Shown here piece by piece: positions 1 to 43,642 of a stretch of DNA of 43,642 bases. Source of the DNA: an uncultured Eubacteriales bacterium (lineage in GTDB: Bacteria; Bacillota; Clostridia; Oscillospirales; Oscillospiraceae); the NCBI GenBank assembly GCA_900320595.1, contig ONSW01000015.1, forward strand, positions 1 through 43,642, read 5' to 3'. The translations under genes were made by a program, and so were the position numbers. The notes under the pieces were generated by a model, which worked only from the letters and a program-made list of their open reading frames with translations, had not been told where the DNA came from and did not search any database. Each line of letters begins with the position of its first letter. The first letter of the stretch is position 1.

Positions 1-65
1 TCAAGCTAAAACTAAAGGGCCTGACACCTGCTCAACACAGATACCAGACCCTTCAGGTCGCTTAA
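1..65 (+). CDS. IS3-family transposase (OrfB), C-terminal fragment
   Basis: Reading from base 3, the frame gives KLKLKGLTPAQHRYQTLQVA followed by TAA at 63-65. The KLKGLTPxQxR signature is the usual extreme C-terminus of IS3/IS150 OrfB integrases, just after the rve catalytic domain. The catalytic DDE core is outside the window. Stop codon and terminal repeat are only 8 bases apart, the normal spacing for this family. Only about 20 residues are visible, but their position directly inside a recognisable IS end makes the call fairly firm. Confidence 0.75.
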   Translation, partial: KLKLKGLTPAQHRYQTLQVA

Positions 66-99
66 TTTTATTTTTGTCTAACTTTTGGGGTTCACTTCA
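1..99 (+). mobile_element. Right end of an IS3-family insertion sequence (cut by window edge)
   Basis: The first 65 bases encode the C-terminus of an IS3-type transposase. Bases 74-99 form a terminal-repeat-like sequence, whose reverse complement starts TGAAGTGAACCCCAAAAG and resembles IS150-group ends (TG...CCCCAAAA-GTTAGACA). The element ends in CA at 98-99, as IS3 elements do. The rest of the element lies left of the window, so intactness, the left repeat and the target duplication cannot be judged. Confidence 0.8.
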
Positions 100-201
100 T
101 TTGCGGTCACGCCGGCGTCATTTTCATTTTTGCTGATGGTTTCCGCCTCAAAGCAAATTCTCTGCGAAGTACTGCTTGACGGGATGTCTTTTTTGATTCG
201 G

Positions 202-1317
202 TCAGCCCGCGGCCTCGACCGTGAAGGTAAAGGGCACCTCGAGCGTCTCGCCGCTCTCGAGGATCAGAACGATCCTGGCGCTGTATTCTCCCACGGGCAG
301 ATTGGCTTTCGGCGTGATCGGCCAGGCCGTGTCGTTCGTCTCGCCGGGCTCGATCGTGACGTTCTTTTCGGCCTTGAGGACAAAGCAGCCGGAGCTCCTT
401 CCGTTCAGCCGCGCGGCGCGGATCACGACGGGCTCTTCGCTCTCGTTCGTGAGAGAGGCGGACACGGCGGTGAGCGCGTCGCGCCGATACCCGGCCTTCA
501 GCGGCTCAAACTCCGGCGCGGTCACGACATAGACCGCAAGCGGATCTTCCTCTTCGGCGCTCTCTTCGTCCGCTTCTTCAGCGCTCTCTTCTGCGGGGGC
601 TTCCTCGTCCGACGGCTCCTCTGCGGGCGCCTCTTCTTCGGCCTCCGCCGCGTCTTCGGCGGGCGCTTCATCTTCCGCTTCGGCCCCGGTCACGGCTTCG
701 GCCTCCTCGGCGGCCTCTTCGGCGGTCTCCCCGACGGTCTCCTCGACCGCTTCGGCGGCCTCTTCGCTCTCGGCCTCCGCCGCGTCCCCGGGCTCTTCTA
801 CAGGCGCCTCCGCCTCCTCATCGGCCGCGGCGGCGCTGTTGTCCCGGAGCTCGCCGCCGTTTGCAAACACGTTGCCGGCGTTGTTATAGACGAGCCCGCC
901 GTTGACGTACACGGTGCCGCTGTTGTTGTAGGCCGTGCCCTGGTTGTTGTAGACGATGCCGAAGTTGTTGTACACGGTGCCGCCGTTGTTGTAGACGACC
1001 GCGCCGTTGTTGTACACGACGCCGCCCTCTTCACAGAGCACGACGCCCTCCGAAACGCTCATGCGCTCGCCCTCGCCGCAGACGAGGGGCCGGGGGTCGC
1101 CGCTGTCGGGCGTCTCCGGCTCTCCTTCGGCCGGATCTTCCGCGTCCTCTTCGGCGGACGCTTCTGCTTCCGCGGTCTCTTCCTCAACGGCTTCCGCGGT
1201 CCCGGCGGGCGCTTCGGCCTCGTCGTCGCCCTCGTCGGCAAAGGCGGCCGCCGTCATCAGCGACAGCGCCAGCACGAGCACAAGCAGCAGACTCAGCAGT
1301 TTTTTGGTCTGTTTCAT
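202..1317 (-). CDS. Secreted acidic protein with VYNNxG heptad repeats and C-terminal beta-sandwich-like domain
   Basis: A 371-residue exported protein of unknown function. Residues 1-27 are a clear signal peptide (KK, Leu-rich core, AFA cleavage site) with no lipobox. An acidic linker follows, then at about 98-160 roughly nine consecutive 7-residue units of the type GxVYNNx. Residues 161-260 are a Glu/Ala-rich low-complexity stretch. The last 110 residues (from AVYVVTAPEFEPLKAGY) look like an Ig-like or BACON-like beta domain, with many alternating hydrophobic residues and ATIEPGE-style turns. GGGAGGG precedes the ATG at 1317, which overlaps the stop of the upstream gene (ATGA). The 7-residue period suggests a small beta-helix or beta-roll; this is inference. 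An extracellular spacer or adhesin role is possible but unproven. Bases 100-201, between its stop and the IS end, hold nothing recognisable. Confidence 0.8.
   Translation of the reverse strand: MKQTKKLLSLLLVLVLALSLMTAAAFADEGDDEAEAPAGTAEAVEEETAEAEASAEEDAEDPAEGEPETPDSGDPRPLVCGEGERMSVSEGVVLCEEGGVVYNNGAVVYNNGGTVYNNFGIVYNNQGTAYNNSGTVYVNGGLVYNNAGNVFANGGELRDNSAAAADEEAEAPVEEPGDAAEAESEEAAEAVEETVGETAEEAAEEAEAVTGAEAEDEAPAEDAAEAEEEAPAEEPSDEEAPAEESAEEADEESAEEEDPLAVYVVTAPEFEPLKAGYRRDALTAVSASLTNESEEPVVIRAARLNGRSSGCFVLKAEKNVTIEPGETNDTAWPITPKANLPVGEYSARIVLILESGETLEVPFTFTVEAAG
838..1026 (-). repeat. Nine tandem 21-bp units encoding GxVYNNx
   Basis: The DNA repeats with a 21-bp period (…gttgttgtacac/gacg… on the plus strand), encoding units such as AVVYNNG, GTVYNNF, GIVYNNQ, GTAYNNS, GTVYVNG and GLVYNNA. 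Units drift toward both ends (NVFANG, ELRDNS), so this is an old, diverging array inside a coding region. Such arrays can change copy number by slippage. Confidence 0.8.
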
Positions 1318-1628
1318 TCCGGATCCCTCCCTGCGATATTCGATGTTCCTGCTTCCATGATAGCGCCGTCTTTCCCCGTTTGGTTACGGTTTTGTGAAAT
1401 CAGCGCCAGTTTTTCCTGTCGCGACAGACGCTTGAGGTGCCATTCGCGGCTCATGGCCTCCTCGCGGGTATCAAACGCTTCAAAGTAGACGAGCTCCACC
1501 GGGCGGCGCGAGCGGGTATACTTGGCGCCCTCGCCGGCGTTGTGGGCTTTTACGCGCGCGCCGAGGTCGTTCGTCCAACCGGCGTACAGACTGCCGTCGC
1601 GGCAGCGCACCAGATAGGCGTAATTCAT
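1314..1628 (-). CDS. GIY-YIG nuclease family protein (YhbQ/YazA-like, UPF0213)
   Basis: A 104-residue protein. The N-terminus YAYLVRCRDGSLYAGWTND matches the GIY-YIG signature in its UPF0213 form (YxYLxxCxDGSxYxGxTxD). The conserved HNxGxGAKYTRxRRPV block and the EAMxREwxIKxL segment follow; the catalytic Arg (KYTRSRRP) and Glu (REEAMSRE) are present. Members are small single-domain putative nucleases of uncertain cellular role. The last 20-25 residues exceed the usual family length and run through what may be the promoter region of the next gene. Its ATG overlaps the DUF951 stop (ATGA), so it is translationally coupled with that gene and rarA, which suggests DNA-maintenance genes travelling together. 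Confidence 0.9.
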   Translation of the reverse strand: MNYAYLVRCRDGSLYAGWTNDLGARVKAHNAGEGAKYTRSRRPVELVYFEAFDTREEAMSREWHLKRLSRQEKLALISQNRNQTGKDGAIMEAGTSNIAGRDPE

Positions 1629-1807
1629 TCCGCCCGCCTGACCTGCCGGACGTTTTTCTCAAATTTGCCGCGCGCGCCCATGACCTCGTGGCCGCAGCCG
1701 CGGCAGCGCAGACGGAAATCCGCCCCGACGCGCAGCACGTCCCACTCGACGCTGCCGCAGGGGTGGGGCTTTTTCATGACGAGAACGTCACCGACACGGA
1801 TGTCCAT
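1625..1807 (-). CDS. DUF951 family small protein
   Basis: A 60-residue protein starting MDIRVGDVLVMKKPHPCGS and containing WDVLRVGADFRLRCRGCGH. This is the typical DUF951 layout: a short beta-rich SH3-like start, an HPCG motif, then a CxxCGH motif that could bind zinc with the HPCG cysteine. The family is widespread in Firmicutes and has no assigned function. The start codon overlaps the rarA stop (TAATG at 1805-1809), so translation is coupled. Confidence 0.9.
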   Translation of the reverse strand: MDIRVGDVLVMKKPHPCGSVEWDVLRVGADFRLRCRGCGHEVMGARGKFEKNVRQVRRAE

Positions 1808-3057
1808 TATGTCTTGATCTCCTCCCAGTAGCGCTTCGCGGCCTGCTCGGTCTTGTTGTCGCCGTATTCGTAGTAACGGCGATCCTTCAGCTCGTCGGGC
1901 AGATACTGCTGCTTCACCCAGCGGTGGGGGAAGTCGTGCGGATAGAGATAGCCCTGCTCGCGCTCGAAGCCCGCGCCGTCGGCGTGGACGTTCTGCAGCT
2001 CGCGCGGGATCGACCCGACGTGCCCGGCGCGCACGTCCGCGAGCGCGGCGTCGATGGCCATGCAGGCGGTGTTGGATTTCGGCAGCGTCGCAAGGAAGAT
2101 GCAGGCCTCGGCCAGCGGCAGCCGCGCCTCGGGCAGACCGAGCTGCAGCGCGCTGTCGACGCAGGCCTTGACGACCGGCACGGCCTGGGGATAGGCAAGG
2201 CCGATGTCCTCGCTCGCCGAGCAGAGGATGCGCCGGCACGCGCCGATGAGATCGCCCACCTCGAGCAGCCGCGCGAGATAGTGCATCGCCGCGTCGGGAT
2301 CGGACCCGCGCAGGGATTTCATCAGCGCGGAGAGGCAGTCGAAGTGCTCGTCGCCGTCGCGGTCATAGCGCATCGCGCTGCGCTGGGTGATGGCTTTGGC
2401 GTCGTCGAGCGTGATCTCTCCCTCCGCCGGGGCGGCGGAGAAGAGCAGCTCCAGCGCGTTCATCGCCTTGCGCACGTCGCCTCCGCAGGAGGCGGCGATA
2501 TAGTCGGTCACGCCCGCGGCAAAGCGGACGGGCTCGCCGCGGCGCTCGTTTGCCAGCGCGATCGCCCTTTCGGCCGCGCGGGCGACGTCGGCGGCCGGGA
2601 CGGGCTTGAACTCAAAGACCGTCGAGCGGCTCAAAACCGCGCCGAACACGCAGAAATAGGGGTTTTCGGTCGTCGAGGCGATCAGCGTGATGCGGCCGTC
2701 CTCGATAAACTCCAGCAGGCTCTGCTGCTGCTTTTTGTTGAAATACTGGATCTCATCGAGATACAGCAGCACGCCGCCCGGCGTGAGCAGGGTGTCGAGC
2801 TCGGAGATGATCTGCTTGATGTCCGCGATGCCGGCCGTCGTGGCGTTGAGCTTGCGCAGCGTGCGGTTCGTCTTTTCCGCGATGATGCGCGCGACGGTCG
2901 TCTTGCCCGTGCCGGAGGGACCGTAGAAGATCATATTGGGGATCTGCCCGGACTCGACGATGCGGCGCAGCATCCCGTTTTCGCCGAGGATATGCCGCTG
3001 GCCGACGACGTCGTCCAGACTCTTCGGGCGGATCTCGTCCGCAAGGGGTTTGTACAT
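1807..3057 (-). CDS. rarA: Replication-associated recombination protein A (RarA/MgsA), AAA+ ATPase
   Basis: A 416-residue clamp-loader-like AAA+ ATPase acting at stalled replication forks (RarA/MgsA/WRNIP1 family). The start MYKPLADEIRPKSLDDVVGQ matches the family N-terminus (PLAdRmRPksLdevvGQ). Walker A is GPSGTGKTT (about residues 48-56), Walker B is LLYLDEIQ, and sensor and arginine-finger regions are visible in STTENPYF and LSRSTVFEF. GGDVRKAMNALE is the conserved sensor-2 lid. The C-terminal MgsA-type domain includes DIGLAYPQA and YLYPHDFPHRW. Full length. GGAGGTGC precedes the ATG. It heads, or follows the small membrane protein in, a minus-strand chain whose downstream members overlap by 1-4 bases. 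Confidence 0.96.
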   Translation of the reverse strand: MYKPLADEIRPKSLDDVVGQRHILGENGMLRRIVESGQIPNMIFYGPSGTGKTTVARIIAEKTNRTLRKLNATTAGIADIKQIISELDTLLTPGGVLLYLDEIQYFNKKQQQSLLEFIEDGRITLIASTTENPYFCVFGAVLSRSTVFEFKPVPAADVARAAERAIALANERRGEPVRFAAGVTDYIAASCGGDVRKAMNALELLFSAAPAEGEITLDDAKAITQRSAMRYDRDGDEHFDCLSALMKSLRGSDPDAAMHYLARLLEVGDLIGACRRILCSASEDIGLAYPQAVPVVKACVDSALQLGLPEARLPLAEACIFLATLPKSNTACMAIDAALADVRAGHVGSIPRELQNVHADGAGFEREQGYLYPHDFPHRWVKQQYLPDELKDRRYYEYGDNKTEQAAKRYWEEIKT

Positions 3058-3117
3058 GGAGCACCTCCGGAAATCAGGGTCGTCTTTGCTCCTCTCTCAG
3101 CAGGGGAGCGTGAGGGC

Positions 3118-3414
3118 TTATCTGCCCTCGGCGCGCCGGTCGAGCGCGGTGTTGCGGAAATACAGCACGATATCGGTCGCGACCATGGCGATGTCCGCAA
3201 AGTAGAACCAAATCGAATAGGGCCACACGCCGGTGCGGCTGTAAGTGATCAGCTTGCCCACAAGCCCGACGAGATAGCCGAAAATGACGATGAATTCAAA
3301 CATCACACTCTTGCCCCTCGCCGTGCGCGAGCGCCAGGATTTGGCGATATTGAACGGCCAGGAGAAGCCGAAGGCTACCAGCATGCCGATCTCGCAAAGC
3401 TGTACAACATCCAT
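3118..3414 (-). CDS. Small three-helix membrane protein, PQ-loop-like
   Basis: A 98-residue hydrophobic protein. Three predicted membrane segments lie at about residues 5-20, 38-58 and 66-87. The segment GFSWPFNIAKSWRSRTARGKS resembles a PQ-loop/SemiSWEET half-transporter motif (PxnixKxxrTKsxxGxS), so a homo-oligomeric small-solute carrier is possible, but the canonical PQ pair reads PF. Function unassigned. It sits 60 bp upstream of rarA on the same strand and has its own promoter; GAAAGGG precedes the ATG. Confidence 0.75.
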   Translation of the reverse strand: MDVVQLCEIGMLVAFGFSWPFNIAKSWRSRTARGKSVMFEFIVIFGYLVGLVGKLITYSRTGVWPYSIWFYFADIAMVATDIVLYFRNTALDRRAEGR

Positions 3415-3499
3415 TGTTCGAACCCTTTCTCCGCTCCGGCTTCAGGGCGGCGCGGGTCTCCCGGCGCAGCCTCCGTTTTCGCTTGCTTTTCAGCCTTTT

Positions 3500-3528
3500 A
3501 TTTTATCACAAAGCGCTCCTCTTGTAAA
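3500..3528 (-). promoter_or_regulatory. Sigma-A type promoter for the small membrane protein/rarA operon
   Basis: On the minus strand TTTACA (3528-3523), a 17-bp spacer and TAAAAT (3505-3500), with a TG extended -10. It lies about 90 bp upstream of the ATG at 3414. Confidence 0.65.
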
Positions 3529-3558
3529 TCGGCGGCGGTCGCGGGAGAAAACTTTTTC

Positions 3559-3587
3559 TTGCCCTCCGCAGCGCGGTGCGCTATGCT
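3559..3587 (+). promoter_or_regulatory. Promoter for the PNPOx-like gene
   Basis: TTGCCC (3559-3564), a 17-bp spacer and TATGCT (3582-3587), about 30 bp before the ATG at 3616. It is divergent from the promoter at 3500-3528. Confidence 0.6.
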
Positions 3588-3615
3588 TGGGACAGATAAA
3601 AAAGGAGGCGGGAAA

Positions 3616-4089
3616 ATGAGAAGACAAGACCGTGAGATCACCGACCGCGGCGAGATCCGCGCGATCGTGGAGCGCGCAAAGATACTCCATCTCGGACTGA
3701 ACGATGAAGGGCGGCCGTATGTCGTGCCGCTGCACTACGGCGTCGAATGGGCCGAGGAGCTGCCCGTCTTCTATGTCCACGGGGCAAAGGAGGGACGCAA
3801 GCTAGATCTCCTGCGCCGCGACGGCCGCGTCTTTGTCGAGATCGACGCCGCGGGCGCGCTCGTCCCGGGCGGGGAGACGCCCTGCCGCTACGGCGCGGTG
3901 TTCGAGAGCGTCATGTGCGACGCCGAGGCCGAGCTTCTCCCCGCGGGCGGGGAAAAGCAGCGCGCGCTGCAGATCCTGATGAAAACGCAGACCGGACGGG
4001 ACTTTGCGATCACGCCGGAAATGGCGGAGGGCGTCGCCGTCATCCGTCTGCGCGCCGTGAATCTCAGCGCAAAGGCCCGGAGGGCCTAG
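3616..4089 (+). CDS. Pyridoxamine 5'-phosphate oxidase-like flavin-binding protein (NimA-type)
   Basis: A 157-residue split-barrel protein. MRRQDREITDRGEIRAIVER followed by KILHLGLNDEGRPYVVPLHYG is the hallmark of the NimA/PNPOx-like family in Firmicutes. FYVHGAKEGRKLDLLRRDGRVFVEID covers the FMN-binding strand pair, and CRYGAVFESVMCDAEAEL the conserved Y-[GR]-SV segment. These small cytosolic proteins bind FMN or haem; some reduce nitroimidazoles, but most have unknown substrates. AGGAGG at 3603-3608 fixes the ATG at 3616. Monocistronic, ending at a strong bidirectional terminator. A specific substrate cannot be assigned. Confidence 0.88.
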   Translation: MRRQDREITDRGEIRAIVERAKILHLGLNDEGRPYVVPLHYGVEWAEELPVFYVHGAKEGRKLDLLRRDGRVFVEIDAAGALVPGGETPCRYGAVFESVMCDAEAELLPAGGEKQRALQILMKTQTGRDFAITPEMAEGVAVIRLRAVNLSAKARRA

Positions 4090-4148
4090 TATCTAGTATC
4101 TAGTTTCTAGTTTCTAGAAACTAAGCACTAGAAACTAGAAACTAAAAC
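4086..4148. repeat. Nine 7-bp units (CTAGTAT/CTAGTTT/CTAGAAA) forming a long inverted repeat
   Basis: Consecutive heptamers CTAGTAT x2, CTAGTTT x2, CTAGAAA, CTAAGCA, CTAGAAA x2 and CTAAAAC fill the gap between converging genes. The central units form a perfect 17-bp inverted repeat, 4101-4117 with 4128-4144, around a 10-base loop. The array starts within the last two codons of the upstream gene and abuts the GC-rich terminator. Confidence 0.9.
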
Positions 4149-4187
4149 ACCGGGGCGGAAGGCAAAGCCTTCCGCCCCGGTGTTTTT
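4145..4187. terminator. Strong bidirectional intrinsic terminator
   Basis: A 19-bp perfect stem (4145-4163 with 4167-4185) with an AAA loop, flanked by A and T runs, so it works for the plus-strand PNPOx-like gene and the converging minus-strand gene. The stop codon of the latter overlaps the stem end at 4186-4188. Confidence 0.9.
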
Positions 4188-5148
4188 ACCAGTCGGAGTC
4201 CCAGTCGGTCGAGCCGCTGTCCCAGTCGGTGTCCCAATCCCAGTCGCTGCCGGAATCCCAGTCGTCATCGTCGTCCCAGTCCCAGTCGTCATTGTCGTCC
4301 CAGCTCCCGCTGTCATCGTACGACGAACTGCTGTAATCGCTGTAGCTGGTGTAGTAGTCGCTGTCGGCAAAGTCCGACACGCCGTAGTCGTCGGAATAGG
4401 AATACGAGGCGTAATAGTCCTCGGCGTTGTCAAGCAGTTCGTCCGCCACGCTGATCGGGTACCAGCCGTCGTCGTCATAGAGATACCAGTTGCTGTTCTG
4501 GCTGTAATAATAGTTCCCGCCGTAGTTGTAATAGCCGGTCGCGGGGCGGTGATGGTGCGGGCGGAAGGCAAAGGACGTGCGGACGATCGTGACCGCCGCC
4601 GCGACGGCGATGATCACGCCGAGGATCACGTGCCGTTTCTTCTTCGTGCGCTGCTGTGTGCACTGCGTGCTGAACTGTTCGGTGCTGTTATAGGGGTTGC
4701 GCCCCTGGGCCTCGCTGCCGGCATAGCCCGGCGTGCGCGCAGCGGCGACGCGGCGGCGCTGGTTCGTGGCCTCCTCCTTGAGCTTGTCAAAGATCTCCTT
4801 GACGGCATAGGCCTCGTCCGGCCCGCGGTAACGCACGGCGCGGCTGCCGTCGGCCTTGTTTTTATAGACGACGAAGTTGCCGTCGCCGTCGCGGTAGATA
4901 CCGAAGGCCTTTGCCCCCGGGTAGTCGAGCCCGATGAAAAAGCGCATCTTGGCCAGCGGCAGCTCGTGCCGGTCGCAGAAGGCCTCGAGCTCGGCGATCG
5001 TGCGCGGCGTGGTGACGCGGCGGCGCTCATAGGGCGCCTGCGCGGCTTCGGCGGCGGCACCGCTTTGGGCGACGGGCGCGCCGCAGTTCTGGCAGAAAAA
5101 GCTGCCGTCACTGAGCGCGGAGCCGCAGGATTCACAATAACGTGCCAT
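4186..5148 (-). CDS. Zinc-ribbon single-pass membrane protein with Asp/Trp-rich tail
   Basis: A 320-residue protein of unknown function. MARYCESCGSALSDGSFFCQNCG is an N-terminal zinc ribbon (two CxxC pairs). Residues 45-130 form a conserved-looking domain (RTIAELEAFCDRHELPLAKM ... KAFGIYRDGDGNFVVYKNK ... AVRYRGPDEAYAVKEIFDKL) that I recognise from clostridial membrane proteins but cannot name. A basic stretch and one membrane segment (VILGVIIAVAAAVTIVRTS) follow, then a tail rich in Tyr, Ser, Asp and Trp, ending in about ten DWD-type repeats. The start is the ATG at 5148, because GGGAGG lies 9 bases upstream; an ATG at 5157 directly abuts that site and is rejected. The acidic aromatic tail probably lies outside the membrane and may bind cations; this is inference. 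Confidence 0.8.
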   Translation of the reverse strand: MARYCESCGSALSDGSFFCQNCGAPVAQSGAAAEAAQAPYERRRVTTPRTIAELEAFCDRHELPLAKMRFFIGLDYPGAKAFGIYRDGDGNFVVYKNKADGSRAVRYRGPDEAYAVKEIFDKLKEEATNQRRRVAAARTPGYAGSEAQGRNPYNSTEQFSTQCTQQRTKKKRHVILGVIIAVAAAVTIVRTSFAFRPHHHRPATGYYNYGGNYYYSQNSNWYLYDDDGWYPISVADELLDNAEDYYASYSYSDDYGVSDFADSDYYTSYSDYSSSSYDDSGSWDDNDDWDWDDDDDWDSGSDWDWDTDWDSGSTDWDSDW

Positions 5149-5223
5149 AAGTCGCATCCTCCCGGGAATGTGCTTTCGGTTACACTATAGTCCCAGCCCG
5201 ATAAAAAAACAAGACGGAGAGCC

Positions 5224-5826
5224 TTAAGAAATACACGGCCCCACGCTCGCGAGGATGAGCGTTGCCGTCAGCTCCGAGATGCTCTCGACCGTGAGGTCGC
5301 GCCGGTCGTTGACCCACTCCTGGATCAGCCCGATGCAGCCGTTGATGATAAAGGCGTTGTACATGCCGTAGCGCAGCTCGTCCGCGCCGGGGGCGAGGAT
5401 CTGCCAGAAATAGCGGCACTGGTTGTCCACGCGCGTCTTGACGCGGTCGACGAACTGCATGTCGCCGTGAGGCGAGAGCATGATGCGGCAAAAGCTGCGG
5501 TTCTCGTCGAGGAAGGAGAAGATCGCGTGCAGATAGGGCGACACCGCCGTGCCGGCGCCCGGATCGGTCCCGGGGTCGGAAAAGGGCTTGCGCTCGGTCA
5601 GCGTGCGGTCGAACTGGGCAAAAAACTCGTCCTCCATCGCGCGCAGCAGATCGTAGATGTCCTGATAGTGAAAATAAAAGGTGCCGCGGTTGACGTCCAC
5701 AAGGTCGGTCAGCTCCTTGACCGAGATCTCGTTGATCGGCTTTTCCTCCATCAGCTGCAGCAGCCCCTCGCGCAGACGGCGCTTGGTGTTGCGGACGCTG
5801 CGGTTCTCCTGGCCGGACCTGTTCAT
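5224..5826 (-). CDS. TetR/AcrR-family transcriptional regulator
   Basis: A 200-residue regulator. The N-terminal HTH is typical: RNTKRRLREGLLQLMEEKPI, then NEISVKELTDLVDVNRGTFY and FHYQDIYDLLRAMEDE, close to the consensus for TetR recognition helices. The C-terminal part (TetR_C_8-like: PYLHAIFSFLDENRSFCRIM ... FIINGCIGLIQEWVN) would bind ligand and dimerise. GGAGG 9 bases upstream selects the ATG at 5826 over an in-frame ATG at 5856. It is divergent from the MMPL exporter operon, and a perfect 10-bp palindrome overlaps its own leader. It probably represses itself and the exporter; this is inference from layout. Confidence 0.92.
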   Translation of the reverse strand: MNRSGQENRSVRNTKRRLREGLLQLMEEKPINEISVKELTDLVDVNRGTFYFHYQDIYDLLRAMEDEFFAQFDRTLTERKPFSDPGTDPGAGTAVSPYLHAIFSFLDENRSFCRIMLSPHGDMQFVDRVKTRVDNQCRYFWQILAPGADELRYGMYNAFIINGCIGLIQEWVNDRRDLTVESISELTATLILASVGPCIS

Positions 5827-5841
5827 GCCGTATCCTCCTTT

Positions 5842-5864
5842 CAACAGTTTTGCCAAAACTGTTG
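5842..5864. promoter_or_regulatory. Palindromic operator candidate for the TetR regulator
   Basis: Perfect inverted repeat with 10-bp arms CAACAGTTTT and AAAACTGTTG around GCC. It lies immediately upstream of the regulator's ribosome-binding site and about 30 bp from the exporter promoter. A smaller dyad (TTGAT...ATCAA, 5862-5876) is next to it. Size and position fit a TetR operator. Confidence 0.7.
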
Positions 5865-5894
5865 ATTGTTCATCAATTTGCGCCGGATTATCGG

Positions 5895-5922
5895 TTGACA
5901 GAAGCTAACCGGTGAATATAAT
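5895..5922 (+). promoter_or_regulatory. Near-consensus promoter of the MMPL-GLUG operon
   Basis: TTGACA (5895-5900), a 16-bp spacer and TATAAT (5917-5922), both hexamers at full consensus. A promoter this strong usually needs a repressor, which fits the adjacent TetR gene and palindrome. Confidence 0.85.
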
Positions 5923-5970
5923 TGAACTATAAGCTAAAATTCAACACTTGTCAAGAAAGGCGCCCGTGAC

Positions 5971-8259
5971 GTGAACGAGACGAAAAAACGGGATATCATG
6001 TATGAAACAGCCGCGGCCATCGTGAGATGGCGGGGGCTTTTTATCCTGCTGTTTCTCGTCGCCGCGGTCTACTGCGCGCTGTCGATCGGGCGGGTGCGCG
6101 TCAATTCGGACCTGACGTTTTTCCTCTCCGGCGACACGGAGACGCGCCGCGGCATCACGATCATGGAGGACAACTTCATCACCTATGCCTCCGAGGACGT
6201 GATGGTCGCCAACCTGACCTATGAGCGGGCGGAGGCGCTCGCCGAGGAGATCCGCGGCTTTGACCACGTGTTCTCCGTGACCTTTGACGACACCGAGGCG
6301 CACTATACCAGCTCCGCGGCGCTGCTTTCGATCGCCTTTGACGGCGTCGACGGGGACGCGGGGGTCGATGCGGCCAAGGAGCGGATCCGCGCGCTGCTCG
6401 AGCCCTATGACAGCTATACCTATTCGATGGACATCAAGAACTACTCCAAACAGCTTGCCGGCGAGATGGTCGGCGTCGTCGCGATTGCGGCGGCGGTGAT
6501 CGTGGTGATTTTGCTCTTCACCTCGCGCAGCTATTTCGAGGTCGTGATCTTCATCATCGTGTTCGTGTTCGCCGCGCTTCTGAACATGGGCACCAACTTC
6601 TGGCTCGGGGAGATCTCGATGATCACCCATTCGATCGCGATCATCATGCAGCTTGCGCTCGCGATCGACTATGCCATCATCTTCGCCCACCGCTACCAGG
6701 ACGAGTGCGAGCGCTTTGAAAGCGCCAAGGCCGCGCTGACGGAGGCGCTTGCAAAGTCGATCGTCGAGATCAGCTCGTCGAGCCTTACGACGATCTCCGG
6801 CCTCGTCGCGCTGATGCTGATGGAGTTCCGTCTCGGCTATGACCTCGGCATGGTGCTGGCCAAGAGCATCGTGTGCAGCCTGCTGACGGTTTTCCTGCTG
6901 ATGCCGGGGTTGATCCTGCTCTTCCCGAAGGCCATCCGCCGCACGGCGCACCGCAGCCTGATCCCGGACATCACGCCCTGGGGCCGCTTTCTGATGCGCT
7001 CGCGCAGCTGCTTCGTGTGGATCTTTCTGCTGCTCGTGCCCGCGGCGTTCTACTGCTCGCGCCAGGTGAACTATGCCTTCGCCGACAGCTCGGTGACGGA
7101 GCTCGTCTATTCCGAATCCCGCGCGGCCATGCGCAAGATCGAAAGCACCTTCGCCCGCTCGACGAGCGTCGTGATGCTCGTCCCGAGCGAGGATTTCACC
7201 GCGGAAAAGGAGATCCTCGAGCAGGTCTCGGCGCTGCCGCAGGTCAAGAGCGCGATGGGTCTTGCGAACATCGAGGTCGAGAGCGGCCGTGTGCTGACCG
7301 ATTCGTATTCCTCCCGCATGTTCGCCGAGCTCCTCGATCTGCAGCAGGAGGAGGCCGACCTCCTCTTCCAGGCCTACGGCGTGCGCCACGAGGAATACCA
7401 GGTCCTCTTCGGCGGCCGCGAGAACTACCGCGTGCCGCTGGTGGATCTCTTCGGATTTCTTTTTGATATGATCGACCACGGCGTCGTCACGCTCGACGCC
7501 GAGCAGACCGAGCGGCTCGGCGAGCTGCGCCGGACGCTTGATTTCGCGCTCGACCAGCTGCGGGGCGAGAGCTATAACCGCATGCTCCTCTCCGTCGACC
7601 TGCCGGTCGAGGGCGAGGAGAGCCGCGCCTTTGTCGAGGAGCTGCGCGCCATCGCCGCGCCGTACTATCCCCAGGGCGAGGTGCTGATCGTCGGCGACAT
7701 CACGAGCGCGCGCGATCTCGGCGATTCCTACACCGGCGACTCGCTGCTCATCAGCCTGCTCACGATCGGCTTCGTCTTCACGATCCTGCTCGTCACGTTC
7801 CGCACGGTCGTCGGCGCGATGATCCTGGTCTTCGTCATCCAGGGCAGCATCTGGATCAACTTCTCCTTCCCCTATCTCCAGCATGTCAGCCCCTCGTTCG
7901 TCACCAACATGATCGTCTCGGCCATCCAGATGGGCGCGACGATCGACTATGCCATCGTGCTGATGAACCGCTATCAGTCCCTGCGCGGCGAGCTGCCGAT
8001 CCGGGAGGCCATGGCCCGCGCGGTCAGGGAGAGCTTTGCCACCGTGCTGACCTCCGGCTCGATCATGACGATCGCGGGCGTGCTCATCGGCGTGCGCGTC
8101 AGCGATGTGTACGTCAGCCATATCGGCCTTGCCGTCGGGCGCGGGGCGTTCTGCTCGGTCATCCTGGTGCTGACGGTGCTGCCCCAGCTGCTGGTGCTGC
8201 TGGACGGGGCGGTGGAAAAGACGCGCTTCCGTCTGAGCCTGCAGGAGGAGGAAACATGA
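5971..8259 (+). CDS. MMPL/RND-family exporter
   Basis: A 762-residue RND-superfamily membrane protein of the MmpL/YdfJ type, about 12 membrane spans in two homologous halves. Span 1 is near residues 20-40 (GLFILLFLVAAVYCALSIGR), followed by an extracytoplasmic domain and a bundle from VVAIAAAVIVVILLF. The proton-relay style segment ALAIDYAIIFAHRYQDE matches the MMPL signature (AxGxDYxxfixxRyrEE) and is repeated in the second half as MGATIDYAIVLMNRYQSLR. The second half follows a second large outer domain. The start is probably GTG at 5971, with AAGAAAGG 10 bases upstream; an ATG at 5998 is the alternative. Its stop overlaps the GLUG gene start (ATGA). Substrate unknown: lipids, surface polymers and drugs are all family precedents. 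Confidence 0.92.
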   Translation: MNETKKRDIMYETAAAIVRWRGLFILLFLVAAVYCALSIGRVRVNSDLTFFLSGDTETRRGITIMEDNFITYASEDVMVANLTYERAEALAEEIRGFDHVFSVTFDDTEAHYTSSAALLSIAFDGVDGDAGVDAAKERIRALLEPYDSYTYSMDIKNYSKQLAGEMVGVVAIAAAVIVVILLFTSRSYFEVVIFIIVFVFAALLNMGTNFWLGEISMITHSIAIIMQLALAIDYAIIFAHRYQDECERFESAKAALTEALAKSIVEISSSSLTTISGLVALMLMEFRLGYDLGMVLAKSIVCSLLTVFLLMPGLILLFPKAIRRTAHRSLIPDITPWGRFLMRSRSCFVWIFLLLVPAAFYCSRQVNYAFADSSVTELVYSESRAAMRKIESTFARSTSVVMLVPSEDFTAEKEILEQVSALPQVKSAMGLANIEVESGRVLTDSYSSRMFAELLDLQQEEADLLFQAYGVRHEEYQVLFGGRENYRVPLVDLFGFLFDMIDHGVVTLDAEQTERLGELRRTLDFALDQLRGESYNRMLLSVDLPVEGEESRAFVEELRAIAAPYYPQGEVLIVGDITSARDLGDSYTGDSLLISLLTIGFVFTILLVTFRTVVGAMILVFVIQGSIWINFSFPYLQHVSPSFVTNMIVSAIQMGATIDYAIVLMNRYQSLRGELPIREAMARAVRESFATVLTSGSIMTIAGVLIGVRVSDVYVSHIGLAVGRGAFCSVILVLTVLPQLLVLLDGAVEKTRFRLSLQEEET

Positions 8260-10922
8260 AACGCTTTTTCTGCGCGCTGCTTGCGGCGCTGATGCTTCTT
8301 TCTCTTTCCCCCGCGGCGCTGGCGGCGGAAGACGGGACGGCCGGGACGGACGTTGTCGAGCGAAGGATCTCCTCCGCGCGGGAGCTTGCGGGCTTTACGC
8401 GCGCCTGCGCGCGGGAGAGCTATTCCTACGGCGTGCGCTTCGTGCTGACCGCGGACATCGACCTTTCCGAAAGCGACGTCGCAATCGAAAGCGCGGGTTA
8501 CTTCGCCGGCGAATTCGACGGCGGCGGCCACACGATCCGCGGCCTTGCGATCACGGCGGCGGGCTCGCGTCTCGGGCTTTTCCGCCAGATCGCGCCGAAC
8601 GCCTCGGTACACGATCTCAATGTCGAGGGCAGCGTGCTGCCCACCGGCACCCGGACCGAGATCGGCGGGATCGCCGGTCTCAACGAGGGCACGATCCGCA
8701 ACTGCTGCTTCACCGGCGAGGTGCGCGGCGTACAGGACGTCGGCGGCGTGGTCGGAAAGAATACGGGCACCATGTCAGGCTGCCGCTTTTCCGGCACCGC
8801 CGCGGGCGAGCACCAGGTCGGCGGCGTCATCGGGACGAACGCGGGCGTCGTGTTCAGCTGTGAAAACACGGGCAAAGTCAACAACGAGGAGATCATCCCC
8901 GGCGGCGAGCGGCGCTTTGACCTCTCCGCCCTCTCGCAGGAGGATTTTGTCGATCTCAGCAACATCGGCGGCGTGGCCGGGGAGAACACCGGCGCGCTGC
9001 GCTTCTGCCGCTGCTCGGGCGATGTGGGCTATCCCTACACGGGCTATAACGTCGGCGGCATCGTCGGGAAGAACAGCGGCTTTGTGGACAACTGCCGCTT
9101 CTCCGGTGCCGTCGAGGGACGGCGCGACGTGGGCGGCATCGTGGGCCAGAGCATCCCCTACGCGGCCTGGGAGCTGTCCGAGGACAAGCTGGAGGAGCTC
9201 GCACGCGCGATCGCTGCGCTCTCCGGCATGCTCGGCGCGGCGGCCAAGAAGGTCGACGACGCCAGCGAAGACGTCACGGCCGCGCTGCACGCGATGAGCG
9301 GCTCCAGCAGCCAGGCGCTCGGCGCGATCTCCCAGCTCCTCACCGCGAACGCCGACCAGACGTCGCACTATCTCGACGGCATCACGGTCGACCCGGAGAC
9401 GGGCGAGATCACGCTGCCGGACTTCGATCCCGGCGCGGCCGACACCACGGCGCTGACGGCGGCGCTGAACAATCTCCTCGCCCAGTCCGTCGTGCTGACC
9501 GGCAAGATGGACGGCGTGATCGGCGATACGGCCGAGGATCTGAAAGACATCACCGGGCAGATGGGCTATGTGTTCAATCTGCTCTTCTCCCTGATCCGCG
9601 ACATCAGCGCGGGCGACCTCATCTCGACGCGCGACCTCTCGCTCGAAGAGGCCTATGACCACGACGAGGGCGCGATCGCCAAATGCGAAAACCGCGGCAG
9701 CGTCCACGGCGAGACCAACGTCGGCGGCGTCGTGGGCTCGGTTGCCTTCGAGCTGTCGTTCGACATGGAGGACACGCTCGGCTCGTCGAACTTCCTGCCG
9801 ACGGAGGCCGAGCGGATCCTCTTCGCGGCGGTGCGCGCGTGTGAAAACCGCGGCCGGGTCGAAAGCCGCGCCGACGGCGTCGGCGGCGTCGCCGGGCGGA
9901 TGGACGTCGGGGCGGTCGTGGACTGCGTCAGCGTCGGGGCTGTCGCGTCGCAAAACGGCGACTATGTCGGCGGCGTGGCGGGCATCAGCAAGGGCTCGCT
10001 TTCACACTGCTGGTCGCGCTGCTCGCTCGCGGGCGGCAAGTACATCGGCGGCATCGCGGGCAGCGGCGGGAGCATCGCCGACTGCCGCGCCTGGACGCAT
10101 ATCGGACGCGGCACGGAATACCGCGGCGCCGTGGCCGGCTGGGCCGACGGCGAGGTCAGCGGCAATCTCTATGCCGACTCGTGGCCGGAGGGCGTCGACG
10201 GCGTCAGCCGCATCGGCCAGGCCGAGGCGCTGACGGAGACGGAGCTGCTTGCGCTGGAGGACGTGCCGGCGGAGCTCGAGACCGTCACGGTGCGCTTCCT
10301 CGTCGACGGCGAGGCTGTGCGGACGCTGCGCCTGCCCTTCGGCGGGGCGGTGGAGACGCTGCCCGCGGTCGAAAACAAGGGGAGCGCCTACTGGGTCTGG
10401 GACAGCCTCGATCTGGGGCATGTCTATGCCGACACCGACGTAACGGGCCGGTATCTCGCCCCGACGCACACGCTCTCCTCCGGAGAGGACATCCCACAGT
10501 TCCTGGTCGAGGGCGAGTTCTATGAGGATCAGAGCCTCGAGGTGCTGCCCATCACCGTTCCCGACGAAAGCGGCGGGACGCTTGCGGGCTATACGCTGCG
10601 CGTCGGCGGCTTTGAGGGCACGCTGACGGTGCGCATGCGCAGCGAGAGCGGCGCGGCGATCCTTGTGCGCGGCGCGGACGGAGGCTATGCCGAGGCGCCG
10701 AGCGAGTGGGACGGGCGCTATCTCGTCTTCGCGCTTGAAAACGGCGGGAGCTTTGCCGTTTCGCAGCAGCCCGAGCGGCCGGATCTGCGGCTTTTTGCCC
10801 TGATCGGCGGCGGGGCGCTGCTGGTGCTGCTGGTCGTTGTGCGAGCGGCATCGAGACGGCGGAGGGCGCGCCGAAAGTCCGCCAAAAAGACGGAGAAGAG
10901 CGCACAAAAGGAAACAAAATGA
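8256..10922 (+). CDS. Cell-surface GLUG-repeat protein with internal helical region and C-terminal membrane anchor
   Basis: An 888-residue exported protein. The signal peptide is KRFFCALLAALMLLSLSPA with cleavage after ALA. GLUG-type beta repeats (VGGVVGKNTG, VGGIAGSG, IGGVAGENTG; about ten units) occupy residues 95-290 and 475-640. They flank an alpha-helical stretch at about 305-450 (LEELARAIAALSGML, then KKVDDASEDVTAALHAM) like the helical stalks of YhgE/Pip-type surface proteins. A beta region follows, then one membrane span (LFALIGGGALLVLLVVV) and a Lys/Arg-rich cytoplasmic tail. Translationally coupled to the MMPL exporter, so it may be the exporter's extracellular partner; this is inference. 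A terminator follows immediately. Confidence 0.88.
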   Translation: MKRFFCALLAALMLLSLSPAALAAEDGTAGTDVVERRISSARELAGFTRACARESYSYGVRFVLTADIDLSESDVAIESAGYFAGEFDGGGHTIRGLAITAAGSRLGLFRQIAPNASVHDLNVEGSVLPTGTRTEIGGIAGLNEGTIRNCCFTGEVRGVQDVGGVVGKNTGTMSGCRFSGTAAGEHQVGGVIGTNAGVVFSCENTGKVNNEEIIPGGERRFDLSALSQEDFVDLSNIGGVAGENTGALRFCRCSGDVGYPYTGYNVGGIVGKNSGFVDNCRFSGAVEGRRDVGGIVGQSIPYAAWELSEDKLEELARAIAALSGMLGAAAKKVDDASEDVTAALHAMSGSSSQALGAISQLLTANADQTSHYLDGITVDPETGEITLPDFDPGAADTTALTAALNNLLAQSVVLTGKMDGVIGDTAEDLKDITGQMGYVFNLLFSLIRDISAGDLISTRDLSLEEAYDHDEGAIAKCENRGSVHGETNVGGVVGSVAFELSFDMEDTLGSSNFLPTEAERILFAAVRACENRGRVESRADGVGGVAGRMDVGAVVDCVSVGAVASQNGDYVGGVAGISKGSLSHCWSRCSLAGGKYIGGIAGSGGSIADCRAWTHIGRGTEYRGAVAGWADGEVSGNLYADSWPEGVDGVSRIGQAEALTETELLALEDVPAELETVTVRFLVDGEAVRTLRLPFGGAVETLPAVENKGSAYWVWDSLDLGHVYADTDVTGRYLAPTHTLSSGEDIPQFLVEGEFYEDQSLEVLPITVPDESGGTLAGYTLRVGGFEGTLTVRMRSESGAAILVRGADGGYAEAPSEWDGRYLVFALENGGSFAVSQQPERPDLRLFALIGGGALLVLLVVVRAASRRRRARRKSAKKTEKSAQKETK

Positions 10923-10932
10923 CCGAAAAGAC

Positions 10933-10964
10933 GGGGGAGAGCGGGCAAGGCTTTCCCCCTTTTT
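10933..10964 (+). terminator. Intrinsic terminator of the MMPL-GLUG operon
   Basis: A 10-bp stem GGGGGAGAGC/GCTTTCCCCC (one G-T pair) with a 7-base loop, followed by TTTTT. Confidence 0.75.
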
Positions 10965-10984
10965 CACAAAAAACGAAAAAGGCG

Positions 10985-11013
10985 TTGACTTTTGCGATTT
11001 GTGGTGCTAAAGT
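10985..11013 (+). promoter_or_regulatory. Promoter of the leader-peptide/aromatic amino-acid transporter operon
   Basis: TTGACT (10985-10990), a 17-bp spacer and TAAAGT (11008-11013) with a TGC extended -10. It places the transcript start near 11020, just before the leader peptide's ribosome-binding site, giving a 200-base leader before the first structural gene. Confidence 0.65.
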
Positions 11014-11040
11014 AGGGCCATCTTCCACGGAGGGGTTTCC

Positions 11041-11100
11041 ATGAAGCAGGTTCGTTTTGCATATGCATACGGCTATTACCGCTATTTCAAGAAGAAATAG
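11041..11100 (+). CDS. Tyrosine-rich leader peptide (attenuation)
   Basis: A 19-codon reading frame, MKQVRFAYAYGYYRYFKKK, with GGAGGGG five bases upstream. Five of nine consecutive codons (residues 8, 10, 12, 13, 15) are Tyr and two flanking codons are Phe. This is the pattern of a ribosome-stalling leader that senses charged tRNA-Tyr (and perhaps tRNA-Phe). Downstream come a candidate antiterminator segment (11108-11116) and an intrinsic terminator (11154-11186), then the ABC transporter. Low aromatic amino acid would stall the ribosome on the Tyr codons and allow read-through. No T-box signature was seen. The peptide itself is probably without function. Confidence 0.75.
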   Translation: MKQVRFAYAYGYYRYFKKK

Positions 11101-11186
11101 GGGTCGTTTGTGCTGCAGAAGGAACGTCGCTGATCGAACGGAAAGCTGACTTGAGCCGCACAGATGACTGTGCGGCTTTCTTTTTT
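11101..11186 (+). promoter_or_regulatory. Transcription attenuator: antiterminator segment plus terminator hairpin
   Basis: Terminator: stem AGCCGCACAG (11154-11163) with CTGTGCGGCT (11168-11177), ATGA loop, then TTCTTTTTT. Upstream TTGTGCTGC (11108-11116) can pair with GCCGCACAG (11155-11163) over eight of nine positions, counting one G-U, so it competes with the terminator's 5' arm. It begins 8 bases after the leader stop codon, where a stalled or released ribosome would affect folding. Confidence 0.7.
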
Positions 11187-11217
11187 GCCGGGAAGAATTT
11201 GATTGGAGGAAAAGAAA

Positions 11218-12198
11218 ATGAAAAAGTTTATGGCTCTGATCCTTGCTCTCGCGATGCTCTTCGCGCTCGCCGCCTGCGGCCAGAGCGCGCCCGCCTCTTC
11301 CGCCGCCCCCGCCGCCGACAAGGTGTTCAACGTCGGTGTCTGCCAGCTCGTGCAGCACCCCGCGCTTGACGCGGCCACCCAGGGCTTCTGCGACAAGCTC
11401 ACAGAGCTTCTCGGCGACAAGGTGAACATCACCGTCCAGAACGGCGCGGGCGACCAGCCCAGCTGCGCCGTCATCGCAAGCCAGTTCGTCTCCGACGAGG
11501 TCGACCTCATCATGGCCAACGCCACGCCCGCGCTGATCGCCGCGGCCGGCGCCACAAACACAATCCCCGTCCTCGGCACGTCCATCACGGCCTATGCCGC
11601 CGCCTTTGAGATCGACGAGTGGGAAGGCCGCAGCGTTGCGCTCAACGTCTCCGGCACCTCCGACCTCGCTCCGCTCGACGAGCAGGCCGCCATGCTGCAC
11701 GATTTCTTCCCGGACGCCAAGACCGTCGGCATCCTCTACTGCAACGCCGAGGCCAACTCCCGCTTCCAGGTCGAGACCATCACCCCGCTGCTCGAGGGCT
11801 TTGGCTACACCGTGAAGACCTTTGAGTTCTCCGACTCCAACGACGTCGCCGCCGTCACGACCAGCGCCGTGGGCGAGTGCGACGCGCTCTACATCCCCAC
11901 CGACAACACCGCCGCCTCCTGCGCCGAGGCGATCAACAACGTGGCGCTGCCGGCCGGCGTGCCGATCATCGCCGGCGAGTCCGGCCTCTGCTCCGGCTGC
12001 GGCGTGGCGACGCTGTCCATCGACTACTACGACATCGGCGTGAAGACCGCCGAGATGGCCTTTGACATTCTCGTCAACGGCGCCGACGTCTCCACGATGG
12101 AGATCGCCTACGCGCCCGTCTTCACCAAGATGTTCAACGCCGACATCTGCAAGACGCTCGGCATCGAGGTCCCCGACGACTTTACGGCCATCGGCTGA
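11218..12198 (+). CDS. ABC transporter substrate-binding lipoprotein, TrpX-like (aromatic amino acids predicted)
   Basis: A 326-residue lipoprotein of the ABC_sub_bind (TrpX/YtrX) family. The signal sequence ends in the lipobox LAAC (Cys about residue 19), followed by a Ser/Ala/Pro linker. The mature part starts FNVGVCQLVQHPALDAATQG, which is diagnostic of the family (vgIxqxveHpaLdaaxxGf). IxTxxAxA-like and PVLGTSITAYA blocks and the GVPIIAGE...GGVATLSIDYYDIG end block follow. GGAGG 8 bases upstream sets the ATG at 11218. It is controlled by the Tyr-rich leader attenuator, so tyrosine or another aromatic amino acid is the predicted ligand. It is followed by its permease and ATPase genes. Confidence 0.9.
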   Translation: MKKFMALILALAMLFALAACGQSAPASSAAPAADKVFNVGVCQLVQHPALDAATQGFCDKLTELLGDKVNITVQNGAGDQPSCAVIASQFVSDEVDLIMANATPALIAAAGATNTIPVLGTSITAYAAAFEIDEWEGRSVALNVSGTSDLAPLDEQAAMLHDFFPDAKTVGILYCNAEANSRFQVETITPLLEGFGYTVKTFEFSDSNDVAAVTTSAVGECDALYIPTDNTAASCAEAINNVALPAGVPIIAGESGLCSGCGVATLSIDYYDIGVKTAEMAFDILVNGADVSTMEIAYAPVFTKMFNADICKTLGIEVPDDFTAIG

Positions 12199-12223
12199 TC
12201 TCTCCTGTCCCGCTGACTTTTGC

Positions 12224-12249
12224 GCCCCGGCGGGGAAACCCGCCGGGGC
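12224..12249 (+). other. Intercistronic GC-rich hairpin with GAAA tetraloop
   Basis: A perfect 11-bp stem GCCCCGGCGGG/CCCGCCGGGGC closes a GNRA loop between the binding-protein and permease genes, with no T-run after it. Such a structure typically protects the upstream mRNA from 3' exonucleases and raises binding-protein level relative to permease. Confidence 0.7.
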
Positions 12250-12270
12250 ATACGACTGAGGTGTAAGTTT

Positions 12271-13227
12271 GTGAGTGTTTCCGCATATTTCTCTTCGCTG
12301 AGCCTGCTCAAGCTGGTGAAAAACCTGCCGGGCGGCATCGCGCAGGGCCTGATCTGGGGCATCATGGCGCTGGGCATCTATATCACGTTCCGGCTGCTCG
12401 ACGTGGCCGACCTCACGGTGGACGGCTCGTTCACCACGGGCGGCGCCGTCACGGTCATGCTGATCCTCGCGGGCTGGCCCGCCTGGGCGGCGCTCGTCAT
12501 CGCGACGCTCGCCGGGCTGCTGGCCGGCCTCGTCACGGGGCTTTTGCACACCAAGCTCGGCATCCCCGCGATCCTTGCCGGGATCCTGACGCAGCTGGCG
12601 CTCTTCTCCGTCAACCTGCACATCATGGGCATGGCGGCGAACAAGGCCGTGAGCGTGGACAAGTACGATCTCGTGCTGTCGCTGCGCTATGTCCCCTCCG
12701 CGATTTTGACAGGCGCGCTCATCGCGCTCGCGCTCGTGAGCATTCTGTACTGGTATTTCGGCACCGAGCAGGGCTCGGCCATCCGCGCCACGGGCAACAA
12801 CCCGGCCATGAGCCGCGCGCTCGGCATCAACATCGACAACATGAAGCTCATCGGCCTTGCGCTCTCCAACGGCATGGTCGCCCTCTCCGGCGGCCTGATG
12901 GCCCAGTTCCAGGGCTTTGCCGACGTCAACATGGGCCGCGGCGCGATCGTCATCGGGCTTGCCGCCGTGATCATCGGCGAGGTCGTCGGCGGAGCGCTGC
13001 TGGGCAAGCGGCGCAACTTCTACGGCACGCTGAGCTTTGTCGTGGTCGGCGGCGTGCTGTACTATCTCGTCATCGTCGTCGTGCTCTGGCTCAAGCTCAA
13101 CACCAACGACCTCAAGCTCTTTACCGCCGTGGTCGTGGGGCTGTTCCTGGCCGTGCCTTATCTGCGCGGACAGCGTAAGAGCTCCTTCGCGCGGCTGAGG
13201 AAGAAAGGAGGCGGGGAGAATGCTTGA
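12271..13227 (+). CDS. ABC transporter permease (TrpY-like, branched-chain-type fold)
   Basis: A 318-residue integral membrane protein of the BPD_transp_2 family with about eight spans. GIAQGLIWGIMALGIYITFR is the conserved first span; DVADLTVDGSFTTGGA is the family signature following it. ATGNNPAMSRALGINIDNMK is the coupling loop that contacts the ATPase (EAA-like: RATGxNxxmaralGIn). GTG at 12271 is chosen as the start because GAGGTG lies 7 bases upstream; an in-frame TTG at 12220 would run through the hairpin. It overlaps the ATPase gene by 8 bases. It forms the membrane channel for the predicted aromatic amino-acid importer. Confidence 0.93.
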   Translation: MSVSAYFSSLSLLKLVKNLPGGIAQGLIWGIMALGIYITFRLLDVADLTVDGSFTTGGAVTVMLILAGWPAWAALVIATLAGLLAGLVTGLLHTKLGIPAILAGILTQLALFSVNLHIMGMAANKAVSVDKYDLVLSLRYVPSAILTGALIALALVSILYWYFGTEQGSAIRATGNNPAMSRALGINIDNMKLIGLALSNGMVALSGGLMAQFQGFADVNMGRGAIVIGLAAVIIGEVVGGALLGKRRNFYGTLSFVVVGGVLYYLVIVVVLWLKLNTNDLKLFTAVVVGLFLAVPYLRGQRKSSFARLRKKGGGENA

Positions 13228-14020
13228 ACTGCAGCATGTTTCCAAGACCTTCAACCCCGGCACGATCAACGAGAAAAAGGCGCTGAGCGACCTCAGCCTG
13301 CATCTTGCGCCGGGCGATTTCGTCACGGTCATCGGCGGCAACGGCGCGGGCAAGTCCACGCTCTTAAACGCCGTGGCGGGCGTGTGGCCGGTCGACAGCG
13401 GCCGCATCCTGCTCGACGGCGAGGACATCACCGCTCTGCCGGAGCACAGGCGCGCCGTGCACATCGGCCGCGTGTTCCAGGACCCGATGATGGGCACCGC
13501 GCCGAACATGCAGCTGGAGGAAAATCTGGCGCTCGCGCTGCGCCGCGGACAGAAGCGCGGCCTCAAATGGGGCGTGACGAAGCTTGAGCGCGAGGATTAC
13601 CGCGCGCTGCTCGCCGACCTCGGCCTGGGGCTCGAGGACCGGCTGACGGCGAAGGTGGGCCTGCTCTCCGGCGGCCAGCGCCAGGCGGTCACGCTGCTGA
13701 TGGCGGCGCTGCGCCGGCCCAAGCTCCTGCTGCTTGACGAGCACACCGCCGCGCTCGACCCGGCCACCGCCGCGAAGGTGCTGGAGCTGTCCGACCGCAT
13801 CGTCTCCGAGGCGCATCTGACGGCGCTGATGATCACCCACAACATGTCCGACGCGATCCGCCACGGCAACCGGCTGATCATGATGGACGAGGGGCACATC
13901 ATCCTCGACATCTCCGGCGAGGCAAAGAAAAAGCTGACCAAGCGCGAGCTGATCGACCGCTTTGCCCAGTCGGCCGGCTATCAGCTCGAGACCGACCAGA
14001 CGCTTCTGAGCAAAAACTGA
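13220..14020 (+). CDS. ABC transporter ATP-binding protein (TrpZ-like)
   Basis: A 266-residue ATPase with all motifs: Walker A GGNGAGKST (about residues 39-47), Q-loop GRVFQDPMMGTAPNM, signature LSGGQRQAV, Walker B LLLLDEHTAAL and switch H in MITHNM. The DPMMGTAPNMxxEENLALAxRRG stretch and the long helical insert are typical of the ATPase that pairs with TrpX/TrpY-like subunits. The Walker B hexad reads DEHTAALD where most ABC ATPases have DEPT; this His variant is common in this subfamily. AGGAGG precedes the ATG. Last gene of the operon, followed by a bidirectional terminator. Confidence 0.95.
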   Translation: MLELQHVSKTFNPGTINEKKALSDLSLHLAPGDFVTVIGGNGAGKSTLLNAVAGVWPVDSGRILLDGEDITALPEHRRAVHIGRVFQDPMMGTAPNMQLEENLALALRRGQKRGLKWGVTKLEREDYRALLADLGLGLEDRLTAKVGLLSGGQRQAVTLLMAALRRPKLLLLDEHTAALDPATAAKVLELSDRIVSEAHLTALMITHNMSDAIRHGNRLIMMDEGHIILDISGEAKKKLTKRELIDRFAQSAGYQLETDQTLLSKN

Positions 14021-14030
14021 AAAAACAGAA

Positions 14031-14066
14031 AAAAAGATGCAGACCGTATGGTCTGCATCTTTTTTT
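14031..14066. terminator. Bidirectional terminator between the ABC operon and the converging membrane protein gene
   Basis: Stem AAAAAGATGCAGACC with its complement around a GTAT loop, with A and T runs on the two sides. Confidence 0.88.
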
Positions 14067-14082
14067 CGTGAGGGGGGCGTGA

Positions 14083-14913
14083 TCAGCTCTCCGTCTGCCC
14101 TTTCTGCTCCCGGCGATCGTCCGGACGGCGTACGCCGCGCGGACGCGGCAGCGAGGCGGAGAGATCCAGCCCCGTGAGCTGCTTGACGATCCACAGGAAA
14201 AACAGCAGCACCAGCAGCGGGATCACGCAGGCCGTCACGATCATTACGGCAAGCGTCTCGACAAAGCGGTTGACGGCGTCCACGGCCTTGTCGGTCAGCG
14301 AGGCGGTCGTCTCGGAAAGACGGTCGAGGATCGACTGGATGACGCCCTTGTCCTCCGCCGCGTCGGCAAGCGGGGCCGTCTCGTCCGAGAGCGTCTCGGC
14401 CGCGCTGATCGTGCCGTCGATCGATTCGCGGTAAGCGCCGTAGACAAGATCCGAGACCTTAAAGCTCAGCGGGATCAGCAGATAAAGCGCGAGGCCCACT
14501 GCCGTGAGCCTGAGCGCAAGACGGCGGAACAGCACCGGATGGCGATAGAGCGAGATGATGGCGAGCACGCAGGCGCAGGGGATCAGGATCCGGAAGACGC
14601 CCGCGCCGATGATCGTGATCAAAAACTTTTCGGCATAGAGCACCGTCAGGATCAGCAGAAAATATTCTGAAAAATCCGCCAGCTTTCCCGCAATCGGCGT
14701 CGCGGTGTCGCCGGGGATGGCTGACACGCCGAACGAAGCAAGAGACGCCGAGGCCGTCAGCTTCAGGACGTCCTCGGTCTTTTCGTCGATCACGGCGACG
14801 GTGGAGGCGTGCGTCGCGGGCGTGCTGGCCCGGTCGCCGAGAAAGAGGAACGAGAAGACGGCCAGCAGCACGAGCAGCGCCGCGATAAGAAGTTTTTGCA
14901 GGTTCTTTTCCAT
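14083..14913 (-). CDS. Membrane protein of unknown function paired with DUF4230 protein
   Basis: A 276-residue protein I do not recognise. An N-terminal hydrophobic segment (LLIAALLVLLAVFSFLFLG) precedes a short outer region. Several spans follow (YFLLILTVLYAEKFLITIIG, then FRILIPCACVLAIISLY, then LALRLTAVGLALYLLIPLS). A helical, Ser/Thr/Ala-rich outer segment (AAETLSDETAPLADAAEDKG) leads to a last span (LAVMIVTACVIPLLVLLFFLWIV) and a charged tail. It starts 14 bp after the DUF4230 gene, so the two are co-transcribed and probably work together. Confidence 0.75.
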   Translation of the reverse strand: MEKNLQKLLIAALLVLLAVFSFLFLGDRASTPATHASTVAVIDEKTEDVLKLTASASLASFGVSAIPGDTATPIAGKLADFSEYFLLILTVLYAEKFLITIIGAGVFRILIPCACVLAIISLYRHPVLFRRLALRLTAVGLALYLLIPLSFKVSDLVYGAYRESIDGTISAAETLSDETAPLADAAEDKGVIQSILDRLSETTASLTDKAVDAVNRFVETLAVMIVTACVIPLLVLLFFLWIVKQLTGLDLSASLPRPRGVRRPDDRREQKGQTES

Positions 14914-14927
14914 TCCGGTCCCCTCCC

Positions 14928-15623
14928 TTATGCGAATTTCAGCTCGACGCGGTATTCCGTCGTGTCGACAAGCGAGCCGACGAGCCCGCCGATGAGCGTG
15001 CGCGCGTTTTTCTCCGCGCGCTCGAGTACGCCGCGTTCGACGGCTTTTTCGCGCGCGGTCTGTTCCAATTCGATCAGGGAGTTGTTGAAATCCGCCGCAG
15101 ACAGCCGGTTGCCGAGCCCCGCCTTTTCCGAATAGAGCACGAAGCTCTCCGGGTCGATGTCGATGTTTTCGATCACGGCGGCGGGCAGCGTGACGGTGAC
15201 GAGCTTTTTCTCCTCGTCCTTTTCGACCTGCGCCTTTGTCAGATCCACGCCCGCGGTCACGACGCCGTCATAGCTCGCGAGATAGCTCGACTCGGTGATG
15301 CCGAGATCGATGTTCCACAGCTTTTTGATGCTTGAATAGCTCACGACCTCGGTAAAATAGTATTCCTCCGTGACGAGGAAGCCCGCATCGCGCAGCGAGT
15401 CCTGCACGATCTCGGCGGTGATCTCCTTTTCGACGGTGACGATCTTTTCGACCTCCTTCTCCCGCACGACGACCTCGGCAGACGGCCGCGGCGTGACGGG
15501 CGGAAGGGCGTCGGCCTTGCCGGAGGCACGTACGGCGTGCACGATGATCAGCACGGCGATCAGCACGACGACAAGCACGATCAGACCGATGAGCAGTTTT
15601 ATCTTTTTCTTTTCGGCAAGCAT
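14928..15623 (-). CDS. DUF4230 domain membrane-anchored protein
   Basis: A 231-residue protein with an N-terminal anchor (LLIGLIVLVVVLIAVLIIV) and a short Pro linker. The DUF4230 domain runs from about residue 65 to the end: LRDAGFLVTEEYYFTEVVSY, KKLWNIDLGITESSYLASYD, VVTAGVDLTKAQVEKDEEKK, VTLPAAVIENIDIDPESFVL. Features of the family are the ITESSYLxxYDGxVxAGIDL core and the helical C-terminus ending in a beta strand. Function unknown; members are exported single-pass proteins in Firmicutes and Bacteroidetes. GGGGAGGGGAGC precedes the ATG. Confidence 0.88.
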   Translation of the reverse strand: MLAEKKKIKLLIGLIVLVVVLIAVLIIVHAVRASGKADALPPVTPRPSAEVVVREKEVEKIVTVEKEITAEIVQDSLRDAGFLVTEEYYFTEVVSYSSIKKLWNIDLGITESSYLASYDGVVTAGVDLTKAQVEKDEEKKLVTVTLPAAVIENIDIDPESFVLYSEKAGLGNRLSAADFNNSLIELEQTAREKAVERGVLERAEKNARTLIGGLVGSLVDTTEYRVELKFA

Positions 15624-15660
15624 GGCGCTCCCCTCCCCGGAGAATAGGATTTATAAACCT

Positions 15661-15689
15661 ATCGTATCACAGGTCTTGTTTTTCGACAA
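15661..15689 (-). promoter_or_regulatory. Promoter of the DUF4230 operon
   Basis: Minus strand TTGTCG (15689-15684), a 17-bp spacer and TACGAT (15666-15661) with a TG extended -10, about 40 bp upstream of the start codon. It overlaps the divergent iorA promoter. Confidence 0.6.
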
Positions 15690-15704
15690 GAATTTATATA
15701 CAAT
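15676..15704 (+). promoter_or_regulatory. Promoter of iorA-iorB
   Basis: TTGTTT (15676-15681), a 17-bp spacer and TACAAT (15699-15704). It overlaps the opposite promoter, so the two cannot be occupied together. Confidence 0.6.
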
Positions 15705-15757
15705 AGAAATAACCAGATATTTCCGGCTATTTGCTTTTGAGGAGGGAATTGAGTTTC

Positions 15758-16780
15758 ATGGGAAAGCATCTGCTCTCCGGCAACGAGGCGATCGCACGCG
15801 GGGCGTATGAGGCGGGCGTCAGGGTCTGCTCCGCCTACCCGGGCACGCCGAGCACGGAGATCTTTGAAAACCTGCCGCAGTACAAGGACGAGCTGTACTG
15901 TGAATGGGCGCCCAACGAAAAGGTCGCCGTCGAGGTGGCCTACGGCGCGGCGATCGGCGGGGCGAGAAGTCTGTGCGCGATGAAGCACGTCGGCCTCAAC
16001 GTCGCGGCCGACCCGCTCTTTACCGCCGCCTACAACGGCGTCAACCGCGGCTTCGTCATCGTCACGGCCGACGATCCGAGCATGCATTCGTCCCAGAACG
16101 AGCAGGACAACCGCTACTATGCCAGAAGCGCCAAGGTCGCGCTCGTAGAGCCGAGCGACTCGCAGGAGTGCATCGACTTTATGAAGGAGGCCTACCGCAT
16201 CTCGGAAAAGTTCGACATGCCCGTCCTCTTCCGCACGACCACGAACATCTCCCATTCCAAGAGCCTGTGCACCTTCTCTGAGCGCCAGGAGGCCGAGCCC
16301 TTCGTCTATGAGCGCAACCAGCGCAAGTATAACTGCGCTCCGGCCAACGCCTACCGCAACCACCCCAAGGTGGAGGCAAATCTGAAGGCGCTTGCGGAAT
16401 ACGGCGAGACCTGCCCGCTCAACAAGGTCGAGTACCGCGGCGGCAAGGTCGGCGTCATCACGGCCTCGATCGCCTATGAGATCGCGAAGGACGTCTTCCC
16501 CGAAGACACCTCCTTTTTGAAGCTCGGGCTCACCTACCCGCTGCCGATGGGGCTGATCCGCGAATTTGCCTCGAAGGTCGAGACGCTTTATGTCATCGAG
16601 GAGCTCGAGGGCTTTATGGAGGATCAGATCCGCGCCGCCGGCATCCCCTGCATCGGCAAGGAAAAGGTCAGCAATCTCTATGAGCTCAACCCCGAGCGGC
16701 TGCGCGAGATGCTCTTCGGCGTCAAGCCCGAAATCAAAGAGCTCCCCGTCAAGGCCGTGCCGCGCCCGCCGGTGCTTTGA
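15758..16780 (+). CDS. iorA: Indolepyruvate:ferredoxin oxidoreductase alpha subunit, N-terminal part (gene interrupted)
   Basis: 340 residues matching the first half of IorA, which normally has about 580-600. IorA/IorB convert aryl pyruvates (from Trp, Phe, Tyr transamination) to aryl acetyl-CoA with reduction of ferredoxin. Start block: GKHLLSGNEAIARGAYEAGV, SAYPGTPSTEIFE and the conserved CEWAPNEKVAVEVAYGA; then CAMKHVGLNVAADPLFT and DDPSMHSSQNEQDNR, all hallmark pyrimidine-binding domain motifs. The frame ends abruptly after RPPVL, exactly where intact homologues continue CPGCPHRG. TGA at 16778-16780 contains the TG of the expected Cys codon. GGAGGG upstream fixes the ATG at 15758. Either the gene is truncated by a small deletion, or the assembly lost bases here. 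Confidence 0.9.
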   Translation: MGKHLLSGNEAIARGAYEAGVRVCSAYPGTPSTEIFENLPQYKDELYCEWAPNEKVAVEVAYGAAIGGARSLCAMKHVGLNVAADPLFTAAYNGVNRGFVIVTADDPSMHSSQNEQDNRYYARSAKVALVEPSDSQECIDFMKEAYRISEKFDMPVLFRTTTNISHSKSLCTFSERQEAEPFVYERNQRKYNCAPANAYRNHPKVEANLKALAEYGETCPLNKVEYRGGKVGVITASIAYEIAKDVFPEDTSFLKLGLTYPLPMGLIREFASKVETLYVIEELEGFMEDQIRAAGIPCIGKEKVSNLYELNPERLREMLFGVKPEIKELPVKAVPRPPVL

Positions 16781-16782
16781 CG

Positions 16783-17481
16783 ATGTCGAAGGGCAAAAAC
16801 TTCGTCATCGGCGGCGATATCGGCTGCTATACGCTCGGCGGCGCCGCGCCTTTGGGCGCGATGGACACCTGCGTGTGCATGGGCGGCGGCTTCTCCGTCG
16901 CGATGGGCATGTCCAAGGCTTTTGCTGCGACGGGCCAGCAGAAAAAGGTCTTCGGCGTCGTGGGCGACTCGACCTTCTTCCACTCCGGCATGACCGGCGC
17001 GGCCGAGATTTTGTACAACAAGGGCGCGGTCATCCCCGTCGTGCTCGACAACCACATCACCGGCATGACCGGCCACCAGGACAACCCCGGCTCCGGCTAT
17101 ACGCTGCAGGGAGAGATCGCGGCCGCGATCAAGATCGAGGACGTGCTGCACGCCTTCGGCTATGAAAACGTCATCATCGTCGACCCGCAGGATCTCACGG
17201 CCATGCAGAAGGCTGTGGATGACGCGCTGGCCTCCGCGGTGCCCGCGGCGATCATCTGCCGCCGGCCCTGCCTGCTCATCAAGCGCATCCGCCACGATAT
17301 CGGCCTGTGCGAGGTCGACCGCGAAAAGTGCATCGGCTGCAAAAAGTGCCTGAAGGTCGGCTGCCCGGCCGTGAGCATCCGGGACGGCAAATCCTCGATC
17401 GACCCCGATCAGTGCGTGGGCTGCACGGTCTGCGCGCAGGTCTGCCCGGTAGGCGCGATCACGAGAAAGGAGAGCAAGTAA
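16783..17481 (+). CDS. iorA: Indolepyruvate:ferredoxin oxidoreductase alpha subunit, C-terminal part (gene interrupted)
   Basis: 232 residues matching the second half of IorA, in a different frame from the first part. It begins MSKGKNFVIGGDIGCYTLGG, which in intact homologues lies about 10 residues after CPGCPHR. GDSTFFHSGMTG and the VVLDNHITGMTGHQDNPGSG segment form the thiamine-diphosphate site. Two 4Fe-4S motifs close the protein (CIGCKKCLKVGCP and CVGCTVCAQVCP). No convincing ribosome-binding site precedes ATG 16783 or TTG 16777, so independent translation is doubtful, although overlap with the first part's stop could allow some re-initiation. The stop overlaps the iorB start (TAATG). Confidence 0.88.
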   Translation: MSKGKNFVIGGDIGCYTLGGAAPLGAMDTCVCMGGGFSVAMGMSKAFAATGQQKKVFGVVGDSTFFHSGMTGAAEILYNKGAVIPVVLDNHITGMTGHQDNPGSGYTLQGEIAAAIKIEDVLHAFGYENVIIVDPQDLTAMQKAVDDALASAVPAAIICRRPCLLIKRIRHDIGLCEVDREKCIGCKKCLKVGCPAVSIRDGKSSIDPDQCVGCTVCAQVCPVGAITRKESK

Positions 17482-18062
17482 TGGCCACAAAACATGCGAT
17501 CCTCGTCGGCGTCGGCGGCCAGGGCGCGATCCTGACGGCCAAGGTTCTCGTCGGCGGACTGATGAAGGCGGGCTATGACGTCAAGATGTCCGAGGTCCAC
17601 GGCATGAGCCAGCGGGGCGGAAGCGTTTCGACCCAGGTCCACTGGGGCGAAAAGGTCTATTCCCCGATCATCGGCAAGGGCGCGGCGGATATCCTCGTCG
17701 CGTTTGAAAAGATGGAGGCCGTTCGCTACGCCGACTTCTTAAAGCCGGACGGCGTCGCTGTCATCAACGATTTCGAGATGTCCTCCGCCACGACGGCGGC
17801 GGGACTGGCCGAATATCCGGCGGGCTGCCTCGAGGCGATGGAGGACAACTTCCGCTGCTATACCCTCGACGCGGCGAAGATCGCCGCGGAGCTCGGCAAC
17901 CCCAAGTGCATGAACATCGTGCTCTTCGGCGCGATGACCCACGCTCTCGGCCTCGAGGAGATCGACTGGGAGTCGGTCATCCGCGAGACCGTGCCGCCGA
18001 AATTCCTCGAGCTGAACCTCAAGGCCTACCGCGCCGGACGCGCGGCCGCCTGCGGGGAGTAA
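17481..18062 (+). CDS. iorB: Indolepyruvate:ferredoxin oxidoreductase beta subunit
   Basis: A 193-residue protein of the POR gamma-type fold. ILVGVGGQGAILTAKVLVGG is the family glycine-rich motif, followed by SEVHGMSQRGGSVSTQVHWG, the most diagnostic IorB segment. ADILVAFEKMEAVRYADFLK and NIVLFGAMTHALGLEEIDW complete the match. Full length. It partners the IorA subunit in a cytosolic complex; coupled by TAATG to the C-terminal iorA piece. If iorA is truly broken, iorB would be an orphan unless another iorA exists in the genome. Confidence 0.95.
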   Translation: MATKHAILVGVGGQGAILTAKVLVGGLMKAGYDVKMSEVHGMSQRGGSVSTQVHWGEKVYSPIIGKGAADILVAFEKMEAVRYADFLKPDGVAVINDFEMSSATTAAGLAEYPAGCLEAMEDNFRCYTLDAAKIAAELGNPKCMNIVLFGAMTHALGLEEIDWESVIRETVPPKFLELNLKAYRAGRAAACGE

Positions 18063-18073
18063 ATACATAAAAG

Positions 18074-18110
18074 AAAAAGCAAGGAAAGCGCATGCTTTCC
18101 TTGCTTTTTT
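18074..18110. terminator. Bidirectional terminator between iorB and tdk
   Basis: A 16-bp stem including GCAAGGAAAGC/GCTTTCCTTGC, loop GCAT, flanked by A5 and T6 runs. Confidence 0.92.
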
Positions 18111-18128
18111 ATACGGCGCGGGGAGGGG

Positions 18129-18728
18129 TCAATAGCCCTCGACCTCGTACTGCCCTTCCTGCTCGCGGATCTTTTTCATCCAGCAGCGGTGGCACATCGC
18201 GACATAGCTGTCGTTGCCGCCGAGCAGGATCTGCCCGCCCTCGGTGACGACGCGGCCGTTTGCGTCGATGCGGGCGTTGACCGTGGCCTTGCGCCCGCAG
18301 GAGCAGACGGTCTTGATCTCGGTCAGCGAGTCGGCCAGCTCCATCAGCCGCGCCGAGCCGGGGAAGAAATGCGTCAGGAAATCGGTACGCAGCCCGAAGC
18401 ACAGCACGGGGAGATCCTCCTCGTCGACGAGGGCGCGCAGCTGGTCGATCTGCGCGGGGGTAAAGAACTGGGCCTCGTCGGTGATGATCACGTCGTGGCG
18501 GCCGGCGGCGCGGTAAGCCTGAATGATGTCCTCCTCGGGCGTGATGATCTGGGCGTGCGCCTCGAGCCCGATGCGGCTGCGGATGACGTCGGCGCCGTCG
18601 CGCGTGTCGACGCTGGGCTTGATGAGCCACACGCTCATGCCCTTCTCTTCATAATTGAATTTGGTGATCAGCGCCTGGGCGGACTTGGACGAGCCCATCG
18701 CGCCGTATTTGAAATAAAGCTTGGCCAT
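18129..18728 (-). CDS. tdk: Thymidine kinase (type II)
   Basis: A 199-residue enzyme that phosphorylates thymidine to dTMP. MAKLYFKYGAMGSSKSAQAL carries the P-loop (GAMGSSKSA) typical of type II kinases. DVIITDEAQFF is the Walker B/catalytic region, and CFGLRTDFLTHFFPGSARLM is the thymidine-binding lasso neighbourhood. The structural zinc is held by CSCG and CHRC. Full length. It follows udk by 6 bp on the minus strand, a pyrimidine-salvage pair, with deoD divergent from them. Confidence 0.96.
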   Translation of the reverse strand: MAKLYFKYGAMGSSKSAQALITKFNYEEKGMSVWLIKPSVDTRDGADVIRSRIGLEAHAQIITPEEDIIQAYRAAGRHDVIITDEAQFFTPAQIDQLRALVDEEDLPVLCFGLRTDFLTHFFPGSARLMELADSLTEIKTVCSCGRKATVNARIDANGRVVTEGGQILLGGNDSYVAMCHRCWMKKIREQEGQYEVEGY

Positions 18729-18734
18729 AGGGCG

Positions 18735-19361
18735 TTATTCTTCCTCTCCGTAAATGTGCGACTGGACGCGCGCGACGACCATGCGCATCGCGACCTTGTT
18801 GTGCCCGCCCTCGGGGATGATGAGGTCGGCATAGCGCTTGCTCGGCTCGACGAACTGCTCGTGCATGGGCTTGACGGTCGTGAGATACTGGTCGATCACG
18901 CTCTCGAGGCTGCGGCCGCGGTCGCGCACGTCGCGCTTGATGCGGCGCAGGATGCGCACGTCGGCGTCCGTGTCGACAAAGAGCTTGATGTCCATCAGGT
19001 CGCGCAGCTCCTTCGAGGCATAGATCAGAATGCCCTCGACGATGACGACCTTGGCGCTTTTGACGACGATCGTCTTGTCGCTGCGGTCGTGGATGGAATA
19101 GTCGTACACCGGGCAGACGACGTCCTTCCCGGCCTTGAGATCGCGGATCGCACGGATGAACAGCTCGTTGTCAAACGCGTCCGGGTGGTCATAGTTCAGC
19201 TTGGCGCGCTCCTCATAGGGCATGTTGTGGTGTTCTTTGTAATAGTTGTCGTGGTAGATGACGGACACGTCGGCGCCGAAGCGCTGCATCAGCCGCCTGG
19301 TGATCGTGGTCTTGCCGCTGCCGGTCCCGCCGGCGAGACCGATGATCATGACGTCGCTCAT
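18735..19361 (-). CDS. udk: Uridine kinase
   Basis: A 208-residue uridine/cytidine kinase. Walker A is GLAGGTGSGKTT; YHDNYYKEHHNMPYEERAKL, then NYDHPDAFD, is the nucleoside-binding segment (DxFY, NfDHPdAfD) of the family. PVYDYSIHDRS and the VVIVEGILIYA block are also diagnostic, as is FVDTDADVRILRRIKRDVRD. GGAGGAGAG upstream selects the ATG at 19361 instead of an in-frame ATG 16 codons earlier. First gene of udk-tdk. Confidence 0.96.
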   Translation of the reverse strand: MSDVMIIGLAGGTGSGKTTITRRLMQRFGADVSVIYHDNYYKEHHNMPYEERAKLNYDHPDAFDNELFIRAIRDLKAGKDVVCPVYDYSIHDRSDKTIVVKSAKVVIVEGILIYASKELRDLMDIKLFVDTDADVRILRRIKRDVRDRGRSLESVIDQYLTTVKPMHEQFVEPSKRYADLIIPEGGHNKVAMRMVVARVQSHIYGEEE

Positions 19362-19399
19362 ATCTTCTCTCCTCCGCGCATGTTTTCTCTTTCCGCTCC

Positions 19400-19428
19400 A
19401 TTCTACCATAGAACGCGCGCCGTTTCAA
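19400..19428 (-). promoter_or_regulatory. Promoter of udk-tdk
   Basis: Minus strand TTGAAA (19428-19423), a 17-bp spacer and TAGAAT (19405-19400) with TGG extended -10. Its -35 is one base from the -35 of the divergent deoD promoter. Confidence 0.75.
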
Positions 19429-19429
19429 T

Positions 19430-19458
19430 TTGACTTTTGCTTTTTCTCCTTATATAAT
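19430..19458 (+). promoter_or_regulatory. Promoter of deoD
   Basis: TTGACT (19430-19435), a 17-bp spacer and TATAAT (19453-19458), about 40 bp before the start codon. Confidence 0.85.
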
Positions 19459-19500
19459 CGAAGAAAACAACGGACAATCATTTTCAAGGAGGCAGAAAAC

Positions 19501-20232
19501 ATGTCTATCCCCACCCCTCACATCAACGCCAAGGCCGGCGAGATCGCCAAGACCGTGCTGATGCCGGGCGACCCGCTGCGCGCCAAGTTTATCGCCGACA
19601 CGTTCCTGACCGACCCCAGGCTCGTCAACAACGTCCGCGGCGTCCAGGGCCACACCGGAACGTGGAAGGGCGTGCCGGTCACAGTCATGGCCTCCGGCAT
19701 GGGCATCCCGGCGATCAGCATTTACAGCTGGGAGCTGTTCCATTATTACGACGTCGACAACATCATCCGCATCGGCTCGGCCGGCGCGCTGAGCGACGAT
19801 CTTGACGTCATGGACATCGTCATCGGCCAGGGCGCCTGCACCAACTCCGTCCTGCCGAGCACCTTCGGCACCCCCGGCGCCTACGCGCCGATCGCAGACT
19901 GGGAGCTGATGGAAAAGGCCGTCGAGGCAGCCAAGGAGCACGGGGCCAAATTCAAGGTCGGCAACATCCTCTCGTCCGACAACTTCTATGCCGCCGAGGG
20001 GCAGAACGCCAACGACCTCTGGAAGCGGATGGGCGTGCTCGCGATCGAGATGGAGGCGGCGGGGCTGTATGCCAACGCGGCCTATGCCAAAAAGCGCGCG
20101 CTGTGCATCTGCACGATCTCGGACCATCTGTACAAGGAGCAGTATCTCTCGGCCGAGGAGCGCCAGACCTCCTTTACCCAGATGATGGAAATTGCTCTCG
20201 ACACCGCCGTAAAGATGGCGGAGCTGAAATAA
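19501..20232 (+). CDS. deoD: Purine-nucleoside phosphorylase, DeoD type
   Basis: A 243-residue hexameric-type phosphorylase splitting purine (deoxy)ribonucleosides to base and (deoxy)ribose-1-phosphate. MSIPTPHINAKAGEIAKTVL and MPGDPLRAKFIAD carry the phosphate-binding GDPxRA motif. IRIGSAGAL is the second phosphate/ribose site, and VLAIEMEAAGLYANA the ribose-binding MEAA motif. TISDHL supplies the catalytic Asp that protonates N7. Full length, AAGGAGG upstream. Located between pyrimidine kinases and a nucleoside importer, in keeping with salvage. Confidence 0.97.
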   Translation: MSIPTPHINAKAGEIAKTVLMPGDPLRAKFIADTFLTDPRLVNNVRGVQGHTGTWKGVPVTVMASGMGIPAISIYSWELFHYYDVDNIIRIGSAGALSDDLDVMDIVIGQGACTNSVLPSTFGTPGAYAPIADWELMEKAVEAAKEHGAKFKVGNILSSDNFYAAEGQNANDLWKRMGVLAIEMEAAGLYANAAYAKKRALCICTISDHLYKEQYLSAEERQTSFTQMMEIALDTAVKMAELK

Positions 20233-20247
20233 GAAAACAGGAGCGGA

Positions 20248-20284
20248 GCCCGCAGACCGGAACGGCCTGCGGGCAGTTCTTTCG
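20248..20284 (+). terminator. Probable terminator of deoD
   Basis: GCCCGCAG/CTGCGGGC stem with an inner CCG/CGG pair and GAA loop, followed by a weak T-rich tail (AGTTCTTTCGTT). Confidence 0.55.
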
Positions 20285-20335
20285 TTCACAGCGACGCCGA
20301 AGGCATACAAAATGGCCGAAACACAAGCTTTCCAC

Positions 20336-20364
20336 TTGATTTAGCTTCCGACAAATGGTATAAT
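20336..20364 (+). promoter_or_regulatory. Promoter of the BMP lipoprotein gene
   Basis: TTGATT (20336-20341), a 17-bp spacer and TATAAT (20359-20364) with TGG extended -10. Confidence 0.8.
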
Positions 20365-20367
20365 ATC

Positions 20368-20394
20368 ATCCAGCGTGTGAGAAACACGCCGGAT
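20368..20394 (+). other. 5'-UTR stem-loop at the predicted transcript start
   Basis: ATCC/GGAT and GCGTGT/ACACGC stems around a GAGAA loop, starting at or within a few bases of the predicted +1. A 5'-terminal hairpin like this can protect an abundant mRNA from decay. It does not match a purine riboswitch. Confidence 0.5.
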
Positions 20395-20429
20395 AGGACA
20401 AATAAAAAAATACGTATGGAGGAACAAAC

Positions 20430-21635
20430 ATGAAAAAGATTCTCGCACTCGTCCTCGCACTGTGCATGATCTTCGCCCTCGCCGCCTGCGGCCAGAGCGC
20501 TGCTCCTGCTGCCGAGAAGCCTGCCGAGGAAGCTGCTCCCGCTGAGGAAGCCGCTCCCGCCGAAGAGGCTGCTCCCGCCGAGGAAGCCGCTCCCGCCGAA
20601 GAGGCCGCTCTCTCCGCTGATGACATCAGCGACGAGATGACCTCCGCCGACGGCAAGTACGAAATCGCCTTCGTCACCGACGTCGGCCAGCTCAAGGACA
20701 AGTCCTTCAACCAGGGCACTTTCGACGGCGTTAAGCTGTACGCCAGCGCCAACGGTCTGAGCTACAAGTACTACCAGCCCGCCAACGGCGACCAGGCCAC
20801 CGACGACGACCGTTACGACGCCATGAAGGCTGCTGCCGACAACGGCGCGAAGGTCATTGTCTGCGCCGGCTTCATGCAGGGCAATGCCCTTGCCAAGGCT
20901 GCTGCCGAGTTCACCGATGTCAAGTTCGTCTTCGTTGACGGCTGGGCATTCGACGGCCTTGACAACATCGCCGGTATCGCCTTCAAGGAAGAGCAGTGCG
21001 GCTACCTTGCCGGTTATGCGACCGTCAAGGAAGGCTTCACCAAGCTCGGCTTCTGCGGCGGCGGCGGCGGAACCAACCCGGCCTGCTGCCGTTACGGCTA
21101 CGGCTTCGTCCAGGGCGCTGCTGCGGCTGCCAAAGAGATGGGCGTTTCCGTTGACATGAACTACTCCTGGCTGTATGGCGCTTCCTTCTCCGCTTCTCCC
21201 GAACTGCAGACTCTTGCGAACGGCTGGTATGAGGCCGGCACCGAGGCAATCTTTGCCTGCGGCGGCTCCATGTTCGCCTCCGTCGCTGCTGCCGCTTCCG
21301 CCAACGACGGCGCGGTCATCGGCGTTGACGTTGACCAGTCCTTCGAGTCCGACACGGTCATCACCTCTGCGATGAAGGGTCTGTCCGACTCTGTCGTGTG
21401 GGCTCTGACCAAGGCCTATGACGGCACTTGGGAAGAGATCGGCGGCGTTGCCACCAGCCTCGGCGCCAAAGAGAACGCTGTCGGCCTGCCTGTTGCCACC
21501 TGGTCCCTCAAGGGCTGGACGGTTGAAGAGTATCAGCAGATGCTCCAGGACATCATCGACGGCAAGATCGTTATCGACGACAACTATGAGAACCTCGCCG
21601 GTACCGATTCCCTCACGCTGAACGTGATCGAGTAA
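20430..21635 (+). CDS. BMP-family nucleoside-binding lipoprotein
   Basis: A 401-residue lipoprotein of the Bmp/Med/TmpC family, the substrate-binding part of nucleoside ABC importers. The signal ends in the lipobox LAAC (Cys20). Residues 32-60 are five EEAAPA-type repeats forming a spacer from the membrane. The binding domain starts YEIAFVTDVGQLKDKSFNQG, the classical BMP motif; the FVDGWAFDGLDNIAGIAFKE and GYLAGYATV segments and GVDVDQSFESDTVITSAMKG also match. Codon choice uses more T-ending codons (GCT, GTT) than neighbours, consistent with high expression. It has its own promoter and terminator, separate from the ATPase/permease operon directly downstream, so binding protein can be made in excess. 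Confidence 0.94.
   Translation: MKKILALVLALCMIFALAACGQSAAPAAEKPAEEAAPAEEAAPAEEAAPAEEAAPAEEAALSADDISDEMTSADGKYEIAFVTDVGQLKDKSFNQGTFDGVKLYASANGLSYKYYQPANGDQATDDDRYDAMKAAADNGAKVIVCAGFMQGNALAKAAAEFTDVKFVFVDGWAFDGLDNIAGIAFKEEQCGYLAGYATVKEGFTKLGFCGGGGGTNPACCRYGYGFVQGAAAAAKEMGVSVDMNYSWLYGASFSASPELQTLANGWYEAGTEAIFACGGSMFASVAAAASANDGAVIGVDVDQSFESDTVITSAMKGLSDSVVWALTKAYDGTWEEIGGVATSLGAKENAVGLPVATWSLKGWTVEEYQQMLQDIIDGKIVIDDNYENLAGTDSLTLNVIE
20523..20609 (+). repeat. 18-bp tandem repeats encoding EEAAPA
   Basis: Four to five near-identical 18-bp units (gaggaagccgctcccgcc type) in the linker of the BMP lipoprotein, just after the lipidated Cys. Confidence 0.85.
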
Positions 21636-21649
21636 TTTCAATCATTCGC

Positions 21650-21684
21650 AAAAAAAGGAAAGCTTTCGGGCTTTCCTTTTTTTG
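21650..21684 (+). terminator. Terminator of the BMP lipoprotein gene
   Basis: Perfect 14-bp stem AAAAAAAGGAAAGC/GCTTTCCTTTTTTT with a TTTCGG loop. Some read-through may feed the ATPase gene. Confidence 0.88.
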
Positions 21685-21705
21685 TTGCGGTGAGGAGCAA
21701 AAATC

Positions 21706-21734
21706 TTGCAATTACGCGCTGGTTCAAATATAAT
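21706..21734 (+). promoter_or_regulatory. Promoter of the nucleoside importer ATPase-permease operon
   Basis: TTGCAA (21706-21711), a 17-bp spacer and TATAAT (21729-21734), about 50 bp before the start. Confidence 0.75.
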
Positions 21735-21785
21735 TGAGTTACTGTAGATTTCAGCAGAATTCGGGAAAGAAAGCAGGTGGCGCTT

Positions 21786-23333
21786 ATGAACGAGGCAAAT
21801 CAATATGTCATTGAGATGCTTCACATCACCAAGGAATTCCCCGGCATCAAAGCGAATGACGACATCACCCTGCAGCTGAAAAAAGGCGAGATCCACGCGC
21901 TCCTGGGTGAAAACGGCGCAGGAAAATCCACATTGATGAGTGTCCTTTTCGGATTGTATCAGCCGGAGGCCGGCGAGATCCGCAAGGACGGAAAGACGGT
22001 CCAGATCAACAACCCCAACGACGCGACGGCGCTCCATATCGGAATGGTACACCAGCACTTCAAACTCGTTGAGGTGTTCACGGTGCTGGACAATATCATC
22101 CTCGGCGCCGAGGACACAAAGCTCGGCTTCCTGCAGAAGAAGCAGGCGCGCAAAAAGGTCGAGGAGCTGATGAACAAGTACGGACTTCTCGTCGATCTCG
22201 ACGCAAAGGTAGAGGACATCACCGTCGGTATGCAGCAGCGCACCGAGATCCTGAAGATGCTGTACCGCGACAACGAGATCCTGATCTTCGACGAGCCGAC
22301 GGCCGTTCTGACGCCGCAGGAGATCGACGAGCTGATGCAGATCATGAAGAACCTTGCCAAAGAGGGCAAGTCGATCCTCTTCATCTCCCACAAGCTCAAC
22401 GAGATCATGGAGGTGGCCGACCGCGTTACGGTCCTGCGAAAGGGCAAATATGTCGGCACGGTAAACACAAAGGACACCAACAAGCAGGAACTATCGAACA
22501 TGATGGTCGGCCGGCCCGTCCAGCTGGAGGTCGTAAAAGCCCCGGCCCAGCCGAAGGAAGTCGTGCTGCACGTGGAAGACATGTGCGTCGCCTCCAAGCT
22601 GCACAAGCGCAACGCCGTCAACAATGTCTCCTTTGATGTGCGCGCGGGCGAGATCGTCTGCATCGCCGGTATCGACGGCAACGGACAGACGGAGTTCGTC
22701 TTTGGTCTTACCGGGTTGGAGCCGCTTTCGGGCGGCAAGATCGAGCTTTGCGGCGAGGATATTTCCAAATCCTCCGTCCGCCAGCGCGGCGAATATATGA
22801 GCCACATCCCCGAGGACCGTCATAAGCACGGCCTGGTGCTGGATTTCACGCTTGAGCAGAACATGGTCCTCCAGCGCTATCAGGAGCCCGATTTCCAGCA
22901 CGGCGGCTTTATCCGTTTTGACGAAGTTCGCAAGTACGCCGAGGGACTGATCGAAAAGTTTGACGTCCGTTCCGGACAGGGCCCGATCACGGTGGCACGC
23001 AGCATGTCCGGCGGCAACCAGCAAAAGGCCATCATCGCCCGCGAGCTGGACCGCAACCGGCCGCTCGTCGTTGCCGTGCAGCCCACACGAGGTCTCGACG
23101 TCGGCGCGATCGAGTACATCCACAGCCAGCTTGTCGCCCAGCGCGACGAGGGAAAAGCGATCCTGCTCGTCTCGCTGGAGCTCGACGAGGTGTTGAGCCT
23201 CTCCGACCGGATCCTCGTCATGTATGAGGGCGAGATCGTCGGCGAGCTGGATCCGAAGAAGACCACGGCGCAGGAGCTCGGCCTGTATATGGCCGGCGCC
23301 AAGCGCAGCGAGAAGGGAGGAGAGCAGGCATGA
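21786..23333 (+). CDS. Nucleoside ABC transporter ATP-binding protein (two ABC domains)
   Basis: A 515-residue tandem ATPase (YufO/NupO type). First domain: Walker A LLGENGAGKSTLM, Walker B ILIFDEPTAVLTP and a relaxed signature VGMQQRTEI. Second domain: degenerate P-loop CIAGIDGNGQTE, signature MSGGNQQKAIIARELDRN and Walker B VVAVQPTRGLDVG, where Asp/Glu is replaced by Gln as usual in this family. So hydrolysis is expected mainly at one site. Two starts are possible: GTG 21777 or ATG 21786; the ATG is preferred, with AGGTGG just upstream. It pairs with the two permeases downstream (ATGA overlaps) and the BMP lipoprotein upstream. Confidence 0.95.
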   Translation: MNEANQYVIEMLHITKEFPGIKANDDITLQLKKGEIHALLGENGAGKSTLMSVLFGLYQPEAGEIRKDGKTVQINNPNDATALHIGMVHQHFKLVEVFTVLDNIILGAEDTKLGFLQKKQARKKVEELMNKYGLLVDLDAKVEDITVGMQQRTEILKMLYRDNEILIFDEPTAVLTPQEIDELMQIMKNLAKEGKSILFISHKLNEIMEVADRVTVLRKGKYVGTVNTKDTNKQELSNMMVGRPVQLEVVKAPAQPKEVVLHVEDMCVASKLHKRNAVNNVSFDVRAGEIVCIAGIDGNGQTEFVFGLTGLEPLSGGKIELCGEDISKSSVRQRGEYMSHIPEDRHKHGLVLDFTLEQNMVLQRYQEPDFQHGGFIRFDEVRKYAEGLIEKFDVRSGQGPITVARSMSGGNQQKAIIARELDRNRPLVVAVQPTRGLDVGAIEYIHSQLVAQRDEGKAILLVSLELDEVLSLSDRILVMYEGEIVGELDPKKTTAQELGLYMAGAKRSEKGGEQA

Positions 23334-24607
23334 GTTTCTGGAAAAAAGAGAGCACGCAAAAAGTCCTCGCCTCGCTCATTTCCATCCTGATCGGTCTGGT
23401 CGTCGGTGCGATCGTTGTTCTGATCGTCGGCATTTTCAACAAGAGCATCTCTCTTAAAGGGGCATGGGAAGGCATCCGCCTGATTTTCATCGGCATCCTT
23501 TCCACGGGACGCGACGCAAAAGGCGCGCTGACCTGGGGCTTTAACCCTGCGAGCATCGGCAATATGCTCTTCCGTGCGACGCCGCTTGTCATGACCGGTC
23601 TTTCGGTCGCGCTGGCGTTCAAAACGGGTCTGTTCAACATCGGCGCGCCCGGACAGTATCTCATGGGCACGCTCGCCACGCTCTTTATCGCGCTGAGCAT
23701 CCCCTCCGGCGCGCTGCCCGGCTGGCTGATCTGGCTGCTGGCTTTCCTCGGCGGCATCCTGGCCGGCATGCTCTGGGGCGCGATCCCGGGGCTTGTTAAG
23801 GCTTTTCTGAACATCAACGAGGTGCTGGCCTGCATCATGACCAACTGGATCGCGGCAAACCTTGTCACATGGGCTTTTGACGTCAGCAAGCTGAAAAACA
23901 TGGTGGAAGGAACGAAGTCTGGCTATATCTACAAGACGACCTACGGCCTCGTGGACGGCACCTATGTGGACGGCGCGGGCGTCGCGACGACAAAGCTCGG
24001 CCTCAACAAGATCTTTCCCGGCTCGCAGATCAACGCGGGCATCCTGGTGGCAATTCTGCTTGCCGTCGGGGTGTACATCCTCATCAGCAAGACGACGCTC
24101 GGCTATGAGCTGAAGGCGTGCGGCGCAAACCGCCACGCGGCGCGCTATGCCGGTATCCACGACAAGCGCAACATCGTGCTGTCCATGGCGCTCTCCGGCG
24201 GCCTGGCAGCGGCCGGCGCTTCGCTGTATTTCCTCTCCGGCAATACGGAGTTCTTCTGGTCCACATATCAGTCGCTTCCCGCCGCAGGCTTCAACGGGAT
24301 CCCCGTTGCGCTGCTTGCGCTCAACAATCCCCTCGGCGTGATCTTCTCGGCCATCTTCATGGCCATGCTTGACGTCGTCGGACTGCAGCTGACGAATCTC
24401 ACGGCCTATAACGAATACATCACCAACGTCATTATCGCCGTGATCGTGTATCTCTCTGCTTTCTCGCTGGCGATCCGCATGCTGATCTCCGGCAAGAGGA
24501 AAAAGAGAGAGAAACGCGCGGAGGACAAAGCGGCTCCGCCCGCGCCCCCGGAGGACAAAGCCGCCGGAGACAAGGCGGAGAGCGCGAAAGGAGGGGAAAA
24601 CGCATGA
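23330..24607 (+). CDS. Nucleoside ABC transporter permease 1
   Basis: A 425-residue BPD_transp_2 permease (YufP/NupP type), with about ten membrane spans. RATPLVMTGLSVALAFKTGL and FNIGAPGQYLMG are the family signatures at the first core span. The coupling-loop motif ELKACGANRHAARYAGI is followed by the usual SGGLAAAGAS. A longer N-terminal span (ASLISILIGLVVGAIVVLIV) and a Lys/Glu/Ala-rich cytoplasmic tail bracket the core. It starts by ATGA overlap with the ATPase gene and ends in the same way at permease 2. Confidence 0.95.
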   Translation: MSFWKKESTQKVLASLISILIGLVVGAIVVLIVGIFNKSISLKGAWEGIRLIFIGILSTGRDAKGALTWGFNPASIGNMLFRATPLVMTGLSVALAFKTGLFNIGAPGQYLMGTLATLFIALSIPSGALPGWLIWLLAFLGGILAGMLWGAIPGLVKAFLNINEVLACIMTNWIAANLVTWAFDVSKLKNMVEGTKSGYIYKTTYGLVDGTYVDGAGVATTKLGLNKIFPGSQINAGILVAILLAVGVYILISKTTLGYELKACGANRHAARYAGIHDKRNIVLSMALSGGLAAAGASLYFLSGNTEFFWSTYQSLPAAGFNGIPVALLALNNPLGVIFSAIFMAMLDVVGLQLTNLTAYNEYITNVIIAVIVYLSAFSLAIRMLISGKRKKREKRAEDKAAPPAPPEDKAAGDKAESAKGGENA

Positions 24608-25635
24608 CATTTCTCATTCAGCAGACTCTGATCTATGCCGTTCCCCTGATGATCGTTGCGCTCGCGGGCGTTTTCTCCGAGCGAAGCGGCATCATCAACC
24701 TGGCGCTGGAAGGCATCATGATCTTCGGCGCGTTTATGGGCGTTTTGTTTGTCAACCTTGCGCAGACGGCCGGCTGGTTTGTCGAGGCCAAGGCCGCGGG
24801 CAACTGGCTTGCGCTGCAGGGCTTTGAGATCCTTGCCATGCTGGTGGCGGCGGCGATGGGCGCGCTGTTCTCGCTGCTGCTGAGCTTTGCGTCCATCAAC
24901 CTGCGCGCCGACCAGACCATCGGCGGTACGGCGCTGAACCTGATGGCGCCGGCGCTGGTGCTGTTCTTTATCCGCATGATCGCAAACCAGAACACGCTGC
25001 AGATGGCCACGGGCGACTCGGCGAGCTGGTTCATGATCAAAAAGAGCACGCTCGGCTTTGAAAAGAACGCAGATCTGGGCTTTTTGGGCAACACGCTGCT
25101 CAACAAGGTCTATCTTGCGACCTATCTCTGCATTCTGATCTTCGTCGTGCTTTCGATCATCCTGTATAAGACGCGCTTCGGACTGCGTCTGCGTTCCTGC
25201 GGCGAAAACCCGCAGGCGGCGGACAGTCTCGGCATCAACGTGTACAAGATGCGCTATGCCGGCGTTTCGATCTCCGGCGCGCTCGCGGGCATGGGCGGCT
25301 TCGTCTATTCGCTCACGACGGCCAACTGCACCTCAAACGGCGACGTCGCGGGCTTCGGCTTCCTGGCTCTGGCCGTTATGATCTTCGGCAACTGGAAGCC
25401 GCTGAACATTGCCGCAGCAAGCTTGCTGTTCGGCCTGTTCAAGTGCATCGCGGCTGCGTATTCAAGCCTGGACATCAACGGAGACGGCGTGTATATGCTC
25501 TCGCAGATCGGCATCAGCTCCCATCTCTACCGGATGCTGCCGTATATCATCACGCTGCTGGTGCTTGCGTTTACATCCAAGGGCTCCCGCGCGCCGAAGG
25601 CGGAAGGCATCCCCTACGACAAGGGAAGCCGCTGA
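24604..25635 (+). CDS. Nucleoside ABC transporter permease 2
   Basis: A 343-residue second permease (YufQ/NupQ type). TLIYAVPLMIVALAGVFSER and the SGIINLALEGIMIFGAFMG signature are diagnostic. The coupling loop is LRLRSCGENPQAADSLGINV, followed by the YAGVSISGALAGMGG block. Slightly longer than relatives because of a loop around residues 50-65 and 130-160. It completes BMP lipoprotein-ATPase-permease-permease. Operon ends at the terminator at 25647. Confidence 0.95.
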   Translation: MTFLIQQTLIYAVPLMIVALAGVFSERSGIINLALEGIMIFGAFMGVLFVNLAQTAGWFVEAKAAGNWLALQGFEILAMLVAAAMGALFSLLLSFASINLRADQTIGGTALNLMAPALVLFFIRMIANQNTLQMATGDSASWFMIKKSTLGFEKNADLGFLGNTLLNKVYLATYLCILIFVVLSIILYKTRFGLRLRSCGENPQAADSLGINVYKMRYAGVSISGALAGMGGFVYSLTTANCTSNGDVAGFGFLALAVMIFGNWKPLNIAAASLLFGLFKCIAAAYSSLDINGDGVYMLSQIGISSHLYRMLPYIITLLVLAFTSKGSRAPKAEGIPYDKGSR

Positions 25636-25646
25636 TTTCCGGCAAA

Positions 25647-25680
25647 GAAAACGGGCAGGTTTCACCTGTCCGTTTTTCTT
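25647..25680 (+). terminator. Terminator of the nucleoside importer operon
   Basis: A 13-bp stem AAAACGGGCAGGT/ACCTGTCCGTTTT (one G-U) with a TTC loop, then T-rich. Its end overlaps the next promoter's -35. Confidence 0.85.
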
Positions 25681-25706
25681 GACTTTCCCCTTTCGGGGGG
25701 TATAAT
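25679..25706 (+). promoter_or_regulatory. Promoter of the psuG transcript
   Basis: TTGACT (25679-25684), a 16-bp spacer and TATAAT (25701-25706). It implies a leader of about 225 bases before psuG, containing the palindrome cascade. Confidence 0.75.
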
Positions 25707-25716
25707 GACCATCGGA

Positions 25717-25864
25717 CAGCGAAATCGATCGGGGACTCGATTGATTTCGCTGCCAAATGTCAGATTTGGCAGCGAATGATTCTTTGAATCATTCGCCCGA
25801 TGCTCATTGCAATGAATATATGGCAAAACAGCCGTGCTGTTTTGCTGCGCCGCAAAAACGGCGC
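25717..25864 (+). repeat. Cascade of six overlapping palindromes in the psuG leader
   Basis: In order: CAGCGAAATC (25717-25726)/GATTTCGCTG (25743-25752); GCCAAAT/ATTTGGC (25752-25770); GCGAATGATTC/GAATCATTCGC around TTT (25772-25796); the palindrome TCATTGCAATGA (25804-25815); GCAAAACAGC/GCTGTTTTGC around CGT (25823-25845); GCGCCG/CGGCGC (25847-25864). The second can extend to TTCGCTGCCAAAT/ATTTGGCAGCGAA (25746-25758/25764-25776), which uses the 3' arm of the first and the 5' arm of the third, so two alternative folds compete. All arms are perfect. Confidence 0.85.
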
Positions 25865-25939
25865 GGCGAAAAGCGGCCCGGGTTTCGCCATCATATAATC
25901 ATTATAATGGTCAAGCATAAAACTAGGAGGACGATTTAC

Positions 25940-26851
25940 ATGAACATGTATCTTGATATCGCACCCGAGGTCAAAGCCGCGTTGGAGGCCGGGAAGCCGG
26001 TCGTCGCGCTCGAGAGCACGATCATCTCCCACGGCATGCCCTATCCGAAAAACGTCGAGACTGCGCTGCGCGTCGAGCAGACGATCCGCGACAACGGCGC
26101 CGTTCCCGCGACGATCGCCGTGATCGGCGGACGGCTCAAGGCCGGGCTCAGCCATGAGGAGATCGAGCATCTCGGCAAGGCCGGGCGTGCCGTCACCAAG
26201 GCCAGCCGCCGCGATCTGCCCGCGCTCGTCGCGCGAAAGGCCGACGGCGCCACCACCGTGACGACCACGATGATCATTGCCCACATGGCCGGCATCAGGA
26301 TCTTTGCCACCGGCGGCATCGGCGGCGTACACCGCGGCGCCGAGACGACGATGGACATCTCCGCCGACCTGGAAGAGCTCGCCCAGACACCGGTGATGGT
26401 CGTCTGCGCGGGAGCCAAGTCGATCCTCGATCTGGGGCTGACGCTGGAATATCTCGAGACCAAGGGCGTGCCCGTGATCGGCTACGGCACGGACGAGCTG
26501 CCCGCCTTCTACACCCGGAAGAGCGGCTTCGGCGTGGACTACCGCGTCGACAGCCCGGAGGAGCTGGCCGCCATGTTCCGCGCGCAGCGCGAGCTGGGCT
26601 ACCGCGGCGGCATGCTGGTCACCAACCCGATCCCGGAGCAGTACGCCATGGACAAGACCGTGATCGACGCCGCCATTGAGCAGGCGCTGCGCGAGTGCGA
26701 AGAGCAGGGCGTCCACGGCAAGGAGACCACGCCCTTCCTGCTGGCGCGCGTCGTCGAGCTGACCGGCGGAGAGAGTCTCGAGAGCAATATCCGCCTCGTG
26801 CTGAACAACGCCGCCCTCGCGGCAAAGACCGCTGCGGCCCTGACGGCGTGA
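25940..26851 (+). CDS. psuG: Pseudouridine-5'-phosphate glycosidase
   Basis: A 303-residue enzyme that cleaves pseudouridine 5'-phosphate to uracil and ribose 5-phosphate. PVVALESTIISHGMPYPKN is the diagnostic N-terminal block. ATIAVIGGRLKAGLSHEEIE, SRRDLPALVA and GATTVTTTMIIAHMAGIRIF follow. TGGIGGVHRGAETTMDISAD, ELPAFYTRKSG and TNPIPEQYAMD complete the family signatures. Full length. AGGAGG at 25925-25930 sets the ATG at 25940; an upstream in-frame extension through the palindromes is rejected. No pseudouridine kinase (psuK) lies next to it. It may be co-regulated with the nucleoside importer next door. Confidence 0.97.
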   Translation: MNMYLDIAPEVKAALEAGKPVVALESTIISHGMPYPKNVETALRVEQTIRDNGAVPATIAVIGGRLKAGLSHEEIEHLGKAGRAVTKASRRDLPALVARKADGATTVTTTMIIAHMAGIRIFATGGIGGVHRGAETTMDISADLEELAQTPVMVVCAGAKSILDLGLTLEYLETKGVPVIGYGTDELPAFYTRKSGFGVDYRVDSPEELAAMFRAQRELGYRGGMLVTNPIPEQYAMDKTVIDAAIEQALRECEEQGVHGKETTPFLLARVVELTGGESLESNIRLVLNNAALAAKTAAALTA

Positions 26852-26913
26852 CGTGCATTTCATGACAGGAAAGCTGCCAGTTTTGACATGCGGCGTGTCC
26901 GGAAAAAATATTG

Positions 26914-26922
26914 TGCTATAAT
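26914..26922 (+). promoter_or_regulatory. Extended -10 promoter for a candidate small RNA
   Basis: TGC plus TATAAT (26914-26922), about 60 bp after psuG. No good -35 at standard spacing; a TTGACA at 26883 is 28 bp away and too far. Confidence 0.5.
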
Positions 26923-26928
26923 GAGCGG

Positions 26929-27051
26929 CGCTTGAGACGTCCGGCCGTTTCCTAATGGCGTCACTCCGGCAAGTGAAGCGATCGGGTCCCTCTGCGGCCG
27001 CCGCCTCAGGCAACAACACCCCCGGGTTATCCCGGGGGTGTTGCTGTTTTT
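26929..27051 (+). ncRNA. Candidate structured small RNA of about 120 nt, unknown class
   Basis: The gap after psuG has an extended -10 promoter, no reading frame of note, and a strong terminator. Inside, GCTTGAG near 26930 can pair with CTCAGGC near 27005-27011, CGGCCG near 26942 with CGGCCG near 26994, and TCACT/AGTGA closes a CCGGCA loop near 26960-26975. The folding looks nested: closing stem, inner stem and apical hairpin, then the terminator. It does not resemble SRP RNA, 6S, tmRNA or RNase P by eye. The downstream gene is on the other strand, so it is not a leader. Confidence 0.4.
27014..27051 (+). terminator. Strong terminator after psuG/candidate sRNA
   Basis: Perfect 13-bp stem CAACACCCCCGGG/CCCGGGGGTGTTG with TTAT loop, followed by CTGTTTTT. 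It abuts the stop codon of dpaB on the opposite strand. Confidence 0.9.
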
Positions 27052-27623
27052 CAGCGCAGCAGCGGCTGGAGCTGCCGCCCCTCCAGCGCGGCGGCCACCG
27101 TCTCGCCGAGCAGCGAAAAATCCGCCTGCAGCGAGCAGGGCTTTGCGGCCGGATCGTCCTGGAAAAAGGGCACAAAGTAGACGTTTTTGCGGTTTAACAG
27201 CCGCGCGATCGACTCGGCCGAGCCGGAGAGCGCGTCGTTCGTCGAAAACGCGATGACAAGCGGCCGACCGTTTCGCAGATGCGCCTTGGCCGCCATCGTG
27301 ACGGCGCTGTCGGTGATGCCGCAGGCGAGCTTGGAGAGCGTATTGCCCGTGCACGGCGCGATCAGCAGCGCGTCGAGCCCCAGCTTCGGCCCGAGCGGCT
27401 CGGCCTCCGCGATCGTCGTGACGACCTTCCGCCCGCCGCAGAGCGCCATCAGCCGCCGGATATGCTCCGCCGCCGTGCCGAAGCGCGTGTCTGTTTCGGC
27501 CGCGGTGTCGCTCATGATCGGATAGAGCGCATAGTCCGCCGCAAGCGCTTCGGCGTTTGCAAAGAGCTTTTCATACGTACAGTACGAGCCGCACAGCGCG
27601 AGCCCCAGCTTTTTCTTTTCCAT
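27051..27623 (-). CDS. dpaB: Dipicolinate synthase subunit B
   Basis: A 190-residue flavoprotein-like subunit (SpoVFB), which with DpaA makes dipicolinic acid for the spore core in the mother cell. KLGLALCGSYCTYEKLFANA is the family start (GfalTGShcTf-like, here CGSYCTY). VTTIAEAEPLGPKLGLDALL, IAPCTGNTLSKLACGITDSA and NGRPLVIAFSTNDALSGSAE are strong DpaB/flavoprotein-domain signatures. GAGGAGGAA upstream fixes the ATG at 27623. It lies 2 bp after dpaA. A mother-cell (sigma-K) promoter is expected upstream of dpaA but was not identified. Confidence 0.95.
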   Translation of the reverse strand: MEKKKLGLALCGSYCTYEKLFANAEALAADYALYPIMSDTAAETDTRFGTAAEHIRRLMALCGGRKVVTTIAEAEPLGPKLGLDALLIAPCTGNTLSKLACGITDSAVTMAAKAHLRNGRPLVIAFSTNDALSGSAESIARLLNRKNVYFVPFFQDDPAAKPCSLQADFSLLGETVAAALEGRQLQPLLR

Positions 27624-27625
27624 CG

Positions 27626-28483
27626 TTATTCCTCCTCTTCCAGCGCGGCGTAGATCGCCTCGCACATAATCTCGGCGGCGCGGCGCGGCGCATAGCGGCC
27701 GGGCAGCCCCGGCGCGGCGAGCACGCGCAGCCCGATGTTTTCGGCAAGCGTCCTGTCAAAGCCGCCCGGCGCCGAGGCCAGCTCCAGCACGAGCGCGTCC
27801 TCCGCCGCAGCGCACAGGAGCCCGCCGTCGAGCACGCGCGCCGGCACGGTGTTCACGATGAAATCAAAGCCGCCGAGAAGCCCCTCAAGCTCGGTGAAAT
27901 CACAGCTCTCCGCCCCGAGGGCGCGGGCCGTGGCGCGCGCGTCCGCCCGCCGCGCCGCCACGCAAACCGCGGCGCCAAGGCTCAGCAGCCGCAGCGTGAG
28001 CAGCTTTGCGATCCGCCCCCAGCCGCAGACGAGCACACGGCTGCGCCAGAGCGTTTTGTCGCTGTTCGCCATCAGCTCGCCGATCGCGCCCTCGGCCGTG
28101 ACGGCCGCGTTGAGCGCGGCAAAGTCCGCCCGCCGCGTCAGATCCACGACGCTCAGCCCCTGGCGCAGCGCCGAGAGGCAGAGCGTGTCGCCAAGCCTCC
28201 CCCCGAACAGCCGCTGCCCCTGCCAGAGCGAGGAGACGAGCTCCTCGGTCCGCAGCTGCTCGCCGGAGAGCGGCGTCCGGAGAAAACCGCCCGACTCCGC
28301 TGGCGTCGGCAGCACCACGCAGTCCGCGCCGTAGACGCAGCCCTGGATGCAGCCCGCCTTGGGGATCTCCCGCGGCAGCTCGGCGCGCTCGAGCGCGTAT
28401 GTACAGACCCGGTGGCCGTCCCGCCACAGCAGTCCGGCGAGAAAGACAAGCCGCGCATCCCCGCCGACGATCGCAAATTTCAA
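27626..28483 (-). CDS. dpaA: Dipicolinate synthase subunit A
   Basis: About 285 residues, SpoVFA family. KFAIVGGDARLVFLAGLLWR matches the N-terminal signature (KIAVIGGDxR). VVLPTPAESGGF corresponds to the ILPVS...G segment; AAVTAEGAIGELMAN to the TxEGAIxxA motif; and VLVCGWGRIAKLLTLRLLSL is the Rossmann NAD(P)-binding motif. FDFIVNTVPARVL and ELASAPGGFD...APGLPGRYAP complete the match. GGAGG suggests a TTG start at 28483 (8-base spacing); ATG 28489 and GTG 28492 are closer to the site and less likely. Presence of dpaAB indicates a spore former using the Bacillus-type pathway instead of the EtfA route of Clostridium cluster I. Confidence 0.95.
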   Translation of the reverse strand: MKFAIVGGDARLVFLAGLLWRDGHRVCTYALERAELPREIPKAGCIQGCVYGADCVVLPTPAESGGFLRTPLSGEQLRTEELVSSLWQGQRLFGGRLGDTLCLSALRQGLSVVDLTRRADFAALNAAVTAEGAIGELMANSDKTLWRSRVLVCGWGRIAKLLTLRLLSLGAAVCVAARRADARATARALGAESCDFTELEGLLGGFDFIVNTVPARVLDGGLLCAAAEDALVLELASAPGGFDRTLAENIGLRVLAAPGLPGRYAPRRAAEIMCEAIYAALEEEE

Positions 28484-28539
28484 TCGCATCACCTCCGCAC
28501 CTCATTGTATTCCGCCCGCCGCGGCGGGGTGTTTCTTTG

Positions 28540-28568
28540 TTGCCTTTTCGCACCGCCTATGGTAAATT
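28540..28568 (+). promoter_or_regulatory. Probable promoter of thyA
   Basis: TTGCCT (28540-28545), a 17-bp spacer and TAAATT (28563-28568) with TGG extended -10, about 30 bp before the ATG. Confidence 0.5.
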
Positions 28569-28599
28569 AAAATGGAAAAACAGGAAAGGTCGTGCGCAT

Positions 28600-29430
28600 A
28601 TGAGCAGAGCAGACGAGATCTTTATCGCCAACTGCAGGGATATACTGGACAACGGCGTCTGGGACACCGACCGCGAGGTTCGCCCCCGCTGGGAGGACGG
28701 CGCCCCCGCCCACACCGTCAAGAAATTCGGCATCGTCAACCGTTATGATCTCTCGGAGGAGTTCCCGATCCTGACGCTGCGCCGCACCTATTGGAAGAGC
28801 GCGATCGACGAGCTTTTGTGGATCTGGCAGCAGAAGAGCAACAACGTCCACGATCTTCGCACCCGCGTGTGGGACGCCTGGGCGGACGAAAACGGCTCGA
28901 TCGGCAAGGCCTACGGCTATCAGCTGGGCGTGAAGCACCACTATCCCGAGGGCGACATGGACCAGGTCGACAAGGTCATCTGGGATTTGAAGCACAACCC
29001 CGCCTCGCGCCGGATCATGACGAACATCTACACCTTCGCGGACCTCAGCGAAATGGCGCTTTACCCCTGCGCGTATTCGATGACCTTCAACGTCAGCGGA
29101 AATAAGCTCAACGCGATCTTGAACCAGCGCTCCCAGGACATGCTGGCCGCGAACAACTGGAACGTCGTGCAGTACGCCGTGCTGACGATGATGATGGCGC
29201 AGGTCGCGGGCTTTGAGCCCGGCGAGTTCATCCACGTGATCGCCGACGCGCACATCTATGACCGCCACGTTCCCGCCATCGAGGAGATCATCGCGCACGA
29301 GCCGAAACCCGCGCCGAAGTTCATCATCGATCCCGAAGTCAGGGACTTTTACGCCTTCACGCGCGACAGCTTCCGCATGGAGGGCTATGAGTATTCCGAA
29401 TTTACCGGCAAGATCCCGGTCGCGGTCTAA
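28600..29430 (+). CDS. thyA: Thymidylate synthase (ThyA)
   Basis: A 276-residue folate-dependent enzyme making dTMP from dUMP. It carries the Arg of the phosphate site (NRYDLSEEFPILTLRRTYWK), the ELLWIWQQKSNNVHDL helix and GKAYGYQLG. The nucleophile lies in ALYPCAYSMTFNV, a clostridial variant of the usual PPCH motif with YPCA. LNQRSQDMLAANNWNVVQYA supplies the RSxD and N residues; HVIADAHIYDRH binds the deoxyribose. AGGAAAGG upstream. It is followed 16 bp later by the dihydrofolate reductase fusion, the usual partner because ThyA produces dihydrofolate. Confidence 0.97.
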   Translation: MSRADEIFIANCRDILDNGVWDTDREVRPRWEDGAPAHTVKKFGIVNRYDLSEEFPILTLRRTYWKSAIDELLWIWQQKSNNVHDLRTRVWDAWADENGSIGKAYGYQLGVKHHYPEGDMDQVDKVIWDLKHNPASRRIMTNIYTFADLSEMALYPCAYSMTFNVSGNKLNAILNQRSQDMLAANNWNVVQYAVLTMMMAQVAGFEPGEFIHVIADAHIYDRHVPAIEEIIAHEPKPAPKFIIDPEVRDFYAFTRDSFRMEGYEYSEFTGKIPVAV

Positions 29431-29446
29431 GAGGGGAGAGGGAAGC

Positions 29447-31168
29447 ATGGAAGCGATCGTTGCGGTCTATTCCGACTGGGGCATCGGCGACGGCGGCACC
29501 CAGCCCGTCGTGCTGCACGCCGACCGCGCGCATTTCCGCACACACACCGCCGGCGCGGCGGTGATCGTGGGGCGCAAAACGATGGAGGATTTCCCGGGCG
29601 GGCGGCCGCTGAAGGGACGGCACAACATCGTCGTCACGCGGCAGAACCTCACGATCGAGGGAGCCGAGGTCGCCCGCTCGACCGACGAGGCGCTCGAGCT
29701 GGCCGGGAAATACGACAAATGCTACGTCATCGGCGGAGCGAGCGTGTTCCGCCAGTTTTTCCCGTATCTCGACCGCGTGGAGATCACGAAGATCGATCTC
29801 AAACCCCGCTCCGACAGCTTCTTCCCGGACCTCGACGCCGACCCCGACTGGGTCTGCGCCGCGCAGGGCGACTGGCAGGAGGAGGACGGGATCCGCTTCT
29901 GCTTCTGCACGTATGAAAGAAAGGACAAGAACAAAGTCATGGAGGAAAAGCTGCGTGAATACGCGCGCCTGCTCGTCGAGGTGGGTGTGAATCTGCAGAA
30001 GGGCCAGACGCTGGTGATCCGCTCGCAGGTGGACTGCGCACCGTTTGCGCGTCTGTGCGAGGAGGCGGCCTATGCCGCCGGCGCGCGCGAGGTCGTGATG
30101 GACTGGGGCGACGAGCAGAGCACGCGGCTGCACTATCTGTATGCCGCGGACGAGCTGCTCGACGAGGTGCCGGAATGGAAAAAGATGTTCAGCAACGGCT
30201 ACGCCGAGGCCGGCGCGCTGTTCCTCTCCATCAGCAGCGGCGATCCGGAGATCTTCAAGGACGTCGATCCCGCGCGCCTGCTGCGCAGCAGCCGCGCCTA
30301 CGGAAAGGCGATGGAGCCCTTCCGCTCCCGCCTGATGGCCAACCGCAACGTCTGGTCGCTCGGCGCGATCCCGGTCGAGAGCTGGGCGAAAAAGGTATTC
30401 CCCGGACTGGACGGGAAAGAGGCGCTTGAAAAGCTGTGGGACGCGGTGTTCAAATCCGTGCGCATCACCGGGGCGGGCGACGCCGTGGAGAAATGGCGCG
30501 CGCACGAGGCGATGCTGCGCGCACGCGTCGAAAAGCTCAACGCCTGGCGTTTTAAGTCGCTGCACTACCGCAACGCGCTCGGCACCGATCTGGTCGTGCG
30601 TCTGCCGAAGGATCATCTCTGGGCGGGCGGCAGCAGCGCCACGCCCGAGGGGCAGCGCTTCATCGCCAACATGCCCACCGAGGAGATCTTTACCGCGCCG
30701 CTGCGCGACGGCGTCGACGGCGTGGTCTGCGCCGCGATGCCGCTGGTGCTCAACGGCAACCTCGTCGAGGGGATCCGCTTTGTCGTCCGCGACGGCAAGA
30801 TCGTCGAGGCGCACGCCGAGAGCGGCGAGGCCGTACTGAAGGCCGAGCTCTCGGTGGATGAGGGCGCCACGCACTTCGGCGAGGCCGCGCTCGTGCCCTA
30901 TGACAGCCCGATCCGCAATCAGGAGATCCTCTTCTACGACACGCTCTTTGACGAGAACGCCGCCTGCCATCTGGCCTTCGGCGACGCGTATCCCGAGTGT
31001 GTGCGCGGCGGCGAGGACATGACGGCCGAGGAGCTGGCCGCGGCGGGGCTGAACCACTCGGACACGCACGTCGATTTCATGGTCGGCACGCGGGATCTCT
31101 CCATCATCGGCACGACGGCGGACGGGGAAGAGATCGCGGTGTTTGAAAACGGCAACTTCACGTTCTGA
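29447..31168 (+). CDS. folA: In-frame fusion: dihydrofolate reductase (N-term) + M29 aminopeptidase (C-term)
   Basis: One uninterrupted 573-codon frame. Residues 1-160 are dihydrofolate reductase: MEAIVAVYSDWGIGDGG, ADRAHFRTHTAG with the catalytic Asp, VIVGRKTMEDFPGGRPL and CYVIGGASVFRQFFPYL, ending FCFCTYERK. From Met165, MEEKLREYARLLVEVGVNLQ and KGQTLVIRSQVD are the exact beginning of an M29 (AmpS/PepS) aminopeptidase, about 409 residues. Metal ligands are present: NMPTEEIFTAP (Glu), THFGEAALVP (Glu), the ENAACHLAFG His and LNHSDTHVDFMVG (two His, one Asp). No stop separates the two. ATG 29939 has a weak AGAAAGGA 13 bases upstream, so internal initiation could also give free aminopeptidase. 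DHFR directly after thyA is expected; the peptidase partner is not. Confidence 0.92.
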   Translation: MEAIVAVYSDWGIGDGGTQPVVLHADRAHFRTHTAGAAVIVGRKTMEDFPGGRPLKGRHNIVVTRQNLTIEGAEVARSTDEALELAGKYDKCYVIGGASVFRQFFPYLDRVEITKIDLKPRSDSFFPDLDADPDWVCAAQGDWQEEDGIRFCFCTYERKDKNKVMEEKLREYARLLVEVGVNLQKGQTLVIRSQVDCAPFARLCEEAAYAAGAREVVMDWGDEQSTRLHYLYAADELLDEVPEWKKMFSNGYAEAGALFLSISSGDPEIFKDVDPARLLRSSRAYGKAMEPFRSRLMANRNVWSLGAIPVESWAKKVFPGLDGKEALEKLWDAVFKSVRITGAGDAVEKWRAHEAMLRARVEKLNAWRFKSLHYRNALGTDLVVRLPKDHLWAGGSSATPEGQRFIANMPTEEIFTAPLRDGVDGVVCAAMPLVLNGNLVEGIRFVVRDGKIVEAHAESGEAVLKAELSVDEGATHFGEAALVPYDSPIRNQEILFYDTLFDENAACHLAFGDAYPECVRGGEDMTAEELAAAGLNHSDTHVDFMVGTRDLSIIGTTADGEEIAVFENGNFTF

Positions 31169-31179
31169 CGCACAAAAAC

Positions 31180-31217
31180 AAGAAGCAGTGAGACCTTTCG
31201 GTTTCACTGCTTCTTTT
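31180..31217. terminator. Bidirectional terminator between the DHFR-M29 gene and spoIID
   Basis: A 16-bp stem starting AAGAAGCAGTGA (31180) and closing at TCACTGCTTCTT (31215), one G-T pair, TTTC loop. Confidence 0.85.
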
Positions 31218-31235
31218 ATCGTCGATACAGATAAA

Positions 31236-32276
31236 TTACTTCACCAAAATCGTGCCGGGATAGTAATGTGTCAGGATCTGAACATAATCCGCGCCTTGAC
31301 GCGCCATCTTATCCGCACCGTATTGACTCATCCCCACGCCGTGGCCGAAGCCGGTCACGGTAAAGGTGAAGGCGGAGGAATCGTAAGTAAGCTCAAAGGC
31401 CGTGGAGCGAAGGGAAAAGAGGGAACGGAGCTCGATTCCGCCCACCTCCACCCCGCCGAGAACGACCGAGGCCACGCGCCCGCTGCCGTCGCGCCGCAGC
31501 TCGCCTATCCATTGATCCTCCGGCCCCGAGAAATCTGCCTCGGGGTGCGCGGAGAGCACCGTGTCACGGAAGTCAATAGGGCTGCAGCGCAGCGTGCTGA
31601 TATAATTCGGGACGTCGTCGGCCGTTTCCGGACTCGGAACGCTGACGAGATACGGCACCGCGCTCCACACGTCGGCGCTGTTCTCCGTAACCGAGGCGGA
31701 GGACGAGTGAAAAGCGGCAAAGACCGGCTGCCCTCCGGCAGACAGATACTCCCCGTATGTAAGATCGACGGCTGAACGTATTTTTTCATGATCCGCATCG
31801 TAATCCTCTCCCCATTTTGTCCGCAGCTGCTCGTCGCTCTGCCAGGCCTGGCAGCAGCGATAGTCGGTGCACACCTGCGCCTCGCCGTGCTTGGAAAACG
31901 AGGCGCAGTACAGCGCATAGGTCCTGGCCGCGACGGCCTGGGCCTTGAGCGCCTCGGCGTGGAAGCCGGGCGGCATCTCGGCGGATACGACGCCGGTGAG
32001 ATAGTCCTGCATGTCCATCGACGTGACCGTACCGTCCGGCAGCAGCACGCTAAGCCGCTCCGGCGCCGGGAGAGCCGCGGCCGGGGGAGCGGGCGTCACG
32101 GCCGTCTCGTCCGCGCGGGGAAGCACAGAGGGCGGCGCCTCGTCCACCGCGGCCGCCGGCGTCGGATTTACCGCCCCGGCGCCCTCCTGCGCGTCCTGTT
32201 CGCCGAGATTGGCCAGAAAAGGCAGCCCTACCGCGACCATGAGCGCGATGTAGGCATAGAGGATCGTTCGTTTCAT
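31236..32276 (-). CDS. spoIID: SpoIID-family peptidoglycan lytic transglycosylase
   Basis: A 346-residue protein with an N-terminal membrane anchor (ILYAYIALMVAVGLPFLANL), a Pro/Ala-rich linker, then the SpoIID domain. LPDGTVTSMDMQDYLTGVVS, followed by AEMPPGFHAEALKAQAVAAR, is the family hallmark; Glu100 in SAEMP is the catalytic acid. The zinc/Cys segment CTDYRCCQAW, the FHSSSASVTENSADVWSAVP motif and GFGHGVGMSQYGADKMARQG follow. In Bacillus SpoIID degrades septal peptidoglycan during engulfment with SpoIIP/SpoIIM. Length and C-terminal HYYPGTILVK end agree with true SpoIID. GGGAG precedes the ATG. A sigma-E promoter was not identified. Confidence 0.94.
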   Translation of the reverse strand: MKRTILYAYIALMVAVGLPFLANLGEQDAQEGAGAVNPTPAAAVDEAPPSVLPRADETAVTPAPPAAALPAPERLSVLLPDGTVTSMDMQDYLTGVVSAEMPPGFHAEALKAQAVAARTYALYCASFSKHGEAQVCTDYRCCQAWQSDEQLRTKWGEDYDADHEKIRSAVDLTYGEYLSAGGQPVFAAFHSSSASVTENSADVWSAVPYLVSVPSPETADDVPNYISTLRCSPIDFRDTVLSAHPEADFSGPEDQWIGELRRDGSGRVASVVLGGVEVGGIELRSLFSLRSTAFELTYDSSAFTFTVTGFGHGVGMSQYGADKMARQGADYVQILTHYYPGTILVK

Positions 32277-32313
32277 ACTTATCTCCCGCTTGTCCGCCCA
32301 CGGGGGCGGCTAC

Positions 32314-32342
32314 TTGACTGTGGGTATAAAAAAGGGTACAAT
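32314..32342 (+). promoter_or_regulatory. Promoter of the polytopic membrane protein gene
   Basis: TTGACT (32314-32319), a 17-bp spacer and TACAAT (32337-32342), about 30 bp before the ATG and divergent from spoIID. Confidence 0.75.
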
Positions 32343-32370
32343 CTACCCAGTATTATTCTATTTGAGCGAG

Positions 32371-33207
32371 ATGGAAAATATGCAAAAAGATGCTTTGGAA
32401 AAAACCTGTTACGTCGGCGGAGCGGGCGCCTTCGGCGTGTTTATCCGCTGGCTGCAGACGCAGATCGCCTTTAACGACGACGGACTGCCGGATGCGAGCT
32501 TTTTCAACGTCCTCGTCCCGCTGGCCATCCTGGCGGCCGGGGCACTGTTCTTTGTCTTTGTCCGCCGCTGGCGCGAGCGGAACTATTACCTCCCCGGCGC
32601 GTTCCAGAAGGCGCTTGAAAACGACGGGCTGCTCTTTTCGATCCTGCGCTGGTTCCTCGGCGCGCTGATGGCGATCGGGGCGATCCTGCTCTTCGCCAGC
32701 AGCGAGGCGGACAAGAACGTCGGCTTCTACCGCGTGCTCGCCGTGCTGGGGCTGCTTGCCGGCGCGTCGTTCCCCTATATCCTGGGCGAGGCGAACATGG
32801 AAGAGCCGCGCCGCAAGATCGTTTCCGTCGCCTCGCTGGCGCCGATGCTGCTGTACGCGTTCTGGCTTGTGACCTGCTATAAGGTCAATTCGATCAACGG
32901 CGTTTTGTGGGCCTATGGCATCGAGGTCATCGCCTGCTGTGTGATCCTGCTGGCGTTCTTCCGCATGGCCGGCTTCATCTATTCCTCGGCGGACGCGTGG
33001 AACAGCCTGTTCTTCTGTATGTTCGGCGCCTTCCTCGCGATCGTCTGTCTCGCGGACGGCCGCTACATGGGTCAGCAGCTGATGCTGCTCGCCACGGCGG
33101 GGATGCTGATGCTGTACAACTGGATCATGATCAAGAATCTGCGCCACCGCAAGGTCGATCCGATCGCCGAGGCGGCGGTGGAAGAGGGCGGCTTCGAGCG
33201 CGTTTGA
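32371..33207 (+). CDS. Polytopic membrane protein, unknown function
   Basis: About 278 residues with seven to eight predicted spans: VFIRWLQTQIAF is a short first segment, followed by FFNVLVPLAILAAGALFFVF, LGALMAIGAILLFASS, FYRVLAVLGLLAGASFPYIL, VASLAPMLLYAFWLVTCY, VIACCVILLAFFRMAGF and LFFCMFGAFLAIVCL. The layout is close to other uncharacterised clostridial membrane proteins, but I cannot name the family. ATG 32371 or 32380 could be the start; the ribosome-binding site is poor for both. Monocistronic, with promoter and terminator. Confidence 0.75.
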   Translation: MENMQKDALEKTCYVGGAGAFGVFIRWLQTQIAFNDDGLPDASFFNVLVPLAILAAGALFFVFVRRWRERNYYLPGAFQKALENDGLLFSILRWFLGALMAIGAILLFASSEADKNVGFYRVLAVLGLLAGASFPYILGEANMEEPRRKIVSVASLAPMLLYAFWLVTCYKVNSINGVLWAYGIEVIACCVILLAFFRMAGFIYSSADAWNSLFFCMFGAFLAIVCLADGRYMGQQLMLLATAGMLMLYNWIMIKNLRHRKVDPIAEAAVEEGGFERV

Positions 33208-33218
33208 GGTGTTAATAC

Positions 33219-33253
33219 AAAAAAGCAGAGAGCGAAATGCTCTCTGCTTTTTA
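33219..33253. terminator. Bidirectional terminator between membrane protein and Pro-rich lipoprotein genes
   Basis: A 15-bp stem including GCAGAGAGC/GCTCTCTGC, loop GAAAT, with A and T runs. Confidence 0.9.
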
Positions 33254-33266
33254 TTATGCCCTGTGC

Positions 33267-34136
33267 TCAGGGGTCATCGCCTGTGGTTGGGCTTTGGGAC
33301 GGCGACTGGGTCGCAGTGTCAGACGGTGTAGACTCAGTGCCAGATGGCGTCGGAGACGGAGTTGTCGTGGTGTCAGACGGCGTCGGAGACGGTGTTGCCG
33401 TGGTGTCAGACGGCGTCGGCGAAGGCGTGGGCGAGGGCTGCGTGTCGCCGCCGATCACGACGGTGACCGTATTGTCGTCGTCCGGCTTGGGCGTTGCGGT
33501 GGGCTGCGGCGTATAGGGCGCGGCGCCGTTCACGGTGATCAGCGCGCCCTTCGAGGCGAGCATCCCGCCGTCCTTGTCGGTGAAGAGGCAGACGGCATAC
33601 CAGCCGTTGAGCTCTTTGCAGACCTTGTCAATGTAAAAGATCTCCTTGTCGCCGTCGCGGCAGACGAGACCGGGGAATTCTTTCTGCAGATCCTTCGCGT
33701 TCCAGAGCACCTCGCGGCTCTTGTCCGGCGAGACAAAACGCCATTCAAGCGAGACCGCCCCGCTTGCGCGGGCGATCATCAGGATGTTCGCGCCGCTGTA
33801 CACCGTTTCGGCGGCGGGGTGCTTGGAGATCTTGACGAGAGAGGACGTTGCGATGTCGATGAACTGCGCCGGATCCGGCGTGGGCTCGGGTGTGGGCTCC
33901 GGGGTCGGTTCGGGCGTGGGCTCGGGCGTAGGCTCCGGGGTCGGTTCGGGCGTGGGCTCGGGCGTAGGCTCCGGGGTTGGCTTCGGCGTGGGCTTCGGCG
34001 TGGACGCGGGCGTGGGCTCCGGCGTCGCGAGGGCGAGATCCGGCGCCCGGAACGAACAGCCGCCGAGACTGAGCAGCAGCGCCGCGATCAGCACGGCGCA
34101 GATGAGCGTGGAAAAGCGACGGAAAGTATTTTTCAT
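33267..34136 (-). CDS. Lipoprotein with Pro-rich spacers flanking a small beta domain
   Basis: 289 residues. The signal peptide ends in LSLGGC, a lipobox. Residues 38-89 are a TPEP-repeat spacer that would cross the peptidoglycan. Residues 90-200 form a compact domain ([46 protein letters not shown]) resembling Ig-like domains seen in clostridial surface proteins; no enzyme motif visible. The last 80 residues are a second spacer of SPTPSDTT-type units ending without an anchor motif (no LPxTG, no membrane segment). Function unknown. The C-terminal spacer may be glycosylated; this is inference. Confidence 0.8.
33870..34025 (-). repeat. PTPEP-coding tandem repeats
   Basis: About 50 residues of (T/K/E)P repeats with a 12-bp core period (ggctc(c/g)gg...gg/cgtgggc on the plus strand), inside the lipoprotein gene. 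Confidence 0.85.
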
Positions 34137-34265
34137 AAAGGATCATTCCTTTCGTCCGCAAATATGTTCACAGGCATACAGTGAAAAAGCGGCGGATAAG
34201 AGAATCATATCACCCTCCTGCGGAAAAGACAAGCGATTCCTCCCGGCTCTGCGCGCCCTTTTGGA

Positions 34266-34294
34266 TTGCGTTTCCGGCGGCGATTTGGTATGAT
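34266..34294 (+). promoter_or_regulatory. Promoter of the phosphatase-barstar gene
   Basis: TTGCGT (34266-34271), a 17-bp spacer and TATGAT (34289-34294) with TGG extended -10, about 70 bp before the ATG. Confidence 0.6.
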
Positions 34295-34362
34295 AAAGAA
34301 AATCTGTTCTGATGAAGAGCGCAAAACAAACGGCCGGACAGGCCGACAGGGGAGCTGGCCAT

Positions 34363-35067
34363 ATGACAAAGATCCTGTTTATCTGCTGGGGCAATATCTG
34401 CCGCAGCCCCGCGGCGGAATTCATATTTTCCGATCTCGCGCGGCAAAGAGGGGAGAGCGGGCGCTATTTCGCCGCCTCCGCCGGCGTCAGCGACGAGGAG
34501 GAGGGCAACGGCGTCTATCCGCCGATGCGGCGCCTGCTTGCGGAAAGAGGGATCGACTGCGCGGGCAAGACCGCGCGGAAGATCCGCCGGGAGGATTATG
34601 ACGCGTTCGATCTGCTCGTCTGCATGGACGAGGTCACGATCGACCGGACACGGCGCTTCTTCGGCGGCGACCCGGCGGGCAAGGTCAGGAACCTGCTCGA
34701 CTATGCCGGACGCACCGGCGAGGAGATCGACGACCCGTGGTACACCCGCGACTTTGACACCGCCATGCGCGAGATCACCGAGGGCTGCGAGGCGATGCTC
34801 ACGGCGCTCTCGGGCGAGCTGACGCTCGATCTCTCGGCCTGCCGCGACAAGGCGGAGATCTATGCCGTGCTGCGCCGGGAGATGGAATGGCAGGACTGGT
34901 ACGGCAGCAACCTCGACGCGCTGTGGGACGTGCTGACGGGGCTGGAGCACCGCGGCGAGCGCTTTCGTCTCATCCTGCCGCCGCCGGACGCGGAGATCGC
35001 GCCCTATGCCAATCTCGTGCGCGAGACCTTCCGCGAGGCGGGCAAGCTGGCCGAAGAAGAGGAATAA
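34363..35067 (+). CDS. Fusion: low-molecular-weight protein tyrosine phosphatase + barstar-like domain
   Basis: 234 residues. Residues 1-147 are a low-molecular-weight tyrosine phosphatase: ILFICWGNICRSPAAEFIF contains the C(x5)R active site (Cys8, Arg14), and IDDPWYTRDFDTAMREI carries the general-acid Asp loop (DPW in place of the usual DPY). From about residue 152 a barstar fold begins: LTLDLSACRDKAEIYAVLRR followed by the diagnostic WYGSNLDALWDVLTGLE. Barstar-type proteins inhibit barnase-like RNases; no such RNase gene is nearby. The two domains are in one frame with no internal start of note. AGGGGAG 8 bases upstream sets the ATG at 34363. The barstar part may serve as a protein-binding module; this is inference. 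Confidence 0.92.
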   Translation: MTKILFICWGNICRSPAAEFIFSDLARQRGESGRYFAASAGVSDEEEGNGVYPPMRRLLAERGIDCAGKTARKIRREDYDAFDLLVCMDEVTIDRTRRFFGGDPAGKVRNLLDYAGRTGEEIDDPWYTRDFDTAMREITEGCEAMLTALSGELTLDLSACRDKAEIYAVLRREMEWQDWYGSNLDALWDVLTGLEHRGERFRLILPPPDAEIAPYANLVRETFREAGKLAEEEE

Positions 35068-35106
35068 AAAAGGCTGTGAAAACCGATTGGTTTTCACAGC
35101 CTTTTT
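35067..35106. terminator. Bidirectional terminator
   Basis: A perfect 18-bp stem including GGCTGTGAAAACC/GGTTTTCACAGCC, loop GATT, A5 and T5 flanks, between the phosphatase-barstar gene and the converging DivIVA-like gene. Confidence 0.93.
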
Positions 35107-35118
35107 GAATATACGCCG

Positions 35119-35763
35119 TCAATCCTCGTCGGAGAGTGCGGAGAGACTGTCGGCCAGCTCGCCGAGCTTTGCGGACAGATCCTCCGGCAGCGCCGCGTCG
35201 GGCGCGCTCTCCTCGTCGCCGAGCGTGCAGAGAAAGCCCTGCCACTCGCGGTCGAGCAGCTTCACGTTCTCGAGCGCCTGGGTGCGGAGCTTCTGGTAGA
35301 CGCCCTGCACGCTCTCGAGCGCGTCGTGGTCGCGCTTTTCGCTCTCCGCCAGGATCGCGTCGCGCTTTGCCTCGGCGTCCGCGACAAGCGCCTCGGCGCG
35401 CTTGCGCGCTTCGGATACGATCTGCCCGGCCTTTTCCTGGGCCGCGGTGATCAGCGCGTCGGCGTTGTCGACCGATTCGGCCGTGAGCGCATCGGCACGC
35501 TGCTGGGCGTCGGCGATCAGCTGCTGGGCGATCGTCTTGGCCGAGAGGATCGCGTCGCCGATCTCCTCGCGCCCGTAGGAGAGCGCTTCGAGCCTGGCGC
35601 GCAGATCCCGGTTGTCCTGCGAGAGCACGCTGTTCTCCTGGGCAAGACGCGCGGTGTTGAGCTGAAAGTTCTCGAGGACGTCTTCGACCTTTGCGGCGTT
35701 ATAATATTTTCTCTTTGCGATCTCCAGCCCGAGGGAGGAGAGATAATTCCGATCCAGCGCCAT
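35119..35763 (-). CDS. DivIVA/SepIVA-like coiled-coil protein
   Basis: A 214-residue, mostly helical protein. The N-terminus MALDRNYLSSLGLEIAKRKY has the membrane-hook type start of DivIVA-like proteins; YNAAKVEDVLENFQLNTARL corresponds to the YnxxeVdefLd helix. Long coiled coils rich in Ala/Glu follow (AKTIAQQLIADAQQRADALT, AQEKAGQIVSEARKRAEALV), then an acidic tail. Such proteins organise cell division or polar growth. AGGCGGTGG upstream favours the ATG at 35763 over an ATG seven codons earlier. Exact function uncertain. Confidence 0.85.
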   Translation of the reverse strand: MALDRNYLSSLGLEIAKRKYYNAAKVEDVLENFQLNTARLAQENSVLSQDNRDLRARLEALSYGREEIGDAILSAKTIAQQLIADAQQRADALTAESVDNADALITAAQEKAGQIVSEARKRAEALVADAEAKRDAILAESEKRDHDALESVQGVYQKLRTQALENVKLLDREWQGFLCTLGDEESAPDAALPEDLSAKLGELADSLSALSDED

Positions 35764-35886
35764 GCGCCCACCGCCTTTTCTCATGTCTGTATGACCGAAT
35801 TATAGCAGAAGGCGCCTCCGTTCGCAACACGAAAACCCCCTCGGGCGAAAAAATGCGCGTGAGGTATAGCCATTTCGAAGAAATTC

Positions 35887-35895
35887 TGATATAGT
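35887..35895 (+). promoter_or_regulatory. Possible extended -10 promoter for the C11 protease operon
   Basis: TGA followed by TATAGT (35887-35895), without a clear -35, about 80 bp before the start codon. Confidence 0.35.
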
Positions 35896-35975
35896 AATAA
35901 AATAAAGTTTGATGTTTCTCCGCGCGGATCCGGGCGGCTTTAGGCAGCTTTTTGTACGGAAAGTGAGGCAATCAC

Positions 35976-38579
35976 ATGCAGAACAACAATCGTCCTGAGG
36001 GAAGAAAAAGAAGGATCGAGGGCACCGGCAGCGGCTTGTACCGCCGCGGCGAGGGACTGAACACCGGCCCGGTCGGCAAGGGACAGAGCGCTGCGCCGAA
36101 AAAGGTCGTGCAGCAGTTCACCGGAAACGGCGGCGGCGGGAATTACCGCGGCAAGCGCGGCGGTGGCGGCGGCATGGGCATCATCGTGCTGCTGCTCTTG
36201 CTGCTCTTCGGCGGCGGCGGTGGCGCGCTCTCCGGCTTGTTTGGCGGCGGAAGCTCTTCGACGCAGACCCAGGAGCAGACCGTCTATGTCACGCCCGCGC
36301 CCAAGCCCAGCGCCGCGGTGCAGACGCCCGCGCCCGCAAGCGGGCTCGGCGCCCTGCTTCAGCAGGGGCTCAGCGGCGGCTCGGTCCAGAGCGACTGGAA
36401 GGAGCCCGCAAACGTCCAGACCGTTTCCGCCACCGTTGCCTCCGGCGCGCGTGACAAGTTCACGACCATCCGCGGCAACGGCCAGGACGTCGTCACCGTC
36501 ATGGTCTATATGTGCGGCACCGACCTTGAGGCAAAGGGCGGCATGGCCACCAAGGACCTTTTGGAGATGACGCGCGCCACGATCGGAAACAACGTGAACA
36601 TCATCGTTTACACCGGCGGCTGCACGCGCTGGAACAACAACGTCATCAGCACCCGCACAAACCAGATCTACCAGGTCGTCAGCGGCAACCTGAAGGTGCT
36701 GAACTCCAACGCCGGCAACGTTTCGATGACCGACCCGAACACGCTCGCGAGCTTTATTTCCTACTGCGCGAAGAACTTTGCGGCCAACCGCTATGAGCTG
36801 ATCTTCTGGGATCACGGCGGCGGCTCGGTCAGCGGCTACGGCTATGACCAGAAGTTTTCTTCCTCTGGCTCGATGACGCTCGCGGGGATCAAGCAGGCGC
36901 TCGACAAGGCGAAGGTGACCTTTGACTTCATCGGCTTTGACGCCTGCCTGATGGGCACGCTTGAAAACGGGCTGATGCTCTCGAACCGCGCGGACTATCT
37001 CATCGCCTCCGAGGAGACCGAGCCCGGCACCGGCTGGTATTATACCAACTGGATCACCGCGCTTTCGAAAAACACCTCGATCTCCACGCTCGATCTCGGC
37101 AAGATGATCGTCGACGATTTCGTCGCGGCCTGCGCGCAGGGCACGCCCGGCCAGTCCGCCACGCTCTCCGTGGTCGACCTCGCGGAGCTCTCCTATACCG
37201 TTCCGCCCGCTTTCAAGGCCTTTTCCGAGTCGCTCAGCGGCATGATCGCAGACCAGGAGTACGCCCAGATCTCGACCGCGCGCTCGAACACGCGCGAATT
37301 TGCGCGCTCGACTGCGATCGACCAGATCGACCTCGTCCACTTTGCCAGCAATATCGGCAACGCCGAGGGCAAGGCGCTGAGCCAGGCCGTGCTCGGCGCG
37401 GTCAAATACAACCGCACCTCCTCGAATATGAACAACTCCTACGGCGTTTCGATCTACTTCCCCTACCGCAAGCTGTCGAACGTCGACAAGGCGATCAAGA
37501 CCTATGACGCGATCGGTCTTGACGAGAGCTATTCCCAGTGCATCCGCGAATTCGCCTCGCTGGAGACCGCGGGCCAGTACTCGACCGGCGGCTACGGGAC
37601 GAACCCCTACGGCTCGCTCTTCGGCGATCTCAGCCAGTACGGCCTGTACGGCTCCTACGGCAGCGCGAGCGGCTCGACGGGCTATGGCAGCTCGTCCGGC
37701 AGCTCGTCGGGTTACGGCTCGTATTCCTCGATGGACAGCACCGAGCTGATCGGCTCGCTGCTCGAGGCCTTCCTGGGCAGCGGCTCGTCGGCTTCGTCCT
37801 CCTCGTCCCCCTACGGGTCGATGGACTTTCTCTTCGGCCGCTCGCTGAACACCGCCGATACCGCCGCGTATATCGCGGACAATCTCTTTGACCCCGCCGC
37901 GCTCGTCTGGACGAAGAACGCCGCGGGCGAGGACGTGCTTGTCCTGGACGAGGACCAGTGGGCGCTCGTCAACGAGCTGGAGCTGGACATGTTCTTTGAC
38001 GACGGCAAGGGCTTTGTCGAGCTCGGTCGCGACAACATCTTTGAATTTGACGACGACGGCGCGCTGCTCGCCCCGCAGGAGCTCGCCTGGGTCACGATCG
38101 ACGGCCAGTTCGCTCCGTACTATCACGAATACACGACCGGCAGCGGCTCCGGGCGCGTGGACACCGGCTATGTGCCCGCGCTCGTCAACGGCGAGCGGGC
38201 CGAGCTTCTTCTCAGCTTTGACGCCGAGGGTTACGGCACCGTCACCGGCGTGCGCTATGTCTATCTGAACGGCGAGACCGAGACCGTCGCCAAGAGCATG
38301 ACCGCGTCCGGCGAGGAGGTCGACTTTGCCGCGCCGCCCGCCGAGGAGACCGGCACGGTCGGACAGCTGAAGGACGGCGACACGATCGACTTCGTCTGCG
38401 ACTATTACAGCTATGACGGCACCTATGACAACAGCTACCTCTTCGGCCGGCAGCTCACGGTGAACGGCGAGCTGAAGGTCACCAACGGGTATCTGCCCGA
38501 GGGCGTCGGCGTGCAGATGCTCTACCGCTTTACCGACCTCTTCGGCCAGCACTACTGGTCGCTGCCGATCGAGGGATAA
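35976..38579 (+). CDS. Clostripain-family (C11) cysteine protease, membrane-anchored
   Basis: 867 residues. The N-terminus is basic and Gly-rich, with one membrane segment at about residues 68-86 (MGIIVLLLLLLFGGGGGALS) and no standard signal. A Pro/Ala linker follows. The peptidase C11 domain spans about 165-530: DVVTVMVYMCGTDLEAKGGM, the catalytic His280 in LIFWDHGGGSVSGYG, and Cys324 in FDFIGFDACLMGTLENG; IASEETEPGTGWYYTNWITA is also typical. A Ser/Gly/Tyr-rich linker (residues 545-610) leads to a C-terminal beta domain of about 250 residues. Clostripain cleaves after Arg; specificity here is not tested. It is followed 3 bp later by a PrsW-family protease. Confidence 0.93.
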   Translation: MQNNNRPEGRKRRIEGTGSGLYRRGEGLNTGPVGKGQSAAPKKVVQQFTGNGGGGNYRGKRGGGGGMGIIVLLLLLLFGGGGGALSGLFGGGSSSTQTQEQTVYVTPAPKPSAAVQTPAPASGLGALLQQGLSGGSVQSDWKEPANVQTVSATVASGARDKFTTIRGNGQDVVTVMVYMCGTDLEAKGGMATKDLLEMTRATIGNNVNIIVYTGGCTRWNNNVISTRTNQIYQVVSGNLKVLNSNAGNVSMTDPNTLASFISYCAKNFAANRYELIFWDHGGGSVSGYGYDQKFSSSGSMTLAGIKQALDKAKVTFDFIGFDACLMGTLENGLMLSNRADYLIASEETEPGTGWYYTNWITALSKNTSISTLDLGKMIVDDFVAACAQGTPGQSATLSVVDLAELSYTVPPAFKAFSESLSGMIADQEYAQISTARSNTREFARSTAIDQIDLVHFASNIGNAEGKALSQAVLGAVKYNRTSSNMNNSYGVSIYFPYRKLSNVDKAIKTYDAIGLDESYSQCIREFASLETAGQYSTGGYGTNPYGSLFGDLSQYGLYGSYGSASGSTGYGSSSGSSSGYGSYSSMDSTELIGSLLEAFLGSGSSASSSSSPYGSMDFLFGRSLNTADTAAYIADNLFDPAALVWTKNAAGEDVLVLDEDQWALVNELELDMFFDDGKGFVELGRDNIFEFDDDGALLAPQELAWVTIDGQFAPYYHEYTTGSGSGRVDTGYVPALVNGERAELLLSFDAEGYGTVTGVRYVYLNGETETVAKSMTASGEEVDFAAPPAEETGTVGQLKDGDTIDFVCDYYSYDGTYDNSYLFGRQLTVNGELKVTNGYLPEGVGVQMLYRFTDLFGQHYWSLPIEG

Positions 38580-38582
38580 GAC

Positions 38583-39323
38583 ATGGAGCTTGGTACTCTT
38601 GTCTTTACCTATCGGTTCTCGAACCCGAATCTCCTGCTGATCGCCGCGGCGGTCGTTCCGGCGCTTGTCCTGCTGACCTATATCTACCGCAAGGATCACA
38701 TCGAAAAGGAGCCGAACTCGCTGCTCGTGCGGCTGCTCCTCTGGGGCATCGTGTCGACCTTCCTCGCCGTCGTGACGGAAAGTCTCGGCGCCTCGGCGCT
38801 GGCCTTCTTCCTGCCGGGCAACGAGGACAACCCGGCCTACGGCTTCTGGATGTTCTTCGTGATCGTGGGTCTTTCGGAGGAGGGCTTCAAGTACCTCGTG
38901 CTCCGCTGGCGCACCTGGAATTCGCCGCATTTCAACTGCCGCTTTGACGGCGTGGTGTACGCGGTGTTCGTCTCGCTCGGCTTCGCGCTGTGGGAGAACA
39001 TCGGGTATGTGATGATGTACGGTCTCGGCGCGGCGGTGGCGCGTGCGCTGACGGCGATGCCCGGCCACGCGAGCTTCGGCGTGTTCATGGGCGCGTGCTA
39101 CGGGCTGGCGCGGCAGGAGGAAAACCGGGGCGTGCACGAGCAAAGCGTTTTCTGGCACGTCATGTCCGTGCTGCTGCCCGCGGCGATCCACGGCTGCTAT
39201 GACTATATCGCGATCATGAAAAGCGAGGAGGGCGGCGAGAGCTTCCTCATCTTCGTGGCGCTGGTGTTTCTCTCGGCCTTTGCGCTGCTGCGGCGCCTGT
39301 CGCGGCGCGACCGGTTTATCTGA
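38583..39323 (+). CDS. PrsW-family intramembrane metalloprotease
   Basis: A 246-residue polytopic protein. SEEGFKYLVLR carries the EExxK motif. FDGVVYAVFVSLGFALWENI and MPGHASFGVFMGACYGLARQ contain the conserved Glu and His residues, and the AAIHGCYDYIAI segment another His, all of the PrsW (PF13367) family. Around seven spans. In Bacillus PrsW starts anti-sigma factor RsiW degradation; no sigma/anti-sigma pair is in the window. Begins 3 bp after the C11 protease, so the two form an operon and may act on the same process or substrate; this is inference. Confidence 0.93.
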   Translation: MELGTLVFTYRFSNPNLLLIAAAVVPALVLLTYIYRKDHIEKEPNSLLVRLLLWGIVSTFLAVVTESLGASALAFFLPGNEDNPAYGFWMFFVIVGLSEEGFKYLVLRWRTWNSPHFNCRFDGVVYAVFVSLGFALWENIGYVMMYGLGAAVARALTAMPGHASFGVFMGACYGLARQEENRGVHEQSVFWHVMSVLLPAAIHGCYDYIAIMKSEEGGESFLIFVALVFLSAFALLRRLSRRDRFI

Positions 39324-39333
39324 AAAACAAAGC

Positions 39334-39371
39334 AAAACAGCGGAAGGGAGCCTCCCTTCCGCTGTTTTTTT
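39334..39371. terminator. Terminator of the C11-PrsW operon
   Basis: Perfect 16-bp stem including CAGCGGAAGGGA/TCCCTTCCGCTG, loop GCC, then seven T. Confidence 0.93.
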
Positions 39372-39386
39372 GTGAATTTCGCGTGA

Positions 39387-39415
39387 TTGATTTCCCCACC
39401 CTGCGGCGTTATAAT
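39387..39415 (+). promoter_or_regulatory. Promoter of the MATE gene
   Basis: TTGATT (39387-39392), a 17-bp spacer and TATAAT (39410-39415), 25 bp before the ATG. Confidence 0.8.
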
Positions 39416-39440
39416 GCGCTGTGCTTCGGGGGATATCATC

Positions 39441-40802
39441 ATGATAAGAACAAAAAAGACCGCTGCGGACGGCGACCTGACAGAGGGCGTGATCTGGAAA
39501 AAGCTGCTCGGCTTTTTCTTTCCCATCCTCTTCGGCATGCTGTTTCAGCAGCTTTACAACACAGCCGACGCGATCATCGTCGGCCAGTTCGTCGGGACGG
39601 AGGCGCTGGCCGCCGTCGGCGGCAGCGCAAGCGTCATCATCAATCTGGTCATCGGCTTTTTCACGGGGCTTGCCTCGGGCGCGTCGGTCATCATCTCGCA
39701 GTGCTTCGGCGCGCGGGACGACAAACGGCTCTCGCGCACGGCGCATACGATCGTCTGCTTCTGCCTTGTCGCGGGCGCGCTCGTGTCCGCTGCGGCCTGC
39801 CTGCTGACGCCGTGGGCGCTGCGCCTTGTGCGCAACCCGGCCGAGACGATGGCCGATTCGATCTTATATCTGCGCATCTATTTTGTCGGCACGATCCCGC
39901 TGATGCTCTTCAACGTCGGCTCCGGCATCCTGCGCGCGGTCGGCGATTCGAGGCGGCCGCTGCGTTTTTTGATCGCCTGCTGTCTGAGCAACATCGCGCT
40001 CGACGTCGTGTTCGTCGTCGTGCTGCGGATGGGCGTGGCGGGCGTCGCGTGGGCGACGGTTCTGGCCCAGCTTTTAAGCGCCGTGCTCGTCATGCGCTGC
40101 CTTATGCGCGCCGAAGGACCGGTCCGGATCTCCGTGCGCGAGCTGCGGCTGGATTGGCCTGCGCTGCGCAGCACGCTGGGCATCGGCGTGTCCGCCGGCG
40201 TCCAAAGCGCCATGTATTCGATCTCGAACATCATCATCCAGGCCGCGGTCAACGATCTGGGCACGACGCTCGTCGCCGCCTGGACCGCCACCAGCAAGAT
40301 CGACGGCGTTTTCTGGGTGACCAGCAACGCCTTCGGCATCGCGATCTGCGCCTTCGTCGGCCAGTGCTACGGCGCCGGCAAGATCGAGCGGATGCGCAAA
40401 AGCGTGCGCGTGTGCTTCCTGATGGCGCTCGGTACCGCGGCGGTGATGAGCATGGGGCTGATCGGCTTCGCCCGACCGCTGCTGCGTCTGGTGACGGCGG
40501 ACGGGCAGGTCATCACCCTTGCCGCGCAGATCATGCGTTTCTTCGTGCCGTATTACGCGGTCTGGATCGTGATCGAGATCGTGTCGAACACGCTGCGCGG
40601 CGTCGGAGACGCGGTGCGCCCGATGCTGATCGTGACGGTCGGCGTGTGCCTGATCCGCATTCTGTGGATCGCCTTCGTCGTGCCGCTCTATCCCGGCATC
40701 CGCACCATCAGCTATTCCTACCCGGTCTCCTGGTCGATCACGGCGCTTGCTCTGACAGTTTATTACTTCCGCTCCGGCCGGAAATGGCGGAGCGAAGCCT
40801 GA
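39441..40802 (+). CDS. MATE-family multidrug/metabolite exporter
   Basis: A 453-residue, 12-span MATE protein. The two-half structure is visible: FPILFGMLFQQLYNTADAII followed by VGQFVGTEALAAVGGSAS is the first-half signature; SAGVQSAMYSISNIIIQAAV and VAAWTATSKIDGVFWVTSNA the second. GSGILRAVGDSRRPL and NTLRGVGDAVRPM are the paired loop motifs. MATE proteins use Na+ or H+ gradients to export drugs or metabolites; substrate unknown. Start ATG 39441 because CGGGGGAT is 7 bases upstream. Monocistronic. Confidence 0.95.
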   Translation: MIRTKKTAADGDLTEGVIWKKLLGFFFPILFGMLFQQLYNTADAIIVGQFVGTEALAAVGGSASVIINLVIGFFTGLASGASVIISQCFGARDDKRLSRTAHTIVCFCLVAGALVSAAACLLTPWALRLVRNPAETMADSILYLRIYFVGTIPLMLFNVGSGILRAVGDSRRPLRFLIACCLSNIALDVVFVVVLRMGVAGVAWATVLAQLLSAVLVMRCLMRAEGPVRISVRELRLDWPALRSTLGIGVSAGVQSAMYSISNIIIQAAVNDLGTTLVAAWTATSKIDGVFWVTSNAFGIAICAFVGQCYGAGKIERMRKSVRVCFLMALGTAAVMSMGLIGFARPLLRLVTADGQVITLAAQIMRFFVPYYAVWIVIEIVSNTLRGVGDAVRPMLIVTVGVCLIRILWIAFVVPLYPGIRTISYSYPVSWSITALALTVYYFRSGRKWRSEA

Positions 40803-40811
40803 CAGGACATA

Positions 40812-40846
40812 AAAAGATCCCGGTTCCCTGAACCGGGATCTTTTTC
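40812..40846. terminator. Bidirectional terminator after the MATE gene
   Basis: A perfect 16-bp stem including GATCCCGGTTC/GAACCGGGATC, loop CCT, with A5/T5 flanks. Confidence 0.93.
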
Positions 40847-40856
40847 TTCGGTGTGC

Positions 40857-41456
40857 TTATTTTGCCTCGACGCGCAGCGTAGAAAGGATCGCACCAAGAT
40901 CGTCGCTCTCCGCGAGCTCTTCCACTGTCTTGTCGCAGCCCTCGGCCTTCAAGAGCGTCAGCAGCAGATAGCTGTACTCGTCCACCGGCAGGCAGAAGCA
41001 GACGCTGTCGCCCTCGCGGTAGCGGAAGCCCTCGAGCGCGCCGAATTTTACGGCCGCGAAGCCGGCGTATTTCTGCGCGGCGGTCTCGGTGATGAGCGCG
41101 AAATCCTCGCCCTTGTAGAAGGAGGCGTATTCCATCTGGAACGAGAAATCCTCGCCGGAGACGACGGCGACGTGCGAGTCGCTCGAATAGGTCAAAAAGT
41201 CCTCGCCGATCACGTCAAAGCCGAAGCGCAGCGCGTCATAGTCGAGCCTGACCTCGACCGTGCGGGCGTCTTTGAAGCCGGAGACGAAGCTGTACTCGCC
41301 CGTCTTCATCAGCTTTTCCGTTTCCGCGGCCTTCTTTGCGGCAGGCGCGGCGGCCTTCGGCGCGCTCCCGCCGTCCTTTTTCTTCAGCAGCACGGCAGCC
41401 GCAGCGGCGCCGGCGGCCAGCACGCCGAGGGGAGCGATCACTTTCCATTTGCTCAT
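40857..41456 (-). CDS. Membrane-anchored protein of unknown function
   Basis: 199 residues. An N-terminal segment (VIAPLGVLAAGAAAAAVLL) anchors it, followed by a Lys/Ala linker. A domain of about 140 residues (YSFVSGFKDARTVEVRLDYD, ALRFGFDVIGEDFLTYSSDS, HVAVVSGEDFSFQMEYASFY) has alternating hydrophobics suggesting a beta fold; no catalytic motif recognised. The start is ATG 41456, as GGAGG lies 7 bases upstream. Own promoter; converges with the MATE gene. Confidence 0.8.
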   Translation of the reverse strand: MSKWKVIAPLGVLAAGAAAAAVLLKKKDGGSAPKAAAPAAKKAAETEKLMKTGEYSFVSGFKDARTVEVRLDYDALRFGFDVIGEDFLTYSSDSHVAVVSGEDFSFQMEYASFYKGEDFALITETAAQKYAGFAAVKFGALEGFRYREGDSVCFCLPVDEYSYLLLTLLKAEGCDKTVEELAESDDLGAILSTLRVEAK

Positions 41457-41486
41457 GGTCATTCCTCCGTTCGTTTGATTGCTTTT

Positions 41487-41515
41487 ACTATACCACGGCA
41501 AAACGGAATTGGCAA
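41487..41515 (-). promoter_or_regulatory. Promoter of the anchored unknown protein
   Basis: Minus strand TTGCCA (41515-41510), a 17-bp spacer and TATAGT (41492-41487) with TGG extended -10. Confidence 0.7.
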
Positions 41516-41530
41516 CTTATGCTAGACTCC

Positions 41531-41554
41531 GATTAAAAGTGTCTACTTTTAATC
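41531..41554. other. AT-rich perfect hairpin downstream of the DUF4349 gene
   Basis: GATTAAAAGT/ACTTTTAATC around GTCT. It lies 12 bp past the stop of the minus-strand DUF4349 gene, with no T-run after it in that direction, so a weak terminator or mRNA end structure. Confidence 0.45.
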
Positions 41555-41565
41555 AGAAAACAGGA

Positions 41566-42588
41566 TTACGACTGCGGCGGGGTCTGCGTCTGCGCGGCGG
41601 CCTTCCGCGCGCGTCTCGCGGCGCGTCCGCGGCGGATGCGGCGGATGAGCAGCACGACGAGGAACACGACGACGCCGAGGATCAGCAGCGCGGGCAGCGC
41701 CTCAACGAGCCACAGCAGCAGATCGCGGAAGAACTCGCCGATGCCCTTGAGTCCGCGCGTGAGGGCGAGGGCCAGCTGCTGGCCGAAGGAGAGCTTGGCC
41801 TCCGGCGTGTATTCCCGGACCTCCTCGACGCTCAGGGAGATCGTGCTGTAGCTGACCTGGCGGTCCCAGTTCGTCAGCGAGGACTGCAGGCTTTCGATGT
41901 GATAGCGCACGTCGGTGAGATAGTCCTGGATCTCGAGGAGCTCGGTGACGTTCTCGGCCTTCTCCATCATCTCCAGCAGGCTCTGCTCCTGGGTGCGGTA
42001 GGCGCTGAGGCGGGCCTGGACGTCGTAATACTGGCTCGTGATGTTTTCGGTGTAGGTGTTGCTGTGGGGGACGTTGCCGAGCGTGGAGAGACTGTTCATG
42101 ACGGCGGCGAAATCGCGGCTCGGGATGCGGATGCGGTAATCCGCGCTGCGATTGGAGGCATACCCGTGCGAGGTCGAGTAGTAGTTGTTGCCGCCGATGC
42201 TGCTCGACTCGACAAAGCCGCCGTAGGAGGCGATCAGCGCGTCGAGACCTTTGAGCGTTTCGTCAAAGTCGGTCGTCTCGATCGTGGCGCTGGCGGAGTA
42301 GATGATCTTGTCCACGGCGATGTCGCCGGCGGAGGGAGCCTCGGACGGCGTGTCGGCAGACTCGCCGGGCTCGGCCGCGGTATTGGCGGAGAAGCCGCCG
42401 TAGGCGGCCTCCTCGGCGGCCATCGGCATCTCCGCCTCCATGTCGAAAGCGTCGGAATCGGAGACGGCGTATTCCTCCCGCGGTGCGGCGACGGCATAGC
42501 TGCTTTGCCCCTTGGGGGCACTGCTGCCGCAGGCGCAGAGCGAGAAGACCATCAGAACGGCAAGAAACAGAGCGGTGATCTTTTTCAT
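41566..42588 (-). CDS. DUF4349 domain lipoprotein
   Basis: A 340-residue lipoprotein. The signal peptide ends in FSLCAC, lipobox at Cys20. Linker residues 21-90 are Ala/Glu-rich. The DUF4349 domain runs from KIIYSASATIETTDFDETLK through ALIASYGGFVESSSIGGNNY, ADYRIRIPSRDFAAVMNSLS and NTYTENITSQYYDVQARLSA. A coiled coil follows (LLEMMEKAENVTELLEIQDY), then a C-terminal membrane span (LPALLILGVVVFLVVLLI) and basic tail. It is thus fixed at both ends of the chain. Family function unknown. GGAGG 8 bases upstream selects the ATG at 42588. Confidence 0.92.
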   Translation of the reverse strand: MKKITALFLAVLMVFSLCACGSSAPKGQSSYAVAAPREEYAVSDSDAFDMEAEMPMAAEEAAYGGFSANTAAEPGESADTPSEAPSAGDIAVDKIIYSASATIETTDFDETLKGLDALIASYGGFVESSSIGGNNYYSTSHGYASNRSADYRIRIPSRDFAAVMNSLSTLGNVPHSNTYTENITSQYYDVQARLSAYRTQEQSLLEMMEKAENVTELLEIQDYLTDVRYHIESLQSSLTNWDRQVSYSTISLSVEEVREYTPEAKLSFGQQLALALTRGLKGIGEFFRDLLLWLVEALPALLILGVVVFLVVLLIRRIRRGRAARRARKAAAQTQTPPQS

Positions 42589-42636
42589 GTTGTTATCCTC
42601 CTCACATTGAAGTGTTGCTTGTCCTTTCACTCTCAC

Positions 42637-42662
42637 AGACGGAACGGGAGAAAAAAAGTTCC
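42637..42662 (-). promoter_or_regulatory. Possible ECF-sigma-type promoter of the DUF4349 gene
   Basis: On the minus strand GGAAC (42662-42658), 16 bases including a T-run, then CGTCT (42641-42637). This matches the GGAAC-N16-CGTCT pattern of many extracytoplasmic-function sigma factors. No good TTGACA/TATAAT pair was found upstream of this gene. It is also an imperfect dyad, so another reading is possible. Confidence 0.45.
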
Positions 42663-42703
42663 CGCCCGGGGGAAAAGAATTTGCTTTCTCTGCGAAAATA
42701 TGC

Positions 42704-42735
42704 AAATACTCCGGCCGGAAGAGGCCGGAGTATTT
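42704..42735 (-). terminator. Terminator-like hairpin after the CPBP gene
   Basis: A perfect 13-bp stem AAATACTCCGGCC/GGCCGGAGTATTT with GGAAGA loop. The T-run on the minus side is short (TTT, then GCATATTTT). Confidence 0.55.
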
Positions 42736-42747
42736 TGACAGAGAAGT

Positions 42748-43642
42748 TCAGTTGCCCGCCTTGCGGCGCGCGCAGAGCAGCACGATCAGCGAGAGGATGA
42801 GCAGCACGAGCGACGTCGTGATCGTGCCCTCCACGCCGAAGGCGGTGCTGTACAGCACGCTGTCCGTCGCGGCCTCGAGATGCAGGAACGAGCCCTGGGA
42901 CACGATGCCGGAGTTGGGCAGCCCGAAGAAGATGCTCTGGGAGAAGTTCCAGGCCGTATGGACGGCGACACAGAACCAGAGGCTTTCCATCTTCGCCATC
43001 GCAACGCTCAGCGCCAGACCGAAGAGGACGATGTTCACGACGGACAGCACCGTGACGCCGGGATTGGCCAGATGCAGCGCGCCGAAGAGAAACGCGTTGA
43101 CGATCCCGGCGACCCAGACGTTATAGCGCTCGCGCACCGCGCCGAACATATAGCCGCGGCAGAGCAGCTCCTCCGCGCCGGACTGGACGCAGACGCATCC
43201 GAGCGCCCCGAGCAGATACGGCAGATCGAAGCGGCCGACGGAAAAGTCCAGATCACCGTGGAGATACGCCGCGAGGATGCACAGCGCATTCATCGCAAAG
43301 CCCACGAGCAGCCCGAGACCGAAAAGCTTCCAGGTGTTGCCGCTGCCGCCGTTCGGGCCGAGGTGCAGGAAGGAGCGGAAGATCGGCCGCTCGCACAGCA
43401 GCGTGTAGAGCAGCACGACAAGATGGATCCCCCAGAAGGAGAGATACATAAAGAGGAACAGCGTGGCGCCGTCGGTGATATGGAGAGCGGCGGCGAGCGC
43501 GTTCATGGAAAGATCGCCCAGAAGCTGGCCGGCAAGCATCATCGCCAGCGCGATGAGCACGACCGCCCAGATCATGTGGCGGATCTTTTTGCGGGGCTTT
43601 GCCGGCGCGGGCTCGACCCATTCGACCGGCTGGGGAGTCTTG
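42748..43642 (-). CDS. CPBP-family intramembrane metalloprotease (5' end beyond window)
   Basis: At least 297 codons are in frame to the window edge; no stop lies upstream of Met at 43575, and the preceding residues (KTPQPVEWVEPAPAKPRKKI) look like a genuine cytoplasmic leader, so the start is probably outside. About eight spans. The catalytic motifs of the CPBP (Abi/CAAX protease) family are present: GAEELLCRGYMFG (EExxxR), NAFLFGALHLANPG (FxxxH) and AVHTAWNFSQ (HxxxN). Known members process prenylated or bacteriocin-related substrates, but most are uncharacterised. No bacteriocin gene is visible here. Confidence 0.9.
   Translation of the reverse strand, partial: KTPQPVEWVEPAPAKPRKKIRHMIWAVVLIALAMMLAGQLLGDLSMNALAAALHITDGATLFLFMYLSFWGIHLVVLLYTLLCERPIFRSFLHLGPNGGSGNTWKLFGLGLLVGFAMNALCILAAYLHGDLDFSVGRFDLPYLLGALGCVCVQSGAEELLCRGYMFGAVRERYNVWVAGIVNAFLFGALHLANPGVTVLSVVNIVLFGLALSVAMAKMESLWFCVAVHTAWNFSQSIFFGLPNSGIVSQGSFLHLEAATDSVLYSTAFGVEGTITTSLVLLILSLIVLLCARRKAGN

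Follow-up and report, generated by a model that had tools for sequence, protein, structure and literature searches.

The window, by which we mean the whole 43,642-nucleotide stretch of DNA that was analyzed (contig ONSW01000015.1 of an uncultured Oscillospiraceae bacterium), contains a single reading frame in which a dihydrofolate reductase (DHFR) runs on directly into an M29 aminopeptidase. The frame opens with ATG at 29447, separated by 16 nt from the end of thyA, and closes with a TGA stop at 31166-31168; 67 nt further on lies the end of a convergent SpoIID-like gene. One copy of the fusion is present in the window's genome. The features of the locus, in window coordinates, are as follows.

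28600..29430, + strand: thyA, thymidylate synthase, the upstream gene (Pfam Thymidylat_synt, E 3.8e-88; stop at 29428-29430)
29447..31168, + strand: fused DHFR-M29 ORF of 573 aa, a single stop-free ORF of 573 codons
29447..29920, + strand: DHFR domain, residues 1-158 (Pfam DHFR_1 at residues 2-158; phmmer matches to solved DHFRs)
29919..29925, + strand: Shine-Dalgarno-like GAAAGGA, 13 nt 5' of the internal ATG (SD duplex energy -9.3)
29921..29938, + strand: linker KDKNKV, residues 159-164 (the junction codons)
29939..29941, + strand: internal ATG, Met165, likely second start (aligned with free M29 starts; ATG in six of seven species)
29939..31168, + strand: M29 aminopeptidase domain (Pfam Peptidase_M29 at residues 166-571; PepS 4icq, E 6e-104)
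31236..32276, - strand: convergent SpoIID-like gene (Pfam SpoIID, E 4e-24)

Antisense to the whole fusion lies a 601-aa open frame (window 29402-31207, - strand), of the kind that GC-rich codon use can produce opposite a coding strand; it was read as such a mirror frame and set aside. Further along, an ORF at window 33267-34136 (- strand) has, by eye, a signal-like start and long PTPEPTPE repeats.

The claim of an earlier note on this DNA, that a complete DHFR and a complete M29 peptidase share one 573-codon frame after thyA, is confirmed by full-profile Pfam matches, both above cut-off: DHFR_1 (PF00186) covers residues 2-158 with profile positions 3-159 of 159 (E 1.3e-37, 129.4 bits), and Peptidase_M29 (PF02073) covers residues 166-571 with positions 2-406 of 406 (E 1.1e-158, 528.8 bits). 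The M29 metal ligands, all of which the same note had reported as present, were found likewise: the EEHYHD signature, given for AmpS in passages of PMC7023490 as E253, E319, H348, Y355, H381 and D383, corresponds to E413, E479, H508, Y515, H541 and D543 of the fusion by hand count on the 1zjc alignment (1zjc chain index minus 3). All six columns are invariant in 33 of 33 aligned sequences. In the DHFR part, for which E. coli numbering is used (Asp27, Thr113, Trp22), the acidic equivalent of Asp27 and the equivalent of Thr113 were each present in 26 of the 26 genus DHFRs examined. Trp22, usually conserved in FolA-type DHFRs, is replaced in all of them, fused or not (Val in 25, Ile in one), so that its absence has no bearing on the fusion.

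An AlphaFold2 monomer model built on the 33-row alignment was confident for the M29 part (block means 82-98) and weak for the DHFR part (block means 40-71), which only 3 rows cover; it predicts one helix, residues 161-180, leading from the linker into the first M29 helix. In Foldseek, the M29 part of the model matched PepS, AmpS and AmpT (five chains, with a TM to target between 0.83 and 0.95; 0.95 for 4icq), and the remainder matched DHFR structures at a TM to target of only about 0.6-0.7, which is what the weak model of that part would lead one to expect.

Distribution of the fusion and ancestry of its peptidase

The architecture was found again in related genomes, where the earlier note had proposed to look for it: of the 102 genomes of the genus, 7 carry a stop-free, full-length DHFR-M29 fusion that is 73-100% identical, and the remaining 95 gave no match of fusion class at E 1e-115. 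The fused loci include those of a goat rumen Oscillospiraceae bacterium (L080, genome G081) and an uncultured Clostridia bacterium (L146, genome G005). The seven linkers vary in sequence, and in length by one whole codon, with the frame kept throughout; the 3' end of thyA lies directly upstream of the fusion in all seven. Pairwise dS among the seven fused species is about 0.26-1.0, and dN/dS over the 21 pairs ranges from 0.14 to 0.29 in the DHFR part and from 0.14 to 0.43 in the M29 part; as these ratios are well below 1 in both parts, both are under purifying selection. A stop just before the peptidase in relatives, which the earlier note had named as part of what would refute the fusion, did not turn up, as none of the genus loci inspected has the order dhfr, stop, M29. 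Outside the genus, no DHFR-M29 fusion was detected in samples of 300 family genomes (among the matches listed), 394 order genomes (at E 1e-130) and 398 phylum genomes (at E 1e-120), the last two thresholds being ones that miss weaker fusions. No paper on a DHFR-M29 or TrmD-M29 architecture was found in the portion of the open-access PMC literature covered, and passages on folate genes in PMC1971073 name no peptidase partner.

Nineteen DHFR-only loci were chosen from 18 genus genomes for comparison. In all 19, thyA lies upstream of dhfr and M29 is absent from the examined stretch; a SpoIID-like gene follows dhfr within about 300 nt in 11 loci and at about 2.9 kb in one, and in seven none was seen. 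Among all loci fetched, with flanks mostly of 1.5-4 kb, neither a free M29 gene nor an unfused dhfr-M29 pair was found beside dhfr. The nearest free M29 genes are about 60% identical and belong to other genera. The fused M29s cluster together in the M29 tree, all seven rows in one group (SH-aLRT 100); the free relative closest to this group, L035, is again from another genus (SH-aLRT 93 in the quick tree; 92/75 in the careful tree). Because the nearest free relatives sit in other genera, the fused M29 either arrived by transfer or was retained in these genomes while the other members of the genus lost it. A second M29 match was found in none of the seven fused genomes, and of 94 others in the genus at least 54 have a more distant M29 (a hand count; Fisher 0.0037), a contrast that is suggestive only because the fused genomes constitute one clade and their assemblies are 69-93% complete.

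On thyA and dhfr combined, G026 and G086, two genomes without the fusion, fall into one group with the fused rows (99/95 for protein, 99/100 for DNA) and lie nested among them. In both, dhfr stops three residues past YERK, beside what by eye is a hairpin and a T run. G026 and G086 thus probably lost M29 after the fusion; monophyly of the seven fused rows on thyA and dhfr is disfavored but not formally rejected (p-AU 0.0575), so that later loss is not proven. The G026 bin holds two thyA-dhfr loci (L060 and L079) of different relatedness, by duplication or because the bin is mixed.

The start codon at the joint

Free M29 proteins start at the residue aligned with Met165, and the aligned codon is ATG in six of the seven fused genes and GCG in the seventh, from genome G017. 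The Shine-Dalgarno (SD) duplex energy before this position is -8.3 to -10.2 in the six Met-bearing junctions and -1.7 in G017. Ranked against 120 other ATGs inside the seven ORFs, the six values come within the best 2.5-7.5%, the window's -9.3 being among the best 5%, and they lie near the median of -9.6 for 72 free M29 starts. In G000 and G099 the spacing between SD and ATG comes to about 13 nt, which counts against internal initiation.

Random synonymous recoding of the linker peptides attained the observed SD strength in 0.1-4.5% of trials at every one of the six junctions and in 81% of trials for G017, and the summed strength of the six, which are related by descent and not independent, was reached in 0 of 2000 recoding draws. 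When the recoding was applied as a control to 68 other in-frame Met codons, two fell below 0.05, both being the same codon in two close relatives. Strong SD energies also occur at some 3' ends of dhfr that carry no peptidase: energies of -9.5 and -9.7, owed mainly to bases beyond the stop, were obtained at 2 of 17 other non-fused dhfr ends, and the non-fused nested relatives G026 and G086 have -7.8 and -8.9 without any M29.

An in-frame start with a ribosome-binding site at the domain joint, the mark of a tandem start, is therefore seen in six of the seven species, the window's included, and is absent in G017. Judged from these signals, internal initiation is likely in the six species, and it is likely that the long DHFR-M29 and a free M29 are both made there, because the ATG is kept in six of seven genes behind an SD stronger than synonymous recoding predicts. 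In G017, internal initiation at the aligned codon was judged absent, and without the ATG and the SD it would seem not to be needed there. The suggestion of the earlier note, that translation may also begin internally at Met165, thus gains sequence support at the aligned M29 start in six species and does not extend to G017, which has no start codon at this position.

Fusions of the same M29 subfamily to other enzymes

Following long open frames among the family matches listed, we fetched 12 family loci with an open frame of at least 520 codons, four of which (L161-L164) have a Pfam-confirmed partner: three are in-frame TrmD-M29 fusions from three genera (L161:155-2134, L162:494-2455 and L164:3317-5302) and one, from a single genus, is an in-frame HAD phosphatase-M29 fusion (L163:1596-3641). 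Each of their joints has an in-frame ATG, with SD energies of -9.3 to -12.2 ahead of it. When 300 family genomes were searched with the TrmD fusion at E 1e-160, six matches came up, namely these three TrmD fusions at full length and three that covered M29 only. Among 149 distinct M29 proteins of at least 46% identity, 11 are fused to an identified partner (7 DHFR, 3 TrmD, 1 HAD), which is not an even sample because long frames were sought on purpose.

At ten further loci trmD lies directly before M29 as a separate gene; nine of these show an out-of-frame overlap between the two genes, and the tenth, L137, has the trmD stop immediately ahead of M29. Grouping the three TrmD fusions as a single clade was rejected (p-AU 0.012); the quick M29 tree forces two TrmD origins, and the starred branches of the careful tree do not by themselves force more than one. 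For the HAD fusion, an unfused relative is available within the genus of the fused genome G227: G287 (L198) has TAA at the codon aligned with an Asp of the fusion, and its HAD gene is followed by M29 with AAGGAG and ATG in register with those of G227.

Among the other eight of the 12 loci, the frames upstream of M29 in L160, L165, L166, L168, L169 and L172 have no Pfam match and look non-coding, and in L170 a stop adjoins M29. The eighth, L167:1244-3241, carries a more distant M29 (37% identity) preceded by about 240 in-frame residues, which have no Pfam match and may represent another fusion. In a scan of long frames only, the upstream frames of seven further loci, L115, L088, L140, L144, L018, L014 and L098, gave no Pfam match.

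Interpretation and comparison with known systems

The explanation that we consider best, with a probability of roughly 0.62, is that an M29 gene was captured behind dhfr and is held there as a stop-free fusion, in most of the species with a likely internal start and probably with a gain in expression. An M29 gene with its own leader and ribosome-binding site would have landed directly behind dhfr in the ancestor of the clade, within the Oscillospiraceae. With no stop between the two, initiation at the DHFR start would give the 573-aa DHFR-M29, and in six of the seven species ribosomes would also start at the internal ATG to give free M29; fused and free forms could then mix in the M29 dimer. 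The gain is probably one of expression, the peptidase riding on a housekeeping message, and not one of folate chemistry, because TrmD and a HAD phosphatase have each acquired a member of the same M29 subfamily in separate fusions. With partners as different as DHFR, TrmD and HAD phosphatase, a partner-specific function, and with it a folate-specific role for the fusion, is unlikely.

More generally, such fusions may arise by adjacency or overlap behind a housekeeping gene followed by loss of the stop, the peptidase start being usually kept, and in our reading this sequence of steps could explain all of the fusion cases. Short gene overlaps couple the translation of neighbors, according to passages of PMC10666635. 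For DHFR, an unfused neighbor stage was not seen among the loci fetched. A broader proposal, which we put forward only tentatively, is that this M29 subfamily is a recurrent C-terminal passenger: it would have been joined to three unrelated housekeeping enzymes on four or more separate occasions, with the start usually selected, tethered and free forms co-assembling, and peptidase dose coupled to the housekeeping message.

Unlikely, but the strongest of the competing accounts, is neutral loss of the stop, in which both enzymes tolerate the joint, translation yields the fusion protein alone, and the SD and ATG at the joint are remnants in decay, left over from the leader of the incoming gene. 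The persistence of the fusion in G017 after both signals were lost fits this account, as do the unrelated partner enzymes in other genera and the probable loss of M29 from the two nested species; decaying relics are nevertheless hard to reconcile with an SD strength that stayed despite linker turnover and with synonymous choices that favor the SD in six of six junctions. Quite improbable, in our estimation, is a functional partnership in which DHFR and the aminopeptidase contribute to a common process, such as folate salvage or one-carbon supply, and the tethering itself is selected. Such a partnership would suit the retention of the fusion across seven species at dS up to about 1.0, and also the lack of a second M29 in the fused genomes, although that count of 0 of 7 represents one clade and not seven events; against it, the subfamily is also fused to TrmD and HAD, and no free M29 adjoins dhfr in the loci fetched. 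Removal of a stop codon by an assembly or sequencing artefact can be dismissed, even though the fusion records L080 and L146 are metagenome-assembled, as seven genomes whose linkers differ share the in-frame joint, L080 (goat rumen) and L146 belong, by their records, to different projects, and a stop-free fusion in 7 of 102 genomes makes chance, misassembly and sequencing error very unlikely.

Where the earlier note left a choice between a recently lost stop and a stable bifunctional protein, the fusion has proved to be common to seven species that differ by a dS of about 0.26-1.0; bifunctionality in a shared pathway has not found support, because the M29 subfamily is fused to TrmD and HAD and the HAD relative has an aligned stop. 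Gene fusion is usually taken to mean that two proteins work together, and one peptidase subfamily fused to three unrelated enzymes is a caution against inferring function from a single fusion. Unfused and overlapping neighbors are still present, providing a natural series from adjacent through overlapping to fused genes, in which it becomes testable whether expression by itself can be reason enough to hold a fusion, the free enzyme being preserved by an internal start. If the recurrent-passenger proposal is true, there would be a repeated route from neighboring or overlapping genes to true fusions.

The M29 part of the fusion resembles PepS (4icq), AmpS (1zjc) and AmpT (2ayi) in its full-length domain, at a TM to target of 0.94-0.95, and in all six EEHYHD residues, but the structures of those enzymes are of free proteins of about 410 aa, and in the fusion the first M29 helix comes after a DHFR. 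The DHFR part is likewise a complete FolA-type domain beside thyA with the Asp27 and Thr113 equivalents, differing in a C-terminus that runs into M29 and in the Val or Ile at the Trp22 position. Bifunctional DHFR-thymidylate synthases are known in protozoa and plants. They share with DHFR-M29 the placing of DHFR in a two-enzyme fusion, but their partner is the next enzyme of the same pathway, whereas the window has thyA as a gene of its own and an unrelated enzyme as the partner of DHFR. One such bifunctional enzyme is that of Trypanosoma (abstract of PMC4866688). The closest parallels are the TrmD-M29 and HAD-M29 fusions, which have the same M29 subfamily and a short in-frame linker with an SD and ATG inside it, and which differ in their N-terminal enzymes, their genera and their separate origins. 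Tandem in-frame starts are also familiar from cheA, infB and clpB, in which one ORF yields a long product and a short C-terminal one; their short form lacks part of one protein, whereas the short form of DHFR-M29 would be a whole separate enzyme.
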